From: Pseudarthrobacter enclensis
Lineage (GTDB): Bacteria > Actinomycetota > Actinomycetes > Actinomycetales > Micrococcaceae
DNA length: 64,000 nucleotides
Reading direction: 5' to 3'
Assembly (NCBI RefSeq): GCF_001457025.1
Contig: NZ_KQ758606.1
Location: 62,001-126,000 of the forward strand
The notes below the pieces were generated by a model. The model was not told where the DNA came from and did no database searches. It saw only the letters and a program-made list of their open reading frames with translations. The first letter of the stretch is position 1. Every line of letters begins with the position of its first letter. Below, one piece after another: positions 1-64,000 of the stretch. Both the position numbers and the translations under genes were made by a program.

Positions 1-76
1 GAATTCCGTGGTGTCCTCACGCCACGGCATGGCCTACCTGGCCGAGGCCTACACCGGGTGGCCGGGCCGCGCCTGA
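1..76 (+). CDS. C-terminal end of an unknown protein (partial)
   Basis: An open frame entering from the left edge runs in phase from base 2 to a TGA at 74-76 and encodes about 24 residues ending in AYTGWPGRA. Codon use is GC-rich in third positions like the neighbours, which supports real coding, but the fragment is too short to recognise. It is convergent with the TetR gene that follows on the other strand. Confidence 0.45.
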   Translation, partial: NSVVSSRHGMAYLAEAYTGWPGRA

Positions 77-118
77 CGCCGGACACGCCAGGGAAAGTAC
101 GACGGCGGGCGGCCGGGT

Positions 119-658
119 TCAGGGGGCCAGGAGCCGCCTGATGGTTGCGGCAACGGCTTCCACGTCCGGGGCCTCGTCGCGCCGCACCGTGAGCAGGTGC
201 AGCAGCAGGCCGTCGCCGTAGTCGGCCACGTCCCGTGCCCGGGCTGCAGGGTCCGGGACGCCGAGGGCCGCCAGGGCCTGTTCCAGGTTGCCCACGAGGA
301 GGCGGTGACCGGCGGTGACCGCCTCCGGGCGGTCCAGCGAGAAGGCCATCCGGGCCCGGTTGATGCCGGCGTGCTGCCCGGCCAGTGCCACTACGGTGGA
401 CGCCAGCCGGCCGGCCAGTTCATCGATGTCCCGCGGCGGGCCTGCCGGTCCGCGCTGGCGCAGCAGTTCCGCATCCAGGTCCAGCAGCCGCTCCAGGACC
501 GCATCGACCAGGGCGGAGCGGCTGCGGTAGTAGTTGGAGGTGGTCCCTTCGGCGACCTCCGCGGTGGCGTCCACGGCGCGGTGGGTCAGTCCCTTCATTC
601 CCTTCTCCGCCACCACGGCCAGGGCTGCGTCGAGGAGTTGGGTCCGGCGGTCAGGCAT
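119..658 (-). CDS. TetR/AcrR family transcriptional regulator
   Basis: The 179-residue protein has an N-terminal TetR-type helix-turn-helix (about residues 5-50) in which a recognition helix is followed by the family hallmark TSNYYRSRSALV. The rest is a helical ligand-binding domain of normal length. The gene is divergent from the FAD monooxygenase at 727, and the 68-bp gap holds two inverted repeats, so it probably represses itself and that enzyme. The start is supported by a minus-strand -10 hexamer TAGACT (665-670) lying 6 nt before the ATG, so the transcript is probably leaderless. The ligand is unknown. Confidence 0.85.
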   Translation of the reverse strand: MPDRRTQLLDAALAVVAEKGMKGLTHRAVDATAEVAEGTTSNYYRSRSALVDAVLERLLDLDAELLRQRGPAGPPRDIDELAGRLASTVVALAGQHAGINRARMAFSLDRPEAVTAGHRLLVGNLEQALAALGVPDPAARARDVADYGDGLLLHLLTVRRDEAPDVEAVAATIRRLLAP

Positions 659-670
659 GGCCCCAGTCTA

Positions 671-720
671 GTGACAGGGGGACGTCACCCCTTCCGGTAT
701 CACTACAAAAGTAGTAGCTT
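671..720. promoter_or_regulatory. Divergent promoter/operator region between TetR and FAD monooxygenase genes
   Basis: Two inverted repeats lie here: GTGAC (671-675) with GTCAC (684-688), and ACTAC-AAAA-GTAGT (702-715). The second overlaps the candidate -10 TAGCTT (715-720), which ends 6 nt before the monooxygenase ATG at 727. On the other strand TAGACT (665-670) lies 6 nt before the TetR start. The layout fits TetR repression of both directions; which repeat is the operator is inference. Confidence 0.5.
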
Positions 721-726
721 TGCTGC

Positions 727-1782
727 ATGAACGGAATTTCGGTCATCGGCGGCGGAATCGCAGGGCTGGCACTGGCGGCATGCCTGGACCCGGACAAATT
801 CCAGGTCACGGTGTACGAGAAGAGGCCTGAACTTCCGGCCGTGGGCAACGCCCTGGGCATGTGGCCCAACGCCCAGCGCGCACTGGACCGGCTGGGGATC
901 CTCGGCGAGGCCAGGGCCGTCAGCCCCGTGCTCGGCAGCGGGTCGGTCCGGGACGCCCAGGGTAAGCCCTGGATCACGGTCGACGCAGGCGACATGTTCG
1001 GCATCTCGCGCGTGGACCTGCTGCGCCTGCTGGACGCGGCGGTGCCCGGAACCGTCCGTCGCAGCACCGGCAATGTACAGGCACCGCCCGCGGACGGAAG
1101 CCTGGTGGTGGGTGCCGACGGCGTTCACAGCACGGTCCGCCGGGAGGGGTGGGGGCCGGGCACCGGCGCCAGGCTCTCCCCCTACCTTGCGTTGCGGGGC
1201 ACCCTGCCCACTCCTGTCGGCCCGGACGAGGTTGGCGAGTACTGGGGCCGCGGCGACCTGTTCGGCATGGCGGCTGCCCGCGGCGGCTCGTTCTGGTACG
1301 CCAGCTACCGGTCTGCGGCCGGCCCCTACGGCATCGACCCCGCGGCGGCCCTGGAGGAGGCCCGGGCACGCTATTCCGGCCACGCGCCCGCCATCCGCCG
1401 GACGCTCGCCGCCGCAAGCCCCGGGGACTGCCTGGTGCAGCGCCTGTGGACTGTCCCGCGGCTGGGCTCCTACGTCCACGGGCGCACGGTGCTCATCGGG
1501 GATGCCGCACACGCCATGATGCCCACACTGGGCCGCGGCGCCTGCGAATCCCTGGTGGACGCCGTCACCCTCGCGGACCTTCTCAACACGCTGCCCGAAG
1601 CCGAGGCGCTCCGTGCCTACGACCGGCAGCGGCGGCTGAGGACCCAGGCCCTGGGCGTGGCATCGGCGGCGATGGGGCGCATTGCCCTCGCGGAAGGTGC
1701 CCAGCCCTTACGGGACCGGCTGCTCGGCCTGGCCCGACGCCGGAAGCCGGGTACCGCCGTCGTCCGCGGTACCGCCGCCTGA
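727..1782 (+). CDS. FAD-dependent monooxygenase (PHBH-like)
   Basis: This 351-residue flavoprotein belongs to the aromatic hydroxylase/FAD monooxygenase family. It shows the N-terminal dinucleotide-binding motif VIGGGIAG (residues 6-13), an acidic ribose-binding end (YEKRPE), the DG motif region GADGVHS (about 128-134) and the second FAD motif GDAAHAMMP (about 258-266). It is somewhat short for the family (often 370-400), with a compact substrate domain. Such enzymes use NAD(P)H and O2 to hydroxylate small organic or antibiotic substrates; the substrate cannot be read from sequence. The divergent TetR gene suggests induction by the substrate. No Shine-Dalgarno is visible and a -10 lies 6 nt upstream, so it is probably leaderless. 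Confidence 0.85.
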   Translation: MNGISVIGGGIAGLALAACLDPDKFQVTVYEKRPELPAVGNALGMWPNAQRALDRLGILGEARAVSPVLGSGSVRDAQGKPWITVDAGDMFGISRVDLLRLLDAAVPGTVRRSTGNVQAPPADGSLVVGADGVHSTVRREGWGPGTGARLSPYLALRGTLPTPVGPDEVGEYWGRGDLFGMAAARGGSFWYASYRSAAGPYGIDPAAALEEARARYSGHAPAIRRTLAAASPGDCLVQRLWTVPRLGSYVHGRTVLIGDAAHAMMPTLGRGACESLVDAVTLADLLNTLPEAEALRAYDRQRRLRTQALGVASAAMGRIALAEGAQPLRDRLLGLARRRKPGTAVVRGTAA

Positions 1783-1791
1783 CCACCGGCC

Positions 1792-3639
1792 TCAGGGCCG
1801 GCGCGCGGGTCCGGGCAGAACCCCCTCCTCCGCCGCTGACCCGGAACTGCCGGCCGGTGCGGAACTCTCGGCGAGGACCCCGGCGGCGGAGGCACCGCCT
1901 GCTGCGGGAGCCGCGGGGAGGCGCTTCCGGTTGCCGCTGCGCCGGGACCGGCCGTACACCAGGTACATCGTGACGCCGGTGATCACCATTAACAGCACGG
2001 TGTAGACGAAGGTGTTGGCCACCCCGTCCGTTCCTTCCGCGCCGTCCGTGTTGGCCTTGATGACCAGGCCCAGCGGCTGGAACAACGGGTGAGCCAGGAA
2101 GATGGCGGTGTCGTAATCATCCAGCAGGCTGTTGAAGTTCAGGGCAGTGATGGCTGCCGCCGCCGGCAGCACCAGCGGCAGCAGGATCCGGCGGAAAACG
2201 TAGAGGGTCCTGGCGCCCATCATCGCGGCTGCTTCCTCCAGCGAGGAATTCACTGCGGCGAAGGAAGCCTTCAGCATCCTCAGCGTGAACGGAATCTTCA
2301 CAGTGACAAACGCGATCAGCAGGATCACCGTGGTTCCGGTGAGGACCGCCCCGCCCACCATCGGGTTGGGGTGGTCGTAACTGATGATCAGGCCCAGGGC
2401 GAGCAGGGCCGAGGGCAGGATCCATGGAATGTGCAGCAGGTATTCGAAGAGCGAGGCCACCCAGTTCCGGTATTTCTGCAGCAGGCGGGCCACGAAGAGC
2501 AGCCCGCCGACGGCGATCAGCGCGGCCAGGGCGCTGTAGGCGACGCTGACAACGAACGGACGCAGCCCGGCAGGCTGCGTCAGCACCCGCACGTAGTTGT
2601 CCAGCGTGAGGCTTCCCCAGGTGAGCTGCCCGGTCTGGATCGCCGCTCCGTCCGCGAACGAGTACAGCACAATGAGGACCACGGGAAGCGTGTACACCGC
2701 AAAGAGCAGGTAGGCCACGGCATGGACCGCGATGTTGGCCACCGGATTGCGGATGTCCTGCTTCTGCAGCTCGGAGGACACTTTGGAGACGGAGAAATAG
2801 GTGCCGCCCCGCTCCAGCCGGGACATCACCGCCAGCATCAGCATGGTGGCCACGCCGAGGATCACGGCCAGCAGCGCGGCCAGGTCCCGGGACGTGGGGC
2901 TGTTGGTGAACGTCAGGATCATGGGCGTAATGGTCTGGAAGTCCCGTCCGCCCAGCACCTGGGGTGCGCTGAGGGCACCCAGGCCGGTCAGGAAGGAGAG
3001 GATGGTCACCGCAAACAGGGTGGGTTTGAGCATGGGCAGCACGATGCGCCGCAGAATGGTCCAGGTGGAGGCACCCAGGTTCTTCGCCGCCTCAATGGTC
3101 TGGTAGTCCACGCCCTTCAACGCGTTGGCCACAAACAGCATGTGGTTGGTGGTGGTGGCAAAGGTCATCACCAGCAGGACCGCGAAAAATCCGGAGAACC
3201 AGGCCGGGTCCATGCCCGGGAACACCTGCAGCAGCAGTGAGGTGACGATTCCCTTGTCCCCGTAGATGAACTTGTAGCCCGCCGCCAGCACAATGCCGCC
3301 GTAGATGAAGGTGGTGGCGTACCCCAGGAACAGGATCCGCGATCCCCGGATCCGGAAATAGTGGGTGACCAGGACAATGAAGATGCCCACCACGTTGACG
3401 GTGATGGACAGCGCAACGGCCAGCAGGAAGCTGTTGCCCAGCGCCTTCATGGCCCGCTGCGAGGAGAACAGCTTCTCGGCGGCCCGCCCCGAAAAGCTGC
3501 CGTCCGGGAAGAAGGTGGCCATCAGGACGTGGATGTTCGGCCACACCAGGAACGCGGCGATGAACCAGGTGAGCACCACCCCCACCACCAGCACAAAGGG
3601 GGACCTGGCCATCGACCGGACCGGTGAGGAGCCGCTCAT
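1792..3639 (-). CDS. Iron/phosphonate-type ABC transporter, fused double permease
   Basis: The 615-residue membrane protein contains two consecutive binding-protein-dependent permease domains, each with a cytoplasmic EAA loop: EAAKNLGAS (about residue 177) in the first half and EEAAAMMGA in the second. This double-length architecture is typical of the FbpB/AfuB/ThiP group that imports ferric iron, thiamine or 2-aminoethylphosphonate. The C-terminal 40 residues are Ala/Ser/Gly-rich and low in complexity. It is the last gene of a minus-strand operon, and its ATG overlaps the stop of the ATPase by 4 nt (ATGA). It supplies the membrane channel for the binding protein at 4758-5834. The substrate is not settled. 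Confidence 0.85.
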   Translation of the reverse strand: MSGSSPVRSMARSPFVLVVGVVLTWFIAAFLVWPNIHVLMATFFPDGSFSGRAAEKLFSSQRAMKALGNSFLLAVALSITVNVVGIFIVLVTHYFRIRGSRILFLGYATTFIYGGIVLAAGYKFIYGDKGIVTSLLLQVFPGMDPAWFSGFFAVLLVMTFATTTNHMLFVANALKGVDYQTIEAAKNLGASTWTILRRIVLPMLKPTLFAVTILSFLTGLGALSAPQVLGGRDFQTITPMILTFTNSPTSRDLAALLAVILGVATMLMLAVMSRLERGGTYFSVSKVSSELQKQDIRNPVANIAVHAVAYLLFAVYTLPVVLIVLYSFADGAAIQTGQLTWGSLTLDNYVRVLTQPAGLRPFVVSVAYSALAALIAVGGLLFVARLLQKYRNWVASLFEYLLHIPWILPSALLALGLIISYDHPNPMVGGAVLTGTTVILLIAFVTVKIPFTLRMLKASFAAVNSSLEEAAAMMGARTLYVFRRILLPLVLPAAAAITALNFNSLLDDYDTAIFLAHPLFQPLGLVIKANTDGAEGTDGVANTFVYTVLLMVITGVTMYLVYGRSRRSGNRKRLPAAPAAGGASAAGVLAESSAPAGSSGSAAEEGVLPGPARRP

Positions 3640-4703
3640 GGCAGGGCCGCCGCCGTGTCCTGGGCCCGCAGGGCATTCCCGGTTTCCGGGTGGTACTGGA
3701 GGATGTGTTCCGGCCGCACGTGGACGGTGGTTTCGGTTCCCGGTTCGGGGTGGGCCCCGCCATCTTCCCGGACCAGGAGTCGGATGTCCGCGCCATGGCT
3801 CCGCACCACATACCGGCTGTGGAGGCCGTGGTACGTGCGGGACATAACGGTTCCGGCAAGGCCGACGGCGGCACCCCCGTTCGCGGGGGCGTCCAGGGAC
3901 GCTTTTTCCACCCGCAGGTAGGAGCGGGCTTCCGTGCTGAGGCCGGCGCCGGAGAGCCGGTTCACCTCGGCGACGAATTCCGGGGTCAGGGACGAACTGT
4001 CGCCGATGAAGTTGCAGACGAACTCCGTGGCGGCGTGATCGTAGATCTCCTGCGGGGTTCCCACTTGCTCCACCACGCCCTTGTTGAACACGGCCACGCG
4101 GTCGCTCATGGCCAGGGCTTCATCCTGGTCGTGGGTGACGTACACGGTGGTGATGCCGAATTCGCTCTGCAGGTCCTTGAGCTGCTGCCGGAGCTGGTGC
4201 CGGAGCTTGGCGTCCAGGTTGGACAGGGGTTCGTCCAGCAGCAGGATCTTGGGCCGGAGGACCAGCGCCCTGGCAACAGCCACCCGCTGTTGCTGGCCGC
4301 CGGAGAGCTCAGCGACGTTCTTGGCCAACTGTTCGTCGCTGAGCTCCACCCGGCGGGCGATGTCCCGGACCATCCGGTCACTGTCGGCGCCCTTCTCCTT
4401 CCGGACGCGCAGGCCGAAGGCGATGTTCTCCCACACGCTCATGCTGGGAAACAGGGCGTAGTTCTGGAAGACCATGCCCACCTGCCGTTTGTCGCTCGGA
4501 AGCCGGGTCACGTCCTTCCCGTCCACTGTCACCGTTCCGGCAGCAGGCTGGATGAACCCCGCCAGGGTGCGCAGCGCCGTCGTCTTTCCGCAGCCGGACG
4601 GTCCCAGCAGGGTGAAGAATTCACCCGGCCGGACGTGGAGATCCAACTGCGGAATGGCAGTGAAGCTGCCGAAGGAAACTTTGATGCTGTCCAAGCGGAT
4701 CAT
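3636..4703 (-). CDS. ABC transporter ATP-binding protein (FbpC/PotA type)
   Basis: The 355-residue ATPase has Walker A GPSGCGKTT (about residues 34-42), the signature LSGGQQQR (about 133), Walker B ILLLDEPLSNLD and the switch HD in YVTHDQDEAL. A C-terminal TOBE-like domain of about 100 residues (containing VHVRPEH) makes it a member of the CUT1/Fe3+/polyamine importer ATPases. It lies between the binding protein (54 nt upstream) and the double permease (4-nt overlap), forming a complete importer. Which substrate energises the system is unknown; iron or an organophosphonate is most likely from the architecture. Confidence 0.88.
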   Translation of the reverse strand: MIRLDSIKVSFGSFTAIPQLDLHVRPGEFFTLLGPSGCGKTTALRTLAGFIQPAAGTVTVDGKDVTRLPSDKRQVGMVFQNYALFPSMSVWENIAFGLRVRKEKGADSDRMVRDIARRVELSDEQLAKNVAELSGGQQQRVAVARALVLRPKILLLDEPLSNLDAKLRHQLRQQLKDLQSEFGITTVYVTHDQDEALAMSDRVAVFNKGVVEQVGTPQEIYDHAATEFVCNFIGDSSSLTPEFVAEVNRLSGAGLSTEARSYLRVEKASLDAPANGGAAVGLAGTVMSRTYHGLHSRYVVRSHGADIRLLVREDGGAHPEPGTETTVHVRPEHILQYHPETGNALRAQDTAAALP

Positions 4704-4757
4704 GGCAAACCTGTCTGGTGGCTTCTCGGAGTGGCGGACCGGGCGGCGGGACCGGTG

Positions 4758-5834
4758 CTACGTCATGTACTCGAGTTCGATCTTCTCCACCCAGGCGCCC
4801 ATGTTTTCCTGGACAAAGTCCCAATCGATGTCCTGCTGCTTGAGGTCGGCGAAGAAGTCCACCACCTCGGGGTTGGCCTGGGCCTGCGCACCCTTGTTGA
4901 CCGGCATGGAGTTGAACTGCTTGGCGAACTCGCCCTGGACTTCGGCGCTGCCGAACCAGTCAATGAAATTCTGGGCCTGTTCCTTCTTCTTCGTCCCCTT
5001 GACCAGGGCGATCTGCTCCACCGCCAGCGGGACGCCAACCGACGGTGTGGCGGTGTCCACGTTGACCTTGAAGGACTTCTCGCGCTCGGCGATGATCGAG
5101 GACGGCATCTGCCCCATGTCCACTTCGCCGGACGCTATCCGGGCAAAGAGGTCGGTCTTGGCGACGGCGGGGCTGCCGTTCTGGAAGTACTGCTCCACCT
5201 GCTTCCAGCCTTCGTCGGAGATTCCCAGGTCCCCCGAGTCGTCACGGTAGCGGGTCAGGATGCCGGCGAAGACCAGCTGGGCGGTGGCGGTGCCCAGGCC
5301 GGTGACCCGCTCATAGCGGGCCTTGAATTCATCCTTGGTCCACAGGTCGGTCCAGTCCTGGGGGCCGGTGTCCTTGGAGAACTTGTCCGAGTTGTAGCCC
5401 AGGAGGATGGCCTGCTTGACCAGCGGCCAGTACGTTTCGCCGTCTGCCAGCGAGGTGTCCACGTCCCCGGCCCATGCAGGCTTGTAGGGTTCCAACACGT
5501 CCTCGGCCTTGACCTGCGAGAAGTACATGTTGTTGAGTCCGAACGCGACGTCCGCGATGGGATTGTTCTTTTCGGCGATGAGCTTGTTGGTGGCGTCGGC
5601 GCCTCCGGCTCCCACGATTTCGATGTTGAATCCGGCCTCGCCGGCCTTCTTCGTCACCCAGTCTCCGCGGCCCTCACCGTTGGAGTTGGTGTAGACCACC
5701 AGGGTGTCTGCGGATCCTGCGCCCGGAGCGGATGAGGCGGCCCCGGACTCACCGGGTGACGGGTTGCCTCCTCCGCATCCGGCAAGGAGGGTGGCGGCGA
5801 CGGCGGCGGCAACCAAAGACTGTAATTTACGCAC
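4758..5834 (-). CDS. Extracellular solute-binding lipoprotein, family 1 (AfuA/PhnS-like)
   Basis: The 358-residue protein begins with a signal peptide ending in the lipobox LLAGC, followed by a Gly/Ser/Pro-rich tether, so it is anchored outside the membrane. The mature part starts with LVVYTNS and continues as a type II periplasmic-binding fold with the ADVAFGLNN region typical of AfuA/FutA/PhnS proteins. It is the first gene of a three-gene minus-strand ABC operon. The promoter region upstream holds a cluster of palindromes (5881-5947), indicating specific regulation. Ferric iron and 2-aminoethylphosphonate are both possible ligands; I cannot distinguish them. Confidence 0.85.
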   Translation of the reverse strand: MRKLQSLVAAAVAATLLAGCGGGNPSPGESGAASSAPGAGSADTLVVYTNSNGEGRGDWVTKKAGEAGFNIEIVGAGGADATNKLIAEKNNPIADVAFGLNNMYFSQVKAEDVLEPYKPAWAGDVDTSLADGETYWPLVKQAILLGYNSDKFSKDTGPQDWTDLWTKDEFKARYERVTGLGTATAQLVFAGILTRYRDDSGDLGISDEGWKQVEQYFQNGSPAVAKTDLFARIASGEVDMGQMPSSIIAEREKSFKVNVDTATPSVGVPLAVEQIALVKGTKKKEQAQNFIDWFGSAEVQGEFAKQFNSMPVNKGAQAQANPEVVDFFADLKQQDIDWDFVQENMGAWVEKIELEYMT

Positions 5835-5880
5835 GATCAGGACTCATTTCTGCACTGGAACCGGAGCATGTCCGCACAGC

Positions 5881-5947
5881 CTATAGCCGGGCATGCGGAA
5901 AGCGGGGCCGCTATAGCTATCGATTCGATAAACAGCCCGGCTGTTTA
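5881..5947 (-). promoter_or_regulatory. Cluster of three palindromes upstream of the ABC importer operon
   Basis: Three separate inverted repeats fall in 67 bp: CTATAGC (5881-5887) with GCTATAG (5910-5916); TATCGA-T-TCGATA (5918-5930); and TAAACAGC-CCG-GCTGTTTA (5929-5947). They lie 47-113 bp upstream of the binding-protein start on the minus strand. The last is a perfect 19-bp dyad of the size bound by GntR or LacI-like dimers. No regulator gene is adjacent, so control is probably in trans. Confidence 0.55.
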
Positions 5948-6002
5948 ATCTGGTCCGCTCGCAAAAACGTCTGGAGGCTCCGGGGTGAACCCCGGGTGAA
6001 CC

Positions 6003-6437
6003 TCAGTCCTGCTGCAGTGTTTCGGTCAGGTGGTGGGTGGGGATCCTGTCGCGGTCATAGGTGATCTCGGTGTAGCCGTGGGGTTCGGGCTTGCCCGTGG
6101 CGCTGAGGTTCACGAACACGATCTCCTCGATGGTCAGGATGCTCTGCCTGGTGATCATGTTCCGGACCTCCGCGCGCATGGTGAGCGAGGTGCGGCCGAA
6201 CTTCGTGGCGGTCAGGCCCATTTCGATCAGGTCGCCCTGTACCGCGGAGCTCACGAAGTTGATTTCCGAGATGTACTTGGTGACGGCGCGCCCGTTGCCA
6301 AGCTGCAGGATGGCGTAGATGGCTGCTTCCTCGTCAATCCACTTCAGCAGGCTTCCGCCGAAAAGGGTGCCGTTGGCGTTCAGGTCTTCGGGCCGGACCC
6401 ATTTGCGGGTGCGGAAGGTGATGTCTGCTGTTCCCAT
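6003..6437 (-). CDS. Acyl-CoA thioesterase (hotdog fold)
   Basis: The 144-residue protein is a single hotdog domain of the YciA/BACH type: the motif NANGTLFGGSLLKWIDEEAA (about residues 19-38) forms the central helix with the catalytic acidic and Asn residues. It would hydrolyse acyl-CoA thioesters in the cytoplasm. A minus-strand -10 TAACCT (6444-6449) ends 6 nt before the ATG, so it can be transcribed alone and leaderless, despite lying 58 nt downstream of the acetyltransferase gene. Acyl chain preference is unknown. Confidence 0.85.
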   Translation of the reverse strand: MGTADITFRTRKWVRPEDLNANGTLFGGSLLKWIDEEAAIYAILQLGNGRAVTKYISEINFVSSAVQGDLIEMGLTATKFGRTSLTMRAEVRNMITRQSILTIEEIVFVNLSATGKPEPHGYTEITYDRDRIPTHHLTETLQQD

Positions 6438-6495
6438 AGGCCGAGGTTAGCGGAGGCCGGTCCTTCCGCAGGCAGTGTGACGCCGCGGAACCCGG

Positions 6496-6999
6496 CTAGG
6501 CCATCGCAGTGTGGGCCGCGCTGCGGGAATCGATGGTCTTGGCATAGCAGGCAGAGTGTTCCACGCCGATGTACGGGCCAAAGTTGGGCACGGGTTCGAA
6601 ACCCGAATTCTGGTAGAAGTTCCGCCCGTCCGCCTGCGCGGAGCCGGCCTCCGCCTTGATCCGCGTGATGCCCTGCTTGAACGCCTCCGCCTCCAGGGCT
6701 GCCAGGATGGAACTCGCCACACCCGAGCCGCGGGTATACGGAACCACGTAAAGCCGCTTGATCTCGGCGGTAGTGGGATCGAGCATCCGCAATCCGCCGC
6801 AGCCCACCGGCTGGCCCGACCCCTTGTCGTACGCCACCAGGAACACTGCGCAGTCGGCGCCCGACGGCGGTGGGCCGGGTTCGTGGTCCGCGGTGCCAAA
6901 CCGCGCGTCAAGTTCGGCCTGCTGGGCGCGGCGCAGATCGGCACCCACGGGGTGCGCCCAGGCTACCTGCCTGATGTTCAGCCGCGGATTGGTCTGCAT
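6496..6999 (-). CDS. GNAT family N-acetyltransferase
   Basis: The 167-residue protein has a GNAT fold: the acetyl-CoA pyrophosphate-binding motif A is YTRGSGVASSIL (about residues 102-113), preceded by the beta strand IKRLYVVP. It transfers an acetyl group from acetyl-CoA to an unidentified amine. The C-terminal part retains NFYQNSGFEPV, the usual GNAT motif B. It lies in the same orientation just upstream of the thioesterase, but the two show no clear functional link. Confidence 0.8.
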   Translation of the reverse strand: MQTNPRLNIRQVAWAHPVGADLRRAQQAELDARFGTADHEPGPPPSGADCAVFLVAYDKGSGQPVGCGGLRMLDPTTAEIKRLYVVPYTRGSGVASSILAALEAEAFKQGITRIKAEAGSAQADGRNFYQNSGFEPVPNFGPYIGVEHSACYAKTIDSRSAAHTAMA

Positions 7000-7113
7000 G
7001 TCTGGCCTCGTTTCGCCGAAGGGGTGATGCAGATCAAGGCTAGGGGCGCCCGGTTACGCGGGTGTTTCTGCCGGGTAAGGGTCCGGATAACGCCATGCGG
7101 CCGGCCTGCGGTC

Positions 7114-7151
7114 AACTAGCTTGGCAGGCTAGTTATCAGCTGGTCTAAGAT
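7114..7151 (+). promoter_or_regulatory. Promoter and operator of the MarR gene
   Basis: The perfect inverted repeat AACTAGC-N7-GCTAGTT occupies 7114-7134. A -35-like TTGGCA (7121-7126) lies inside the spacer, and a -10 TAAGAT (7146-7151) ends 6 nt before the ATG at 7158, so the transcript is probably leaderless. Binding of the MarR dimer here would block its own promoter. The same repeat with the same 7-nt spacing recurs after the gene at 7676-7696. Confidence 0.7.
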
Positions 7152-7157
7152 AAACGT

Positions 7158-7685
7158 ATGGTTTCTACAGGCAATGAGGGTTCGGGCTACTGGTACGGTC
7201 CGGATGGTCAGTTGGACTATGCGGCAGCTGTGTTGAAGTCGTTGCGGGACTACCGGGCGGCCGAAACTGCCATCCGACGCTCCACGCGGGACTCCATGGG
7301 CATGGGTGAGACGGACATCCTCGCCCTGCGCTACCTGCTCCGCGCGCAGGCCTCGGGAAAAACGGTGGTACCTAAAGATCTTAGCCACTTCCTGGGCATC
7401 ACCAGCGCCTCCACGACGTCCCTGATTGACCGGCTGGTGACCAGCGGGCACGTGCGCCGCGAGGCGCACCCGTCCGACCGCCGCTCGGTGGTGGTGGTAC
7501 CTACGGTGGAATCCGACACGGAGGTCCGGGAAACCCTCGGCGCCATGCACCGGCGGATGATGACCGTCGCGGAGTCGCTGAGTGCCGAGGAAGCCCGCAC
7601 CGTGGTCGCCTTCTTGGGGCGCATGACCGAAGCCATTGCGGAGCTCGAAGACGCCCACAACAAACTTGCTAGCCAAACTAGCTAG
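7158..7685 (+). CDS. MarR family transcriptional regulator
   Basis: The 175-residue protein has a winged helix-turn-helix (about residues 60-125). Recognisable parts are DLSHFLGITSASTTSLIDRLVTSGHV and the wing region EAHPSDRRSVVV with the conserved DRR turn. It is a cytoplasmic dimeric repressor or sensor. Identical operator-like repeats flank the gene, one over its own promoter and one just before the downstream small-protein/kinase pair, so it likely controls both. The C-terminal codons overlap the beginning of the downstream operator. Its ligand is unknown. Confidence 0.88.
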   Translation: MVSTGNEGSGYWYGPDGQLDYAAAVLKSLRDYRAAETAIRRSTRDSMGMGETDILALRYLLRAQASGKTVVPKDLSHFLGITSASTTSLIDRLVTSGHVRREAHPSDRRSVVVVPTVESDTEVRETLGAMHRRMMTVAESLSAEEARTVVAFLGRMTEAIAELEDAHNKLASQTS

Positions 7686-7696
7686 ATGGGCTAGTT
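7676..7696 (+). promoter_or_regulatory. Second MarR-type operator upstream of the Cys-rich protein/kinase pair
   Basis: AACTAGC (7676-7682) and GCTAGTT (7690-7696) are separated by 7 nt, exactly as in the repeat at 7114-7134. An extra half-site arrangement GCTAG-N5-CTAGC overlaps it at 7669-7683. The site includes the marR stop codon and is followed by an AT-rich stretch (TTATAT, 7695-7700) that may be a -10. This is direct sequence evidence for a shared regulator. Confidence 0.7.
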
Positions 7697-7743
7697 ATAT
7701 GTAAGCTTACGATCAACCGAAGAATTACTGCCTGACGGAAGTA

Positions 7744-7977
7744 GTGAGCGCGTTGATCACATTCGAGAAAACCTCTGCAGGGGGAGCAGAGCGTCTAGTC
7801 CACTGCGGCACACCGATGGAATTGGTGACGCCCGCTGTGCGCCGTGCCGTCATGGGGTACACCTTCGGGCCCGACGAACCCGGCCCTGTTCAATTGCTGC
7901 CCGTGTGGCGCTGCCAGTGCGGTTTCCAGCTCGACGCGTGGAACCCGTTTGGCGAACCGGTTCAGGCGCCCCTGTGA
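7744..7977 (+). CDS. Small Cys-rich (zinc-ribbon-like) protein of unknown function
   Basis: The 77-residue protein carries the pair of Cys clusters VHCG (about residue 20) and RCQCGF (about 56-61), spaced as in a small zinc ribbon, though only three Cys are present, so metal binding would need His or another ligand. It has no signal peptide or membrane segment. The start is GTG at 7744; a TTG at 7753 with better spacing to GGAAG (7737-7741) is an alternative. Its TGA overlaps the GTG of the kinase gene (GTGA), so the two are translationally coupled. Function is not known; regulation by the upstream MarR is inferred. Confidence 0.65.
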   Translation: MSALITFEKTSAGGAERLVHCGTPMELVTPAVRRAVMGYTFGPDEPGPVQLLPVWRCQCGFQLDAWNPFGEPVQAPL

Positions 7978-8840
7978 TCGCCGGCCGCTACGTCCTCCAG
8001 GAAAGGCTGGGGCGCGGCTCGGTGGCGGAAGTCTTCAGGGCGCTGGATGTGTCCGGCGGTCCGGACGTGGCCATCAAGGTGGCTGCGGACAATTCGGACA
8101 AACAGCACCAGCGGATCCGCGACGAGGCCACGGTCCTGGCCTCCCTTCGCCACCCGTCCATCGTCAGGTTCATCGATCACGGGACCATGCCGGCCGGCAC
8201 TTATCGCTCGGGGCATGCCTACCTGGTCGAGGAACTGGCGCTGGGGACAAGCCTCTCAGAGGCGGTCCGTACGGGTACCTCCTCGCCGGACGAGGTGGCA
8301 GTCTGGGCGAGGAGCCTTTTCAGCGCCGTCGCCCACCTGCATGACCGCGGCCTGGTGCACCGCGACATCAAGCCGGGCAACCTGATGCTCAGCGGGCTGC
8401 GGCGAAGCCCGGTGCGGATCATCGATTTCGGGATCGCCGCCAGGGCGGGCGCCGCCATGGAGCCCGGCATCTCCTCGGGAACGGTCCACTACATGAGCCC
8501 GGAACAGGCAGCGGGCGGCGTCGCCAGGCCTTCCTGGGACGTCTATGCCATGGGGCTGGTCCTGCTTGAACTGCTCACCGGCACCAAGGCGTTTCCAGGT
8601 ACGGCCGTCGAGTCCCTCGTGGCACGCACCCTCAGGAGCCCGGAGATCCCCGAGTCTCTGGGACCGCGCTGGGGCAACTTCCTGCGCGCCCTCACAGCCA
8701 TGGACGGCGGGGAGAGGCCGACGGCGGCCGAGGCTTCCGTCCTGGCCGGCCGCCTGGTGCCGCCGGGCCCGGCCGCCAGGCCGGATGCGTGTCCGGCGCG
8801 TTCGGCCCGGGAACGGCGGGAGCGGCTCCTGGCCACCTAG
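7974..8840 (+). CDS. Soluble Ser/Thr protein kinase (Hanks type)
   Basis: The 288-residue protein is a complete eukaryotic-like kinase domain: glycine loop LGRGSVAEV (about residues 12-20), ATP-anchoring AIK, catalytic loop HRDIKPGN, metal-binding DFG and SPE in place of the usual APE. Unlike PknA/PknB it has no transmembrane segment and no PASTA repeats, so it acts in the cytoplasm. The start was placed at GTG 7974, where the coding starts as VIAGRYVLQERLG, because this GTG overlaps the previous stop codon; a longer frame upstream would only antisense-overlap coding sequence. Its substrate may be its coupled small neighbour, but that is inference. Confidence 0.85.
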   Translation: MIAGRYVLQERLGRGSVAEVFRALDVSGGPDVAIKVAADNSDKQHQRIRDEATVLASLRHPSIVRFIDHGTMPAGTYRSGHAYLVEELALGTSLSEAVRTGTSSPDEVAVWARSLFSAVAHLHDRGLVHRDIKPGNLMLSGLRRSPVRIIDFGIAARAGAAMEPGISSGTVHYMSPEQAAGGVARPSWDVYAMGLVLLELLTGTKAFPGTAVESLVARTLRSPEIPESLGPRWGNFLRALTAMDGGERPTAAEASVLAGRLVPPGPAARPDACPARSARERRERLLAT

Positions 8841-8868
8841 GGCGGCCCTCCCGACGGCGTGCGGATCC

Positions 8869-9543
8869 TCAGGGGCGGCTGACGTCCCGGCCCATGGGGT
8901 CTTCCGCTGCAGGGTCGGCCAGCGCCAGCCCGCCCACGGGGCTCCCGGCCCAATGGATCAGTTTCCAGCCGGTGTCCGGATCTCCCTCCACCGCCACGAT
9001 TCCGGTATTGGCCAGAACATGCCTGGCCGCGAACTCGTGGTCGATCCCCTCGGCCCGGAGCCCGGCCCAGGTGCGGATGGCCGCTCCGTGGCTCACCACG
9101 GCAACCGTGCCGTCCGCTCCGGAGGCCCGCTCCACGGCTCGCAGGATGGCGGCGTCGAACCGCGCAAAGAAGGCGTGCCCGTCAGGGCCGGCGGGCATCC
9201 GGACGTCCAGGTCCCCGGCCGCCCAGGACATCACGGTCCCCATGTAGCGCTTGTGCGACTCGTGGTCCGTGAGTTTCTCCAGCGAGCCCGCCTCGATCTC
9301 GTGAAGACCGTCCAGGACCGCAGCCTGCAGGCCGTGGAGCCTGCCCAGGGGAGCGGCGGTGATCTGGGTGCGGATCAGGGTGGAGGCAAAGAGCGCCTCA
9401 ATGGGGTGGTTGGCCAGCGACCGTGCCATAGCGTGCGCCTGCCGTTCACCCAGCTCGGTCAGCCCCGGCCCCGGGTGCGCGGTGTCCAGCTGGCCAAGGA
9501 CGTTGCCGGGAGTTTCCCCGTGGCGGATGAGCAGAAGCTTCAT
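8869..9543 (-). CDS. Histidine phosphatase superfamily protein (phosphoglycerate mutase-like)
   Basis: The protein begins LLLIRHGETPGN, the RHG motif whose His is phosphorylated during catalysis, and carries the second catalytic His in VVSHGAAIR towards the C-terminus. With the start at 9543 it has 224 residues. A GGAGGG lies only about 2 nt before this ATG, so an ATG 21 nt upstream (9564) is possible, but the family normally starts right at the RHG strand. It is a cytoplasmic phosphatase of unknown substrate, downstream of purB on the same strand but separated by a terminator-like hairpin. Confidence 0.82.
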   Translation of the reverse strand: MKLLLIRHGETPGNVLGQLDTAHPGPGLTELGERQAHAMARSLANHPIEALFASTLIRTQITAAPLGRLHGLQAAVLDGLHEIEAGSLEKLTDHESHKRYMGTVMSWAAGDLDVRMPAGPDGHAFFARFDAAILRAVERASGADGTVAVVSHGAAIRTWAGLRAEGIDHEFAARHVLANTGIVAVEGDPDTGWKLIHWAGSPVGGLALADPAAEDPMGRDVSRP

Positions 9544-9626
9544 GCCCTCCAGTGTGGCACCCATCGGCCGGGGCAGCCGAACGGGCGGCAGGCCCGTGGA
9601 GGGAAACTGTGCCGGGGAGCAACAAA

Positions 9627-9656
9627 CGGCGCCGGACCCACCCGGGCCCGGCGCCG
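9627..9656 (-). terminator. Probable terminator of purB
   Basis: A 9-bp GC stem (9627-9635 with 9648-9656, arms CGGCGCCGG and CCGGCGCCG) with a 12-nt loop lies 33 nt after the purB stop. On the minus strand it is followed by GTTTGTTG, a weak U-rich tract. Confidence 0.55.
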
Positions 9657-9688
9657 CCGTCGTACGTCTCTCCGCGGACGGTGAGGGA

Positions 9689-11131
9689 CTACTTGAGGTG
9701 GTCCACCAGCTTGTCCGCGATGCCCGTGTAGGTGCCCGGGGTCAGGGCGAGCAGCCGTGCCTCGGCGTCGGGGGAGAGGCCCAGGCCCTGCACGAACTCC
9801 TGCATCCGGGCAGCATCCACGCGGTGACCGCGGGTGAGCTCCTTGAGCCGCTCGTACGGGTTCTCCATGCCTTCGACGCCGGCGATCGCCTCGGCGCGCA
9901 TGACCATCTGGATGGCCTCGCCCAGGACCTCCCAGTTGGTGTCCAGGTCCCCGGCCAGGACGTCCTCGGCCACGTCAAGGCGTTCGAGGCCCTTGGCCAC
10001 GTTGGAGATGGCCAGGAGGGAGTGGCCGAATGCCACGCCGATGTTGCGCTGGCTGGAGGAGTCCGTGAGGTCGCGCTGCCAGCGGGAGGTCACCAGGGTG
10101 GAGCCCAGGACGTCCAGCAGGCCGGAGGAGATCTCCAGGTTGGCCTCGGCGTTTTCGAAGCGGATGGGGTTGACCTTGTGCGGCATCGTGGAGGAGCCGG
10201 TGGCGCCCGCGACGGGGATCTGCGCGAAGTAGCCGATGGAGATGTAGCTCCAGATGTCCGTGCAGACGTTGTGCAGGATGCGGTTGAAGCGAGCGACGTC
10301 GGCGTACAGCTCGGCCTGCCAGTCGTGGCTTTCGATCTGCGTGGTCAGGGGGTTCCAGGTGAGGCCCAGGCCCTCGACGAACGACCTGGACACCTGCTGC
10401 CAGTCCGCGCCGGGAACGGACGCCACATGGGCGGCGTAGGTGCCGGTGGCGCCGTTGATCTTGCCCAAGTATTCGGTCTTGGCGATGCGGTCCAGCTGGC
10501 GGTTGAGGCGGTGCGCGATCACGGCCAGTTCCTTGCCCAGCGTGGTGGGCGTGGCCGGCTGGCCGTGGGTGCGGGACAGCATGGGCACCGCGCGGTTGTC
10601 CTCGGCCATCCTGCCGATCTGGGCCACCAGGGCGCGGGCCGCGGGGAGCCAGACGTCCTCCACGGCGCCCTTGACGCCCAGTGCGTAGGAGAGGTTGTTG
10701 ATGTCCTCGGACGTGCAGCCGAAGTGGACCATGGCGGTCAGGTTTTCGATGCCGATGCCTGGCAGGCGGCGGCCGATGTAGTACTCCACTGCCTTGACGT
10801 CGTGGACGGTGACGGCCTCGATTTCGGCGAGCTCCGCGACGGAGGCCGCATCGAATTCGGTGACGATGGCGCGCAGCTGCTCCTGCTGGTCAGCGGTCAG
10901 TGGCCCGGCGCCGGGAAGGACGCTGTTGCTGGTCAGGTGGATGAGCCACTCAACTTCGACGGCCACGCGGTCCCGATTGAGCGCGGCTTCGGACAGGTAG
11001 TCCACCAGTGGCGCCACCGCGGGCTGGTAACGGCCGTCCAGGGGGCCCAGGGCGATTTTTTCCGGGGACGCGGCGAGGGCCAGGCGTCCTGAGGGCGTGC
11101 GGGTGTCAGCTGTGGCGGCAGTTTCAGGCAT
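9689..11131 (-). CDS. purB: Adenylosuccinate lyase
   Basis: This 480-residue enzyme of the fumarase/aspartase superfamily cleaves adenylosuccinate to AMP and SAICAR to AICAR, both with release of fumarate, in purine synthesis. The superfamily signature GSSTMPHKVNP (about residue 307 on), the catalytic His loop HFGCTSEDINN and SRTHGQPATPTTLGKE are all present. The N-terminus (LGPLDGRYQ) resembles the E. coli-type PurB branch rather than the shorter Bacillus type. It stands alone without other pur genes. The start ATG at 11131 gives normal length. Confidence 0.95.
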   Translation of the reverse strand: MPETAATADTRTPSGRLALAASPEKIALGPLDGRYQPAVAPLVDYLSEAALNRDRVAVEVEWLIHLTSNSVLPGAGPLTADQQEQLRAIVTEFDAASVAELAEIEAVTVHDVKAVEYYIGRRLPGIGIENLTAMVHFGCTSEDINNLSYALGVKGAVEDVWLPAARALVAQIGRMAEDNRAVPMLSRTHGQPATPTTLGKELAVIAHRLNRQLDRIAKTEYLGKINGATGTYAAHVASVPGADWQQVSRSFVEGLGLTWNPLTTQIESHDWQAELYADVARFNRILHNVCTDIWSYISIGYFAQIPVAGATGSSTMPHKVNPIRFENAEANLEISSGLLDVLGSTLVTSRWQRDLTDSSSQRNIGVAFGHSLLAISNVAKGLERLDVAEDVLAGDLDTNWEVLGEAIQMVMRAEAIAGVEGMENPYERLKELTRGHRVDAARMQEFVQGLGLSPDAEARLLALTPGTYTGIADKLVDHLK

Positions 11132-11306
11132 GTGCTGATTCTTTCACGAACTCCTGCGGCCCCTTAAGCGGCCTCCGTACGTTACTTGTCCACATAGACG
11201 ACGGCGGCACTGTGGCCGGCGGTCCTGCTTCCGTAGCGTTACCCCATCAGCAGGGTCGGCAATGCTCCCGGGATGCCGGGGGCGGGAAAGCGCAGGTGTG
11301 TGGAAC

Positions 11307-11594
11307 ATGGTGGGTGAGGGACTGCCGGGAGCGGCCGAGCATGTGGCCGCCGATTTGCTGCCCCTGGTCAGGCGGCTTGCGTCCTGCGCCGTCCAGGTCG
11401 AGGAGGTGCTGGCAGGCTTGCGGGACATCCAGCTGCTCAACTGGCAATCCCCCGCCGGTCGGGCCTACCGTGACACTGTTTCCCGCCAAGGGGCAGCCCT
11501 GCGGCACGCAGCTGACGCCCTGGAAGGGGCGAAGGCCGCGGTGGCGAGGCATGCCGAGGACAGTGTGGCCGCAGCCGCTGCCGCGTACAGGTGA
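11307..11594 (+). CDS. WXG100-like small helical protein
   Basis: The roughly 95-residue protein is predicted to be two long helices separated by a turn with NWQSPAGRAYRD, a W-x-x-x-x-G variant of the WXG motif, with hydrophobic residues in helical register on both sides (VRRLASCAVQVEEV before; LRHAADALEGAKAAV after). WXG100 proteins are ESX/type VII secretion substrates, but the canonical WxG spacing is not met. The start may be ATG 11307 or GTG 11298, which has GGGAAAG seven bases upstream. Its TGA overlaps the GTG of the next gene (GTGA), so it is coupled to the hydrolase. Confidence 0.65.
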   Translation: MVGEGLPGAAEHVAADLLPLVRRLASCAVQVEEVLAGLRDIQLLNWQSPAGRAYRDTVSRQGAALRHAADALEGAKAAVARHAEDSVAAAAAAYR

Positions 11595-12970
11595 TCCTGA
11601 TGGAACTGACTGATCCGTCCGGCCAGGAAGGCATCCGGCTGTATGGCGCTGCCCGGGACGGCGATTTGACCATCCGCGGCGGCATCGGCGGGATCGGCGT
11701 CCAGCTTGATGAACTCACTGCGGGTGCGGAAAAACTCGAGGCCCTAGCCTCAGGGCTGACGGCTGTTGAGCGGGAAACCGGCCGGGTCCTTGACCAGCTC
11801 TGCTGGGTGGACAGGCAGCCGCCATGGTCCGCATCGGGCCACATTGCAGCGGTCCGGGAGAGCCAGTGGCGGGTCCAGGCGGGCAGGGCGGAGTTGCAGC
11901 GGATCAGCAGCCAGGTCCGTGCCTGTATTCGGGACTACCAGGACGCGGAATGGCGGGCCAACGTCGGCCGGTCACGCGGAATCACTGCCATGACCCAAAT
12001 CGGCTTCTCCTGGGGGACCATGATGGCCACGGGAGTTCCGGACCGGCGCGTCATGGAGAACGTCATCGCCATGATGCAACTTTCGGCGCCCCAGGTTCAG
12101 GCAGTGAACTCCTCGGCGCCGTTTATCCGGGACGGCGTGATGGCCCTCGTCGCCGGATTCATTCCCCGGCCGATCGGGATTCAACGGGAGGAAACCGTGG
12201 CGGTGGAGCTCGATGCTTCCCCTGCCGGGCTCATCGCGCGGATCAGGGAGACCGAGGCGCGCGGATCCCGTTTCATCGAGGTCCTGGAGGTTGATAACGG
12301 CGGCGGGGAGGCTTACGTGGTGGTGCTGCCGGGGACGCAGGCGGAGGGCAGGAAAGCCGGCGGCGACAACCCCTTCGATGAGGCCGGGATCCTGGAGGCC
12401 ATGCTGTACAACTCGGAGGACATGGACGAGGCCCTCCTGGCGGCGTTGGAACAGGCAGGGGCGGAGCCAGGCGCGCCCGTTGTTGTTGCCGGTTACAGCC
12501 AGGGCGGCATCCACGCCATGAATTTTGCTGCTGATGCCCGGGTCCTCCAGCAGTACGACGTGAAATACATCCTGACCGCAGGTTCGCCCGTTGCGGGCGT
12601 CCGCACGGACGAGGACGTGGAATCACTGCATCTGGAACACCAGGCCGACTGGGTTCCCGGGGCGGACGGTGCGGCCAATCCGGAAACGGCCAACAGGGTC
12701 ACGGTTTTCACGGACACGCCTCCCGAAGCCGGCGGAGACAAGGGGCTGGGCCCGGGACACCGGCTGACCGGGTACGAGGATGCGGCCCGAAAGGTCGCGG
12801 CAAGCGAAGATCCGTCCCTGGTCCATTCCACAGCTGCACTGGGCGGCGTACTGGGGGCCGGCGGCATCGCGAGGGCAACACGGTTCTCGCTGTCCCGGGC
12901 CAAGGCGCCGTCAACCACGCTGCAGCCACCTGATCCACGTTTCCATGAGCGCCACCTCGGCGGGCGCTGA
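11591..12970 (+). CDS. Alpha/beta hydrolase with N-terminal WXG-like helical domain
   Basis: The 459-residue protein has two parts. Residues about 30-140 form a helical region rich in W and Q (DQLCWVDRQPPWSASG, VRACIRDYQDAEWRANVG), reminiscent of a WXG100/LXG unit. Residues about 190-430 carry a hydrolase core with nucleophile elbow GYSQGG (Ser near residue 302) and the strand VVVAG before it. No signal peptide or membrane anchor is visible. The coupled WXG100-like gene upstream suggests a heterodimer that could be handled by a type VII-like system; no secretion components are in the window. A lipase or esterase role is the best guess. Confidence 0.7.
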   Translation: MILMELTDPSGQEGIRLYGAARDGDLTIRGGIGGIGVQLDELTAGAEKLEALASGLTAVERETGRVLDQLCWVDRQPPWSASGHIAAVRESQWRVQAGRAELQRISSQVRACIRDYQDAEWRANVGRSRGITAMTQIGFSWGTMMATGVPDRRVMENVIAMMQLSAPQVQAVNSSAPFIRDGVMALVAGFIPRPIGIQREETVAVELDASPAGLIARIRETEARGSRFIEVLEVDNGGGEAYVVVLPGTQAEGRKAGGDNPFDEAGILEAMLYNSEDMDEALLAALEQAGAEPGAPVVVAGYSQGGIHAMNFAADARVLQQYDVKYILTAGSPVAGVRTDEDVESLHLEHQADWVPGADGAANPETANRVTVFTDTPPEAGGDKGLGPGHRLTGYEDAARKVAASEDPSLVHSTAALGGVLGAGGIARATRFSLSRAKAPSTTLQPPDPRFHERHLGGR

Positions 12971-13056
12971 GGCCGTGCAGGGTTCCGCCGGGCCAGGACA
13001 CGGTCAAGGCCGGCGGTCCGCCGGCGCCGGGATACATGCACTCCGGTCTGGCCGCG

Positions 13057-13983
13057 TCAGGCGATCTGCGCGGCGGACATCTTTGCGGAGACGGCGAGGC
13101 GCAGCTTCCCGGGTGCGGTGGTTTCCTGCGAGGCGGGTGCAGGTGCAGGTGCGGGCGCCGGAGCCCAGGCAGGGCACCGGACGTTGTAGTCCAGTATTCC
13201 GTCGGTAAACTGCGTCAGCGCTACCACGCCCCCGGCTGTGAGCGGCGCCGCGGAGCACAACTGTTCCGCGGCCGTTGCTGACGCTGCGCCTGCCAGCCAG
13301 CTCTTCAGCGGGTACAAATTGCTGGCCGGTCCCACCTCTCCCACGATCTGGGCGAACTGGTATCCGGTGGAGTAGATTCCCACCTCAACTCCGGCACTTT
13401 GCAGGAATGCGGTCATGCCTTCCAGTTCTGCGGTATTGGCTGCCTTGTCGGGCAGCCAGCTGTTCCCGGTCTCCACGTCCAGCCAGTACATGCGGCGTGC
13501 CGCGCCGCCGGCGTCCGCCACCATGGCGGCATCATTGGCAGCCATGGTGTATCCGTGGATGTACGCGCAGGCCGGGGAGGCGCTGCCGTCACACGACCCA
13601 TAGGGGTTGGCGATGGCCGCGCCGCCGGCCGTGTTGGCCGCAGGCCACCACACCGAGCCCACCGGGCCCGTGGCGGCCGTGTTCACGTAGACAGCGGATG
13701 GCAGGCCGGCCGCTGCCTCAGCGCTGCGGTCCGCCCAGGCCAGTTGTTCGGCAAAACAGGGATTTGCCGTGTGTGGGCGGCCGCCGTTTACGCCAACTAT
13801 CGAGTAGGCGGGAGACTCAGGGAGTCCGGTGCCGCACTGTGGCCACGAGATGTCGTAGCCAGTGGCCGCCGGGTTGCCGGATGCAGGCGCTGCTGGCGTG
13901 TCTGCCTGCGAAGGCCCGGCCAGCCAGCCTGCGAGCCAGCCCATGAGCAGGCAGGCCACAACCAGGATCCGCGTTGCCTTCAT
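13057..13983 (-). CDS. Secreted glycoside-hydrolase-25-like protein
   Basis: The 308-residue protein starts with a signal peptide (hydrophobic stretch ILVVACLLMGWLAGWLAG, cleaved near SQA-DTPAA). The mature part contains GYDISWPQCG near residue 44 and WLDVETGNSW (about 165-174), positions that match the TIM-barrel core of GH25 lysozymes and the related DUF1906 proteins, plus VGIYSTGYQFAQIVG. It probably acts on or binds cell wall glycan outside the cell. A Pro-Ala repeat tail (PAPAPAPAP) links to a short C-terminus. Catalytic activity is not certain since the acidic pair is only partly conserved. Confidence 0.7.
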   Translation of the reverse strand: MKATRILVVACLLMGWLAGWLAGPSQADTPAAPASGNPAATGYDISWPQCGTGLPESPAYSIVGVNGGRPHTANPCFAEQLAWADRSAEAAAGLPSAVYVNTAATGPVGSVWWPAANTAGGAAIANPYGSCDGSASPACAYIHGYTMAANDAAMVADAGGAARRMYWLDVETGNSWLPDKAANTAELEGMTAFLQSAGVEVGIYSTGYQFAQIVGEVGPASNLYPLKSWLAGAASATAAEQLCSAAPLTAGGVVALTQFTDGILDYNVRCPAWAPAPAPAPAPASQETTAPGKLRLAVSAKMSAAQIA

Positions 13984-14256
13984 TCTTGGCCCCCCGTATG
14001 TCGAACTGACCCGACGGGCCCTTCACAGGCCCCGTCGGCAGCCTAGGAGCCTCACCCCCAGGGGGCATGGGTGGCAGGTACTGCATTTTTTTCGGACGGC
14101 ACCCGGAAGGCACCTGCCGGGTACCTGTCAGGTGAACCTTTGCCTACTTGGCCGCATCGGGTCGCCCGGCAGCGGGTGCCGGCGCGCAGGCCTGGGCGGT
14201 TCAGCCTGGGGCGGCTCCGCGCGGGCGCATGAGGAAGGACTGTACGGTACCTGCGG

Positions 14257-14682
14257 TCAGCGGCGGCCGCCAGGCAGCAGGCCGGCCACCATCGAGACCA
14301 GCGAGATGATGATCGCGGCCAGGATTGCCGTCCAGAAGAAAGAGTCAACGGTGAGGTGCACCGGCGTATAGCCGCTGATCCATGCCGTCAGGTACAGCAT
14401 CGCTGCGTTGATGACAATGGCGAACAGGCCAAGCGTGAGGATGGTGATCGGCAGGGCCAGTAGACTCACCAGCGGCCGGACCAGGGCATTGACCACACCG
14501 AAAATCAGGCCGATGAACAAGTACGCCAGGACGATGCCGATGGTTTCGGTGTCCTGGGAAATTCCGGTCTTGGCGACGGCATCGGAGGTCGCCGTGCTTG
14601 AGATGTCCATGCCGGGCAGGATCCAGCTGGCCACCCAGAGCGCGGCCGCGTTGACGATGACCCGGAGAATAAAGGAACCCAT
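14257..14682 (-). CDS. Phage holin family 4-type membrane protein (PF04020-like)
   Basis: The roughly 141-residue protein has four hydrophobic segments: an N-terminal WVASWILPGMDIS unit, LAYLFIGLIFGVVNALVRP, LLALPITILTLGLFAIVINAAML and a C-terminal IISLVSMVAGLLPGG. The motif GLIFGVVNALVRPLV followed by LPITILTLGLF is the hallmark of this widespread small membrane family. Despite the name there is no phage gene nearby; it is a chromosomal protein of unknown function. ATG 14682 is chosen over GTG 14700. Confidence 0.8.
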   Translation of the reverse strand: MGSFILRVIVNAAALWVASWILPGMDISSTATSDAVAKTGISQDTETIGIVLAYLFIGLIFGVVNALVRPLVSLLALPITILTLGLFAIVINAAMLYLTAWISGYTPVHLTVDSFFWTAILAAIIISLVSMVAGLLPGGRR

Positions 14683-14793
14683 GGCCCTATGCTTCCACAC
14701 CGGCCCTGGCGCACCCCTGCAGTGGAGCGTCCGGCAGCGGCAGTGGTGAGGGTGCTGGGTGTCCGGCGCCGAAAGACATTTCAGTCATATCCC

Positions 14794-14841
14794 TTGACAG
14801 ATCAGAAAGCGGTTTCACAGACTAGAGAAACCGCTTTCTGA
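14794..14841 (+). promoter_or_regulatory. Promoter with paired LacI-type operators for the pectin operon
   Basis: A -35 TTGACA (14794-14799) is followed by a 15-bp perfect inverted repeat: TCAGAAAGCGGTTTC (14802-14816) and GAAACCGCTTTCTGA (14827-14841), spacer 10 nt. Each arm contains GAAANCGNTTTC, the classical LacI/GalR half-palindrome, so two dimer sites lie 25 bp apart across the expected -10 and start of transcription. No LacI gene is adjacent, and the LacI at 40282 has a different operator. Confidence 0.7.
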
Positions 14842-14902
14842 TATGCCGTACAGAGACGTCGGCAGCGAAAGCGCGGTTCATTCCAATGGAGGAAGAGAGC
14901 AC

Positions 14903-16273
14903 ATGCGCATCAAACGTCCTTTGGCAGCTGCTGCCGCGATGGCCGCGGCGGCCGCCATCTGCCTGCCGGCCCAGGCCATCGCCACACCACCGTCCCCGCA
15001 ATCATCCGCAACTGCCCAAACCGTACGGATGCCGCTTGAACGCCAGGTGCTCCACACCGGAGATGGCTGGGCATCGGCCGGTGCCGGGACCACGGGCGGC
15101 GCCGGCGCCACGGCGGACCGCGTCTTCGACGTCCACAACCGGGCGGAACTGGTGGCGGCGCTCGCGGTGGCCGGAACCGAACCCCGCATCATCCGCGTGC
15201 ACGGGGACATCGCGGCAAATACGACGGCGGACGGGAAGGCCCTGACCTGCGAGGACTATGCGGCCGGTACCGGGTTCTCCCTGCAGCAGTACCTCTACGA
15301 CTATGACCCCGCCCGCTACGGCACGGACCGTGAGCCCGAAGGCGCGCAGGAAACTGCCCGGAGCAAAGCCGCAGCCAACCAGGCGGCAGTCATCCGCTGG
15401 GACATCCCCGGCAACACCACCATCGTGGGTGCCTCCCCGGACAGCAGCATCACCGGTGCCGCCCTGCGGATCAACCGCGCCAACAACGTCATTTTCCGGA
15501 ACCTCACTGTCCGCGACTCGGCCGACTGCTTCCCGGCCTGGGATCCCACCGACGGTGCTGAAGGCAACTGGAACAGCGAATACGACCTCCTCCAGATCAT
15601 TAACGGCTCAACGAATGTCTGGGTGGACCACTCCCACTTCACCGATGCCCCCAACCTGGACAAGCTCCAGCCCCTCTACTTCGGACGCAAATACCAGGTG
15701 CACGACGGGGCCGTCGACGTCACGAACGGTTCCGACCTGGTCACCATGTCCTACAACCGGTTCTCCGACCACGACAAGCTCCTGCTGATCGGCTCCACTG
15801 ACTCCACGAACCGCGGGGACGTGGGCAAACTGCGCGTCACCATCCACCACAATGTCTTCGACAATGTCGGCCAGCGCGCCCCACGGGTCAGGTACGGGCA
15901 GGTGGACGTGTACAACAACCACTTCCTGACCACTGCCGATTCCCCGACTCCCTACGGATACACGTTCGGCGCCGGGGTGGAGTCGCACATCCACGCGGAG
16001 GCCAATGCCTTCACTCTTCCTTCCACCATCCCGGCATCGGCGGCCATCAGCCACTTCAAGGGAAAGGTGATCACCACCATCGGAAACACCGTGAACGGCA
16101 AGGCGGTGGACCTGCGCCAGGCCTACAACTCTGCCGCTGCGGCTGACAAGCAACTGGCGGAGGACACGTCCTGGAAGCCGGTGTTCCGGACCCAGGTGCA
16201 CCCCGCCCAGGCTGTACCGGCCCTGCTGGACGGCAACGTGGGCCCCATTTACACGGCAGGGGAGAAGCGCTGA
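14903..16273 (+). CDS. Secreted pectate lyase, PL1 family
   Basis: The 456-residue protein carries a signal peptide (RIKRPLAAAAAMAAAAAICLPAQAIA) and a parallel beta-helix lyase domain. PL1 hallmarks are WVDHSHF (with the calcium-binding Asp area), FSDHDKLLLIGSTDS and HHNVFDNVGQRAPRVRYG, which holds the catalytic Arg. It would cleave polygalacturonate by beta-elimination outside the cell. ATG 14903 is preferred to an in-frame ATG at 14843 because GGAGGAAGAG lies just upstream and the signal peptide begins there. Its TGA overlaps the ATG of the next gene (TGATG), so both form one operon under the LacI-type operators. Confidence 0.92.
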   Translation: MRIKRPLAAAAAMAAAAAICLPAQAIATPPSPQSSATAQTVRMPLERQVLHTGDGWASAGAGTTGGAGATADRVFDVHNRAELVAALAVAGTEPRIIRVHGDIAANTTADGKALTCEDYAAGTGFSLQQYLYDYDPARYGTDREPEGAQETARSKAAANQAAVIRWDIPGNTTIVGASPDSSITGAALRINRANNVIFRNLTVRDSADCFPAWDPTDGAEGNWNSEYDLLQIINGSTNVWVDHSHFTDAPNLDKLQPLYFGRKYQVHDGAVDVTNGSDLVTMSYNRFSDHDKLLLIGSTDSTNRGDVGKLRVTIHHNVFDNVGQRAPRVRYGQVDVYNNHFLTTADSPTPYGYTFGAGVESHIHAEANAFTLPSTIPASAAISHFKGKVITTIGNTVNGKAVDLRQAYNSAAAADKQLAEDTSWKPVFRTQVHPAQAVPALLDGNVGPIYTAGEKR

Positions 16274-18156
16274 TGCGGGGATTTACGCCAAGCCGGCGGA
16301 CTGTGCTGGCATCTGCTGCCACAGGCGCCCTCACAGCTGCGGCGGTGCTGGCTGGAGCAAGCCCGGCCGCACAGGCCGCAGGCCGGCCCGCAGCGGCTCC
16401 GCGCCGGAATCGTCCGGTGATCTTCGTGGTGGGGGACTCGACGTCCTCCGCCTACCAGCACTCTGAACGTCCCCGCGCAGGCTGGGGCCAGGCGCTTCCC
16501 TTGCTGCTTGGCCCACAGGCCCAGGTGTTCGACTACGCATGGTCCGGCGCTTCCTCGAAGAGCTACGCCGACGCCGGGCTGCTGGACGAGGTAGCGGGGG
16601 CGCTGCAACCCGGCGACTATCTGCTCGTCTCCTTCGGACACAACGACGAGAAAGTTGAGGATCCATCTCGCGGCACCAATCCGCAAACCACGTTCAAGGA
16701 GTACCTGGGAAAATACCTCGACGCGGCCTCAGCAGCACGCGCCACGGCAGTACTGGTCACCCCCGTGGAACGCCGGCGCTTCAGCCCCCTGGGCGTTGCG
16801 CAGGACACCCACGGCGCCTACCCGCAGGCGGTCAGGGAACTGGCCGCGGCACGGGGAGTCCCGTTGGTGGACCTCACCGCATCCTCCAAGGAACTGTGGC
16901 AACAGCTCGGTCCGGAAGGAACCACCACCCACTTCCTGCACACGGCGCCGGGCCAGTACCCGCAATACCCCGATGGCGTCACGGACAACACCCACTTCCA
17001 GGCGCAAGGTGCCCTGGCCGTGGCGCAACTCGTGGTCGCAGGACTCAAAGCACAGCCCGCCGCGCCGCCGGGATGGTTCCGGGAACCAGGCGGGACGTTG
17101 GATCCGCTGGCGGCCATCTACTGGCCGTCCGAGCGGCCGGTGGACAAGCCCTTGGTCCTCACCGTGGGAAACGGCGGCCAGTTCACCACCGTCCAGGCCG
17201 CCGTCGACGCAGCACCGGCGAACAGCAGCCGCCGCACGGAGATCAGGATTGCCCCCGGGACCTACCGTGGACTGATCCGGGTTCCGGCCAACAAGCCCCG
17301 GATCTCCTTCGTCGGCCTCGGGAAGGCTCCGGAAGACGTGGTGCTGGTCTATAACAACGCTTCCGGAACTCCCAAGCCGGACGGGAGCGGCCCCTACGGA
17401 ACAGGAGGAAGCGCCAGCGTCCGCATTGACGGACCGGACTTCACGGCGCGGAACCTGACGTTCAGCAACGACTTCGATGAAGCCGCAAACCAGGACATGA
17501 AGAACCGCCAGGCCGTGGCGCTGTTCCTGGCCGGGGACCGTGCCGTGCTGACCAACGTCCGTTGCCTGGGCAACCAGGACACGCTGCTGGTGGACTCCCC
17601 GGCGCGCGCGGTGCAGGCGCGTTCCCTCTTCCAGGACAGCTATATCGAAGGCGACGTGGACTTCATCTTCGGCAGGGGGACCACAGTCTTCGCCGGCTGC
17701 ACTATCCGTTCCCTGGACCGGGGCTCCGCCACCAACAACGGCTACGTCTCGGCGGGAAGCGTCAATAAGGACATCAAGCACGGCTACCTGTTCACGCAGT
17801 GCCGCTTCGTCTCCGACGCCGCCTCCGCCTCGGTCCACCTGGGCCGCCCCTGGCATCCGGGCGGGGACCCGGACGCCATCGCCCAGGTGCTGGTCCACGA
17901 TTCCTGGCTGGGAGCACACATCTCGGGTTCGCCCTGGACCGACATGAGCGGATTCTCCTGGCGTGAAGCGCGCTTCCACGAGTTCAACAACAACGGACCC
18001 GGATCCCGAACTACCCCGGACAGGCCGCAACTGCCTCCTTCCCTGGCAGCCGACTTCACGACGGAGGCCTACCTGCGCGGGGCCGATGGGTGGGCGCCCC
18101 AGCTCGCAGGCACCCCAGTGGACAGCGCACCGCTGAACCTGGTGCGGCAGGCCTAG
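16273..18156 (+). CDS. SGNH esterase-pectin methylesterase fusion (CE12-like + CE8)
   Basis: The 627-residue secreted protein starts with a twin-Arg-like signal (SRRTVLAS). Residues about 45-270 form an SGNH hydrolase like rhamnogalacturonan acetylesterases: nucleophile block VVGDSTSSAY (Ser about 56), GHND and the terminal DNTHF, supplying Asp/His. Residues about 295-600 form a pectin methylesterase: GNGGQFTTVQAAVDAAP, APGTYRG, RQAVALF, NQDTLL, the catalytic DFIFG and LGRPW are all present. Joining deacetylation and demethylation in one chain, next to the pectate lyase, fits stepwise de-esterification before lyase cleavage. The linker is only about 25 residues. Confidence 0.9.
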   Translation: MRGFTPSRRTVLASAATGALTAAAVLAGASPAAQAAGRPAAAPRRNRPVIFVVGDSTSSAYQHSERPRAGWGQALPLLLGPQAQVFDYAWSGASSKSYADAGLLDEVAGALQPGDYLLVSFGHNDEKVEDPSRGTNPQTTFKEYLGKYLDAASAARATAVLVTPVERRRFSPLGVAQDTHGAYPQAVRELAAARGVPLVDLTASSKELWQQLGPEGTTTHFLHTAPGQYPQYPDGVTDNTHFQAQGALAVAQLVVAGLKAQPAAPPGWFREPGGTLDPLAAIYWPSERPVDKPLVLTVGNGGQFTTVQAAVDAAPANSSRRTEIRIAPGTYRGLIRVPANKPRISFVGLGKAPEDVVLVYNNASGTPKPDGSGPYGTGGSASVRIDGPDFTARNLTFSNDFDEAANQDMKNRQAVALFLAGDRAVLTNVRCLGNQDTLLVDSPARAVQARSLFQDSYIEGDVDFIFGRGTTVFAGCTIRSLDRGSATNNGYVSAGSVNKDIKHGYLFTQCRFVSDAASASVHLGRPWHPGGDPDAIAQVLVHDSWLGAHISGSPWTDMSGFSWREARFHEFNNNGPGSRTTPDRPQLPPSLAADFTTEAYLRGADGWAPQLAGTPVDSAPLNLVRQA

Positions 18157-18174
18157 TCCGAACAGACAGAAAGG

Positions 18175-18210
18175 CGGACGGAGGCCGGGCTCATCCCCGG
18201 CCTCCGTCCG
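18175..18210 (+). terminator. Terminator-like hairpin after the pectin operon
   Basis: A perfect 15-bp GC-rich stem (18175-18189 with 18196-18210) with a 6-nt loop lies 18 nt after the stop codon. It lacks a clear T-run, so termination may be weak or the hairpin may protect the 3' end. Confidence 0.55.
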
Positions 18211-18268
18211 GCCATGAGCCAGGCCGTTTCCGCTCCCTGCCCCGGCAGTGAGAAGTAGGCTGGGTTCC

Positions 18269-19387
18269 ATGACCTCATCAGAAACGCTGGCTGACGGCAT
18301 CCTTCCGCGCCCGGTGGTGGGCCGGTTGCCGCGGTACGCCGCCGGGAAGCCGCCTGCCCCCGTCGAAGGCCTGGCCAGCTACAAGCTGTCCTCGAATGAG
18401 AACCCCCTCCCGCCGCTGCCGGCCGTCCTGGAAGCCATCGCCGGGCAGACAGACTTCAACCGCTACCCGGACCCGCTCAGCACCAGGCTCCGCACCGCGC
18501 TTGCCGGTTTCCTCCAGGTTCCTGCCGAGGACATCGTCACGGGTGCGGGCAGCCTGGGCGCCCTCAACCAGATCCTTGCCACGTTCGCTGGCCAAAACGA
18601 GGACGGCAAGCCCGACGAGGTCATTTACGCCTGGCGTTCCTTCGAGGCCTACCCCATCAGCGTGGGCCTCGCGGGGGCACAAAGTGTCCAGGTGCCCGTG
18701 ACGGCCGACGGACGCCACGACCTCGACGCCATGGCAGCAGCAGTCAGCGCCCGCACCAAGGTCATCCTGCTGTGCACCCCCAACAACCCCACCGGTCCTG
18801 CGCTCACCGCGGCGGAGACCGAGGCCTTTATCGGGTCCGTACCATCCCACGTGGTGGTGGTCATCGATGAGGCATACCAGGAGTTCGTCAGGTCAGCCGA
18901 TGCTGTGGACGGCCTGTCCCTTTACCGCAAATACCCCAATGTGGTGGTCCTCCGCACGTTCTCCAAGGCACACGGGCTTGCAGGCCTTCGGGTGGGCTAC
19001 AGCGTGGCGGGCCCTGGCCTGACCCAGCATCTGCGGGTGGCCGCCACCCCGTTCGCGGTGTCGCAAATAGCCGAAACGGCGGCCATTGTTTCGCTGCAGA
19101 ACTTCGGCCAGGTTGTGGAAAGGGTACAAAGCCTCGTGGATGAGCGGACGCGCGTCCTCTCTGGCCTGCGGGCGCTCGGCTGGGCCGTGCCCGACGCCCA
19201 GGGCAACTTTGTGTGGCTTGACCTTGGCACCCACAGCGCCGACTTTGCCGCGAAGGCGGCAGCCCAGGCGCTGTCCGTCCGGGCCTTCCCGGGCGAGGGC
19301 GTCCGGGTCAGCATCGGCGAGCAGGAGGCGAACACCCGCCTCCTGGCCTTGTGTGCGGACTATACAAACCCGCCACGGGGTTCCTAG
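18269..19387 (+). CDS. Histidinol-phosphate/aromatic aminotransferase-like enzyme
   Basis: The roughly 372-residue PLP enzyme of fold type I has the HisC-type start SYKLSSNENPLPPLP (the substrate-binding Asn), NNPTGP with the PLP-binding Asn, VIDEAYQEFV and the Schiff-base region FSKAHGLAGLRVGY with the catalytic Lys. Such proteins act in histidine synthesis or as aromatic aminotransferases; no other his genes are here, so an aromatic or general role is at least as likely. ATG 18269 is preferred because TAGGCT (18256-18261) ends 7 nt before it, consistent with a leaderless start. Confidence 0.85.
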   Translation: MTSSETLADGILPRPVVGRLPRYAAGKPPAPVEGLASYKLSSNENPLPPLPAVLEAIAGQTDFNRYPDPLSTRLRTALAGFLQVPAEDIVTGAGSLGALNQILATFAGQNEDGKPDEVIYAWRSFEAYPISVGLAGAQSVQVPVTADGRHDLDAMAAAVSARTKVILLCTPNNPTGPALTAAETEAFIGSVPSHVVVVIDEAYQEFVRSADAVDGLSLYRKYPNVVVLRTFSKAHGLAGLRVGYSVAGPGLTQHLRVAATPFAVSQIAETAAIVSLQNFGQVVERVQSLVDERTRVLSGLRALGWAVPDAQGNFVWLDLGTHSADFAAKAAAQALSVRAFPGEGVRVSIGEQEANTRLLALCADYTNPPRGS

Positions 19388-19448
19388 CGCTTAACAAGTA
19401 GGCCTGCACGAACCTACTGAAGATAAAGTTAGGATCTGTAAGCCAATG

Positions 19449-19488
19449 TATATGCCGCTCCGGGAATGTATTCCGATCAAGGCATATA
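19449..19488 (+). promoter_or_regulatory. Nested palindromes upstream of the 2-oxoacid dehydrogenase operon
   Basis: TATATGCC (19449-19456) and GGCATATA (19481-19488) form an 8-bp inverted repeat around a 24-nt spacer that itself contains GGAAT-GT-ATTCC (19463-19474). The element ends 48 bp before the E1-alpha start. Lrp/AsnC-type regulators often control branched-chain oxoacid dehydrogenase genes, but no such gene is in the window, so the binding protein is unknown. Confidence 0.45.
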
Positions 19489-19536
19489 TCCCAGCGACAG
19501 TGCATTGCATCCGCATGCGGGAAGCAAGGAGACGGT

Positions 19537-20772
19537 ATGGGCACACATCTGCCTTCCACCGAGTTCGACGGAACAGCGGTTGAGGACCAGCGGGAAGCTG
19601 ACGCCGAAGCCGTCATGGGGCAACCCCCGGCGCAGATGGTGCAGCTGCTGGGTCCCGACGGCACCCTCGGCGCCGACCCCGTCTACAGCCGGTACGCGGA
19701 CAGGCTGAGCCCGGAGGACCTGCGCGGGCTCTACGCCGACATGGCCTCGATCCGCCGGTTCGACGTTGAAGCCACGGCGCTCCAGCGCCAGGGGCAGCTG
19801 GCCCTGTGGGTTCCGCTCACGGGACAGGAGGCCGCCCAGATCGGCTCGGGCCGGGCAAGCCAGCCGCAGGACTACATCTTCCCCACGTACCGCGAGCACG
19901 GCGTTGCCCTGACCCGCAACGTGGACCTTGCCGAGCTGCTGCGCCAGTTCCGCGGCGTCTCGAACGGAGGCTGGGATCCCAAGGAGACGAACTTCCACCT
20001 TTACACGCTGGTCCTTGCAGCCCAGACGCTGCACGCCGTCGGATATGCCATGGGCATCCAGCGCGACCAAAAGCTCTCCGCCGGCGCGGCAGCCGGCGAA
20101 CCGGACGCAGCCGTCATCGCCTACTTCGGCGACGGCGCCAGCTCCGAGGGCGACGTCCACGAATCCATGGTCTTTGCCTCCTCCTACAACGCGCCCGTGG
20201 TGTTCTTCTGCCAGAACAACCACTGGGCCATCTCGGTCCCCACCAACGTGCAGACCCGCGTGCCGCTCTCCAACCGTGCCAAGGGATACGGATTCCCGGG
20301 CATCCGGGTGGACGGCAATGACGTCATCGCCGTCCACGCCGTCACCGAGTGGGCCCTTGAACACGCACGCCAAGGCAAGGGCCCTGTCCTCATTGAGGCC
20401 TTCACGTACCGGGTGGGTGCCCACACGACGGCGGATGACCCCACCAAGTACCGCGGCTCGGAGGAGGAGGATGCCTGGCGGGCCAAGGACCCGCTGCTGC
20501 GCCTGGAGAAGTACCTGCGCGCCGAAGGCCTGGCCGACGACGCGTTCTTCGCCAAGGTCAAGGCCGACGGCGACGAGCTGGCTGCCTACGTGCGCCGCAC
20601 CGCGCACGACCTCGAAAACCCGGACATCCGCACCGCCTTCGCTAACGTCTACGCCGAAGCCCACCCGCTGGTGGCCGAGGAACTGGCGTGGTTCGAGGAA
20701 TACACCGCAGGATTCGACGGCGGCGACGCACCGACCGCGCCGCACGGTGCAGCAGCAAAGGCAGGCCACTGA
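19537..20772 (+). CDS. bkdA: Branched-chain/pyruvate-type 2-oxoacid dehydrogenase E1 alpha subunit
   Basis: The 411-residue TPP-dependent subunit has the thiamine motif beginning GDGASSEGDVHES and continuing to NNHWAIS, and the phosphorylation-loop region YRVGAHTTADDPTKYR characteristic of the branched-chain (BCKDH) and pyruvate families. With E1 beta it decarboxylates a 2-oxo acid and transfers the acyl group to lipoyl-E2. The order E1a-E1b-E2 with overlapping or 7-nt gaps is the usual operon. Substrate class (branched-chain versus pyruvate) is inferred from similarity in mind, not certain. E3 is not in the window. Confidence 0.9.
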   Translation: MGTHLPSTEFDGTAVEDQREADAEAVMGQPPAQMVQLLGPDGTLGADPVYSRYADRLSPEDLRGLYADMASIRRFDVEATALQRQGQLALWVPLTGQEAAQIGSGRASQPQDYIFPTYREHGVALTRNVDLAELLRQFRGVSNGGWDPKETNFHLYTLVLAAQTLHAVGYAMGIQRDQKLSAGAAAGEPDAAVIAYFGDGASSEGDVHESMVFASSYNAPVVFFCQNNHWAISVPTNVQTRVPLSNRAKGYGFPGIRVDGNDVIAVHAVTEWALEHARQGKGPVLIEAFTYRVGAHTTADDPTKYRGSEEEDAWRAKDPLLRLEKYLRAEGLADDAFFAKVKADGDELAAYVRRTAHDLENPDIRTAFANVYAEAHPLVAEELAWFEEYTAGFDGGDAPTAPHGAAAKAGH

Positions 20773-21752
20773 TGACCACCATGACCATCGCCAAGGCCAT
20801 CAACGAGGGCCTGCGCGCCACGCTCGCAGCCAACCCGAAGTCACTGCTGATGGGTGAGGACATCGGGGCGCTGGGCGGCGTTTACCGGGTCACCGACGGG
20901 CTGATCGGCGAATTCGGCCCTGACCGCGTGGTGGATACCCCACTGGCCGAGTCCGGCATCATCGGCACTGCCATCGGCCTGGCCCTGCGCGGCTACAACC
21001 CGGTCTGCGAGATCCAGTTCGACGGTTTCGTCTTCCCGGGCTTCAACCAGATCACCACCCAGCTTGCCAAGATGCATGCCCGCAGCAACGGGAACCTGAC
21101 GGTGCCGGTGGTTGTGCGCATCCCCTACGGCGGCGGCATCGGATCCGTGGAACACCACTCCGAGTCGCCCGAGGCGCTGTTCGCCCACACGGCGGGCCTG
21201 CGCATCATCACGCCGTCCAACCCCCACGACGCCTACTGGATGATCCGGCAGGCCGTGGAGTGCAAGGACCCGGTGATCGTTTTCGAGCCCAAGCGCCGCT
21301 ACTGGCTCAAGGGAGAGGTTGACGTGGAGGCTGCCGGCCCGGCCGGGGACCCGTTCAAGGCCCATGTGCTGCGTGAGGGTACGGACGCCACGATCGTGGC
21401 CTATGGCCCCCTGGTGCCTGTGGCGCTGGCAGCGGCCAACGCCGCGGAGGAGGACGGCCGCAGCGTCGAGGTCATCGACCTGCGCTCCATCTCGCCCCTG
21501 GACTTCGATACCGTCACCGCGTCGGTGCAGAAAACCGGCCGGCTGATCGTGGCCCACGAGGCACCGACGTTTGGTGGGATCGGCGGCGAAATCGCAGCCC
21601 GCATCAGTGAACGGGCCTTCCATTCCCTCGAAGCCCCGGTGATCCGCGTCGGCGGGTTCCACATGCCCTACCCGGTGGCCAAGGTGGAAGAAGACTACCT
21701 GCCGGACATCGACCGCATCCTGGAGGCGCTGGACCGCGCCCTCTCCTACTGA
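20772..21752 (+). CDS. bkdB: 2-oxoacid dehydrogenase E1 beta subunit
   Basis: The 326-residue subunit starts [14 protein letters not shown], the standard E1-beta opening, followed by [19 protein letters not shown] (TPP-binding Glu) and [18 protein letters not shown]. The C-terminal transketolase-type domain has [16 protein letters not shown] and [15 protein letters not shown]. Its ATG overlaps the TGA of E1 alpha by 1 nt (TGATG), so it is translationally coupled and forms the alpha2beta2 heterotetramer. An in-frame upstream start exists but lies inside the alpha gene and has no support. Confidence 0.92.
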
Positions 21753-21759
21753 GGACACC

Positions 21760-23283
21760 ATGGCACTGAACAAATTCAACCTGCCCGACGTCGGTGAAGG
21801 CCTCACCGAAGCCGAAATCGTCTCCTGGAAGGTCAAGCCGGGCGACGCCGTCGCCATCAATGACGTCCTGTGCGAAATCGAAACGGCCAAGTCCATCGTG
21901 GAACTGCCGTCGCCCTTTGCCGGGACCGTCACCGAACTGCTGGTGCAGGAAGGGGTGACCATCGACGTCGGCACGGCGATCATCAGCGTCAGCGACGACG
22001 TAGCCGGCGATCCCACCCCGGCTGACGTCCGGGCCCCGGAAGCCCCCGGGACTCCGGACGTGCTGGAGCAGCCGCTCTACGGCAAGCTCCCGGACGACGC
22101 CCAGGGCCAGGACGCGGAGCAGGGCACGCACGACGGTGGGACGCAGGGCGGTGCCCCGGCCGCCGGGCCGCTGGTTGGTTCCGGGCCGAAGGCCGACGCC
22201 GTGAAGCGCAGGCCCCGGATCTCCCGGACGCCCGCCGCCGCTGCGGCACCGAGGACGCCCGCGGATTCCATCACCGCCAACGCCCCTGAGGTGGAGCCGG
22301 TCCAGCCCCACACTCCTGCCGAAGTCACGGCGGCCGGCGCTGTGGACACGCGGCCCACGCTGGGCGGCACCATCACGGGGCTGGTCAACCGCGTCCTAGC
22401 CAAGCCGCCGGTGCGCAAGATCGCCAGGGACCTGGGCATCGACCTGGCGGACGTCGTGGCCACCGGTTCCCGCGGCGAAGTGACCCGCGAGGACCTGGTC
22501 AGCTACCAGGCCCAGCGGGACGCGGAGCTGGACAAGGCGGACGGGTTCTGGGGCAAGGCCGGCAAGCCGCAGGACCAGCGGATTGAGCGGATCCCCGTGA
22601 AGGGAGTGCGCAAGGCCACGGCCAAGGCCATGGTGGATTCAGCCTTTGCGGCTCCGCACGTCAGCATCTTCGTGGACGTCGACGCCAGCCGCACCATGGA
22701 GTTCGTCAAGCGGCTCAAGAACTCCCGGGACTTCGAGGGCATCAAGATCTCGCCGCTATTGATCCTTGCCAAGGCCGTCATCTGGGCCGCGGCCAGGAAC
22801 CCCAGCGTCAACGCCGCCTGGGTGGACGACGCCGAATCCGGCAATGCTGAGATCCACGTCAAGCACTTCATGAACCTGGGCATCGCAGCGGCCACGCCAC
22901 GCGGCCTGATGGTTCCGAATATCAAGAACGCCCAGGACCTGTCGCTCAAGGAACTGGCGGTGGCCTTGAACAACCTTGCCACCACGGCCCGTGCCGGAAA
23001 AACCCAGCCCGCCGAAATGCAGGGCGGCACCCTGACCATCACCAACATCGGCGCGCTGGGCATCGACACCGGAACGCCGATCATCAACCCGGGCGAGGTG
23101 GCGATCGTCGCCTTCGGCACCATCAAACAGAAGCCGTGGGTCCTGGACGGGGAGGTCATCCCGCGCTGGATCACCACGCTGGGCGGCTCGTTCGACCACC
23201 GGGTGGTGGACGGCGACCTGTCCGCCAGGTTCATGGCCGACGTCGCCGCCATCCTGGAAGAACCCGCGCTGCTCCTTGACTGA
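21760..23283 (+). CDS. bkdC: Dihydrolipoyl acyltransferase E2 component
   Basis: The 507-residue E2 has three parts. An N-terminal lipoyl domain (about residues 1-80) carries the lipoylation site in [15 protein letters not shown]. After a Pro/Ala-rich flexible linker comes a peripheral-subunit-binding domain ([14 protein letters not shown], about residues 211-224). The C-terminal catalytic acyltransferase domain ends in the catalytic motif [13 protein letters not shown]. It accepts the acyl group from E1 and gives it to CoA. It lies 7 nt after E1 beta; E3 must come from elsewhere in the genome. Confidence 0.92.
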
Positions 23284-23926
23284 GGCAAAAGCGGACGGAT
23301 CGGCCGGGCCGGTGATGCCCGGCCGGTCCATCCGCGCCAGGAACAGGACGGCGCGGTGGCTGACGGAAACCTTCCAGCCGCCGGTGGTGGTCACCGTCCA
23401 GCTGCTGCTCAGCCCGCTGATCCAGGACGGCTTCCCGGCCACCATGGCCTACGGCGCGCTGGCGGCCCTGTTTGTCTGCGTGGTGCCGCTGCTGTTGCTG
23501 CTGGTCCTGGTGCGGCTGGGCAAGGTTACGGACCACCACGTCAGCGACCGCAGGCAGCGTCTTCCCGTGCTGTTGATGGCTTTGGCATCAATCCTTGCAG
23601 GGCTGGCGGTGCTGGCCGCGGCGGGCGCTCCTGCGAGCGTCTTCGCCATGGTGCTGGCCGTGGTGGGCGGCGTGGTGGTGCTGGCGGCCGTCAGCCCGTT
23701 CTGGAAAATCAGCGGACATGCCGCAGCCATTTCCTGTTCGGCGGTGGTGGCGGTGCTCATGCTGGGGGCCGCGTGGCTGCCCTTGCTGCTGCTGGTTCCG
23801 GCAGTTGGCTGGTCGCGCGTGGTGCTGCGCGCCCATACCCTGGCCCAGGTGGTGGCTGGCTCGCTCTTCGGCGGCGTGGTGATGGCAGGAATCTGGTGGC
23901 TCCTGCGGGCCTGGCTGGTGCCCTAG
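23276..23926 (+). CDS. PAP2 superfamily membrane protein
   Basis: The 216-residue integral membrane protein shows the PAP2-type pieces [17 protein letters not shown] (short form of the K-x6-RP motif), SGHAAAIS and [16 protein letters not shown] (S-R-x5-H-x3). These residues form the phosphatase site in lipid phosphatases, facing the outside. The TTG start at 23276 overlaps the end of E2 by 8 nt; ATG 23315 is an alternative with fewer leading residues. Since no clear Shine-Dalgarno is seen, translation may depend on coupling with E2. Confidence 0.75.
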
Positions 23927-23942
23927 GGTCAGCGGTGGTGGA

Positions 23943-24281
23943 TCAGTAGCCCGGGTAGGCGTACATCATGTCCAGGGCGGCGGTGTTCCCGGTGGACGAC
24001 GCGATCACCACGGCGGCACCCACCATGAGGGCAGCCCAGGCTGCGGCCGCGCCGGTCATGATGGACAGCAGCTTCCAGTCCTCCCGCATGACGCTGCGGA
24101 CGGTGTGCGGCATGTTCAGGTCCGGGGCAATCATGTTGGGTGCCGTGTCAACGCTGCCGTCGTCCAGGAGGGCCACAACGGTTCCGTTGCCGCGGTCCAC
24201 GCGCATGGAGGAAATGTGGTTTCCGTGGCGGGCCAGGAGGATGTCGTGGCCTACGAGCTGACGGCGCTGCAAAGTAATCAA
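23943..24281 (-). CDS. Small single-pass membrane protein of unknown function
   Basis: The 112-residue protein has a polar N-terminus (LQRRQLVGHDILLARHGNHISS) and one membrane segment near residues 83-104 (LSIMTGAAAAWAALMVGAAVVIA). The start is placed at TTG 24281 because GAGGGG lies 5 nt before it; an ATG at 24323 would give a longer N-terminus without such a site. No family is recognised. An inverted repeat ATTGAG-N6-CTCAAT at 24322-24339 upstream may be a regulator site. Confidence 0.6.
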   Translation of the reverse strand: MITLQRRQLVGHDILLARHGNHISSMRVDRGNGTVVALLDDGSVDTAPNMIAPDLNMPHTVRSVMREDWKLLSIMTGAAAAWAALMVGAAVVIASSTGNTAALDMMYAYPGY

Positions 24282-24321
24282 GGGGTCCCCTCGGTGGTGG
24301 TCGGGTAGGGTTGTCCGCACC

Positions 24322-24339
24322 ATTGAGGGCTCACTCAAT
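24322..24339 (-). promoter_or_regulatory. Inverted repeat upstream of the small membrane protein gene
   Basis: ATTGAG (24322-24327) and CTCAAT (24334-24339) are separated by 6 nt, 41 bp upstream of the TTG start. It sits in the only AT-richer stretch of this intergenic region, with TAAAAT-like sequence on the minus strand just before it, and may be an operator. Confidence 0.35.
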
Positions 24340-24437
24340 TTTATCGTTGCGCTCTGGGCTGAAAGGCCGATCCGGGCGTGAGAACGCCCACCCCCCGCAG
24401 CGATCCGTGCCACCACGGGGAGTGTCCGGCGTAACTC

Positions 24438-24866
24438 CTAGTCGGCGTCGTACGTGTTGGCGATGTACACGTCGCAGGGGGCGTTGTGCGCAACGCTGTT
24501 GGCGACGCTGCCCAGGACGCGGCCGATGCCCTGCATGCGGCGGTTTCCGACCACGATGATCTTGGCCTCCATGCGCAGGGCCTCCTTGATGAGGGCGTCG
24601 GCGGGACGTCCGCGGGCCGCCGAGTACGTCACCTTGATCTGTCCGCCCAGCGACTCCGCCACGGTCCGGGCGACGTGCTCGGCGGCGTCCGCGTCAGAGA
24701 CGATCCACTGGTCGCTTCCGCTGCCGAAGACCTCCGTGCGGTCGCTGTCAAAGGCGGAGACGACGTGGAGGGATGCACCCATGGCTGCTGCCAGGTCCCG
24801 TGCGGATTCTGCGGCCTTCTTGGCCGTCCCGCTTCCGTCGACGCCTACAACGATCGTTCCGCTCAT
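24438..24866 (-). CDS. Universal stress protein (UspA family)
   Basis: The 142-residue protein is a single USP domain. It starts TIVVGVDGSGTAKKA and ends with the ATP-binding signature G-x2-G-x9-G-S, seen in GNRRMQGIGRVLGSVANSV (about residues 107-125). ATP-binding USPs act in the cytoplasm in stress adaptation. ATG 24866 is preceded by AAAGGAG at good distance. It lies 45 nt downstream of the aminotransferase on the same strand and may be co-transcribed with it. Confidence 0.88.
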   Translation of the reverse strand: MSGTIVVGVDGSGTAKKAAESARDLAAAMGASLHVVSAFDSDRTEVFGSGSDQWIVSDADAAEHVARTVAESLGGQIKVTYSAARGRPADALIKEALRMEAKIIVVGNRRMQGIGRVLGSVANSVAHNAPCDVYIANTYDAD

Positions 24867-24910
24867 GAATTGCTCCTTTGCTAGGTTCTGCAGCAGTGGT
24901 GAGGCCAAGG

Positions 24911-26203
24911 CTACCGTGCGGCCAGCGCTTCCTGCAGTACCGGTGCCAGGCGGCGCACGCCTTCCCGGATGGCATCCGGCGGGACGGCGCTGAAGGCCAG
25001 GCGGAGTTTGTTGGACGGTTCGTCCGACGGCGTGAACGCAGCTCCCGGAATGAACACGACTCCCGCATCGATCGCCTTGTGCAGCAGGGGATAGGTGTCC
25101 ACCCCTTCGGGAAGGGTGACCCAGACGAAGAATCCGCCCTCGGGGCTGGTCCAGGTGGCGCCTTCGGGCATGTACTCCTCCAGGGCGGAGAGCATTGCCC
25201 TGCAACGCTCCGCATACAGGCTCCGGTAGGTGCGGATCTGTCCCTGCCAGTCGAAGTCCCGCAGGTACGCCGAGACCAGCATCTGGTTCAGGGCGGGCGG
25301 GCACAGGGTCACCGCTTCCGCCGCCAGGTAGTACCGGCGCTGCAGGTGCGCGGGGACCAGTGCCCAGCCGATGCGCAGCCCGGGGGCGAAGATCTTGGAG
25401 AACGACCCCATGTAAATGACGTCGTCAGGGTTGTCCGCCCGCAGGGGTGCCAGTGGTTCGCCGTTGAAGCGCAGCAGCCCGTAGGGGTTATCCTCGATGA
25501 TTAGAATATTCGCTGTGCGGCATATGTCGACGATCTGCTGCCTGCGTTCGGCGGAAAGGGTAATGCCCGAGGGGTTGTTGAAGCTGGGGATGGTGTAGAG
25601 GAACTTGATGCTCTTGCCGGCGAGCTGCAGCGCGGCGATCCGGGCTTCCAGGAGCTCGGGAACCAGGCCCGACTGGTCCATGGGCACGGTTTCCACCTGC
25701 ACCTGGTAAGCCTCGAAGGTGTTGAGGGCGCCTACGTAGGTGGGATCCTCCACGAGCACCACATCGCCGGGATTGCAGAACAGCTTGGTGGCGACGTCCT
25801 GGGCGGACTGGGAGCCTGCGGTGATCACCACATTCTCCGGCTGGGCATCCGTGATGCCTTCCGCCGCCATGACCGCACAGATCTGGGTGCGCAGTTCCTC
25901 GGTCCCCTGCCCGGCCCCGTACTGCAGGGCGGTCAGGCCGTCGTCGGCGATAATCCGTGCGGCGGTTTCGGCCAGACGGTCCAGGGGGAGTGACCGGAGG
26001 TACGGGCTGCCGCCTGCCAGCGACACCAGGCCGGGGCGGAGCGAGATGTCGAAGACGTCGCGCACCGCGGACTGCCGGATGTTGGCGGCACGTTCAGAGA
26101 ACAGCTCCTCGTGGCGGTGGGCGGAGGTGGCTGCCCGCTCGATGGCATCAATGGCTTCGGCTGGAAGAGACGCGGCTGCAGCGTCGAGTGTCTCGTGGCT
26201 CAC
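24911..26203 (-). CDS. PLP-dependent aminotransferase (2-aminoadipate transaminase-like)
   Basis: The 430-residue fold-type I enzyme has LVSLAGGSPYLRSLPLD, the typical substrate-side opening of the LysN/2-aminoadipate and MocR-associated group, SFNNPSGITLS with the PLP-binding Asn, and SFSKIFAPGLRIGW with the Schiff-base Lys. It lacks the N-terminal DNA-binding domain of MocR regulators, so it is an enzyme rather than a regulator. It transaminates an amino acid donor to 2-oxoglutarate; the donor is uncertain. It is likely co-transcribed with the UspA gene downstream. Confidence 0.85.
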   Translation of the reverse strand: MSHETLDAAAASLPAEAIDAIERAATSAHRHEELFSERAANIRQSAVRDVFDISLRPGLVSLAGGSPYLRSLPLDRLAETAARIIADDGLTALQYGAGQGTEELRTQICAVMAAEGITDAQPENVVITAGSQSAQDVATKLFCNPGDVVLVEDPTYVGALNTFEAYQVQVETVPMDQSGLVPELLEARIAALQLAGKSIKFLYTIPSFNNPSGITLSAERRQQIVDICRTANILIIEDNPYGLLRFNGEPLAPLRADNPDDVIYMGSFSKIFAPGLRIGWALVPAHLQRRYYLAAEAVTLCPPALNQMLVSAYLRDFDWQGQIRTYRSLYAERCRAMLSALEEYMPEGATWTSPEGGFFVWVTLPEGVDTYPLLHKAIDAGVVFIPGAAFTPSDEPSNKLRLAFSAVPPDAIREGVRRLAPVLQEALAAR

Positions 26204-26258
26204 ATGCTCAGGATACAGCGGTGAGTTGCCCCAAAAGCAACACCTGTTGTTTATCTAT

Positions 26259-27182
26259 TTACAGGCCGTCCGCGCCGTCGAGGCGGAGGACCTCTGCCAG
26301 CGGCCGTCCGTTGAGGTAGACCTGGGCCCGCACTGCGTCCACGGCGGCCAAGGCTGTCTGGGTTAGCTGCGCCTCCATGCGCGGGATGTCGCACACGCCG
26401 CCGAGGCTGAGTGCTCCGGCCAGGTAGACGGTCACCGTGGTCCCGTCGAAGGTGCCGGACAGGAACTTGAGCCGGGAGCCGGCGAGGGCGTTGTAAGTGT
26501 CCCGCCCCTGGGCCGGCCCGCCGCCGGGAAGGCTGGTGTCCGTTCCTGCAGTCAGCAGGACCTGCATGGCGGCGGGCAGCGGCTCCATGCCTGCCGGCGC
26601 ATCCTTGGCCAGGCCCACCAGGCTGTCATTGCAGCCGAAACGCACTCCGTTGCTCCCGCCGTCGTCCAGCAGCACGAAGTACGCCGTGGCCGTGCGGCGG
26701 CCGGGGGCGGGTAGTTCCGGCGCGGGGTGTTCCGGCGCGGATCCCGTTGCCGGCGCCTGGCCGGTACTGCCGGCGGCGGGACCCGCGGGCGGTGACCCCG
26801 CGGCCGCCTGCCCGGGGGTGGCCGGGTTTACGGATCCGGGCGGGAGTGCCTCCGGCACAGTAGGGGGTGCGCCGGTTGATCCTGCGGTCATTGATGCTGT
26901 GCCGGTTTGTCCTGTGCCGGTTTGTCCCGTGCCGGAGGGGCCGGACCCGGGGGGCGTATCCGGCGTGCCTGCGGGCGGCGGCGCCTGGGGGTGCGGCTCA
27001 GGCTCTCCGGCCCCGGCGGCTGCCGTGGGATTGCCTGCTGTCCCGCCGGGCGGTGCGGCCGGACCTGCGCCGGGGAGGCTGTCGCAGGCGGTGAGCCACA
27101 GCGGAAGTGCAAGAGCGGCGGCCGCCGCCCACATCCTGCGGCGTCCTGTGCCGCCCGTTCCACACGCCATGCTGCACCGCAT
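26259..27182 (-). CDS. GerMN-domain lipoprotein with proline/threonine-rich spacer
   Basis: The 307-residue protein has an N-terminal signal ending in the lipobox LTAC (Cys about 33). A long low-complexity spacer follows (about residues 36-150), rich in P, G, A and T, with the repeated GTGQT unit. The C-terminal 150 residues form a GerMN-like domain (TAYFVLLDDG, PAAMQVLLTAGTD, LTQTALAAVDAV). It would be anchored to the outside of the membrane with the GerMN unit held away from it. GerMN proteins in other actinobacteria accompany sensor kinases such as MtrB, but no such gene is adjacent here. Confidence 0.75.
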   Translation of the reverse strand: MRCSMACGTGGTGRRRMWAAAAALALPLWLTACDSLPGAGPAAPPGGTAGNPTAAAGAGEPEPHPQAPPPAGTPDTPPGSGPSGTGQTGTGQTGTASMTAGSTGAPPTVPEALPPGSVNPATPGQAAAGSPPAGPAAGSTGQAPATGSAPEHPAPELPAPGRRTATAYFVLLDDGGSNGVRFGCNDSLVGLAKDAPAGMEPLPAAMQVLLTAGTDTSLPGGGPAQGRDTYNALAGSRLKFLSGTFDGTTVTVYLAGALSLGGVCDIPRMEAQLTQTALAAVDAVRAQVYLNGRPLAEVLRLDGADGL

Positions 27183-27296
27183 CCCATTCCCGGCACGTTG
27201 AGTGGATTAACGCTACGGCGCCGCGCGCTTCCGGAAGGTGTCCGGGCGGTACCGGTTGGGACAAGACTTGGTTACGGAAGGCCCCGCATACGGTTT

Positions 27297-27326
27297 CGCC
27301 CGGTACGCGAACCTGCGTACCGGGCG
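27297..27326 (-). terminator. Hairpin after the FMN reductase gene
   Basis: A perfect 12-bp stem (CGCCCGGTACGC, 27297-27308, with GCGTACCGGGCG, 27315-27326) and 6-nt loop lies 33 nt downstream of the FMN reductase stop on the minus strand. No T-run follows, so it is a candidate terminator or 3' stabiliser only. Confidence 0.45.
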
Positions 27327-27358
27327 GCCGGCTGTGCCGGGTTTAACCTTCGGTGGCC

Positions 27359-27916
27359 TTAGGCGGCCGGTGCGGTGGCCGTCAGGGCGTCAAAGACTCC
27401 CTTGATCTGCTCCACCACTTCGGCGTCGTCCTTCGGGTGGATCTCGGCGAAGCGGACCATGGATCCGGGGACGGCAAGCTTGACGTCCTCGAGCACCCGG
27501 GCGCCGGCAATGCCCGCAGCCTTGCGGGCCTCGTCCTGGGCCCACACGCCGCCGTACTGGCCGAAAGCGGTGCCGACGACGGCGGTCGGCTTGCCTGCGA
27601 GGGCGCCTGCGCCGAACGGGCGGGACAGCCAGTCGATGGCGTTCTTCAGCGGCGCGGGGACGGTGCCGTTGTATTCCGGGGTGACCAGCAGGACGGTGTC
27701 GGCCTTGGAAGCTGCTTCCCGCAGGGCGGCTGCCTCGGCGGGGACCTGGCCTTCCACGTCGATGTCCTCGTTGTAGAACGGGATGTTGCCCAGGCCCTCG
27801 TGGATGACGACATCCACCTGCTCGGGAGCGTTGAGCTGGATGGCCTCCGCCAGCTGCTGGTTGGTGGACCCTGCGCGCAGGCTGCCGACAAGGGTAAGGA
27901 TGGTGCTCTTCGTCAT
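27359..27916 (-). CDS. NADPH-dependent FMN reductase
   Basis: The 185-residue flavodoxin-fold protein has the FMN phosphate loop GSLRAGSTNQQLA (about residues 12-24) and PEYNGTVPAPLKNAIDWLSR (about 100-119), the isoalloxazine-binding segment conserved in the azoreductase/quinone-reductase family. It reduces FMN or quinones with NAD(P)H in the cytoplasm. It is divergent from a TetR regulator, with a 22-bp inverted repeat between them, which suggests induction by a redox-active compound. Confidence 0.9.
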   Translation of the reverse strand: MTKSTILTLVGSLRAGSTNQQLAEAIQLNAPEQVDVVIHEGLGNIPFYNEDIDVEGQVPAEAAALREAASKADTVLLVTPEYNGTVPAPLKNAIDWLSRPFGAGALAGKPTAVVGTAFGQYGGVWAQDEARKAAGIAGARVLEDVKLAVPGSMVRFAEIHPKDDAEVVEQIKGVFDALTATAPAA

Positions 27917-27983
27917 GGAAAACTCCTGGGTGGGGGCCGGTGGCCGGTGTCAAAAGCCAAGGCAATGCTGCCTTCACCCAGAC

Positions 27984-28005
27984 TAAACGGACTGCGGTCC
28001 GGTTA
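27984..28005. promoter_or_regulatory. Likely TetR operator between FMN reductase and TetR genes
   Basis: A dyad of 22 bp reads TAA-x-CGGAC-N4-GTCCG-x-TTA (27984-28005), with only one mismatched pair. It lies between the divergent genes and about 14 bp upstream of a TAGACT -10 (28019-28024) that ends 7 nt before the TetR GTG start. The geometry fits autoregulation by the adjacent TetR protein. Confidence 0.6.
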
Positions 28006-28031
28006 TATTCCATCGGGCTAGACTGGGGCTT

Positions 28032-28640
28032 GTGACGTCCATCCCATTCCGCTCCGGCCCGGACCAGGCAGCGGCAGCCGAGCGCAGTGATGCCGCACGG
28101 AACCGGAAGCGGCTTCTGTGGGCCGCCAAGGAGCTCATTTCCGAATGCGGCGCCGGTGGCCTCACCATGGACCGCCTGGCCGAGCGTGCGGGCGTCGGCA
28201 AGGGGACGGTATTCCGCCGGTTCGGCAGCCGGGCAGGCCTGATGCTGGCGCTGCTCCATGACTCGGAGGTGGACTTCCAGTCACGCTTCATGTTCGGCCC
28301 GCCGCCGCTGGGCCCTGGTGCGCCGGCTCTGGAACGGCTGGTGGCCTTCGGCGCCGGGCGCATCGCCTATGTGGTCGAATTCGGTGACCTGGTCCTCGCC
28401 GCCGAGGACGCGTCGCGCGGCCGGTTCGATGTTCCCGCTGCCGCCCTGTGGCACCGGCATATTGAGGTACTGCTGGATGATGCAGGGTTCGACGCCGATT
28501 CCTGGCTGATGGCCGGATCCCTGGGCGCCGCGCTGGATCCCGAACGCCTCCTGGACCTGGTGCGGCGGCATGGGGTGGCCCCGGAACGCTTGGTTGCGTC
28601 CTGGCGCGATCTTGTGACACGCGTCGTAAGGCCTGCATAG
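28032..28640 (+). CDS. TetR family transcriptional regulator
   Basis: The 202-residue protein has a TetR HTH at about residues 18-65: LTMDRLAERAGVGKGTVFRRFGSR is the full signature. The C-terminal ligand domain is helical. The GTG start is preceded by TAGACT 7 nt away and no Shine-Dalgarno, so it is probably leaderless. It is the obvious regulator of the divergent FMN reductase. Confidence 0.85.
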   Translation: MTSIPFRSGPDQAAAAERSDAARNRKRLLWAAKELISECGAGGLTMDRLAERAGVGKGTVFRRFGSRAGLMLALLHDSEVDFQSRFMFGPPPLGPGAPALERLVAFGAGRIAYVVEFGDLVLAAEDASRGRFDVPAAALWHRHIEVLLDDAGFDADSWLMAGSLGAALDPERLLDLVRRHGVAPERLVASWRDLVTRVVRPA

Positions 28641-28804
28641 ATTAGTCCGCCGCGCTTGCAGCGTCCAGTCAAATCAACTTCACAGAATTATTCATAACAA
28701 TCTGATACGGCACTGCTCTTTTCCCGCCATTACCGGGCATCTTGCCTTTCGGGCTGTGATAGTTTCCTCTGGAATGTGACCCGCAACATAGTCCGCAAGG
28801 GCAG
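28641..28804. other. Intergenic DNA between TetR and peptide transporter operon
   Basis: This 164-bp first part of the 353-bp gap is AT-richer than its surroundings (for example 28672-28712). I see no coding frame and no certain terminator for the TetR gene; a promoter for the transporter operon should lie here, but I cannot place it confidently. The leader RNA candidate follows directly. Confidence 0.4.
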
Positions 28805-28891
28805 TTCCGAGAGGGAAGCGGGAGCCAGCTATCCGCTGGCAACGAACCCCGGTGACGCGGCACAACTCCCGCCCAACCGGGGAAGACGGAA
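28805..28891 (+). ncRNA. Possible structured leader RNA (pseudoknot) of the peptide transporter operon
   Basis: Complementary blocks suggest a compact fold: closing stem TTCCG (28805-28809) with CGGAA (28887-28891); GCGGGAG (28818-28824) with CTCCCGC (28866-28872); inner hairpin CCAGC-TATCC-GCTGG (28825-28839); and CCCCGGT (28847-28853) with ACCGGGG (28876-28882). The second and last helices cross, which would make a pseudoknot. The 3' side (GGGGAAGACGGAA) and GCTGGCAAC recall S-adenosylmethionine riboswitches, but I could not match any known class. It ends about 100 nt before the first permease start. Confidence 0.4.
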
Positions 28892-28993
28892 GGATCCAAC
28901 GCGTGATTGTTGTTTTGCCCCGCATTCCGGCACACCGGCGCCCATGGCTGTGTCCTGCACAGCAGCACGCGGCGGCGAAGCAGAAGTAGTCCC

Positions 28994-29977
28994 GTGCTCA
29001 AGTACCTCGCCAAGCGCGGCATCACGTACGTCTTCATGATCTTCCTGACCACTTCCGCCGGGTACTTCCTTGCCGTCAGCTCGCTGAAACCCGCGCTGCT
29101 CGAGCAGGAACGGATCCCGCGGCCCACCCCGGAGCAGGTGGCCAACTCGATGCGCCTCAAGGGCCTCGACCCGGACCTGAGCCCCTGGGAGCGCTACGTC
29201 CAATGGCTCACCGGCGTCGTGACCCGCTGGGACTGGGGCCGGAGCCCCAACGGGGCCTACATCAACGCAGAATTCGGGGACCGCGTGTGGATCTCCACCC
29301 GGTTGTTCCTGGCCTCCATCATCCTGACCCTCATCATCGGCGTTGCGCTCGGCGTGTATTCGGCGGCCCGGCAGTACAAGTTCCAGGACCGGGTCATCAC
29401 CTCCTACAGCTACCTGGCCTACATCGTCCCGGCTCCCATCGCCTACTTCCTGGTGCAGCTCGGCGCCATCAACATCAACGAAACGGTGGGGCAGCGGATC
29501 TTCTTCGTCACCGGCATATCCACTCCCGGGATGGAGCCGGGATGGGCGCAGGTGGTTGACATGGCCGCTCACTACGCGGTACCCACCGTGGCCATCACGC
29601 TGGTGGGCTGGGGCGCGTACCAGATCGCCCAGCGCCAGTACCTGCTGGACAACGTCAACGCAGACTTCGTCCGGACGGCCCGGGCCAAGGGACTGAGCAG
29701 GAACCAGGCAATCGCCCGGCACGCCCTGCGGGTCTCCTTCATCCCGGTGGCCCAAAGCATCGCGTTCACCATCCCGGCCATTTTCGCCGGGGGCTTCTTC
29801 GCCGAAAAGATCTTCGCCTGGCCGGGCGTAGGCTCCTGGAGCATCGACGCCATTTCCCTCCAGGACGTCAACGCGGCCACCGCCACCTTGGCCTACGGCT
29901 CAGTCATCTTTGCCCTGGGCGCCATCCTGGCCGACTTCGCCACCACCCTGGTGGACCCGAGAGTGCGGGTGCAGTAA
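28994..29977 (+). CDS. Peptide-type ABC transporter permease (DppB/OppB-like)
   Basis: The 327-residue permease starts at GTG 28994 (VLKYLAKRGITY); a longer frame upstream would run into the leader RNA. It has an N-terminal membrane helix, an extracytoplasmic region and the permease core with the EAA loop VRTARAKGLSRNQAIARHALR, followed by FAGGFFAEKIFAWPGVG typical of OppB/DppB. It is the first gene of the operon permease-permease-ATPase(fused)-binding protein and forms the channel with the next gene. The substrate is probably a peptide or similar oligomer. Confidence 0.88.
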   Translation: MLKYLAKRGITYVFMIFLTTSAGYFLAVSSLKPALLEQERIPRPTPEQVANSMRLKGLDPDLSPWERYVQWLTGVVTRWDWGRSPNGAYINAEFGDRVWISTRLFLASIILTLIIGVALGVYSAARQYKFQDRVITSYSYLAYIVPAPIAYFLVQLGAININETVGQRIFFVTGISTPGMEPGWAQVVDMAAHYAVPTVAITLVGWGAYQIAQRQYLLDNVNADFVRTARAKGLSRNQAIARHALRVSFIPVAQSIAFTIPAIFAGGFFAEKIFAWPGVGSWSIDAISLQDVNAATATLAYGSVIFALGAILADFATTLVDPRVRVQ

Positions 29978-29979
29978 CC

Positions 29980-30960
29980 ATGACCAACCTCAACGCAGTC
30001 GATCCCGCCGCCGCGGCACAGGACGCGCACCTGGACAGCGCCGACGTCGTCATTGGCAAGTCCACCATCATCTTCCGCCGCTTCATGCGGAACAAGACCG
30101 CCGTGGCCGGCCTGGTGATCTTCCTGGCACTGACCGTGTTCTCCTTCGTGGGCGGTTTCTTCACCACGTGGGACAAGGAAACGATCGACCCCTTCAACAT
30201 CGGCATGCCGCCCTCGGCCGAGCACTTCCTGGGAACCTCCCAGGCGGGCATCGACCTCTACGCCATGACGGTCGAAGGCACCCGCATCTCCATCCTGATC
30301 GGCCTGGTGGTGGGGCTCGTCTCAGTCCTGATCGCCGCCGTCTACGGCTGCACCATGGCGTACTTCGGCGGCAAGGTGGACAAGGTGATGCTCTTCGTCC
30401 TCGAAGCGCTCATCATGATGCCCGCCCTCCTGGTGGTGGCCGTGGCCACCAGCGGGGGGGGTGCCGGCCTCAAGCGGGACCTGCCCTCCTGGCTGCTGCT
30501 CATCATTGTGCTGCTGGTGTTCAGCTGGATGGGAACGGCCAGGCTCATCCGCTCCCTGTCCATGTCTTTGATGCAGCGGGACTTCGTGAAGGCGGCGCAG
30601 TACATGGGCGTACCGCCGCGGCGGATCGTCTGGCGCCACCTGGTGCCCAATATCGGCTCCCTGCTGGTCCTGGACATCACCCGCGGCGTCACCGGCGCCA
30701 TCCTCGCCGAGGTGGCCTTTTCCTTCATCGGCATCGGCATCAAGGTTCCGGACGTCAGCCTGGGCGTCCTGATCGGCGGGGCCACCTCCCAGGTGCAGAC
30801 CTTCCCGTGGATGTTCTGGGTGCCGCTGACCGTCATGTTCCTGCTTACCGGTTCCCTGGCCATGATGAACGATGGCCTGCGCGACGCGTTCGACCCCAGT
30901 TCAAGTTCCACAGGCAAAGCAAGGAAGGCCAGGAAGATCCGGGTGGAGAAGAGCAAATGA
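29980..30960 (+). CDS. Peptide-type ABC transporter permease (DppC/OppC-like)
   Basis: The 326-residue permease has the OppC-type N-terminal helix (FMRNKTAVAGLVIFLALTV), the HFLGTSQAGIDLYAMTVEGTRIS stretch, and EAA loop QRDFVKAAQYMGVPPRRIVWRHLVPN. Only 2 nt separate it from the OppB-type gene, and its TGA overlaps the ATG of the ATPase gene (ATGA). Short N- and C-terminal tails are basic and polar. Confidence 0.9.
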   Translation: MTNLNAVDPAAAAQDAHLDSADVVIGKSTIIFRRFMRNKTAVAGLVIFLALTVFSFVGGFFTTWDKETIDPFNIGMPPSAEHFLGTSQAGIDLYAMTVEGTRISILIGLVVGLVSVLIAAVYGCTMAYFGGKVDKVMLFVLEALIMMPALLVVAVATSGGGAGLKRDLPSWLLLIIVLLVFSWMGTARLIRSLSMSLMQRDFVKAAQYMGVPPRRIVWRHLVPNIGSLLVLDITRGVTGAILAEVAFSFIGIGIKVPDVSLGVLIGGATSQVQTFPWMFWVPLTVMFLLTGSLAMMNDGLRDAFDPSSSSTGKARKARKIRVEKSK

Positions 30961-33206
30961 GCAGCGAAACCACCACCGGCTCCGGCCCCACCGCGTCCGT
31001 CAACTCCACGGAGGACGCCGTCGAACGGCTGCACATCGCCGGCCTGCACGCACCCACCGACGCCGTGCTGTCCGTGCGGGACCTCAACGTCCGGTTCACC
31101 TCGGAAAACGGCGTAGTGCACGCGGTGCGCGGCGTGGACTTCGACCTCATGCCGGGCCGGACCCTGGGCATCGTGGGCGAGTCCGGCTCCGGGAAGTCCG
31201 TGACGTCGCTGGCCATCATGGGCCTGCTCCCCGAAACCGCCGAGGTCACCGGTTCGGTCAGGCTCCGCGGCCAGGAACTGCTGGGGCTCAGCGACAAGGC
31301 CATGTGCGGCTACCGCGGCAACGACATCGCCATGGTCTTCCAGGACCCGCTGTCCTCGCTCACGCCGGTGTACACCGTGGGCACCCAGATCATCGAAGCG
31401 CTGACCATCCACAACCCCACGATGAGCAAGCAGGCCAAGGAAGCCCGCGCCGTCGAACTCCTGGCCATGGTGGGAATCCCCAGCCCGAAGGCGCGGCTCA
31501 AGGCATTCCCGCACGAGTTCTCCGGCGGCATGCGCCAGCGCGTCATGATCGCCATCGCCATCGCCAACAACCCCCGCGTACTCATCGCGGACGAGCCCAC
31601 GACGGCGCTCGACGTCACCATCCAGGCCCAGGTCCTTGAGGTGCTCCACACCGCCCAGGAGGAAACCGGCGCCGCCGTCGTCATGATCACCCACGACCTC
31701 GGTGTGGTGGCGGGCATGGCCGACGACATCATGGTGATGTACGCGGGCAAACCGGTGGAAACCGGTGCCGTGGACGACATCTACTACAACCCGCGCATGC
31801 CCTACACCCTGGGCCTGCTGGGAGCCGTGCCGCGGGTGGACGTGGCGGAAAAGACGTCCTTGGTTCCCATCGACGGCCTGCCGCCAAACCTGTTGCACGC
31901 GCCCACCGGCTGCTCGTTCGCCCCACGGTGCCCGCTGGCGTCCGACGCCTGCCGTGACGGTGAGCCTCCCCTGGCCCCCGTTCCCGGCAGCGCGCTGCAC
32001 CACGCAGCGTGCATCAAGTCCGAGGCCCTGGGTGGGGACGTGGACGTCCACGACATCTTTGCCGCTCCGCCGGTGCCGGAATCCCGCTTCGACGCGATCC
32101 CGCGGACAGACCGCTCCACCGTGCTCCAGCTCAGGGACATCCGCAAGCATTTCCCGCTGACCAAGGGTGCGCTCATCAAGAAGCGCATCGGCACCGTCAA
32201 GGCTGTGGACGGGCTGAGCTTTGATATCCGCGAAGGCGAATGCTTTTCCATTGTGGGTGAATCCGGCTCCGGCAAGACCACCACGCTGCTGGAGATCATG
32301 GAGTTCCACAAGGACCAGGACGGCGAGGTGGTGATCGGCGGGCTGAGCAACAAGCAGGCCGCGGATGCCAGAACCAAGAGCGCCATGCGCCGGGAACTGC
32401 AGATGGTGTTCCAGGACCCCACCGGCGCCCTGGACCCCCGGTTCACGGTGTACGAGGTGCTGGCCGAGCCGCTGCAGAACGCGGGCATGGACCGGCCGGC
32501 CATCCGGACGCGGATCATGGAACTGATGAAGCTGGTCGGCCTGCAGCCGGATCACGTGAACCGGTTCCCCAACCAGTTCTCCGGCGGCCAGCGGCAGCGC
32601 ATCGGCATCGCCCGCGCCCTCGCCGTGAACCCGAAGCTGGTGGTCCTGGACGAGCCGGTATCCGCCCTCGACGTGTCGGTGCAGGCCGGCGTCATCAACC
32701 TCCTGGACAAGCTCCGCGCAGAACTGGGCCTGAGCTACCTCCTGGTGGCCCACGACCTCTCCGTTGTCCGCCACATCTCCAACCGCGTCGCGGTGATGTA
32801 CCTGGGCAAGATCGTGGAAATCGGCGAGGTGGACCGGGTCTTCGATAACCCCCGTCATCCCTACACCCGCGCCCTCCTCTCCGCCATCCCGGTACCGGAC
32901 CCCCAGGTGGAGCGCACCCGCGAACGCATCATCCTCAAGGGAGACCTGCCGTCCCCGCTTGATGCGCCGAAAGGCTGCAATTTTGCCACCCGCTGCCCGG
33001 TCTTCGCGGCCCTGCCTGCCGCCAAGCAGGAAAAGTGCCTGACCCTGGAACCTCCGCTGGAGGCCGTTGCCCCGTCCCAGGCGGCCCGGTCACTGCAACC
33101 GGAAGCGCCGGCGCTGGACCAGCAGTTTGCGTGTTTCTTCCCCGACGGGGAACTGGACGACGACATGCTCGTCACGCACGACCAGGCGGAACACCATGCC
33201 CCTTAG
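30957..33206 (+). CDS. Fused double ATPase of a peptide-type ABC transporter (OppD-OppF)
   Basis: The 749-residue protein joins two full ATPase domains. The first (about residues 35-345) has Walker A GESGSGKS, signature FSGGMRQR and Walker B VLIADEPTTALD. The second (about 385-720) has GESGSGKTT, FSGGQRQR and LVVLDEPVSALD. Each is followed by the OppD/F-type C-terminal Cys cluster (CSFAPRCPLASDAC and CNFATRCPVF). In most bacteria these are two proteins, so the fusion fixes 1:1 stoichiometry. It overlaps the OppC-type gene by 4 nt. A long antisense frame here is a shadow. Confidence 0.92.
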   Translation: MSSETTTGSGPTASVNSTEDAVERLHIAGLHAPTDAVLSVRDLNVRFTSENGVVHAVRGVDFDLMPGRTLGIVGESGSGKSVTSLAIMGLLPETAEVTGSVRLRGQELLGLSDKAMCGYRGNDIAMVFQDPLSSLTPVYTVGTQIIEALTIHNPTMSKQAKEARAVELLAMVGIPSPKARLKAFPHEFSGGMRQRVMIAIAIANNPRVLIADEPTTALDVTIQAQVLEVLHTAQEETGAAVVMITHDLGVVAGMADDIMVMYAGKPVETGAVDDIYYNPRMPYTLGLLGAVPRVDVAEKTSLVPIDGLPPNLLHAPTGCSFAPRCPLASDACRDGEPPLAPVPGSALHHAACIKSEALGGDVDVHDIFAAPPVPESRFDAIPRTDRSTVLQLRDIRKHFPLTKGALIKKRIGTVKAVDGLSFDIREGECFSIVGESGSGKTTTLLEIMEFHKDQDGEVVIGGLSNKQAADARTKSAMRRELQMVFQDPTGALDPRFTVYEVLAEPLQNAGMDRPAIRTRIMELMKLVGLQPDHVNRFPNQFSGGQRQRIGIARALAVNPKLVVLDEPVSALDVSVQAGVINLLDKLRAELGLSYLLVAHDLSVVRHISNRVAVMYLGKIVEIGEVDRVFDNPRHPYTRALLSAIPVPDPQVERTRERIILKGDLPSPLDAPKGCNFATRCPVFAALPAAKQEKCLTLEPPLEAVAPSQAARSLQPEAPALDQQFACFFPDGELDDDMLVTHDQAEHHAP

Positions 33207-33255
33207 ATTTAGCCGACCCACCAGCAGCACCACCCGCATCAATGAAGGGAAAACC

Positions 33256-34971
33256 ATGAGGAATCTGAACAGGATCGGCGGAGCGGCAGCCATTGCTGCG
33301 GCTCTGGCGCTGACCGCCTGCGGCTCTGGCGGCTCCACGGGGCCGGAGACAGCCAAGGGCCAGGAGGCAGGCAGCGACCTGTCCAAGCTGATCAGCATCA
33401 ACGAAAAGCCGGCAGCCGATCTTGAGCAGGGCGGCAAGGTCACCCTTCCGCTGGGCAACATCGGCCCGGACTTCAACGGCTTCTCCAATAACGGCAACAG
33501 CGCGGACAACTCCGCCCTGCAGATCCCGATGAACCCGGTGGCCATGAACAGCGGCGGCATCGGCGGTTGCTGGAAGGTCGACTTCGTCGGCAAGGTCACC
33601 GCCAACCCGGACTTCTGCGAATCCGTGGACAGCGAAGTCAAGGACGGCAAGCAGACCATCACCATCAAGGTCAACCCCAAGGCCACCTACAACGACGGCA
33701 CGCCCATCGACGTGAAGGCCTTCCAGAACACCTGGAACATCCTCAAGAGCCCGGACAACGGCTACGACATCGTCAGCTCCGGCGCGTACCAGTTCGTCGA
33801 ATCGGTTGAGGCCGGCAGCAGCGACAAGGAAGTCATCGTCAAGACCACCCAGCCGGTGTACCCGGTTGATTCGCTCTTCTTCGGCCTGATCCACCCGGCC
33901 GTGAACAGCCCCGAGGTCTTCAACGAAGGCTTCAACGGCAACATGCACCCCGAGTGGATGGCCGGGCCCTTCAAGCTGGACCAGTACGATCCCGCCGCGA
34001 AGACCGTGACCATGGTTCCCAATGACAAGTGGTGGGGCAACAAGCCGGTCCTGGCCAACGTCACCTTCCGCCAGCTGGAAAGCAGCGCGCAGATCGCGGC
34101 GTTCAAGAACGGTGAAATCGACGCCGTCTCCGCCAACACCATCACCCCGTACAAGCAGCTCGAAGGCACCAAGGACGCGGACATCCGCCGCGGCCAGCGC
34201 CTCTTCGCCGGCGGCATGAACATCAACGCCCAGAAGATCACCGACGTCGCCGTCCGCAAGGCCATCTTTGCCGCCGTCGACCGCGAAGCCCTCCGCAAGG
34301 TGCGCTTCAACGGCCTGAACTGGGAAGAGCCCAGCTCCGGCTCCATGATGCTGCTGCCGTTCTCCGAGTACTACCAGGACAACTACCCCGTCAAGGAAAC
34401 CGGTCCTGACGCCGCCAAGAAGGCCCTCACGGACGCCGGCTACGCTCCGAACGCCAACGGCATCATGGAAAAGGACGGCAAGCCTGCCGCCTTCAAGATC
34501 AGCAACTTCGGTGACGATCCCACCACCCTGGCCTTCACCCAGACCCTGCAGAAGCAGCTGCAGGCCGGCGGCATGGACGTTGGCATCGACCAGCGCGCTT
34601 CCGCCGATTTCGGCAAGGTCATCGGCGGCCGCGACTTCGACATGAGCGTCTCCGGCTACACCGTGGGCCCGGACGCCACGGATGCCGTGAAGCAGTACTA
34701 CGACTCCAAGACGAACGAAAACCAGCTGGGCGACGCCGAGCTGGACAAGAAGATCGCCGACCTCGCTTCCATCGAGGACAACGCCGAACGCAACAAGGCG
34801 GCCATGGAGGTCGAAAAGGAGCACATGGCGAAGTACTTCTCCATGGGCGTGGTCATGAACGGCCCGCAGATTTCCTTCGTCCGCACGGGCCTCGCCAACT
34901 ACGGCCCGTCGCTGTTCCAGAGCCTGTCCCAGGTCCCGGACTGGACCACCCTGGGTTGGGAAAAGAAGTAA
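33256..34971 (+). CDS. Extracellular solute-binding lipoprotein, family 5
   Basis: The 571-residue lipoprotein has a signal peptide with lipobox LTAC (Cys about 22) and a large family-5 binding fold: IPMNPVAMNS, the TYNDGTPIDVKAFQNTW segment typical of DppA/OppA, and the FFGLIHPAV region. ATG 33256 is chosen since AAGGGAAAA precedes it. It is the last gene of the operon, ended by a strong terminator. Two Cys near residues 102 and 117 (GGCWKVDF and DFCES) may form a disulfide. The ligand is likely a peptide, not determined. Confidence 0.88.
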   Translation: MRNLNRIGGAAAIAAALALTACGSGGSTGPETAKGQEAGSDLSKLISINEKPAADLEQGGKVTLPLGNIGPDFNGFSNNGNSADNSALQIPMNPVAMNSGGIGGCWKVDFVGKVTANPDFCESVDSEVKDGKQTITIKVNPKATYNDGTPIDVKAFQNTWNILKSPDNGYDIVSSGAYQFVESVEAGSSDKEVIVKTTQPVYPVDSLFFGLIHPAVNSPEVFNEGFNGNMHPEWMAGPFKLDQYDPAAKTVTMVPNDKWWGNKPVLANVTFRQLESSAQIAAFKNGEIDAVSANTITPYKQLEGTKDADIRRGQRLFAGGMNINAQKITDVAVRKAIFAAVDREALRKVRFNGLNWEEPSSGSMMLLPFSEYYQDNYPVKETGPDAAKKALTDAGYAPNANGIMEKDGKPAAFKISNFGDDPTTLAFTQTLQKQLQAGGMDVGIDQRASADFGKVIGGRDFDMSVSGYTVGPDATDAVKQYYDSKTNENQLGDAELDKKIADLASIEDNAERNKAAMEVEKEHMAKYFSMGVVMNGPQISFVRTGLANYGPSLFQSLSQVPDWTTLGWEKK

Positions 34972-34992
34972 CTTTCCCGCTGCATCGGAACA

Positions 34993-35040
34993 GCCGCGGC
35001 CGGCATCTCCCCAGGCGGGAGGTGCCGGCCGCGGCCTTTT
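34993..35040 (+). terminator. Rho-independent terminator of the peptide transporter operon
   Basis: A stem of about 19 bp (34993-35011 with 35017-35035, one G-T pair) with a 5-nt loop is followed by CTTTT (35036-35040), 21 nt after the binding-protein stop codon. It is the clearest intrinsic terminator in the window. Confidence 0.88.
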
Positions 35041-35108
35041 AAGCAGCGCCCGGGCGGCGGAAGCATCCTCGTGCGCGCCCGGGAACACAGCGGAGTAGCG
35101 TTGGTGGC

Positions 35109-36182
35109 ATGACGGAAACTGAAGCTGCGCCACGCGCCATCCGCACCGCCGTCGTCGGCTTTGGGCTCTCCGGCAGCGTGTTCCACGCGCCGCTGCTGGA
35201 CGCGGACAGCAACTACTCGCTGGACATCATTGCCACCTCCAATGCCGGCCGGCAGGAGGCCGCTACGGCCCGCTACCCGGGCGTGCGGACCGTGCCTGAC
35301 GGGCGGGCTGTCCTGGACCGCGCGGACAGCCTGGACCTCGTGGTGCTGGGAACCCCGCCGGCCACCCACTATCCGCTGGCCAAGGCGGCGCTGGAGGCGG
35401 GCCTGGATGTGGTGGTGGATAAGCCCTTCGTCGTTTCCAGCGTTCAGGGTGAGGAGCTGATCGCGCTGGCCCGCGACCGGGGACGGGTCCTGACGGTCTT
35501 CCAGAACCGGCGCTGGGACGGCGACTACCTCACCTTACGGAAACTGCTGGACGCGCAGGCCCTGGGGAAGGTGCTGCGCTTCGAGTCACGGTTTGAGCGG
35601 TGGACGCCGTCGATCGCCAAGGCCTGGAAGGCGCGGGCAACCGCGGACGACGGCGGCGGGGTCCTGTTTGACCTGGGCAGCCACCTGATCGACCAGGCGC
35701 TCCAGCTGTTCGGGCCGGCCAGGGTGGTGCACGCCGAGCTGAAGGCACGACGCTCCGACGAGCGCGCCGACGACGATGTGTTCCTGGTGCTCCGCCACCA
35801 CGCGGGCGTCCTCACCCACCTCAGCATGAACATGCTGTGCGCCCAGCAGGCGCCCCGGTTCAGGGTTTTGGGGTCCGTGGGCGGCTTCACCAAGCATGGG
35901 GTGGACCCGCAGGAGCCCTACATTGTGGCCGGCGGCAGCCCCCTCGACGAGGACTACGGGGTGGAGGCGCCGGAGTGGGCCGGCACCCTGGGCCGGGACG
36001 GGCACCTGGACCGGCTACCCACCGCCCGGGGCAACTACCCCGAGTTCTACCGCCTCCTGGCAGAAAAGATCCTCGACGGCGGCGCACAATCACCCCACCC
36101 CCTCCCGGTAAACCCGGAAGACGCCGTGCAGGTCCTCACCATCATAGAAAAAGCCCGCGAGCTCGCCTCCTTAGGGTCTTAA
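35109..36182 (+). CDS. Gfo/Idh/MocA family oxidoreductase
   Basis: The 357-residue enzyme has an N-terminal Rossmann domain (VVGFGLSGSVFHAPLL, about residues 15-30) and the EKP-like motif DKPFV (about residues 109-113), with a C-terminal beta-sheet domain (GGVLFDLGSHLIDQAL with the conserved His). Members oxidise sugars, inositols or biliverdin with NAD(P). The substrate is unknown. It lies directly after the terminator and is preceded by TAGCGT (35096-35101), 7 nt before the ATG, so it is probably leaderless and separately transcribed. Confidence 0.85.
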   Translation: MTETEAAPRAIRTAVVGFGLSGSVFHAPLLDADSNYSLDIIATSNAGRQEAATARYPGVRTVPDGRAVLDRADSLDLVVLGTPPATHYPLAKAALEAGLDVVVDKPFVVSSVQGEELIALARDRGRVLTVFQNRRWDGDYLTLRKLLDAQALGKVLRFESRFERWTPSIAKAWKARATADDGGGVLFDLGSHLIDQALQLFGPARVVHAELKARRSDERADDDVFLVLRHHAGVLTHLSMNMLCAQQAPRFRVLGSVGGFTKHGVDPQEPYIVAGGSPLDEDYGVEAPEWAGTLGRDGHLDRLPTARGNYPEFYRLLAEKILDGGAQSPHPLPVNPEDAVQVLTIIEKARELASLGS

Positions 36183-36262
36183 CGTCGGAACGGCAGCCAT
36201 CCAGAAAGCGTGCGTCAAAGCGACGAAGGAGCAGCACGCGTTGGATGACTGCCGTTCCGACG
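36183..36262. repeat. 80-bp near-perfect hairpin between convergent genes
   Basis: A 21-bp left arm (36183-36203) starting CGTCGGAACGGCAG and a right arm (36242-36262) ending CTGCCGTTCCGACG are complementary with a single mismatch. The 38-nt loop contains a further pair GCGTGC/GCACGC. It starts at the stop codon of the oxidoreductase and ends 11 bp before that of alanine dehydrogenase. It may be a bidirectional terminator or a mobile-type palindromic element; there is no T-run. Confidence 0.75.
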
Positions 36263-36272
36263 GCAACAGGGC

Positions 36273-37391
36273 CTAGGCGGAGACGAGCTCGTGCCAGTCA
36301 GCCACGAGCGGCAGGTTGTGCGCCTCGGACACCGAGTGGTGTGCCACGTGGCCTGCGGCGATGTTGAGGCCGGCGGCCAGGGCGGGGTCACGGTCGAACG
36401 CGGCCTTGACGCCCAGGTTGGCCAGTGAAATGGCGTAGCGCAGGGTGACGTTAGTCAGGGCGTACGTGGAGGTGTTGGGCACGGCGCCGGGCATGTTGGC
36501 CACGCAGTAGAAGATCGTGTTGTGGACCTTGTAGGTGGGTTCCTGGTGCGTGGTGGGGTGCGTGTCCTCGAAGCAGCCGCCCTGGTCCACGGCGATATCC
36601 ACCAGTACGGAGCCGGGCTTCATCCGGGCCACGAGGTCATTGGTGACCAGCTTGGGGGCCTTGGCGCCCGGGATGAGGACGGAGCCGATCACCAGGTCGG
36701 CGTCCACCACGGACTTTTCAATCTCGTAGGCGTTGGAGGCAACCGTCTTCAACCGGCCCTGGTACTGGGCGTCGAGTTCACGGAGCCGGTTGATGTTGAT
36801 GTCCAGGATGGTGACGTCGGCGCCGAGGCCCAGGGCCATGGCGGCGGCGTTGGTGCCGGCAACACCGGCGCCGAGGACAACCACCTTGGCCGGACGCACG
36901 CCGGGAACGCCGCCCAGCAGTACTCCCTTTCCGCCGGCGGGAGCCATCAGGGAGGAAGCACCCACCTGGACGGACAGCCGGCCGGCAACCTCGGACATGG
37001 GGGCGAGCAGCGGCAGGGCGCGGCCCTCCTGGACGGTTTCGTAGGCGATGGCCGTGACGCCGGAGTTGATCAGCTCCTGGGTCAGTTCGGGCTCGGCGGC
37101 CAGGTGGAGGTAGGTGAAGAGGATCAGGCCCTTCCGGAACCGGTGGTACTCGGCCTTGACGGGTTCCTTGACCTTCATGACCATGTCCGCGCGGGACCAG
37201 ACGTCATCGGCTTCGGTGACGATCTCGGCGCCGGCAATGGCGTATTCCTCATCGGTGATGCCGGAACCCAGGCCCGCGCCGCGCTCCACCAGCACGGTGT
37301 GGCCGTGGGTGCGGAACTCGTGGACGCCCGCAGCGGTGATGGCGACGCGGAACTCGTTGTTCTTGATTTCTTTGGGGACACCGATGATCAT
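36273..37391 (-). CDS. ald: Alanine dehydrogenase
   Basis: The 372-residue enzyme is normal length for Ald. It starts MIIGVPKEIKNNEFRVAIT, and shows HTVLVERGAG, the substrate Lys segment MKVKEPVKAEY, the NAD-binding GAGVAGTNAAAMALGLGADV (about residues 173-192) and SVLVDIAVDQGGCFE. It converts L-alanine to pyruvate and ammonia with NAD. A GGAG lies 8-11 nt before the ATG. It is divergent from a PucR-type regulator, the same arrangement as ald and adeR in Bacillus, so induction by alanine through that activator is likely. A longer open frame upstream is not coding. Confidence 0.95.
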   Translation of the reverse strand: MIIGVPKEIKNNEFRVAITAAGVHEFRTHGHTVLVERGAGLGSGITDEEYAIAGAEIVTEADDVWSRADMVMKVKEPVKAEYHRFRKGLILFTYLHLAAEPELTQELINSGVTAIAYETVQEGRALPLLAPMSEVAGRLSVQVGASSLMAPAGGKGVLLGGVPGVRPAKVVVLGAGVAGTNAAAMALGLGADVTILDININRLRELDAQYQGRLKTVASNAYEIEKSVVDADLVIGSVLIPGAKAPKLVTNDLVARMKPGSVLVDIAVDQGGCFEDTHPTTHQEPTYKVHNTIFYCVANMPGAVPNTSTYALTNVTLRYAISLANLGVKAAFDRDPALAAGLNIAAGHVAHHSVSEAHNLPLVADWHELVSA

Positions 37392-37506
37392 CGTGGGCTC
37401 CAGGTTCTCGGCGGATGGCCGGAAAGTGCGGGTGGGTTTCGTGTTTCCACGATAAATCCCGTTGTGAGCCAGCCGACATGGCCGCCAGCGCCGGCGCCCG
37501 CCGCTA

Positions 37507-37579
37507 CCGCGACATTTCGCGGATTTTACTCTTCCGGCATCGACATTTGTCGAGCCTGCGAGCGTCAGGTGTCGCCTGA
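37507..37579. promoter_or_regulatory. Regulatory palindromes between ald and the PucR-type gene
   Basis: Three dyads occur: CCGCG-ACATTT-CGCGG (37507-37522), TCGACA-TT-TGTCGA (37540-37553) and TCAGG-TGTCG-CCTGA (37565-37579). The first two share CGACATTT as a direct repeat 31 bp apart, close to three helical turns. They lie in the 231-bp divergent region and are likely binding sites for the adjacent regulator. A TAGTGT (37611-37616) ends 6 nt before the regulator start. Confidence 0.55.
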
Positions 37580-37622
37580 TGTCCGTTCGTCCCCGGCCCC
37601 CGGGTGGCAGTAGTGTTGGCCC

Positions 37623-38843
37623 ATGCAGCAGCAGGGTGTGGAACAGCTCGTGGAGCGGGTGGCGCAGAAACTGGGCCGCGGCCTCTCTCTCGAGGACCTG
37701 GACGGCCTGCTGCTCGCCTACAGCTCCAACCAGTCCCACGCGGACCGGGTCCGCGTGAACTTCCTGCTCAGCAAAAAGGTCCCGGCGGATGTGAGCGCCT
37801 GGCAGTTGTCCCAGGGCATCGCCACCGCGGTCCGGCCCGTGGTGGTTCCCGCCAATCCGGAGCTGGGCATGCTGGGCCGGATCTGCGTTCCGCTGATGGT
37901 CCGCGGGTTCCGTGTGGGATACCTCTGGGTGCAGCAGGACTCGGCGGAGGAAAGCCCGACGGCGATCCTCACCCAGCTGCCCTCGGTCAACCATGAGCTG
38001 GAGCTGCTGTCCGGGCTCCTGCTGGACTCCAATACGGCGGAATCCGAGTTTCGGCGGAGCCGCGAAAGGGAGTTCCTGTCCGCCTGCGCCGGGGAACCCA
38101 ACGCGGTGGCCGCCGTGGCCGGCTGGAAAGAGGTGCAGGGCCGCGGACCCTGGCAAATGGTCACGGTGCTGGATGCGGACAACTGGGCCAGCGGCCCAGA
38201 CCCCATCGCCTCAACCCTGATTCACCGCTCCACCGCGCTGCAGGCCACCGTGGGGGTGGATGCTGCCCTGTTCAGCGCCGGGACGGAAACCCACTCGGTG
38301 CTGCTGTTCCAGGAGCTGGCGGGCCGGGCCAATCATGCCCAGGTGCTGGTCCATTACCAGCTGGAGCTGGCCAAACGGTCCGGGCGGCCGGTGGACCGGA
38401 TCATCCTGGGAATCAGTGAGGGGTTTGCCCGCACCCGCCAGCTGGGCGAGGCCTACCGGCAGTCCAAGCTGGCGGCCCAGGCGGCCGCCGTCGATCCCCA
38501 GCTGGGCGAACTGGTGGACTGCCGCTCCACCGGTGTCTACCAGCTGCTCGCTTCCGCCGGCGGCGGGGTGGGTGCGTGGGCGGACTCCGGGTCCGTCTAC
38601 TTCCGGCAACTCGAGGACCATGACCGCAACGGTGAGCTCATCCCCGTCCTGGAGCTGCTGTATGACAACGACGGGTCAGTCCAGGACGTTGCCGCAAAAC
38701 TCCACCTGCACCGCAGCAGCATCTACAACCGGCTGGGCCGGATCCGGCAGCTCCTGGGAGTGGACCCGCTGAAGGGGCTGCCCCGGCTGGAACTGCACGC
38801 CGCGCTGAAGATGAGGCGGTGGGCGTCGCGGCCCAGGATCTGA
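37623..38843 (+). CDS. PucR family transcriptional regulator (AdeR-like)
   Basis: The 406-residue protein ends with a PucR-type C-terminal HTH: GSVQDVAAKLHLHRSSIYNRLGRI (about residues 347-371). The middle contains a GGDEF-like regulatory fold (about 160-310). There is no N-terminal purine-catabolism domain. It is divergent from ald; in Bacillus subtilis the PucR-type AdeR activates ald from the same position, so an alanine-responsive activator is the best hypothesis. The gene is probably leaderless (TAGTGT 6 nt before ATG). Confidence 0.85.
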   Translation: MQQQGVEQLVERVAQKLGRGLSLEDLDGLLLAYSSNQSHADRVRVNFLLSKKVPADVSAWQLSQGIATAVRPVVVPANPELGMLGRICVPLMVRGFRVGYLWVQQDSAEESPTAILTQLPSVNHELELLSGLLLDSNTAESEFRRSREREFLSACAGEPNAVAAVAGWKEVQGRGPWQMVTVLDADNWASGPDPIASTLIHRSTALQATVGVDAALFSAGTETHSVLLFQELAGRANHAQVLVHYQLELAKRSGRPVDRIILGISEGFARTRQLGEAYRQSKLAAQAAAVDPQLGELVDCRSTGVYQLLASAGGGVGAWADSGSVYFRQLEDHDRNGELIPVLELLYDNDGSVQDVAAKLHLHRSSIYNRLGRIRQLLGVDPLKGLPRLELHAALKMRRWASRPRI

Positions 38844-38857
38844 CGGCGGTGGTCCGG

Positions 38858-39655
38858 CTAAACCGGAGTTGCAGCCACGAAGGATGTGATGGCGCCGGCA
38901 ACTTCCCGCGGCCGCAGGTGCTGGGCCACGTGGCCGGTGCGGGGAATTTCGGCGAAGTGGCCCTGCGGCACCACGCCGGCAAGGCGGCGCGACCACTCCC
39001 GGCCCGCAACCTGGTCCTGCTCGCCGCGCAGCACCAGCACAGGGACGTCAATGCCGGCCAGCCGCTGCTCGGTGGGGTACTCCATCATCACCGGCAGTTC
39101 CGTGAAGTACCAGCGCGGCCCGCACCGCAGGTAGTCCGTGAAGACGGCCCAGTTGGACGAGGCGCTCTCCCGCAGCAGGGCGTCCAGGAACAGGGCCACG
39201 CCCTGGCGCCTCACGCTGCGGTGGCGTTCATCCACCACCGGGCCCATCAGCACCAGCCGGCGTGCCCGGGAGGGTGCGCTCAGTGCGGCCTCAATGCTGA
39301 ACTGAACCCCCATTGAGTGGCCCACCAGGATGTACGAGTGAATGCCGCAGGCCTTCAGCGCCTCCGCGATGAAGGCTCCGTATTCCTCCACCGGCAGCTG
39401 CCTGCTTGGCCGCGGTGTGCCGCCGAATCCCGGCAGGTCCAGCGAATAGGTCGGTGCACCGCCGGCCAGCTGCCCATGCAGTTTCCGAAGGTAGCGGTGG
39501 GACACGCCGATGCCGTGGACCAGGACGTAGGCCGGTGTGGCCGCGGCGGACTCTGCGGCAGCGTCCGTGCCCGGCGGCGGCGTGGTGCCGGTCCACAGGA
39601 TCCGGCCGGTCAGGCCGCGGGCTTCAATGGGGCGGGACTCTAGCGGCTTGGGCAC
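38858..39655 (-). CDS. Alpha/beta hydrolase
   Basis: The 265-residue protein has the oxyanion loop VHGIGVSHRY (about residues 45-54), the nucleophile elbow GHSMGVQ (Ser about 117), an Asp strand (VLVLRGEQD) and a terminal His in RTGHVAQHL, giving a complete catalytic triad. It is cytoplasmic, of unknown substrate. The GTG start at 39655 overlaps the stop of the upstream HTH gene (TAGTG), so translation is coupled to that regulator-like protein. Confidence 0.82.
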   Translation of the reverse strand: MPKPLESRPIEARGLTGRILWTGTTPPPGTDAAAESAAATPAYVLVHGIGVSHRYLRKLHGQLAGGAPTYSLDLPGFGGTPRPSRQLPVEEYGAFIAEALKACGIHSYILVGHSMGVQFSIEAALSAPSRARRLVLMGPVVDERHRSVRRQGVALFLDALLRESASSNWAVFTDYLRCGPRWYFTELPVMMEYPTEQRLAGIDVPVLVLRGEQDQVAGREWSRRLAGVVPQGHFAEIPRTGHVAQHLRPREVAGAITSFVAATPV

Positions 39656-40107
39656 TAAGGCGCCCCGCCGTCGTCGCCCGCGTTGCCGGTGGCCGCGACG
39701 TCAGTGGCCGCGTCCCCGGTGCCGGCCGCGGCCTCACGCTCTTTCCGGCGCTGCGTCTCCAGCCACGCCAGGATGGAGGCCTGCCGGATCCGCCGGTGGG
39801 TGCCACGGTATTCCACGGGGATCTCGCCGCGGTCCGTCATATTGCGCAGGTAGGTATGCGAGATGCCGGCAAGCTCGGCGGCCTGCGAGGTGGTCAGCAT
39901 TTCCTCGACGCTGCTGACGGTCACCGCGTCCCCGCGGCTGAGCCTGGCCAGGAGGTCGACGACGGCGTCCCTCGCCTGGGCGGGCAGGCGGTGGACGGTG
40001 CCGTCCACGAACACGGTGATGTCGTTGCTGTCGCGGAGGGCCCGGCCCAGCGCCGCTGCCTCGTCTGCGGGCAGCCCGGCTGTGGCCCGGGGGGCTATCA
40101 GTGCCAT
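39655..40107 (-). CDS. Excisionase-type HTH DNA-binding protein
   Basis: The 150-residue protein has an N-terminal part of about 70 residues (FVDGTVHRLPAQARDAVVDLLARL) and a MerR/excisionase helix-turn-helix LTTSQAAELAGISHTYLRNMTDRGEIP (about residues 71-97), then the wing and helix YRGTHRRIRQASILAWLE. Such proteins are often antitoxins paired with a PIN-domain toxin, but no PIN gene follows; an alpha/beta hydrolase does. A minus-strand TAGGCT (40114-40119) ends 6 nt before the ATG, so it is probably leaderless. The tail is Ala/Gly/Asp-rich and disordered. Confidence 0.75.
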   Translation of the reverse strand: MALIAPRATAGLPADEAAALGRALRDSNDITVFVDGTVHRLPAQARDAVVDLLARLSRGDAVTVSSVEEMLTTSQAAELAGISHTYLRNMTDRGEIPVEYRGTHRRIRQASILAWLETQRRKEREAAAGTGDAATDVAATGNAGDDGGAP

Positions 40108-40140
40108 ACAGGAAGCCTAGCGCGGGAAATTTATAGGACG

Positions 40141-40200
40141 TTGACACAGGTCCAGTAACGCGCGTAACCTAAGTCACACGTTCCAAGTAACGCGCGTTAC
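40141..40200 (+). promoter_or_regulatory. LacI gene promoter with two operators
   Basis: A -35 TTGACA (40141-40146) and -10 TAACCT (40165-40170), spaced 18 nt, overlap the dyad GTAACGCGCGTAAC (40155-40168, one mismatch). A perfect copy GTAACGCGCGTTAC (40187-40200) lies 32 bp downstream, about three helical turns. Two such sites support looping or cooperative repression of the LacI gene and probably the whole fructan operon that follows. Confidence 0.78.
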
Positions 40201-40281
40201 CCACAAGGTCGGCGGTGCAGGGAACACCATCAGGACACGGCCGCCGGCACAGCCCGGCACCACGAAGACCCGGAGCATTCA

Positions 40282-41352
40282 ATGGCGAAAAGCACCACCC
40301 CGAGCAAGCCTGCGTCCGCGCGGCAGCGGGGCGTCACCATGACGGACGTCGCCAAGCATGCAGGGGTGTCCCGGACCGCAGTCTCCTTCGTGCTGAGCAA
40401 CCGCGAAAACGCCAGCATCTCCGAGGAAACCCGCACCCGCATCAACGACGCCGTCCAGGCGCTGGGCTACCGGCCCAACGCCGGGGCACGGGCGCTGGCA
40501 TCCCGGCGCAGTGACTGGTACGGCATCGTCACCGAGATCGTCACGGCACCCTTCGCCGTGGACATCATCAAAGGTGCCCAGGACCAGGCATGGCTTGACC
40601 GCCGGTTCCTGCTGGTCGCGCCCTCCGACCAGGCCGACGCGCAGGGACCCAACCAGGGCCTGGAGGACGCCGCAACAGAGAAGCTGCTGGAACAGCGCGT
40701 GGAAGGGCTTCTGTACGCAGCCACCTTCCACCGGGGCGTCCACGTCCCGCAGAGCGCCAATGAAGTACCCACCGTCCTGATCAACTGCTTCGACGCTGAC
40801 GGAAAGCTGCCCTCGATCGTCCCTGACGAGCGTGCGGGTGGCCGGGTCGCCGTCGAACGCTTGCTCAAGGCCGGCCACACACGGATAGGAGTCATCAACC
40901 TCGATCCGGACATCCCCGCAGCAGTGGGGCGGTTGGAAGGTGCACGCGAAGCACTGACCGCCGCCGGACTGGACCTGGATCCGGAACTGGTGGTGTCCGG
41001 ATACGCGACGGCCGACGGCGGCTACGAGGCCGCCGGCCGGATCCTGGACCGGTACCAGGGGGAGCACAGGCCCACGGCGCTGTTCTGCCTCAACGACCGG
41101 ATGGCAATGGGCGCCTACGACGCCATCAAGGAACGGGGCCTGACCATCCCCGGAGACATTGCCGTGATCGGCTTCGACAACCAGGAACTGATTGCGGCCT
41201 ACCTGCGGCCCAAACTGACCACTGTTGCGCTGCCGTTCGAAGAAATGGGCGCCCTGGGCGTCCGGACGCTCGCCGCTCTTACAGCAGGACAGCCGATCAT
41301 TGCCGACCAGCAACTGGTCGACTGTCCGCTGCTAGAACGCTCCTCGGTCTGA
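40282..41352 (+). CDS. LacI family transcriptional regulator of the fructan locus
   Basis: The 356-residue protein has the LacI N-terminal HTH (TMTDVAKHAGVSRTAVSFVLSN, about residues 19-40, and the hinge IHNDAVQALGYRPNAGARAL) and a C-terminal periplasmic-binding-type effector domain. It precedes, in the same direction, the binding protein, permeases, ATPases and two GH32 enzymes, and its own promoter carries two operator-like palindromes, so it is likely the fructan- or sucrose-responsive repressor of this locus. The effector is unknown. Confidence 0.9.
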   Translation: MAKSTTPSKPASARQRGVTMTDVAKHAGVSRTAVSFVLSNRENASISEETRTRINDAVQALGYRPNAGARALASRRSDWYGIVTEIVTAPFAVDIIKGAQDQAWLDRRFLLVAPSDQADAQGPNQGLEDAATEKLLEQRVEGLLYAATFHRGVHVPQSANEVPTVLINCFDADGKLPSIVPDERAGGRVAVERLLKAGHTRIGVINLDPDIPAAVGRLEGAREALTAAGLDLDPELVVSGYATADGGYEAAGRILDRYQGEHRPTALFCLNDRMAMGAYDAIKERGLTIPGDIAVIGFDNQELIAAYLRPKLTTVALPFEEMGALGVRTLAALTAGQPIIADQQLVDCPLLERSSV

Positions 41353-41433
41353 CCGCGAAATCAAGGTCCGAAGAGCAAAACCCCTAACCCACCCTTCACC
41401 TCGCTGATGAAGACAGGAAAAGAGATAACCATC

Positions 41434-43101
41434 ATGACACACCCCCGATTCTTCAGGGCTGCCCGCATCACGGCCGCCGGCCTGGCGGTGGGCGCAATGC
41501 TGCTGACCGGCTGCGCGGCCAACCCCGACAAAGCCGGCGACGCGGCCTCAAACGCCAGTGCGTTCCTCACCATTCCGCGGGAGGACATGGGCACCTTCGT
41601 GCAGAACTTCAACCCGTTCGCACCCACGGTGAACCCCATGGTCCAGCAGTCCATCTACGAATCCCTGCTGATCTTCAACCCGGCCAAGGGGGACACGGTG
41701 CCGTGGCTCGCCACGGACTGGAAAGCCGCCGATGACGGGAAGTCCATCACCTTCACCCTGCGCGACGGCGTGAAATGGTCCGACGGGCAGCCGCTGGTGG
41801 CCGATGACGTTGCCTACACGTTCGAGCTGCAGAAGAAGATCAAGGGCGGCTTCGAATACCTCGACGGCGTCAGCGCCGAAGGGAACAAGGTCACCTTCAC
41901 CTTCAACAAGCCCTGGTCGCCGGCGCTGTACGACGTCGGCCAGCTCACCATCCTGCCCAAGCACATCTGGTCCGCGCTGGCCGACCCCGAGAAGGACGCC
42001 AACGCCAAGCCCGTGGGCACCGGTCCCTACACCGAGGTGGACAGCTTCCAGGCCCAGTCCTTCGTGCTGAAGAAGAACCCCAATTACTGGCAGCCGGAAA
42101 AGCAGAAGATCGCCGGCATCAAGATGCTCGCCTTCGCCGGGAACGACGGCGCGAACCTCGCCGCGGCCAACGGTGACGTGGACTGGGCACCGCAGTACAT
42201 TCCGAATATCGAAAAGACCTTTGTGTCCAAGGACAAGGAGCACCGCCAGTACTGGTTCCCGCCCACGGGGGCCATGATCAACTGGCAGCTGAACACCACC
42301 AAGGCGCCCTTCAATGACGTTGACGTCCGCAAGGCGCTGAGCATGGCCGTGGACCGGGACCAGGTGACCAAGATCGGGATGAGCGGCTACGCCCAGCCCG
42401 CGGACTGCACCGGTCTGTCCGGCAACTACGAACTGTGGAAGAACAGCGAGGTCAAGGACAACTGCACGTGGACCAACCACGATGTGCAGAAGGCCAACGA
42501 GCTGCTGGACAAGGCCGGCTACGCCAAGGGCGCCGACGGCAAGCGCACGCTCAAGGACGGCAAGCCGTTCGAATTCAAAATCTCCGTGGGCGCTTCCTCC
42601 TCCGACTGGCTCTCGGTGGCCAACGTCATTTCGCAGAACCTGGCCGAGATCGGCGTGACCGCCAAGGTGGACTCCCCAGACTGGGCCGCCGTGGTGGCCG
42701 GCTACGAGACCGGTGACTTCGACTCCGGCATCGTCTGGAGCGCCAACGACCCCAGCCCGTACAAGTACTTCAACACCTCCATGGGCACCTCCACCGTGAA
42801 GCCGGTGGGCACCAAGACGTTCGACAATTACCACCGTTTCGGCGACGCGAAGGCCGACGCGCTGCTGGCAGAGTTTGCCGCGGAGTCGGACCAGGCGAAG
42901 CAGAAGGACATCGCCAACCAGCTCCAGGAAGAGTACGACGACGTGGCCCCCCTGGTGCCGCTGTTCTCCGGTCCCGAATGGGGCGCCTTCAGTGACACCC
43001 GCTTCACCGGCTGGCCCACCCAGGACAACCCCTACGCCACCCTGTCGGTCCGCGCCCCCACCACAGTGCTGGTGCTGACCACGCTGGAACCGCGCAAGTA
43101 A
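41434..43101 (+). CDS. Family-5 solute-binding lipoprotein of the fructan locus
   Basis: The 555-residue lipoprotein has a signal peptide with lipobox LLTGC (Cys about 28) and a family-5 fold: NFNPFAP, the segment IYESLLIFNPAKGDTVPWLATDW and FTLRDGVKWSDGQPLVADDVAYTFE are typical of Opp/Dpp-type binding proteins. ATG 41434 is preferred over 41407 since AAAGAG precedes it. Context beside two GH32 enzymes suggests it binds fructo-oligosaccharides rather than peptides; that is inference. A strong stem-loop after the gene may raise its expression relative to the permeases. Confidence 0.87.
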   Translation: MTHPRFFRAARITAAGLAVGAMLLTGCAANPDKAGDAASNASAFLTIPREDMGTFVQNFNPFAPTVNPMVQQSIYESLLIFNPAKGDTVPWLATDWKAADDGKSITFTLRDGVKWSDGQPLVADDVAYTFELQKKIKGGFEYLDGVSAEGNKVTFTFNKPWSPALYDVGQLTILPKHIWSALADPEKDANAKPVGTGPYTEVDSFQAQSFVLKKNPNYWQPEKQKIAGIKMLAFAGNDGANLAAANGDVDWAPQYIPNIEKTFVSKDKEHRQYWFPPTGAMINWQLNTTKAPFNDVDVRKALSMAVDRDQVTKIGMSGYAQPADCTGLSGNYELWKNSEVKDNCTWTNHDVQKANELLDKAGYAKGADGKRTLKDGKPFEFKISVGASSSDWLSVANVISQNLAEIGVTAKVDSPDWAAVVAGYETGDFDSGIVWSANDPSPYKYFNTSMGTSTVKPVGTKTFDNYHRFGDAKADALLAEFAAESDQAKQKDIANQLQEEYDDVAPLVPLFSGPEWGAFSDTRFTGWPTQDNPYATLSVRAPTTVLVLTTLEPRK

Positions 43102-43127
43102 GGGCCCTGCCCACCACGCGTGACACC

Positions 43128-43156
43128 GCTGGCCGCCGGACGTTCCGGCGGCCAGC
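43128..43156 (+). terminator. Internal stem-loop between binding protein and permease genes
   Basis: A perfect 13-bp stem (GCTGGCCGCCGGA, 43128-43140, with TCCGGCGGCCAGC, 43144-43156) with a 3-nt loop lies 26 nt after the binding-protein stop and 39 nt before the first permease start. There is only a weak T-rich stretch (CTCTTTT) later. Such structures typically protect the upstream mRNA or cause partial termination, keeping the binding protein in excess. Confidence 0.65.
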
Positions 43157-43195
43157 CCCCAACTCTTTTCACCACTCCCGAATTGGAGGGAACCC

Positions 43196-44173
43196 GTGCG
43201 CTTCATCCTGCGCCGGCTGGGTTTCTACCTGGTCGCCTTCTGGGCATCCATCACCCTGAACTTCCTGCTCCCGCGCTTCATGCCGGGCGATCCCGTCTCC
43301 CGCATGTTTGCCCGTTCGCAGGACAGAATGCAGCCCGAACAAATCGAGGCGCTGCGCAAGCTGCTCGGGGTGGACGACCGGCCCCTCTGGGCGCAGTACA
43401 CCGACTACCTGCACAACATCTTCACCGGCAACATGGGCGTGTCCATCTCCCGCTTTCCCACGCCGGTCACCGAGGTCATCTCGTCCCAGATTGGCTGGAC
43501 CCTCCTGCTGGGCGGCACCGCCCTGGTGATTGCCGCCGTCGTGGGCAACCTGCTGGGCATCGCGGCAGCCTGGCGCCGCGGCGGAGCGGTGGATTCCGCC
43601 CTGCCCCCGGTACTGGTGTTCATCGGCTCGTTCCCGTACTTCTGGCTCGCCATGGGCGCCCTGTACCTGTTCGGCGTGGTGCTGGGCTGGTTCCCCATCC
43701 GGCACGCGTTCACCGACGGGCTGGAGCCCGGGTTCACGCCGGAGTTCATCGGCGACGTCGCCGCCCACCTGGTGCTGCCGGCGCTCACCATCGTCCTGGT
43801 GTCCATCGGCGGCTGGATGCTGGGCATGCGGAACACCATGATCGCCACCAACTCCGAGGACTACATCACCATGGCCGAGGCCAAGGGACTGCGCCCCGGA
43901 CGCATCATGCTCCGCTACGCCGCCCGGAACGCCATGCTCCCCTCGGTGACCAGCTTCGGCATGGGCCTGGGCTTCGTGGTGGGCGGCGCGCTGCTCACCG
44001 AAGTGGTGTTCGCCTACCCAGGCGTGGGCTACCAGCTCCTCAACGCCGTGCAGGGCCTTGACTACCCGCTCATGCAGGGCCTGTTCCTCACCATCACCGC
44101 CGCCGTGCTGCTTGCCAACTTCCTGGTGGACATCCTGTACGTCCGGCTCGACCCGCGCGTGCGCAGCAACTAG
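43196..44173 (+). CDS. ABC transporter permease (DppB-like) of the fructan locus
   Basis: The 325-residue permease starts at GTG 43196 after GGAGGGAACCC. It has the family-typical opening LRRLGFYLVAFWASITLNFLLPRFMPGDPV and LRKLLGVDDRPLWAQYTDYL, and EAA loop SEDYITMAEAKGLRPGRIMLRYAARNA. It pairs with the next permease (12-nt gap) and is energised by the two ATPases. The family is mostly known for peptides; sugar transport by Dpp-type systems is documented in a few groups (for example cello-oligosaccharides in Thermotoga). Confidence 0.9.
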   Translation: MRFILRRLGFYLVAFWASITLNFLLPRFMPGDPVSRMFARSQDRMQPEQIEALRKLLGVDDRPLWAQYTDYLHNIFTGNMGVSISRFPTPVTEVISSQIGWTLLLGGTALVIAAVVGNLLGIAAAWRRGGAVDSALPPVLVFIGSFPYFWLAMGALYLFGVVLGWFPIRHAFTDGLEPGFTPEFIGDVAAHLVLPALTIVLVSIGGWMLGMRNTMIATNSEDYITMAEAKGLRPGRIMLRYAARNAMLPSVTSFGMGLGFVVGGALLTEVVFAYPGVGYQLLNAVQGLDYPLMQGLFLTITAAVLLANFLVDILYVRLDPRVRSN

Positions 44174-44185
44174 GAGGACCGCACC

Positions 44186-45163
44186 ATGGCAACCGCAATC
44201 CTGCAGCAGCCCGGCACCACGGCCGGCAAGACCGCCGCAGCGAAACCCAAAACCAGCCGCAGCTTCCTCCGCGGGCTGCTCGCCAACCGGAAAGCCCTGG
44301 CAGGCATGGCCGTGCTGGCCGTCTTCATTGTGCTCGCCCTCCTGGCGCCCGTGCTGTTCCCCGGCGACCCGTCCCGGATCACCGCCATGGCATCCCTGGA
44401 ACCGGACGCCGAACACCTGCTGGGCACCACGGCCAAGGGGCAGGACGTGCTGGCCCTGACCGTGCACGGAGCCAGGAGTTCACTGCTGGTGGGCCTCACC
44501 GTCGGGTTCGCCTCGACGTTCATCGGCATCCTGGTGGGCCTGGCCTCCGCGTACTTCGGCCGGTTCATCGATGAGGCCCTGTCCCTGGTGACCAACGTCT
44601 TCCTGCTCCTCCCGGGGCTGCCGCTGCTGGTCATCCTTGCCGCGTTCCTCCCGCCGGGGCTGGGCACGGTGATCCTGGTGCTGGTGGTGACCGGCTGGGC
44701 CGGTTCCGCCCGGGTGCTGCGCTCGCAGGCCCTGTCCATCCGCTCCAAGGACTTCGTGGCAGCGGCCGTGGTGTCCGGCGAACGGGCCGGACGGATCATG
44801 TTCCGGGAGATCCTGCCGAACATGGCCTCGATCGTCATGGGGACGCTGCTGGCCTGCGTCATCTACGGGATCGGCGCACAGGCCGGCCTCGAGTTCCTGG
44901 GCCTGGGCGACGTCAGCACCGTCTCGTGGGGCAACAACCTGTTCTGGGCCGGCAACGAGGGGGCGCTGCTCACCGGAAGCTGGTGGGTTTTTGTCCCCTC
45001 CGGTGCCTGCATTGCCCTCGTGGCTTTCGCCCTGGCCCTGATCAACTACGCGGTGGACGAGGTCACCAACCCGCGGCTGCGCAAGATCAAGGCGCCCGCC
45101 GCCGCTCCGGTTCAATCAGCCCCGGACACCCGCGCCACCATTGAAAGGAGCGCCGCGCAATGA
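44186..45163 (+). CDS. ABC transporter permease (DppC-like) of the fructan locus
   Basis: The 325-residue permease has the DppC opening LLANRKALAGMAVLAVFIVLALLAP, the typical HLLGTTAKGQDVLAL segment and EAA loop SKDFVAAAVVSGERAGRIMFREILPN. Its ATG is preceded by TAGGAGGACC at good distance. Its TGA overlaps the ATG of the first ATPase (ATGA). Together with the upstream permease it forms the heterodimeric channel. Confidence 0.9.
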   Translation: MATAILQQPGTTAGKTAAAKPKTSRSFLRGLLANRKALAGMAVLAVFIVLALLAPVLFPGDPSRITAMASLEPDAEHLLGTTAKGQDVLALTVHGARSSLLVGLTVGFASTFIGILVGLASAYFGRFIDEALSLVTNVFLLLPGLPLLVILAAFLPPGLGTVILVLVVTGWAGSARVLRSQALSIRSKDFVAAAVVSGERAGRIMFREILPNMASIVMGTLLACVIYGIGAQAGLEFLGLGDVSTVSWGNNLFWAGNEGALLTGSWWVFVPSGACIALVAFALALINYAVDEVTNPRLRKIKAPAAAPVQSAPDTRATIERSAAQ

Positions 45164-46140
45164 CCGTTTCCCAGGTTTCCTTCGGCTCCCACGAGCCCGT
45201 CCTGGAGGTCCGGAACCTCACCGTGAAGTACATCGGCGATACCCGGTCCACCACCGCCGTCGACAGGGTGTCCTTCAGCATCGGCACCGGAGAGGTGTTC
45301 GGACTGGCGGGGGAGTCCGGCTGCGGCAAGTCCACCATCGCCAACTCCATCATGCGCCTGCTGAAGGACCCGGCGAAGATCGCCGGCGGCAGCATCACCT
45401 TCGGCGGCAAGGACGTCCTGGCCATGGGGCCGGAGGAGCTCCGCCGCTTCCGCTGGCAGGACGTGGCCATGGTGTTCCAGTCCGCCATGAACTCGCTGAA
45501 CCCGGTGCTGACCATCGGCGAGCAGATCGTGGACATCTTCACCACGCACGCGGGGCTGTCCCGCGAGGAGTCCCTCCGTCGGGCCGGGGAACTGCTCGAA
45601 CTGGTGCGGATCGACCGTGCCCGCCTGAAGTCCTACCCGCACCAGCTCTCCGGCGGGATGCGCCAGCGGGCCGTGATCGCCATGGCCGTGGCCCTCAAGC
45701 CCTCACTGCTGATCCTGGACGAGCCCACCACCGCCCTGGATGTGGTGGTCCAGCAGGAAATCATGGCCCAGATCAAGGACCTCCAGCATGAGCTGGGCTT
45801 CTCCGTCCTGTTCATCACCCACGACATGTCCCTCATGGTGGAGCTCTCCCACCGGATGGCGGTCATGTACGGCGGCCGCATCGTGGAGACCGCCAAGGCC
45901 CGGGACGTCCACGCCGACCCCCGCCACCCCTACACCCAGGCGCTGATGGGTGCCTTTCCGCCACTCACCGGCCCCCGGGTCCCGCTGGCGGGCCTGCCCG
46001 ACGGCGTGAAGTTCCGGAACATCCCGGACCTCGCCGAGGCGGCGCCCGGCCATTTCGTGGCCCCCTTCGGCGCCGACGACCTGACCATCGCCCACGCCCT
46101 CGACGCCGAAGCAGCGGCCCTGGAAGGAGCCTCCCGATGA
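45160..46140 (+). CDS. ABC transporter ATPase (OppD-like) of the fructan locus
   Basis: The 326-residue ATPase has Walker A GESGCGKSTI (about residues 50-59), signature LSGGMRQRAVI and Walker B LLILDEPTTALD with the OppD-type continuation VVVQQEIM. It overlaps the DppC-like gene and the next ATPase by 4 nt (ATGA at both ends). In contrast to the fused protein at 30957-33206, the two ATPases are separate here. It couples ATP hydrolysis to import. Confidence 0.92.
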   Translation: MTVSQVSFGSHEPVLEVRNLTVKYIGDTRSTTAVDRVSFSIGTGEVFGLAGESGCGKSTIANSIMRLLKDPAKIAGGSITFGGKDVLAMGPEELRRFRWQDVAMVFQSAMNSLNPVLTIGEQIVDIFTTHAGLSREESLRRAGELLELVRIDRARLKSYPHQLSGGMRQRAVIAMAVALKPSLLILDEPTTALDVVVQQEIMAQIKDLQHELGFSVLFITHDMSLMVELSHRMAVMYGGRIVETAKARDVHADPRHPYTQALMGAFPPLTGPRVPLAGLPDGVKFRNIPDLAEAAPGHFVAPFGADDLTIAHALDAEAAALEGASR

Positions 46141-47237
46141 GCCACCCCATCCTTTCCCCGCAGGCCGGCGGGGACCGTCCCGGCCGGCGCTTCGGACCGG
46201 GGGAAGCGGAAACGCCCGCCCTGGAGGTCCGCGGCCTCGGCAAGACCTTCCCCATCGGCGGTCTGTTCTCCCGCCACTCGGTCCGAGCGCTGCACGGGGT
46301 GGACCTGTCCATCGGCCGCGGCGAGATCGTTGCCCTGGTGGGGGAGTCCGGTTCCGGCAAGAGCACCCTGGCCCGCTGCGTCGCCCGGCTCGAAAAGCCG
46401 AGCGAAGGCGCCATCCTGGTGGACGGCGTCGACATCCTCAAACGCGACCGGTTCCAGGCGTCGCGGGAGTTCCGCTCCCAGCTGCAGATGGTTTTCCAGG
46501 ACCCCTTCGGTTCACTGAACCCGGCGCACCGGATCGACCATTTCCTGCGGCGCTCGCTGGCCATCCACGGCAGGGGCGGCGCCGGCACGGAACAGCGGCT
46601 GGAAGAGCTGATGGCCACGGTGGGTCTGCAGGCAGACATGCTGGACTCCTACCCGCACGAGCTCTCCGGCGGACAGCGGCAGAGGGTGGCAATTGCCCGT
46701 GCGCTCGCCGTCGAACCGCAGGTGATCCTGGCCGACGAGCCCACTTCCATGCTGGACGTGTCCGTCCGGATCGGCGTGCTGAACCTGATGCGCCGGCTCC
46801 GGTACGAGCAGGGCATCTCGATGCTCTACATCACCCACGACCTCGCTTCGGCCCGGTACCTCGCGGACCGGACAGCGGTGATGTTCGCCGGTGAACTGGT
46901 GGAGGAAGGCGAGTCGCTGGACCTGCTGGCAAACCCGGCCCACCCCTACACCCAGCTCCTGGTCTCCGCCGTGCCGGATCCGGCCCGGGCAGGTTCCTAC
47001 GATCCCGTCCGCCGCGCCGCGCTGCGCCAGGCCGTCATGGCCTCCACCGGCTGCTCGTTCGACGGCGACCCGGACCAGCGGTGCTCCGCCGACCAGCCCG
47101 TCCGGCACCAGGTGGGCGATCCCGCAAACCGGCACTGGGTCCGCTGCCACCTGTACCGCCCCCGGGCCGGTGCCGGCGGCCATGCCCTCGCCGCCGAAAC
47201 CGCCCCGCAGGGCGCCGCCAGGAAGGCTTCCGCATGA
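46137..47237 (+). CDS. ABC transporter ATPase (OppF-like) of the fructan locus
   Basis: The 366-residue ATPase has an N-terminal extension of about 30 residues, then Walker A GESGSGKSTLARC, signature LSGGQRQRVAI and Walker B VILADEPTSMLD. The C-terminal OppF-type cluster is present (CSFDGDPDQRCSAD, later WVRCHLY). It overlaps the GH32 gene by 4 nt (ATGA), so transporter and intracellular hydrolase are translationally linked. Confidence 0.9.
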   Translation: MSHPILSPQAGGDRPGRRFGPGEAETPALEVRGLGKTFPIGGLFSRHSVRALHGVDLSIGRGEIVALVGESGSGKSTLARCVARLEKPSEGAILVDGVDILKRDRFQASREFRSQLQMVFQDPFGSLNPAHRIDHFLRRSLAIHGRGGAGTEQRLEELMATVGLQADMLDSYPHELSGGQRQRVAIARALAVEPQVILADEPTSMLDVSVRIGVLNLMRRLRYEQGISMLYITHDLASARYLADRTAVMFAGELVEEGESLDLLANPAHPYTQLLVSAVPDPARAGSYDPVRRAALRQAVMASTGCSFDGDPDQRCSADQPVRHQVGDPANRHWVRCHLYRPRAGAGGHALAAETAPQGAARKASA

Positions 47238-48760
47238 CTGAACTGATCCACCCGCTCGCCACCGTCCCCCGGGACGAGCTGGTTGCCCGTGCCGAGGCCG
47301 ATCCCCTCCGGCCCCGCTTCCACTTCGTTTCACCCGCAGGTTGGCTCAACGATCCCAACGGCGTGTGCCAGTGGGACGGCACCTACCACCTCTTCTACCA
47401 GTACAACCCCGAGGGCGCCTTCCACCACCGCATCCTCTGGGGCCACGCCACCAGCACGGACCTGGTCTCCTGGACCGACCAGCCGGTGGCCCTGGAACCG
47501 TCGGCGGGACCGGACGCGGACGGCTGCTGGTCCGGTGTGCTGGTGAACGACGGCGGCACGCCCACCCTGGTCTACTCGGGCCGGCTGGACGAGCGCGAAC
47601 TTCCGTGCGTGGCCGTAGGTTCCCCCGACCTGTCCACCTGGACCAAGGCGCCGGAGAACCCCGTCATCGCAGCCCCGCCGGCCGGCGTCGACATCACCGC
47701 CTACCGCGACCACTGCGTGTGGCGCGAGGGCAGCCGGTGGCGGCAACTGGTGGGCTCGGGCATCCGCGGCCGCGGCGGCACAGCATTCCTTTACGAGTCG
47801 GCGGACCTGCGCTCCTGGGACTACGTGGGCCCGCTCTTCATCGGGGACGCGTCCCAGGGCAGCCCCGCCAATACCGACTGGACCGGCACCATGTGGGAAT
47901 GCGTGGACCTGTTCCGCGCCGGCAGCGGATCGCTGGGCTCGGAACCGGCAGACGGTTCACCCGACGTCCTGGTGTTTTCCGCCTGGGACGACGGGCGCAC
48001 CCACCACCCGCTGTACTGGACCGGCCGGTACTCGGCAGATGCGTTCGAACCGGCCGCGCTGCACCGCCTGGACTACGGCGGCCGGTACTTCTACGCGCCG
48101 CAGTCTTTCCTGGACGAGGCCGGCCGGCGCATCATGTTCGGCTGGCTGCAGGAAGGCCGCACGGATGCCGCGATGGTGGAGGCCGGCTGGTCCGGCGTGA
48201 TGAGCCTGCCGCGGGTCACCACCCTGGCGGACGACGGTACGCTGCAGTTCGCGCCGGTCCCTGAACTGGAAAAGTTGCGCGGCAACCACACCAGCCTTCC
48301 GGGCCGGGTGCTGGCCGGAACCCTGGATACCGGCGTCACGGGCAACCAACTGGACATCGAACTGGACCTCCAGCTGGCGCCCGGCTCCGTGCTGCGGCTG
48401 GCTATCCTCGGCTCAGGCGACGGCGCAGAGGAAACCCGCATCGAGCTGAGCCGGCCCGCGGACGGTGCGGTGGGCTTGCTCCGCCTCGACCGCACCCGGA
48501 GTTCCTTGGACGCCTCCGTAGACAAGGAGGACAGGTCCGGGCCGGTTCCCATGACTGACGGCCACGTCCACCTGCGCGTCCTGGTGGACCGTTCCGCCGT
48601 CGAGATCTTCGCCAACGGCAGGCCGCTCACGGCACGGGCCTACCCCACGCTCGGCGGCGGACACGTCACGCTGTCCGCCACCGGAAGCATGCGGCTGCTG
48701 TCCTTCGACGCCTGGACCATGGCAGACATCGGGGGAGGTGCCCGCACCCTCTTCCCCTAA
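47234..48760 (+). CDS. Intracellular GH32 beta-fructofuranosidase
   Basis: The 508-residue enzyme has no signal peptide and is therefore cytoplasmic. GH32 signatures are WLNDPNG with the nucleophile Asp (residue 40), WECVDL with the acid/base Glu (residue 222) and HYLFYQYNPEG-like strand; the middle RDP motif appears as RDH (YRDHCVW), a change worth noting. A C-terminal beta-sandwich ends the protein. It would hydrolyse imported fructo-oligosaccharides or sucrose. Its ATG overlaps the ATPase stop (ATGA). Confidence 0.9.
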   Translation: MTELIHPLATVPRDELVARAEADPLRPRFHFVSPAGWLNDPNGVCQWDGTYHLFYQYNPEGAFHHRILWGHATSTDLVSWTDQPVALEPSAGPDADGCWSGVLVNDGGTPTLVYSGRLDERELPCVAVGSPDLSTWTKAPENPVIAAPPAGVDITAYRDHCVWREGSRWRQLVGSGIRGRGGTAFLYESADLRSWDYVGPLFIGDASQGSPANTDWTGTMWECVDLFRAGSGSLGSEPADGSPDVLVFSAWDDGRTHHPLYWTGRYSADAFEPAALHRLDYGGRYFYAPQSFLDEAGRRIMFGWLQEGRTDAAMVEAGWSGVMSLPRVTTLADDGTLQFAPVPELEKLRGNHTSLPGRVLAGTLDTGVTGNQLDIELDLQLAPGSVLRLAILGSGDGAEETRIELSRPADGAVGLLRLDRTRSSLDASVDKEDRSGPVPMTDGHVHLRVLVDRSAVEIFANGRPLTARAYPTLGGGHVTLSATGSMRLLSFDAWTMADIGGGARTLFP

Positions 48761-48814
48761 TTCCTGCGCCACATAGTCCCTGCACCACACCTTTCGAGAT
48801 CAAAGGCGATCTGC

Positions 48815-51800
48815 ATGCACAAGAGACTAGCCGCGGGCCTCACGGCTGCGGTCCTCGGTGCCGGTTTCGTGGGAACGGGGGCCGCCGCACCGGCGGCGGC
48901 CCTCGCCTCCGCCCCGGTCACCCTCAACAGCACCACCAGCCCCATCCCGGACGTCGTTGGGTCCGGCGGAACCTGGACCCGGACGGCGCAGGGCGGATAC
49001 ACCGCCGTCGCACCGTCCGGCCAGAACGCCGCGGCAACCAGCGAACAGGTCATCGCGGGCACCGCCCGGTACACCGCCAACGTGACGGTTGATCCGGCAA
49101 GCCCCTACGGCGTGGGAGCCCTGGTCTTCCGCGCAACGCCGGATGCCGGTACCGGATACGCGGCCACCATCGACCCCAACCTGGACCGGATCCGGCTCTT
49201 CGACCTCGCCACCGGGCAGGACGTCGTCGCTCCGGTAGCCCTGCCCCTGAGCACCGGGCAGGCCTACAACGTGGACGTCCACGTTGACGGGCCACGGATC
49301 TACGTCGCCGTGGACGGCGTCTCCCGGATCGACGCCACCGACTACCGCTACGGGTCCGGCCGCGTCGGGCTGCACGCCTTCAACGGAACAGTGGCCTTCG
49401 GGCCGCCCGGCGTCCGCACCGTGGATGCCAACATTGACGGGTGGAGCGCCGGCACCGGCTGGTCCGCCACGGCCACGGGGTTCCGCGGTGTTGCCCCGGC
49501 GGATACGAACATCCGCGCCATTGCCACCGGGCAGTCACCCGCCGACATCGACTTCTCCGCCGACATCCAGGTGGCCTCCCCGTACGGCGTGGGGGCCGTC
49601 CTGATCCGGACCAACGCGGCCGGAACTTCCGGATACGCCGCCGAGGTGGACCCGAACGCGGGCAGGCTCCGGCTCTACCGGGTGTCGGACAACTCCACCC
49701 TCGGCACGTTCGCCACTGCCATCACGCCCAACCAGGTGTACCGCCTCCGCGTGACAGCCCTCGGGAACTCCCTGGCTGTGTACTGGCAGACGGACTTCCT
49801 GGACCCCAACGGGGCCACGCCGGCCATCACGGCCACGGACACCACTGCCGCCTCGGGCCACATCGGCCTCGGCTCCTACAACGGCACCGCAGTGTTCCAG
49901 AGCATGACCCTTCGCGGCCTCGAAAGCCCGCTGCAGGGCTGGCGGACCTCCTCCGGTTCGTGGGAGCCGGACGCCGCCGGCCTGCGCGCCTCGGCAGCGG
50001 GCGGCACGGCGGCGAGGTACATCCCGGCGGTGGCGTCCGACGTCGTTGCCTCCCTGGACCTCACCGTCACCGCACCCGCCACCGCCTCGGTGGTGGTCCG
50101 CAGCGGTGCCGACGGCGCCGGCGGGCTCGAACTGCGCATCGACCCGGGAACGCGAACGGCGCAACTGTTCAACCGGGCCGGCTCCGCGCTGCTGCTCTCC
50201 GGCGCGTTGCCCGCCACCAGCTTCCAGGCCGGACAGCTCAACAGGATCCAGTTCACGGCGCGGGGCACCGACGCGGCCGTCCTGGTCAACGGCACGCCGG
50301 TCCTGAACGGCACCGTACCTGCCGCATCCGGATCCGGGTTCGCCCTGCTGGCCACCGGGACGGCCTGGTTCCAGAACGTCCGTGCGGACAGCGTGGACCA
50401 GTTCATGAACGGCCTGTACCAGCCCGGCTACCACTACAGCCAGAACTCCGGCAACAGCTCCGACCCCAACGGGCTGGTGTTCTACCAGGGCGAGTACCAC
50501 CTGTTCCACCAGGACCACGGACGCTGGGCACACGCGGTGAGCACGGACCTGCTCCACTGGAAGCAGCTGCCCATCGCCCTGCCGCACATGGCCGCAGGCG
50601 AATCATGGTCCGGTTCAGCAGTGGTGGATGCAGGGAATGCCAGCGGACTGTTCCCCGGCGGTTCCGGGCTGATCGCCTACTACACCAGCTTCAACCATGA
50701 CGCCCCAAACGGAAACCAGTCCGTCCGTGCCGCCTACAGCAAGGACCAGGGCCGCACCTGGCAAACCGTCCATGCGGCTCCGGTGGTGGACAACCCGGGC
50801 GGCCCGGACGGCGGCTGGGACTTCCGCGATCCCAAAGTCACCCGGGACGCAGGTTCCGGCAAGTGGATCATGGTGGTGGCCGGCGGCGACCACATCCGCT
50901 TCTACACCTCCACGGACCTCCTCCACTGGACGTTCTCCGGCACATTCGGCTACGGCGACTGGGTCCGCGGCGGGGTCTGGGAATGCCCGGACTTCTTCGA
51001 ACTCCCCGTGGAGGGGCAGCCCGGGGTAAAACGCTGGGTGCTCTGGTGGAGCACCGGAGCCGTCCGCGCCACCAACGGATCCGCGGCGCAGTACGTGACG
51101 GGAACCTGGAACGGAACGTCCTTCACACCGGACACCCCCGCGTCCACCCTGCTGCAGGCGGACCACGGCCGTGACTATTACGCGGCCATGAGCTTCTTCG
51201 GGACGCCGGACAACCGGCGGATCATGATCGGCTGGATGAGCAACTGGGACTACGCCTTCAGCCCGCCCACCGGCCGCTGGAACGGGCAGCTGTCCATCCC
51301 CCGCGAGATCCGGCTCGTGGATGTTCCCGGCTCCGGGCTGCGGCTCACCCAGGCTCCGGTGGCGGAGGCAGCGTCGCTGCGGGACTCCACGTGGCAGGCC
51401 GCGGACCTTACGGTGACGCCGGTGTCCGCGAACCCGCTGGCTGCCGCGTCCGGCCGCTCGTTCGAGCTTGAGGCCGAGGTGGGCATCCCGTCATCGGGCG
51501 GAGCGTCCTCCTTCGAGTTCGGGCTGCGGAAGGGGACAGGCTCCACGGGTGCGCAGCAGACCAGGGTGGTGTACGACGCCGGAGCTGCCGCCCTCACGGT
51601 GGACCGCGGCGCCGCCGGGCGGGAGGACTTCACCCGGTACTTTGCGGGGCAGGCGGCGGACAACGCCGCCGCCCCCTGGAGCTCCGCCATGGTGGGTTCC
51701 GAACGGCGGGTGAAAGTGCGGATCCTGGTGGATGCGTCCTCGGTGGAAGTCTTCGGCGGGGACGGCACGGCAGCCATCACCTCGCTGATTTTCCCGGACC

Positions 51801-52477
51801 CGTCCGCCACGGGGCTGTCGTTCGCTGCTACGGGGGGCACCGCCCGGCTGGTGTCCGTCAAAGTACACCAGCTCGGCGACACCGCGCGCGTGACCGCCGC
51901 CCCGCCGTCGGCCGTCCTGCCTCCGGCGGGCGGCACCGCCCGGCACAACCTGGGCGCCTATGCGGTGGTTCCGGGCGGACGCTGGGAGGGCACCGGTGCG
52001 GGCCTTGCCGGCACCTTCGACAAGGACTCCACCGCCATGGGGGCCGCCATGTACACCAACGTGCGGGTGCAGGCCACGGTCCGGTTCGGCGGGGAGGCCT
52101 TCTCCGGCGGGGTCCTGAACCGTGACCGCGCACCCGAGAGGGGCTACGGCGGCGCCGGCTCGGTGCTGCTGAGGTCCTCTGCGGACGGGTCCACGGCGTA
52201 CTACGTGAACCTGGACCCGAACCTGCGGGTGGTGCGCGTCTTCAAACTGGTGGGCGGCGTGTTCACGGTGCTGGCCAGCGTCCCCGCGAACCTAAGCCAC
52301 GGGGTCAGCTACGCCGTGGACGCCTCGGCCAACGGCAACCGGATCACCGCATCGCTGGACGGGACGCAGCTGATCGACGTGACGGACTCTTCGCTGCCGG
52401 GGCCCGGCAGGGTGGGGGTCAACGTGTTCGACGGCAGGGCCACCTACCAGGACATCCTGGTCACGGCCCTGCCGTAG
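48815..52477 (+). CDS. Large secreted GH32 fructanase with repeated beta-sandwich modules
   Basis: The 1220-residue protein starts with a signal peptide (HKRLAAGLTAAVLGAGFVG, cleaved near ALA-SAP). Residues about 35-200, 205-370 and 371-525 are three related beta-sandwich (LamG-like) modules; the first two share ASPYGVGA and YAA-x2-DPN. The GH32 catalytic region follows: nucleophile Asp550 in SDPNG, Asp672 in FRDPKV and Glu723 in WECPDF. A C-terminal GH32 sandwich and a fourth module (about 1055-1220) complete it. Extracellular levan or inulin cleavage is likely; endo- or exo-action cannot be told. It is the last gene of the locus. Confidence 0.9.
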   Translation: MHKRLAAGLTAAVLGAGFVGTGAAAPAAALASAPVTLNSTTSPIPDVVGSGGTWTRTAQGGYTAVAPSGQNAAATSEQVIAGTARYTANVTVDPASPYGVGALVFRATPDAGTGYAATIDPNLDRIRLFDLATGQDVVAPVALPLSTGQAYNVDVHVDGPRIYVAVDGVSRIDATDYRYGSGRVGLHAFNGTVAFGPPGVRTVDANIDGWSAGTGWSATATGFRGVAPADTNIRAIATGQSPADIDFSADIQVASPYGVGAVLIRTNAAGTSGYAAEVDPNAGRLRLYRVSDNSTLGTFATAITPNQVYRLRVTALGNSLAVYWQTDFLDPNGATPAITATDTTAASGHIGLGSYNGTAVFQSMTLRGLESPLQGWRTSSGSWEPDAAGLRASAAGGTAARYIPAVASDVVASLDLTVTAPATASVVVRSGADGAGGLELRIDPGTRTAQLFNRAGSALLLSGALPATSFQAGQLNRIQFTARGTDAAVLVNGTPVLNGTVPAASGSGFALLATGTAWFQNVRADSVDQFMNGLYQPGYHYSQNSGNSSDPNGLVFYQGEYHLFHQDHGRWAHAVSTDLLHWKQLPIALPHMAAGESWSGSAVVDAGNASGLFPGGSGLIAYYTSFNHDAPNGNQSVRAAYSKDQGRTWQTVHAAPVVDNPGGPDGGWDFRDPKVTRDAGSGKWIMVVAGGDHIRFYTSTDLLHWTFSGTFGYGDWVRGGVWECPDFFELPVEGQPGVKRWVLWWSTGAVRATNGSAAQYVTGTWNGTSFTPDTPASTLLQADHGRDYYAAMSFFGTPDNRRIMIGWMSNWDYAFSPPTGRWNGQLSIPREIRLVDVPGSGLRLTQAPVAEAASLRDSTWQAADLTVTPVSANPLAAASGRSFELEAEVGIPSSGGASSFEFGLRKGTGSTGAQQTRVVYDAGAAALTVDRGAAGREDFTRYFAGQAADNAAAPWSSAMVGSERRVKVRILVDASSVEVFGGDGTAAITSLIFPDPSATGLSFAATGGTARLVSVKVHQLGDTARVTAAPPSAVLPPAGGTARHNLGAYAVVPGGRWEGTGAGLAGTFDKDSTAMGAAMYTNVRVQATVRFGGEAFSGGVLNRDRAPERGYGGAGSVLLRSSADGSTAYYVNLDPNLRVVRVFKLVGGVFTVLASVPANLSHGVSYAVDASANGNRITASLDGTQLIDVTDSSLPGPGRVGVNVFDGRATYQDILVTALP

Positions 52478-52485
52478 GGCAACCT

Positions 52486-52503
52486 CCGGGCGGGTGCGCC
52501 CGG
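52486..52503. terminator. Short hairpin between convergent GH32 and PTS enzyme I genes
   Basis: CCGGGCG (52486-52492) and CGCCCGG (52497-52503) form a 7-bp stem with 4-nt loop in the 27-bp gap. It could act on both strands but has no T-run; weak evidence. Confidence 0.35.
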
Positions 52504-52504
52504 G

Positions 52505-54190
52505 TCAGAGACCAAGCTCCTCCAGTACAGGCAGCTTCTCCCTGACCCGGGCGCGGGCCTCGGTGGCGCTCGGCGCGGCGAGGGCCAGCTTGGCCAGCTC
52601 CTGGGCTTCCTGGAGGGTCACCGTCTTGAGGACGGCGGCAACGGCGGCGAGGGAGCGGGCGGTCATGGACAGCGTGCTCACGCCCAGGCCGGCCAGGACG
52701 ACGGCGAGGGCGGGGTCCGCGGCCGCCTCACCGCACACGCCTACGGGCTTGTTGTTGCCCTCCGCCCGAGAACCCTCAACGGTCAGGCCCACCAGGCGCA
52801 GGACGGCCGGCTGCCACGGGGTGTTCAGGTTGGCGAGCGGGCCCAGCTGCCGGTCCGCTGCCATGGCGTACTGGGTGAGGTCGTTGGTGCCCAGGCTGGC
52901 GAAGCCAACCTCGCGGAGGATGGCCTCGGCGGTGAGGGCAGCGGAGGGAACCTCCACCATGACGCCGGGGGTCTTCAGGCCGGCGTCCGCGCACATCGAG
53001 GCGAAACGCGCCGCTTCTTCGGCGGTAGAAATCATCGGGGCCATCACCCACACGTCCGCCTCCGACTGGTTGGCGGCCAGGGCAATCGCCTCCAGCTGCC
53101 GGTCCAGCACGCCGGGGGTGGTGAAGTCGGTGCGGTAGCCGCGGACACCCAGGGCCGGGTTGGGTTCGGTGGAGTCGGTGAGGAACGGCAACGGCTTGTC
53201 GGCGCCGGCGTCGAGCGTGCGCAGCACCACCTTCTTGCCGGGGAACGCGTCAAACACGCTCTTGTAGGCGGCGGCCTGCTCTTCGACGGAGGGCTCGGTG
53301 TCACGCTCCAGGAAGCAGAATTCGGTGCGGAACAGGCCCACGCCCTGGGCGCCCAGTTTAGCGGCGGCAACCGCGTCCTTGCCGCCGCCCACGTTCGCGA
53401 GCAGCGGGACCTGGTGCCCGTCCGCCGTCGCGCCCGTGCCGGTGAACTCGGCCAGGAGCGAGGCGGTGGCAGCCCAGGCTTCCGCCGCGGCGCGCAGCGA
53501 CCCGTCCGGCTCGGAGGTGACGGAACCGGCCGCGCCGTCCACGTACACCTCGGTTCCGTCCGCGATGTGGTCCACCCCGACGGCCGCGACGACGGCGGGC
53601 AGGCCAAGGGAACGGGCAATGATGGCGGTGTGCGACTGGGGACCGCCGCCGGAGGTGACCAGCGCCAGCACCTTGTTCGGGTCCAGGGTGGCGGTATCGG
53701 CGGGTGCGAGGTCGTCCGCCACCAGGACGAACGGGGTCTCGGAAGATGGGATGCCGGGGGCGGCCACGCCGCGGAGTTCGGCCACGATGCGGGCGCGGAC
53801 GTCCAGGACATCCGTGGCGCGCTCGGCCATGTAGCCGCCCAGGTTGTGCAGCATCTCGGACACCGAGGACCCGGATTCCCAGATGGCCCGCTCGGCGGAC
53901 GTGCCGCGGGCCACCAGCTTGGCGGCACCCTTGATCAGCATGGTGTCCTTGGCCATCAGCGCCGTGGCCTCCAGCACCGCCTTGCCGTCGCCGCTGGCGT
54001 GCGCCGCCCGCGCCTTCAGCTCATCATGCACGGCCTGGGCCGCCGCCTTCAGCGCTGCGGTGGCTTCCTCTGCTGTGGTGCCCGCCGCCAGCTGGTCACC
54101 GGCGGGAGGTTCGCTGATCGGTTTGGGCATCTGCCGGACGGTGCCGATGACGCGGCCTGGACTGACGCCTACTCCTGGGAAGTTCTGCAC
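52505..54190 (-). CDS. ptsI: PTS enzyme I (phosphoenolpyruvate-protein phosphotransferase)
   Basis: The 561-residue enzyme I has the N-terminal HPr-interaction domain, the phosphorylated His in GGPQSHTAIIARSLG (His187), and the C-terminal PEP-binding barrel with GLFRTEFCFLERD, VLRTLDAGADKPLPFL and the terminal VCGEAAADP with the catalytic Cys. It passes phosphate from PEP to HPr to drive sugar import, here presumably by the mannitol PTS at 55189. It is divergent from a TetR-like regulator. HPr is not encoded in the window. Confidence 0.95.
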   Translation of the reverse strand: MQNFPGVGVSPGRVIGTVRQMPKPISEPPAGDQLAAGTTAEEATAALKAAAQAVHDELKARAAHASGDGKAVLEATALMAKDTMLIKGAAKLVARGTSAERAIWESGSSVSEMLHNLGGYMAERATDVLDVRARIVAELRGVAAPGIPSSETPFVLVADDLAPADTATLDPNKVLALVTSGGGPQSHTAIIARSLGLPAVVAAVGVDHIADGTEVYVDGAAGSVTSEPDGSLRAAAEAWAATASLLAEFTGTGATADGHQVPLLANVGGGKDAVAAAKLGAQGVGLFRTEFCFLERDTEPSVEEQAAAYKSVFDAFPGKKVVLRTLDAGADKPLPFLTDSTEPNPALGVRGYRTDFTTPGVLDRQLEAIALAANQSEADVWVMAPMISTAEEAARFASMCADAGLKTPGVMVEVPSAALTAEAILREVGFASLGTNDLTQYAMAADRQLGPLANLNTPWQPAVLRLVGLTVEGSRAEGNNKPVGVCGEAAADPALAVVLAGLGVSTLSMTARSLAAVAAVLKTVTLQEAQELAKLALAAPSATEARARVREKLPVLEELGL

Positions 54191-54322
54191 TGAAGGTCCT
54201 CATTCTCTGCCGGTAGCAGGCCCGCCCAAACACTCCGGCGCCGTGCCGGAACACCTCTGCACCGCCACGACAGGTCACGTCAGGAGGTGGAAACAAGCCT
54301 GAAAAAATTGTATGTGATTCAG

Positions 54323-54352
54323 TTCATATAGCAACGCTATAGGTGCTAGGGT
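54323..54352 (+). promoter_or_regulatory. Promoter/operator between ptsI and the TetR-like regulator
   Basis: A perfect dyad TATAGC-AAC-GCTATA (54327-54341) sits between a -35-like TTCATA (54323-54328) and -10 TAGGGT (54347-54352). The -10 ends 7 nt before the ATG at 54360, so the transcript is likely leaderless. The dyad is a good operator candidate for the encoded regulator and could also affect ptsI on the other strand. Confidence 0.6.
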
Positions 54353-54359
54353 AGCGGTT

Positions 54360-55088
54360 ATGAGTTTGGATGGCCAGCTTCCCCCCAAAATGCGGCTGCT
54401 TCGCGCCGCCGCGGAGCTGCTGGCAAAATCCGGCGGAGCGCCGGTCTCCACCCGCCAGATCACGCAGCTGGCGGGGGTATCGGCTCCCACCCTGTATCAC
54501 CACTTCGGCGACAAGGAAGGCCTCTTCGACGCAGTAGTGGCCGCAGGGTTCGAAGAATATGTCGCGGGCGAAAGGGATTTCGCCCCCTCCGGCCAGCCCC
54601 TTGAGGACATCCGGAGAATGTGGGACAACCACGTCCAGTTCGGGCTGAACCAGCCGGAACTGTACCTGGTGATGTTCGGCAACATCCGTCCGGAAAGCCG
54701 CCCGGCCATCGTGGCCGATGCCGAGGCGCTGATGGAGGAAATGCTGAACAAGGCAGCGGCGGCGGGCCAGCTGAACGTCCAGCCCCGGGAAGCGGCCAGG
54801 TCCATCCTGGCGGCCAACGTGGGTGTGACGCTGATGCTGATCGCGGAACCCGCCACCGACCGGAACCTCGAACTGTCCACCATGACCCGGGACGCCATGA
54901 TCTTTGCGGTGTCCGCCGAGCCAGCCAGCGGCGCGGCCCCGGGCAACACCGGAAAATCCTCGGTGGTGGTGGCAGCGATTGCCCTGAACGCCGCGCTTCA
55001 GGCCTCGCACTCAGACCAGCTCTCGAGCTCGGAGCTCAAGCTCTTCCTTGAGTGGCTGCACCGGATCTCCACCAGCCCCGCCGGCTAG
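54360..55088 (+). CDS. TetR-like regulator of the mannitol PTS region
   Basis: The 242-residue protein has a TetR HTH (about residues 9-57): VSTRQITQLAGVSAPTLYHHFGDKEGLFD is a full signature. The C-terminal part is longer than usual, with a final 40-residue segment (SDQLSSSELKLFLEWL). It lies between divergent ptsI and the mannitol EIICBA/dehydrogenase genes, so it probably controls both. Use of a TetR rather than the MtlR-type regulator of Bacillus is notable but common in Arthrobacter-like genomes as far as I know. The ligand is unknown. Confidence 0.82.
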   Translation: MSLDGQLPPKMRLLRAAAELLAKSGGAPVSTRQITQLAGVSAPTLYHHFGDKEGLFDAVVAAGFEEYVAGERDFAPSGQPLEDIRRMWDNHVQFGLNQPELYLVMFGNIRPESRPAIVADAEALMEEMLNKAAAAGQLNVQPREAARSILAANVGVTLMLIAEPATDRNLELSTMTRDAMIFAVSAEPASGAAPGNTGKSSVVVAAIALNAALQASHSDQLSSSELKLFLEWLHRISTSPAG

Positions 55089-55188
55089 GGCCGGCGCCAT
55101 CTTCGCGTCACCCCGTTCCACCAGCAGTACGTCGTCGTCAGTATCGGACCATCCTGCGGAGCAGCAGGACGAACGGTTAGGAAATCAC

Positions 55189-57231
55189 ATGGCAACAGAG
55201 ACAGTTGCAAAACCCCGCACCAGCGCTCGGGTGCACGTCCAGAAATTCGGGACGTTCCTGTCCGGAATGATCATGCCCAACATCGGTGCCTTCATTGCCT
55301 GGGGCCTCATCACAGCCCTCTTCATTGAAAAGGGCTGGTTGCCGGTTCCCCAGCTTGGCGGCTTCGGTGAGACCGACGGGAAGCCGAACATCGGCCTCGT
55401 GGGACCTATGATCACCTACCTGCTGCCGCTGCTGATCGGCTACACCGGCGGCAAGATGGTCTACGACGTCCGCGGCGGCGTGGTGGGAGCCATCGGCACC
55501 ATGGGCGTGATTGTGGGCGCCGGCATCCCGATGTTCATCGGCGCCATGATCATGGGCCCGCTGGGCGGCTGGACCATGAAGAAGATCGACTCCCTCTGGG
55601 ACGGCAAGATCCGGCCCGGCTTCGAAATGCTGGTCAACAACTTCTCTGCCGGCATCTGGGGCGCGCTGCTGGCCATGCTGGGCTTCTATGCGGTTGCTCC
55701 GGTGGTCTCAGGGTTCAGCGCAGGCGCCGGCAACGTGGTGCAGTTCCTGGTCAACAACGGCCTGCTGCCGCTCACCAGCATCTTCATCGAGCCGGCCAAG
55801 ATCCTCTTCCTGAACAACGCCATCAACCACGGCGTCCTCACTCCGCTGGGCGTCCAGCAGTCGCTGGAGCAGGGCAAGTCAATCCTCTTCCTGCTCGAAG
55901 CCAACCCCGGCCCGGGCCTGGGCATCCTGCTGGCCTACATGTTCTTCGGCAAGGGCGCGGCCAAGGCTTCCGCCCCGGGTGCTGCAATCATCCACTTCCT
56001 CGGCGGCATCCACGAGATCTACTTCCCGTACGTCCTGATGCGCCCGCTGCTCGTCCTGGCCGCCATCGCCGGCGGCATGACCGGCATCGCCACCCTCGCG
56101 GTCACCGGTGCCGGCCTTGTGGCACCGGCAGCTCCGGGTTCCATCTTCGCCGTACTCGCCCAGACCTCCCGTGACAGCTACCTCGGGGTGATCCTCGCGG
56201 TCCTGCTTGCCACGGCTGCGTCCTTCCTGGTGGCTTCAATCATCATGAAGACCACCAAGCACAGCGACGAGGGCGACCTCAACGCTGCAACGTCACGCAT
56301 GGAGGAGATGAAGGGCAAGAAGAGCTCCGTCTCCTCGACGTTGACCGGCGCGGGCGCGGGCGTGGGCACCGCGGTCCTGGCCGGACCCATCCGGAACATC
56401 GTGTTCGCGTGCGACGCCGGGATGGGCTCCAGCGCCATGGGTGCATCAGTGCTCCGGAACAAGATCAAGGCGGCCGGGTTCCCGGACGTCAAGGTCACCA
56501 ACTCGGCCATCGCCAACCTCAGCGACACGTACGACGTCGTGGTCACGCACCAGGACCTCACCGAGCGTGCCAAGCCGGTCACCTCCAGTGCCGCGCACTT
56601 TTCGGTGGACAACTTCATGAACAGCCCACGCTACGACGAGATCGTTGACCTGGTCAGGGAGAGCAATACCGAGGGCGGAACGTCCGACGCCGGCCACGCA
56701 GCCGAGCCCGGCATCGGCACCTCCGGCGGAGCTGCCGCAGCAGGCGGGGCAGCTGCCGGAGCGGCAGCGGGCACCGCTGCAGCACCCGCAGGCGGCACGG
56801 GCGAGATCCTGGCCCGTGAGAGCGTGGTCCTGACCGGCAGCGCCACCAGCCGTGACGCCGCCATCGACGAGGCGGGCCGCCTCCTGCTGGCGCGCGGCGC
56901 CGTGGACGAGGGCTACATCGCCGCCATGCACGAACGCGAGGAATCCGTTTCCACCTACATGGGCAGCTTCCTCGCCATCCCGCACGGCACCAACGCTGCC
57001 AAGGACCACATCCGGAAGTCGGCCGTCTCGGTGATCCGCTACCCGCAGGGCATCGACTGGAACGGCAAGGAGGTCAAGTTCGTGGTGGGCGTGGCAGGCG
57101 TGAACAACGAACACCTGCACATCCTGTCCTCGATCGCCAAGGTATTCACCATCAAGGAGCAGGTGGCCCGGCTTGAGGCGGCCACCACGGAGGACGAGGT
57201 CCTGGAGCTCTTCGGGAAGGTCAACGCATAG
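55189..57231 (+). CDS. mtlA: Mannitol-specific PTS enzyme IICBA
   Basis: The 680-residue protein has EIIC (about residues 1-345, with [19 protein letters not shown] and [16 protein letters not shown]), EIIB with its phospho-Cys408 in [15 protein letters not shown], an Ala/Gly-rich linker of about 45 residues (516-560), and EIIA with phospho-His599 in [13 protein letters not shown]. It imports and phosphorylates mannitol to mannitol-1-phosphate. ATG 55189 is supported by TAGGAA upstream and by the [10 protein letters not shown]-type start; the gene's stop overlaps the GTG of mtlD. Confidence 0.93.
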
Positions 57232-58394
57232 TGAAGGCTGTACATTTCGGTGCCGGTAACATCGGCCGCGGCTTCGTGGGGCTGCTCCTGCACAACGCCG
57301 GCTACGAGGTGGTGTTCGCGGACGTCGCCGAGGGGCTGATCGCCCAGCTGGCCGCGGCGGACAGCTACGCGGTCCACGAGGTGGGTGAGAACCCCGCCGT
57401 GCAGACCGTGGACAACTTCCGCGCCCTGAACTCCAACACCCAGGAAACGGAACTGATCAAGGAAATCGCGACGGCGGACATCGTCACCACAGCCGTGGGG
57501 CCGCACATCCTGAAGTTCGTGGCCCCGGTGATAGCCCGCGGCATCGCCGCCCGCGAGCCCGGGCTGGCACCGCTGCAGGTGATGGCGTGCGAAAACGCCA
57601 TCAACGCCACGGACATCCTGGCCCGGGAGGTGGGCTCCCGTCCGGAGGCCGCCGGCGGGGCGCTGGAGGACAAGGCAATCTTCGCCAACACTGCCGTGGA
57701 CAGGATCGTGCCCAACCAGGACGCCGGGCAGGGCCTGGACGTCACTGTGGAGACGTTCTTCGAATGGGTCATCGACCGCACCCCGTTCGCCGGCTCGGAG
57801 CCGAAGATCCCCGGTGCCACCTTCGTGGACGAGCTTGCGCCCTACATCGAGCGGAAGCTGTTCACGGTGAACACCGGCCACGCTTCGGCAGCGTACTTCG
57901 GGTTCGAGGCGGGCCTCGAGAAGATCTCCGACGCCATGGCGGACCAGGATGTGGCCGAGGACGTGCGGGCTGTGCTGGAGGAAACCAAACAGTTGCTGGT
58001 GTCCAAGCACGGGTTCAGCAGCGAGGAACAGGAAGCCTATGTGCAGAAAATCCTGGCCCGGTTCACCAACCCGCACCTGCCGGACACCGTGAACCGGGTG
58101 GGCCGTGCCCCGCTGCGCAAGCTCAGCCGGCACGAACGGTTCATTGGGCCGGCGGCTGAGCTGGCCGAACGCGGTGTGGTTCCCGAGGCACTCCTGGGGG
58201 CCATCGCCGCCGCACTGCGGTTCAACGACCCAGCCGACGCCGAGGCCACCGAACTGGCCGGAATCCTCGCTTCGGAGACCGCGGCGGACGCCACCGCACG
58301 GATCACGGGCCTAGAGCCGGGGCATCCGCTCTTCAACGCAGTCTCCACGCTGGTTGAGGAGCGGCAGGCAGAGGTGGCCACCGCCTCCGCCTGA
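57231..58394 (+). CDS. mtlD: Mannitol-1-phosphate 5-dehydrogenase
   Basis: The 387-residue enzyme starts at GTG 57231 with [20 protein letters not shown], the NAD-binding Rossmann motif, and contains the catalytic region of polyol dehydrogenases ([16 protein letters not shown] with conserved Lys/Asn/His). It oxidises mannitol-1-phosphate to fructose-6-phosphate with NAD. Its GTG overlaps the TAG of mtlA, so the genes are coupled. A strong terminator follows. Confidence 0.95.
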
Positions 58395-58468
58395 TTTCCT
58401 GACCGGCGCACCCCGCCGTCCCACGGCACCGACGTACTGCACGCGATCGACGAACTGCAGAAGGGCGG

Positions 58469-58505
58469 CGCCGGCACTGACCCCAGTGCCGGCGTCGTCC
58501 TTTTT
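58469..58505 (+). terminator. Rho-independent terminator of the mannitol operon
   Basis: An 11-bp GC-rich stem (58469-58479 with 58484-58494) and 4-nt loop is followed by a spacer and TTTTT (58501-58505), 75 nt after the mtlD stop. Confidence 0.75.
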
Positions 58506-58539
58506 GCTGTGATCTCTCCCACAAAGCCTAACAAAACGC

Positions 58540-58558
58540 AAAGGTAAGGCTTTCCTTA
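58540..58558 (+). promoter_or_regulatory. DtxR/IdeR-like iron box upstream of the siderophore importer
   Basis: AAAGGTAAGGCTTTCCTTA (58540-58558) matches the DtxR-type consensus TTAGGTTAGGCTAACCTAA at about 13 of 19 positions, with a conserved AGGT-AGGCT core. It lies 60 bp upstream of the importer start, as expected for repression by iron-loaded DtxR/IdeR. Confidence 0.6.
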
Positions 58559-58618
58559 CTTGTAGGCTCTGGACTATTAGGCAACGAAGTTGTGACGTAT
58601 TACGAGCGGAGAATCATC

Positions 58619-59563
58619 GTGAAAAAGAGGCTGTCGAGCTATCTGGGGGCACTGGCGGCAGGGGCGGCCCTCCTGACAGTAACCGCGTGCGGGGGTAACG
58701 CAACCGCCACGCCCGCGGCGGAAACCTCCACCATCACCGTTGAGCACGCGCAGGGCAGCACGGCCAACGTCCCGGTCAACCCGGAAAAGGTCTTCACGTT
58801 CGATCTCGGCGTCCTGGACACCATGGATGCCCTGGGCGTTGAACCTGCCGGTGTGCCGGAAGCCGCCTACCCGGACGCGCTGAAGAAATACTCCGACGCC
58901 AAGTACACCAAGATCGGTTCCCTGAAGGAGCCTGATTTCGAAGCCGTCAGCGCGGGCGACCCGGACCTCATCATCATCTCCGGCCGCACCGCCGGAGCCT
59001 ACGAAGAGCTGAGCAAGATCGCCCCCACCATCGATCTTTCCATTGATGCCGCCAAGCCCATGGGCAGCTTCAAGGAGCAGGCCGGAAAGCTGGGGACCAT
59101 CTTCAACAAGTCAGGCGAGGTTGAGGAGAAGCTCGCGGCCGTGGACACCACCGTGGCCGACACCAAGGCCAAGGCCGCAACTGCAGGCAAGGGCCTGATC
59201 GTCCTGACCTCCGGCGGCGAGGTGACGGCCTATGGCGCCGGATCCCGCTTCGGCATCATCCACGACGTGTTGGGCGTCCCCACCGCCGCCGACGTAAAGT
59301 CCGAAGGCTCCCACGGCGAGGCCATCTCGTTCGAGTACATCAAACAGGCCAACCCGGACCTCCTCTACGTGATCAACCGGGACACCGCCATCGGAACTGA
59401 AGGCGCCGCCAACCCCATCCTGGACAACGAGCTCGTCCAGTCCACCAACGCCGCCAGGAACGGCAAGGTCATCAACCTTGACCCCGCAGGCTGGTACATC
59501 GTGGGATACGGACTGAACAACGTCAAGGCCATGGTGGACGCCGTGGCCGGCTCCGTCGCCTAA
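58619..59563 (+). CDS. Siderophore-binding lipoprotein (FatB/CeuE-like)
   Basis: The 314-residue lipoprotein (signal and lipobox LTVTAC) has a type III periplasmic fold. The start of the mature part (ITVEHAQGSTANVPVNPEKVFTFDL) and AGDPDLIIISGRTA resemble FatB/YclQ/CeuE, binding proteins for catecholate siderophores such as petrobactin or enterobactin-type iron complexes. GTG 58619 is chosen because GGAGA precedes it; a GTG at 58592 would be longer without support. It is the first gene of a complete four-gene importer under the iron box. Confidence 0.88.
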   Translation: MKKRLSSYLGALAAGAALLTVTACGGNATATPAAETSTITVEHAQGSTANVPVNPEKVFTFDLGVLDTMDALGVEPAGVPEAAYPDALKKYSDAKYTKIGSLKEPDFEAVSAGDPDLIIISGRTAGAYEELSKIAPTIDLSIDAAKPMGSFKEQAGKLGTIFNKSGEVEEKLAAVDTTVADTKAKAATAGKGLIVLTSGGEVTAYGAGSRFGIIHDVLGVPTAADVKSEGSHGEAISFEYIKQANPDLLYVINRDTAIGTEGAANPILDNELVQSTNAARNGKVINLDPAGWYIVGYGLNNVKAMVDAVAGSVA

Positions 59564-59580
59564 CCCCACCGGGCTTCAGT

Positions 59581-60588
59581 ATGACCATCACCGCCGCGCG
59601 CCCCCAGGCGCCGGCAACCCGCAGCCAGGCCCGCCACTACGCGGGCCTGGCTGCCGCCGCAGTTGCCGTCCTGGCGCTCGCCGCCGGAAGCATGTTCGTG
59701 GGTGTCAGCGACGTCTCGCTCCCGGCGCTGCTCGCGGGGGACGCGGGCACCGTGGACATCTTTTGGATCTCCCGCGTGCCCCGCACCCTGGCAGTGCTGC
59801 TCGCAGGCATGGCGGTGGCAGTGGCCGGGCTGATCATGCAGCTCATGGCCCGGAACCGCTTCGTGGAACCCTCCACCGTGGGTACCGTCGAGTCCGCCAC
59901 GCTGGGCATTTTGGTGGTCACGGTCCTGGCCCCGGGCGCCCCCATTTTGGCCAAGATGCTGGTGGCCAGCGCTTTTGCACTGCTAGGCACCGCCCTGTTC
60001 CTGGCGATCCTGCGGCGGCTGCCCGCCAGGAACACCCTGCTCATCCCGCTGGTGGGCATCATGCTGGGCGGCATCATCGCCGCCGTCACCACCTTCTTCG
60101 CCTACCGGTACGACCTGCTGCAAACGCTCAGCAACTGGATGATCGGCGACTTCTCCGGAGTGCTCCGCGGCAGGTACGAGCTGCTCTGGATCGTCGCGGC
60201 ACTCATGCTGGTGGGCCTGCTCGCCGCAGACCGGTTCACCGTTGCCGGGATGGGGCAGGACTTCACCACCAATCTGGGCCTGAACTACGCCCGCACCATG
60301 AGGCTGGGGCTGCTCATTGTCTCGCTGATCTCCGCCGTCGTTGTCACTACCGTGGGCGCGGTGCCCTTCCTGGGCCTGGTGGTGCCCAACATCGTGTCCC
60401 TCATCTTCGGTGACAACCTCCGCCGCGCCGTCCCCTGGACCGCCCTGTTCGGGGCGGCGTTCGTGCTGATATGCGACATCATCGGCCGGACCATCCGGTA
60501 TCCCTACGAGGTTCCCGTGGGAATGGTGATGTCCGTGCTGGGTGCCATCCTCTTCCTTGTCCTGATCCTGAGGAAACGCAATGCCTAA
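59581..60588 (+). CDS. Siderophore ABC transporter permease (FecCD family)
   Basis: The 335-residue permease belongs to the FecCD/BtuC family with about nine or ten membrane helices; the recognisable segments are RVPRTLAVLLAGMAVAVAGLIMQLMARN and the C-terminal TVGAVPFLGLVVPNIVSLIFGD. It is the first of two different permeases that form a heterodimer. It starts 18 nt after the binding protein and overlaps the next gene by 8 nt. Confidence 0.9.
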   Translation: MTITAARPQAPATRSQARHYAGLAAAAVAVLALAAGSMFVGVSDVSLPALLAGDAGTVDIFWISRVPRTLAVLLAGMAVAVAGLIMQLMARNRFVEPSTVGTVESATLGILVVTVLAPGAPILAKMLVASAFALLGTALFLAILRRLPARNTLLIPLVGIMLGGIIAAVTTFFAYRYDLLQTLSNWMIGDFSGVLRGRYELLWIVAALMLVGLLAADRFTVAGMGQDFTTNLGLNYARTMRLGLLIVSLISAVVVTTVGAVPFLGLVVPNIVSLIFGDNLRRAVPWTALFGAAFVLICDIIGRTIRYPYEVPVGMVMSVLGAILFLVLILRKRNA

Positions 60589-61614
60589 GGCCCCCGCCCT
60601 CACTTCCCCGGCCCCCGTCGAGTCCGCCGCGACCCCGGCGCGCGGCCCGCTCCGGCGCCGGCTCCGGAACGCTTCACCCCAACTGGTGGTGGGTGTCCTG
60701 CTCGCGGCGACGGCCGCCGCGGTCCTCTTCTTCCTGTTCTTCGAACTCAAGGGCAACGTCGGCTACATCCTGCCGCGCCGCGCCATCAAGGTCTCCGCGA
60801 TGCTGCTGGTGGCCGTTGCGGTGGGCGTGTCCACGCTGCTGTTCCAGACCGTGACGGCCAACCGCATCCTGACGCCGTCCATCATGGGCTTCGACTCGCT
60901 GTACATCCTGGTGCAGACCGTCATGGCCTTTGCCCTGGGTGCTGCGGCCGTGGTGACCGCCCCGCCCACGCTGCAGTTCGGCGTCGAGGTGGTGCTGATG
61001 GTGGCCTTCAGCGCCCTGCTGTACCGCTGGATGTTCACCGGCGCCACCCGCTCGCTGCACCTGCTCCTGCTGGTGGGCGTGATCCTCGGCAGCCTGTTCC
61101 GTGGCTTCTCCTCACTGCTGCAGCGACTGATGGAACCCAGCGAGTTCATCATCCTGCAGGACCTGTTCTTCGCGTCCTTCAACAACGTGGACCCCTCCCT
61201 GCTGGGCGTCGCGGCGGTGATTGTCGCCGTCGTCTGCGGTGCCGTGTGGCGGGCCCGGCACACCCTTGACGTGCTGGCGCTGGGACGGGACGTGGCCATC
61301 AACGTGGGCGTGGACCACCGCAGGGTGGTGATGCGCGTGCTGCTGGCCTGCTCGCTGCTGGTGGCCGTCTCCACCGCGCTGGTGGGGCCGGTGACGTTCT
61401 TCGGCCTCCTGGTGGTGAGCCTCGGCTACCAGCTGTGCCGCGGTTTCAGCCACGCCTGGCTGCTGCCCATCGTGGTGCTGATCGGCGCCATCGCGCTGGT
61501 GGGTGGCCAGCTGGTCCTGGAGAAGGTCTTCGGCTTCGGCACGGCGCTCAGCGTGGTCATCGAGTTCACCGGCGGCATCCTGTTCCTCTACCTCCTGCTG
61601 AAAGGCTCCCTCAA

Positions 61615-61618
<4 letters not shown>
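60581..61618 (+). CDS. Siderophore ABC transporter permease (FecCD family)
   Basis: The 345-residue second permease has a longer N-terminal tail (about 45 residues, Ala/Pro-rich). Family segments are RRAIKVSAMLLVAVAVGVSTLLFQTVTANRILTPSIMGFDSLY and VGPVTFFGLLVVSLGYQLC. Having two distinct FecCD permeases is typical of catecholate (FatC/FatD, YclN/YclO) systems. It overlaps the ATPase gene by 4 nt (ATGA). Confidence 0.9.
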
Positions 61619-62376
<758 letters not shown>

Positions 62377-62435
62377 CGCGCCCACTTGCGGTGGCTATCC
62401 CCGCAACGCGCGCCCACCCGTGCAAGGCTGGGCAG

Positions 62436-62957
62436 GTGAGTGAAACCGCTGGTGCCCCGGAACCTCTGCTGACCGCCGACGTCGAGCGCGGGACTTTCCG
62501 CCTCCGCCACGCCACGCGGGCGGACCTGCCCGCCATCGTCCAGCTCCTCGCCGACGACGCGCTGGGTGCCGGCCGCGAGGCGGGCCAGGACATGGAACCT
62601 TACGGGCGGGCCTTCGACGCGATCGACGCCGACCCGCGGCACCTGCTGGTGGTCGGCGAGTTGGTGCCGCACGGCGAAGCGGCGGGCGCAGTGGTTGCCA
62701 CGTTCCAGCTGAGCTTCCTGCCCGGCATCTCGCGGCACGGGGCGTGGCGCTCGCAGATCGAGGGGGTGCGCGTGGCCACCTCACTGCGCAGCCTGGGCCT
62801 GGGCAAGCTGATGGTGGAGTGGGCCATTAACGAGTCCCGCCGGCGGGGCTGCGCCCTGCTGCAGCTGACCACACACAAGAGCCGCGGGGCAGCCCACCGC
62901 TTCTACGAGCGGCTGGGGTTCGATGCCAGCCACGAAGGCATGAAGCTCGACCTCTAG
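62436..62957 (+). CDS. GNAT family N-acetyltransferase
   Basis: The roughly 173-residue protein has a GNAT domain with VATSLRSLGLGKLMVEWAI (R-x2-G-x-G/A region) and FYERLGFDASHEGMKL. GTG 62436 is used; a GTG at 62391 is possible but adds an unconserved tail. The protein is similar in style to those in the same position next to siderophore importers, though no link is proven. Confidence 0.78.
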   Translation: MSETAGAPEPLLTADVERGTFRLRHATRADLPAIVQLLADDALGAGREAGQDMEPYGRAFDAIDADPRHLLVVGELVPHGEAAGAVVATFQLSFLPGISRHGAWRSQIEGVRVATSLRSLGLGKLMVEWAINESRRRGCALLQLTTHKSRGAAHRFYERLGFDASHEGMKLDL

Positions 62958-62970
62958 CCACCCGTCCGCA

Positions 62971-63006
62971 TTGACTGTTAGGTACCCTAAATGTTAGGGT
63001 TCCTAA
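62971..63006 (+). promoter_or_regulatory. Promoter and operator of the MarR gene
   Basis: A near-perfect 13-bp inverted repeat (TTAGGTACCCTAA, 62978-62990, with TTAGGGTTCCTAA, 62994-63006) with 3-nt spacer lies over the promoter. The -35 TTGACT (62971-62976) and -10 TAGGGT (62995-63000) are spaced 18 nt; the -10 ends 5 nt before the ATG at 63006, so it is likely leaderless and autorepressed. Confidence 0.7.
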
Positions 63007-63449
63007 TGATGACGACAAATGATTCCCGCCTCGAGGAGCTTGCCTCGGGGTTTCGTGAAGCCCTCCGCCAGAGTGTCTACTTCGTCCGCCGCCTCGACGC
63101 CGACGGGGACCTCAGCGCCGCCCAGCTCAGCACACTGAAGATGCTGCTCGGCGACGGCGTCCGCGTGGGGGAAATTGCCCGGAACCTTGGCGTCCGGGTG
63201 CCCAGCGCCACCGAGCAGATCATCAAGCTCGAACGTGCCGGCCTGGCCCGCCGCGAACCCGACCCCGCCGATTCCCGCGCCGTGCGCGTCATGCTGACGC
63301 CCGAGGGCCGCGCCGCCGTCGAGTCCGCCAACCAGCGCCGCAACGCCGTGATGGCGGACATCCTGGCCTCGCTCACCGAGCAGGACCGGGAAGCGCTGGC
63401 GGCCGCGCTGCCCGTCATCGACAAAATCAACGCCTACCTCCAGAACTGA
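63006..63449 (+). CDS. MarR family transcriptional regulator
   Basis: The 147-residue protein has a winged HTH (about residues 42-108): VGEIARNLGVRVPSATEQIIKLERAGLARREPDPADSRAVRV is the typical MarR recognition and wing. The neighbouring MFS exporter (29 nt downstream) is the likely target along with the gene itself. Start at 63006 avoids putting the operator inside the coding sequence; an ATG at 62991 is in frame but lies in the operator. Confidence 0.88.
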   Translation: MMTTNDSRLEELASGFREALRQSVYFVRRLDADGDLSAAQLSTLKMLLGDGVRVGEIARNLGVRVPSATEQIIKLERAGLARREPDPADSRAVRVMLTPEGRAAVESANQRRNAVMADILASLTEQDREALAAALPVIDKINAYLQN

Positions 63450-63477
63450 CCCAAAGCACAATTTAGGAGCATCCTCC

Positions 63478-64000
63478 ATGGACGGCCAGCTCGCAGAAAC
63501 CCTGCCGGCACCAGAAAACACCCTCCAGGCCGAAAAGGCCTCCTTCCTCAAACAGCCAAAAGCTGTCTGGGCCACAGCCCTCGCCGCGGTCTTCGCGTTC
63601 ATGGGCATCGGGCTGGTGGACCCCATCCTGCCCGCCATCGCCACCAACCTGGACGCCAGCCCCAGCGAGGTCTCGCTGCTGTTCACCAGCTACTTCCTGG
63701 TCACCGCGCTGGCCATGCTGATCACCGGTTTCGTTTCCTCACGCATCGGCGGCAAGAAGACCCTCCTGATCGGGCTCGCCATCATCGTGGTGTTCTCCTC
63801 GCTCTCCGGGCTGTCCGGCAGCGTGGGTGAGCTGGTGGGCTTCCGCGCTGGCTGGGGCCTGGGCAACGCCCTGTTCGTGGCCACCGCCCTGGCGGTCATC
63901 GTGGGTGTAGCCAGCGGGGGCGCCGGTACCGCGATCATCCTCTATGAGGCCGCACTGGGCCTGGGCATCTCCCTCGGCCCGCTCCTGGGCGCCCTGCTGG
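63478..64000 (+). CDS. MFS drug exporter (partial, runs off the window)
   Basis: The first 174 residues are present. They contain a cytoplasmic N-terminus of about 25 residues, then membrane helices with GIGLVDPILPAIA (a typical DHA exporter helix 1), the MFS motif A GFVSSRIGGKKT after helix 2, and ELVGFRAGWGLGNALF, with motif C-like LGISLGPLLGAL near the end. These point to a proton-driven multidrug exporter (EmrB/Bcr type). TTTAGGAG lies upstream of the ATG. It is presumably controlled by the adjacent MarR. The C-terminal half is missing. Confidence 0.85.
   Translation, partial: MDGQLAETLPAPENTLQAEKASFLKQPKAVWATALAAVFAFMGIGLVDPILPAIATNLDASPSEVSLLFTSYFLVTALAMLITGFVSSRIGGKKTLLIGLAIIVVFSSLSGLSGSVGELVGFRAGWGLGNALFVATALAVIVGVASGGAGTAIILYEAALGLGISLGPLLGALL

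Follow-up and report, generated by a model that had tools for sequence, protein, structure and literature searches.

A lineage-restricted folded leader and a candidate CRP/GlxR-type operator upstream of a peptide-type ABC transporter operon in Pseudarthrobacter enclensis

What lies in the gap that precedes a peptide-type transporter operon, and at which level might it act? The question arose in the window, a 64,000-nt stretch of the Pseudarthrobacter enclensis genome (contig NZ_KQ758606.1, positions 62,001 to 126,000), where a sequence-only reading had drawn four complementary blocks within 87 nt (28805 to 28891), let two of the helices cross in a pseudoknot and proposed a possible riboswitch of a new class. 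It had also placed the element before a peptide-type transporter operon, and the genes found there agree with this assignment.

28994-29977, + strand: OppB-like ABC permease (GTG start, MLKYLAKR...; PF00528, 1.1e-30)
29980-30960, + strand: OppC-like ABC permease (PF00528 and PF12911)
30957-33206, + strand: fused tandem ABC ATPase, an open frame (start MSSETTTG) with two GESGSGK motifs seen by eye alone
33265-34971, + strand: family 5 solute-binding protein (PF00496, 7.7e-50)

When exact positions were checked, all eight strands of the four blocks lay where they had been claimed.

TTCCG at 28805 with CGGAA at 28887
GCGGGAG at 28818 with CTCCCGC at 28866, the crossing pair
CCAGC at 28825 with GCTGG at 28835
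CCCCGGT at 28847 with ACCGGGG at 28876

For the development of a pair score, the total number of pairs was counted in up to four non-overlapping maximal perfect helices of at least 5 pairs each. The 87-nt stretch scored 19, a value that was also attained by 13 of 500 dinucleotide shuffles of the stretch and by 42 of 400 random 87-nt windows from the same GC-rich 64 kb. Its single-sequence fold was mildly stable (z of -1.56), seven relatives folded alone gave z-scores from -2.20 to +1.18, and most of the single sequences tested folded no better than shuffles. Thus, the complementary blocks are unremarkable by themselves.

Comparison of relatives was more informative about the fold. The alignment comprised 61 loci from one genus (Arthrobacter/Pseudarthrobacter), each upstream of the same OppB-like permease; L005, a near-copy of L004, and repeat loci from the same genomes were excluded. 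In a strand-swap test, the strands of each helix were exchanged between loci in 2000 swaps, with phylogeny ignored, and five helices (P1, Pa, Pb, P3 and P4) were supported.

28780-28784, + strand: 5' strand of P1, CCCGC, pairing with GCGGG at 28818-28822 (2/2000 swaps as good as native)
28818-28822, + strand: 3' strand of P1, GCGGG, partner of CCCGC at 28780-28784
28791-28802, + strand: hairpin Pa, GTCC-GCAA-GGGC (98.8% of cells paired; 0/2000 swaps as good)
28805-28817, + strand: hairpin Pb, TTCC-GAGAG-GGAA (1/2000 swaps as good)
28824-28840, + strand: hairpin P3, GCCAGC-TATCC-GCTGGC (93.4% of cells paired; 22/2000 swaps as good)
28847-28882, + strand: two-part hairpin P4, with CCCCGGT/ACCGGGG outside and GCGG (28857-28860)/CCGC (28869-28872) inside (halves, 1/2000 swaps as good; 85.4% of outer and 77.7% of inner cells paired)

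By this comparison, P1 encloses Pa and Pb and is followed by P3 and P4, and the 3' end of P4 lies 5 nt upstream of the Shine-Dalgarno sequence. In P1, compensatory pairs occurred as CCTGC/GCAGG in L051, L052 and L057 and as TCCGC/GCGGA in L061 and L067, which amounts to about three events on the permease tree; an uncompensated mismatch within the five core pairs was present in 7 of the 61 loci (L028, L036, L046, L048, L065, L066 and L068). The Pb stem reads GCCC/GGGC in many relatives, and the low proportion of Pb cells that pair in the column count (70.5%) reflects poor alignment at this hairpin. Over the 35 counted pairs, which include four from a TTCC/GGAA palindrome outside the claimed fold that is not claimed as RNA, both-side changes were found at 14, compared with 8.6 in shuffles (1 of 500 shuffles reached 14). 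In addition, 85.7% of cells paired, compared with at most 54% when the partners were slid. The number of cells changed on both sides was less telling, at 36 versus 27.5 in shuffles, since 40 of the 500 shuffles attained 36. Like the strand swaps, these counts make no correction for kinship among the loci. For 14 close relatives, the covariation term from RNAalifold was slightly unfavorable (+0.49).

A covariance check on orthologous upstream regions had been suggested together with the four helices, and it divided them. CCAGC/GCTGG and CCCCGGT/ACCGGGG held up as parts of P3 and P4, and compensatory changes supported all five helices listed above, while the other two that had been drawn gained no support. 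For the closing helix TTCCG/CGGAA, 705 of 2000 strand swaps paired as well as the native strands, and its TTCCG falls within Pb, where it is paired locally. For GCGGGAG/CTCCCGC, 910 of 2000 swaps equaled the native helix, and 69% of cells paired, whereas the two accepted helices reached 93% and 85%. Comparison thus gives the crossing helix zero support, and the proposed pseudoknot falls. A pseudoknot of this helix with CCCCGGT/ACCGGGG would have perfect 7 + 7 pairs in the window itself to recommend it; however, both strands of the crossing helix have better-supported partners, and we regard its formation as very improbable. What did stand is the broader proposal of a structured RNA kept by evolution in the 5' leader of the operon, which the compensatory changes across relatives bear out. 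Judged from these comparisons, the stretch appears to be a genuine RNA leader whose fold evolution has maintained, restricted to one lineage and absent from Rfam.

In the 61 loci, the most conserved sequence adjoins the fold on its upstream side, before the 87-nt stretch begins, and consists of an extended -10 promoter (TGATAGTTT) followed by AATGTGA-N6-ACATA.

28757-28765, + strand: extended -10 element TG-A-TAGTTT (TGN-TANNNT), conserved in relatives
28773-28790, no strand assigned: CRP/GlxR-like operator AATGTGA-CCCGCA-ACATA, overlapping the predicted transcript start

The extended -10 element was not listed by a simple sigma-70 scan; from its position, transcription is predicted to start at about 28771-28773. 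A wider set of 124 distinct regions was selected by a pattern demanding the extended -10 element or TGAGAGTTT, together with the left half ATGTGA, so the promoter conservation in this set is partly circular. Among these pattern-selected regions, the -10 hexamers were TAGTTT, TAGCTT, TACTTT, TAATTT, TATTTT, TAGTCT, TAGTGT, TAGATT, TACATT and one GAGTTT, and the spacing from the extended -10 element to ATGTGA was 8 nt in 112. ATGTGA was present in 60 of the 61 aligned leaders, with GTGTGA in L036. Of the 124 regions, all selected for ATGTGA, 120 also had a right half NCAYA, and the 6-base spacer between the halves took twelve different forms. The right half is mostly ACATA, compared with TCACA in the palindrome TGTGA-N6-TCACA, and is GCACA in g40 and in L109, L110 and L210.

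Two other genera, g40 and g47, carried the extended -10 element in 8/8 leaders, and the -10 element with AATGTGA preceded the orthologous permease in 4/4 genomes of each; their right halves were GCACA in five cases, CATA-type in two and irregular in one. The box was missing from nine g24 leaders, one g30 leader and one g34 leader. In four g24 loci (L246 to L249), the orthologous operon had, by eye, a different and more ordinary-looking promoter region (TATACT) and no box.

The P. enclensis genome encodes a CRP/FNR-family relative of solved structures (3mzh, E of 1.3e-80; 4byy and 4cyd, 1e-75), which we take to be Mycobacterium tuberculosis CRP and Corynebacterium glutamicum GlxR. Three perfect TGTGA-N6-TCACA sites were found in the genome, compared with one in the control, and thus a CRP regulon was not recovered. 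The box resembles CRP/GlxR-type operators, whose GlxR consensus is given as TGTGANNTANNTCACA in the available part of PMC4254451, in its TGTGA-N6 and in a right half with the C, the A and the last A of TCACA. It differs from such operators in the mostly ACATA right half, in its inferred position at about +10 and in a spacer that doubles as a strand of an RNA helix. According to the same part of that source, GlxR is mostly an activator (PMC4254451). We infer that 28773-28790 is a candidate site for a CRP/GlxR-type protein. The box could instead be an RNA stem only (UGUG/CAUA); however, the invariant flanking A bases suit a protein site better. A TetR operator was also considered and is disfavored, the box being kept in g40 and g47, for which a search of about 2.2 kb upstream of seven loci gave no TetR homologue. 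If the candidate site is real, DNA and RNA functions overlap here, since the operator spacer CCCGCA also contains the 5' strand of P1.

The element has a narrow distribution. A DNA search matched 15 of 59 genomes (the P. enclensis genome included), all of one genus, and covariance model R1, at E<1e-6, found it in 54 of 395 genomes of the family, none of them outside the same genus. The extended model R2, whose source alignment included many of the species later found with it, matched 8 of 347 genomes and 1 of 104 genera at E<=0.01. Weaker R1 matches (21 rows, E of 7e-4 to 0.1) were attributed to chance, as nine of these loci re-searched with R2 gave E>=0.065 or no match. Strong matches occurred once per genome, with the same OppB-like permease downstream in the loci read; in the fifteen first loci, the gene order by eye was an FMN reductase on the opposite strand, a TetR gene, the element and the permease. 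Thirty-seven further genomes of the genus had been negative, 20 with R1 and 17 in the DNA search. R2 matched 28 of them at E<=0.1, the identical 28 have the orthologous permease, and the other 9 have neither; in two of the 28 (G005 and G408), the R2 match covers the promoter box and a short 5' hairpin only. Among the best 80 of 225 relatives, the named permease-carrying contigs belonged to Arthrobacter, Pseudarthrobacter and Paenarthrobacter species and to one Micrococcaceae MAG, and the upstream stretch matched at E<=6.1e-4 in 79 of these 80 named loci; the remaining one, L196, has just 72 nt of upstream sequence. Two permease copies were unusual: the frame in L010 (genome G017) is apparently shifted after MLKYLA, and the copy in L139 (genome G030) looks broken or incomplete, since its match spans residues 82-234 only.

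Outside the main clade, the fold is altered or lost. By eye, the Paenarthrobacter-type clade keeps the box, a possible P1, two other hairpins and the Shine-Dalgarno sequence, while most letters, including most of the unpaired core, differ; the swap test for P1 in the divergent clade is weak (184/2000). R2 weakly matched 6 of the 8 g40 and g47 leaders in a 4.8-kb search (best E of 2.6e-4). The four g40 matches span just 69-72 nt, and most of the fold is thus absent in g40. The folded part is also absent in L195, L211 and L110. A hairpin shortly before GGAAGGA was noted by eye, uncounted, in both the main and the Paenarthrobacter-type clade and in L206, L209 and L210, with L195, L211 and L110 as the exceptions. 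These three loci keep the promoter and operator despite the loss of the fold (L195 at 937-989, with the Shine-Dalgarno sequence also kept) and could be used as natural mutants of the leader. In L210 (Arthrobacter cupressi), the fold has given way to another insert of greater length, whose strong GC hairpin immediately precedes the Shine-Dalgarno sequence.

Downstream of P4, the leader contains two further features.

28888-28894, + strand: Shine-Dalgarno sequence GGAAGGA, located 8 nt ahead of the upstream ORF and present in 61/61 aligned loci
28903-28989, + strand: upstream ORF of 28 codons, VIVVLPRIPAHRRPWLCPAQQHAAAKQK, ending 4 nt short of the permease start

The gap had been described as otherwise non-coding. 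The 87-nt stretch itself does look non-coding, but the gap is not empty, as this ORF lies inside it. Coding by the element was considered and rejected: one frame is open in some loci, yet indels shift the frame, and lengths fall in all modulo-3 classes (promoter-to-Shine-Dalgarno distances, 26/19/15 over 60 loci). For the ORF search, a stop near the permease start was demanded, and 60 of the 61 loci were parsed (L036, with GTGTGA, was missed by the pattern). An ORF of 28-33 codons behind the Shine-Dalgarno sequence, ending 1-12 nt before the permease, was found in 51 of the 60; the other nine have no ORF, and the permease begins 20 nt after the start of the Shine-Dalgarno sequence. Presence and absence of the ORF require four steps on the permease tree. 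All four g40 leaders have a 29-codon ORF that shares 4 nt (GTGA) with the permease start, and candidate ORFs of 21-23 codons were found in two of the four g47 leaders and none in the other two. The ORF is conserved and short, has a Shine-Dalgarno sequence and terminates at the downstream start or beside it, as expected of a coupled ORF, and on a plain reading it would be translationally coupled to the permease. The Shine-Dalgarno sequence was predicted to be unpaired with a mean of 0.53 (at least 0.5 in 34/61 loci and below 0.2 in 2/61). Such a site, moderately open in the predicted ensembles, does not point to a switch that is strictly off by default.

Does the leader belong to a known class? 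The Rfam comparison that the sequence-only reading had recommended gave no family in the window or in ten further loci. Rfam 15, including the SAM riboswitches, had no match in the window at the gathering score; two matches near the site had E of 2.7 and 3.7, far below gathering, and no match was found at E up to 0.5 in the ten loci, mostly divergent relatives. A resemblance to SAM-binding RNAs had been noted with reservations. The window does share the letters GCTGGCAAC with SAM-I/SAM-IV riboswitches, but these letters are present in only 3 of 61 relatives (L001, L038 and L042) and no Rfam family matched, and the resemblance does not survive. From the available part of its description, the ilvB-II motif of Corynebacterium is likewise a conserved leader in which a conserved short ORF precedes an operon (PMC10272879); here, by contrast, the ORF follows a separate folded domain, and no single-codon run suggesting attenuation was seen by eye. 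Among the matches listed in the open literature, as far as their accessible text goes, none describes the present leader.

The reading that we favor, with a probability of about 0.55, is a lineage-restricted structured 5' leader near the ribosome-binding site of an opp-type transporter mRNA, under a CRP-type promoter; judging from the sequence comparisons, the leader most likely acts at translation initiation of the operon. Transcription would start near 28771 from the extended -10 promoter, and a CRP/GlxR-type protein bound to AATGTGA-N6-NCAYA over the first transcribed bases would block or tune initiation. The leader would then control or protect translation initiation, with a hairpin held just upstream of the ribosome-binding site, and ribosomes would translate the short ORF and reach the permease by coupling. 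If only the DNA mattered, the promoter and CRP-type operator would do the work and the hairpins would be a passive spacer in GC-rich sequence. This would fit the promoter and operator being most conserved and persisting in other genera and in the natural fold losses, as well as the 42 of 400 random windows with equal complementary pairs and the single sequences that fold much like shuffles. However, the compensatory changes in five helices exceed what strand swaps and slid partners give, which makes a DNA-only element rather unlikely.

A new translational riboswitch class sensing a small-molecule substrate of the transporter (a peptide, an amino acid or another compound), in which the five-helix fold would be the aptamer and P4 and the Shine-Dalgarno sequence the expression platform, would account for a maintained multi-helix fold right before the Shine-Dalgarno sequence of a transporter operon, for the lack of an Rfam family and for unpaired bases that, by eye, are conserved in the main clade (ACCCG in the P3 loop, for example). 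Metabolite riboswitches usually, though not always, have a core conserved across distant hosts or several genes. Here, strong matches are confined to one genus and, in the loci read, to a single operon; the unpaired core is mostly different in the Paenarthrobacter-type clade (by eye), and the fold is lost in sister clades (L195, L211 and L110, with another hairpin in L210). Moreover, no consistent state sequestering the Shine-Dalgarno sequence was predicted in the 61 loci, and no terminator was found. Thus, of the proposed new riboswitch class, a conserved RNA that matches no Rfam family remains, while a metabolite riboswitch is disfavored by the restriction to one operon and one genus and by the loss of the fold in several lineages, and we consider it unlikely. 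Recognition of the leader by an ANTAR-type or other RNA-binding protein, or a function as RNA thermometer, appears still more doubtful. In the available part of PMC8164766, ANTAR RNAs are common in actinobacteria, including Arthrobacter, and are linked to ABC transporters, and the accessible text of PMC12857270 and PMC11342760 describes ROSE-like elements at ABC transporter genes. However, the ANTAR target is described as two stem-loops having hexanucleotide loops with A1 and G4, with 3-pair stems allowed (PMC8164766, available part), and none of the 61 sequences has a hairpin of at least 4 pairs with an AnnGnn six-base loop. In ROSE and fourU thermometers, as the accessible text of PMC12857270 presents them, the Shine-Dalgarno sequence is base-paired in the 3' hairpin, whereas here it lies outside P4, although its predicted openness is only moderate.

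The favored leader would add a structured mRNA leader absent from Rfam for a common group of soil bacteria, and the losses, the alternative form in the sister clade and the presence or absence of the ORF provide a comparative series for its function. A more tentative possibility is a double-use DNA/RNA element, in which the operator spacer is a strand of the leader helix and control is shared and co-evolving; the folded leader may possibly be an undescribed substrate sensor (a riboswitch or protein-bound). Regulation of the transporter at the transcriptional and the post-transcriptional level would, with a double-use element, draw on shared bases, and the CRP-like operator overlapping an RNA helix offers a testable case of such sharing. 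A GlxR-like input, if true, would put the uptake system under cAMP control.

A sigma-70-like candidate (GTGACA/TAGATT; 0.2 expected) is also present at the end of the TetR gene, at 28614-28643, from which a longer transcript that runs through the leader could begin.
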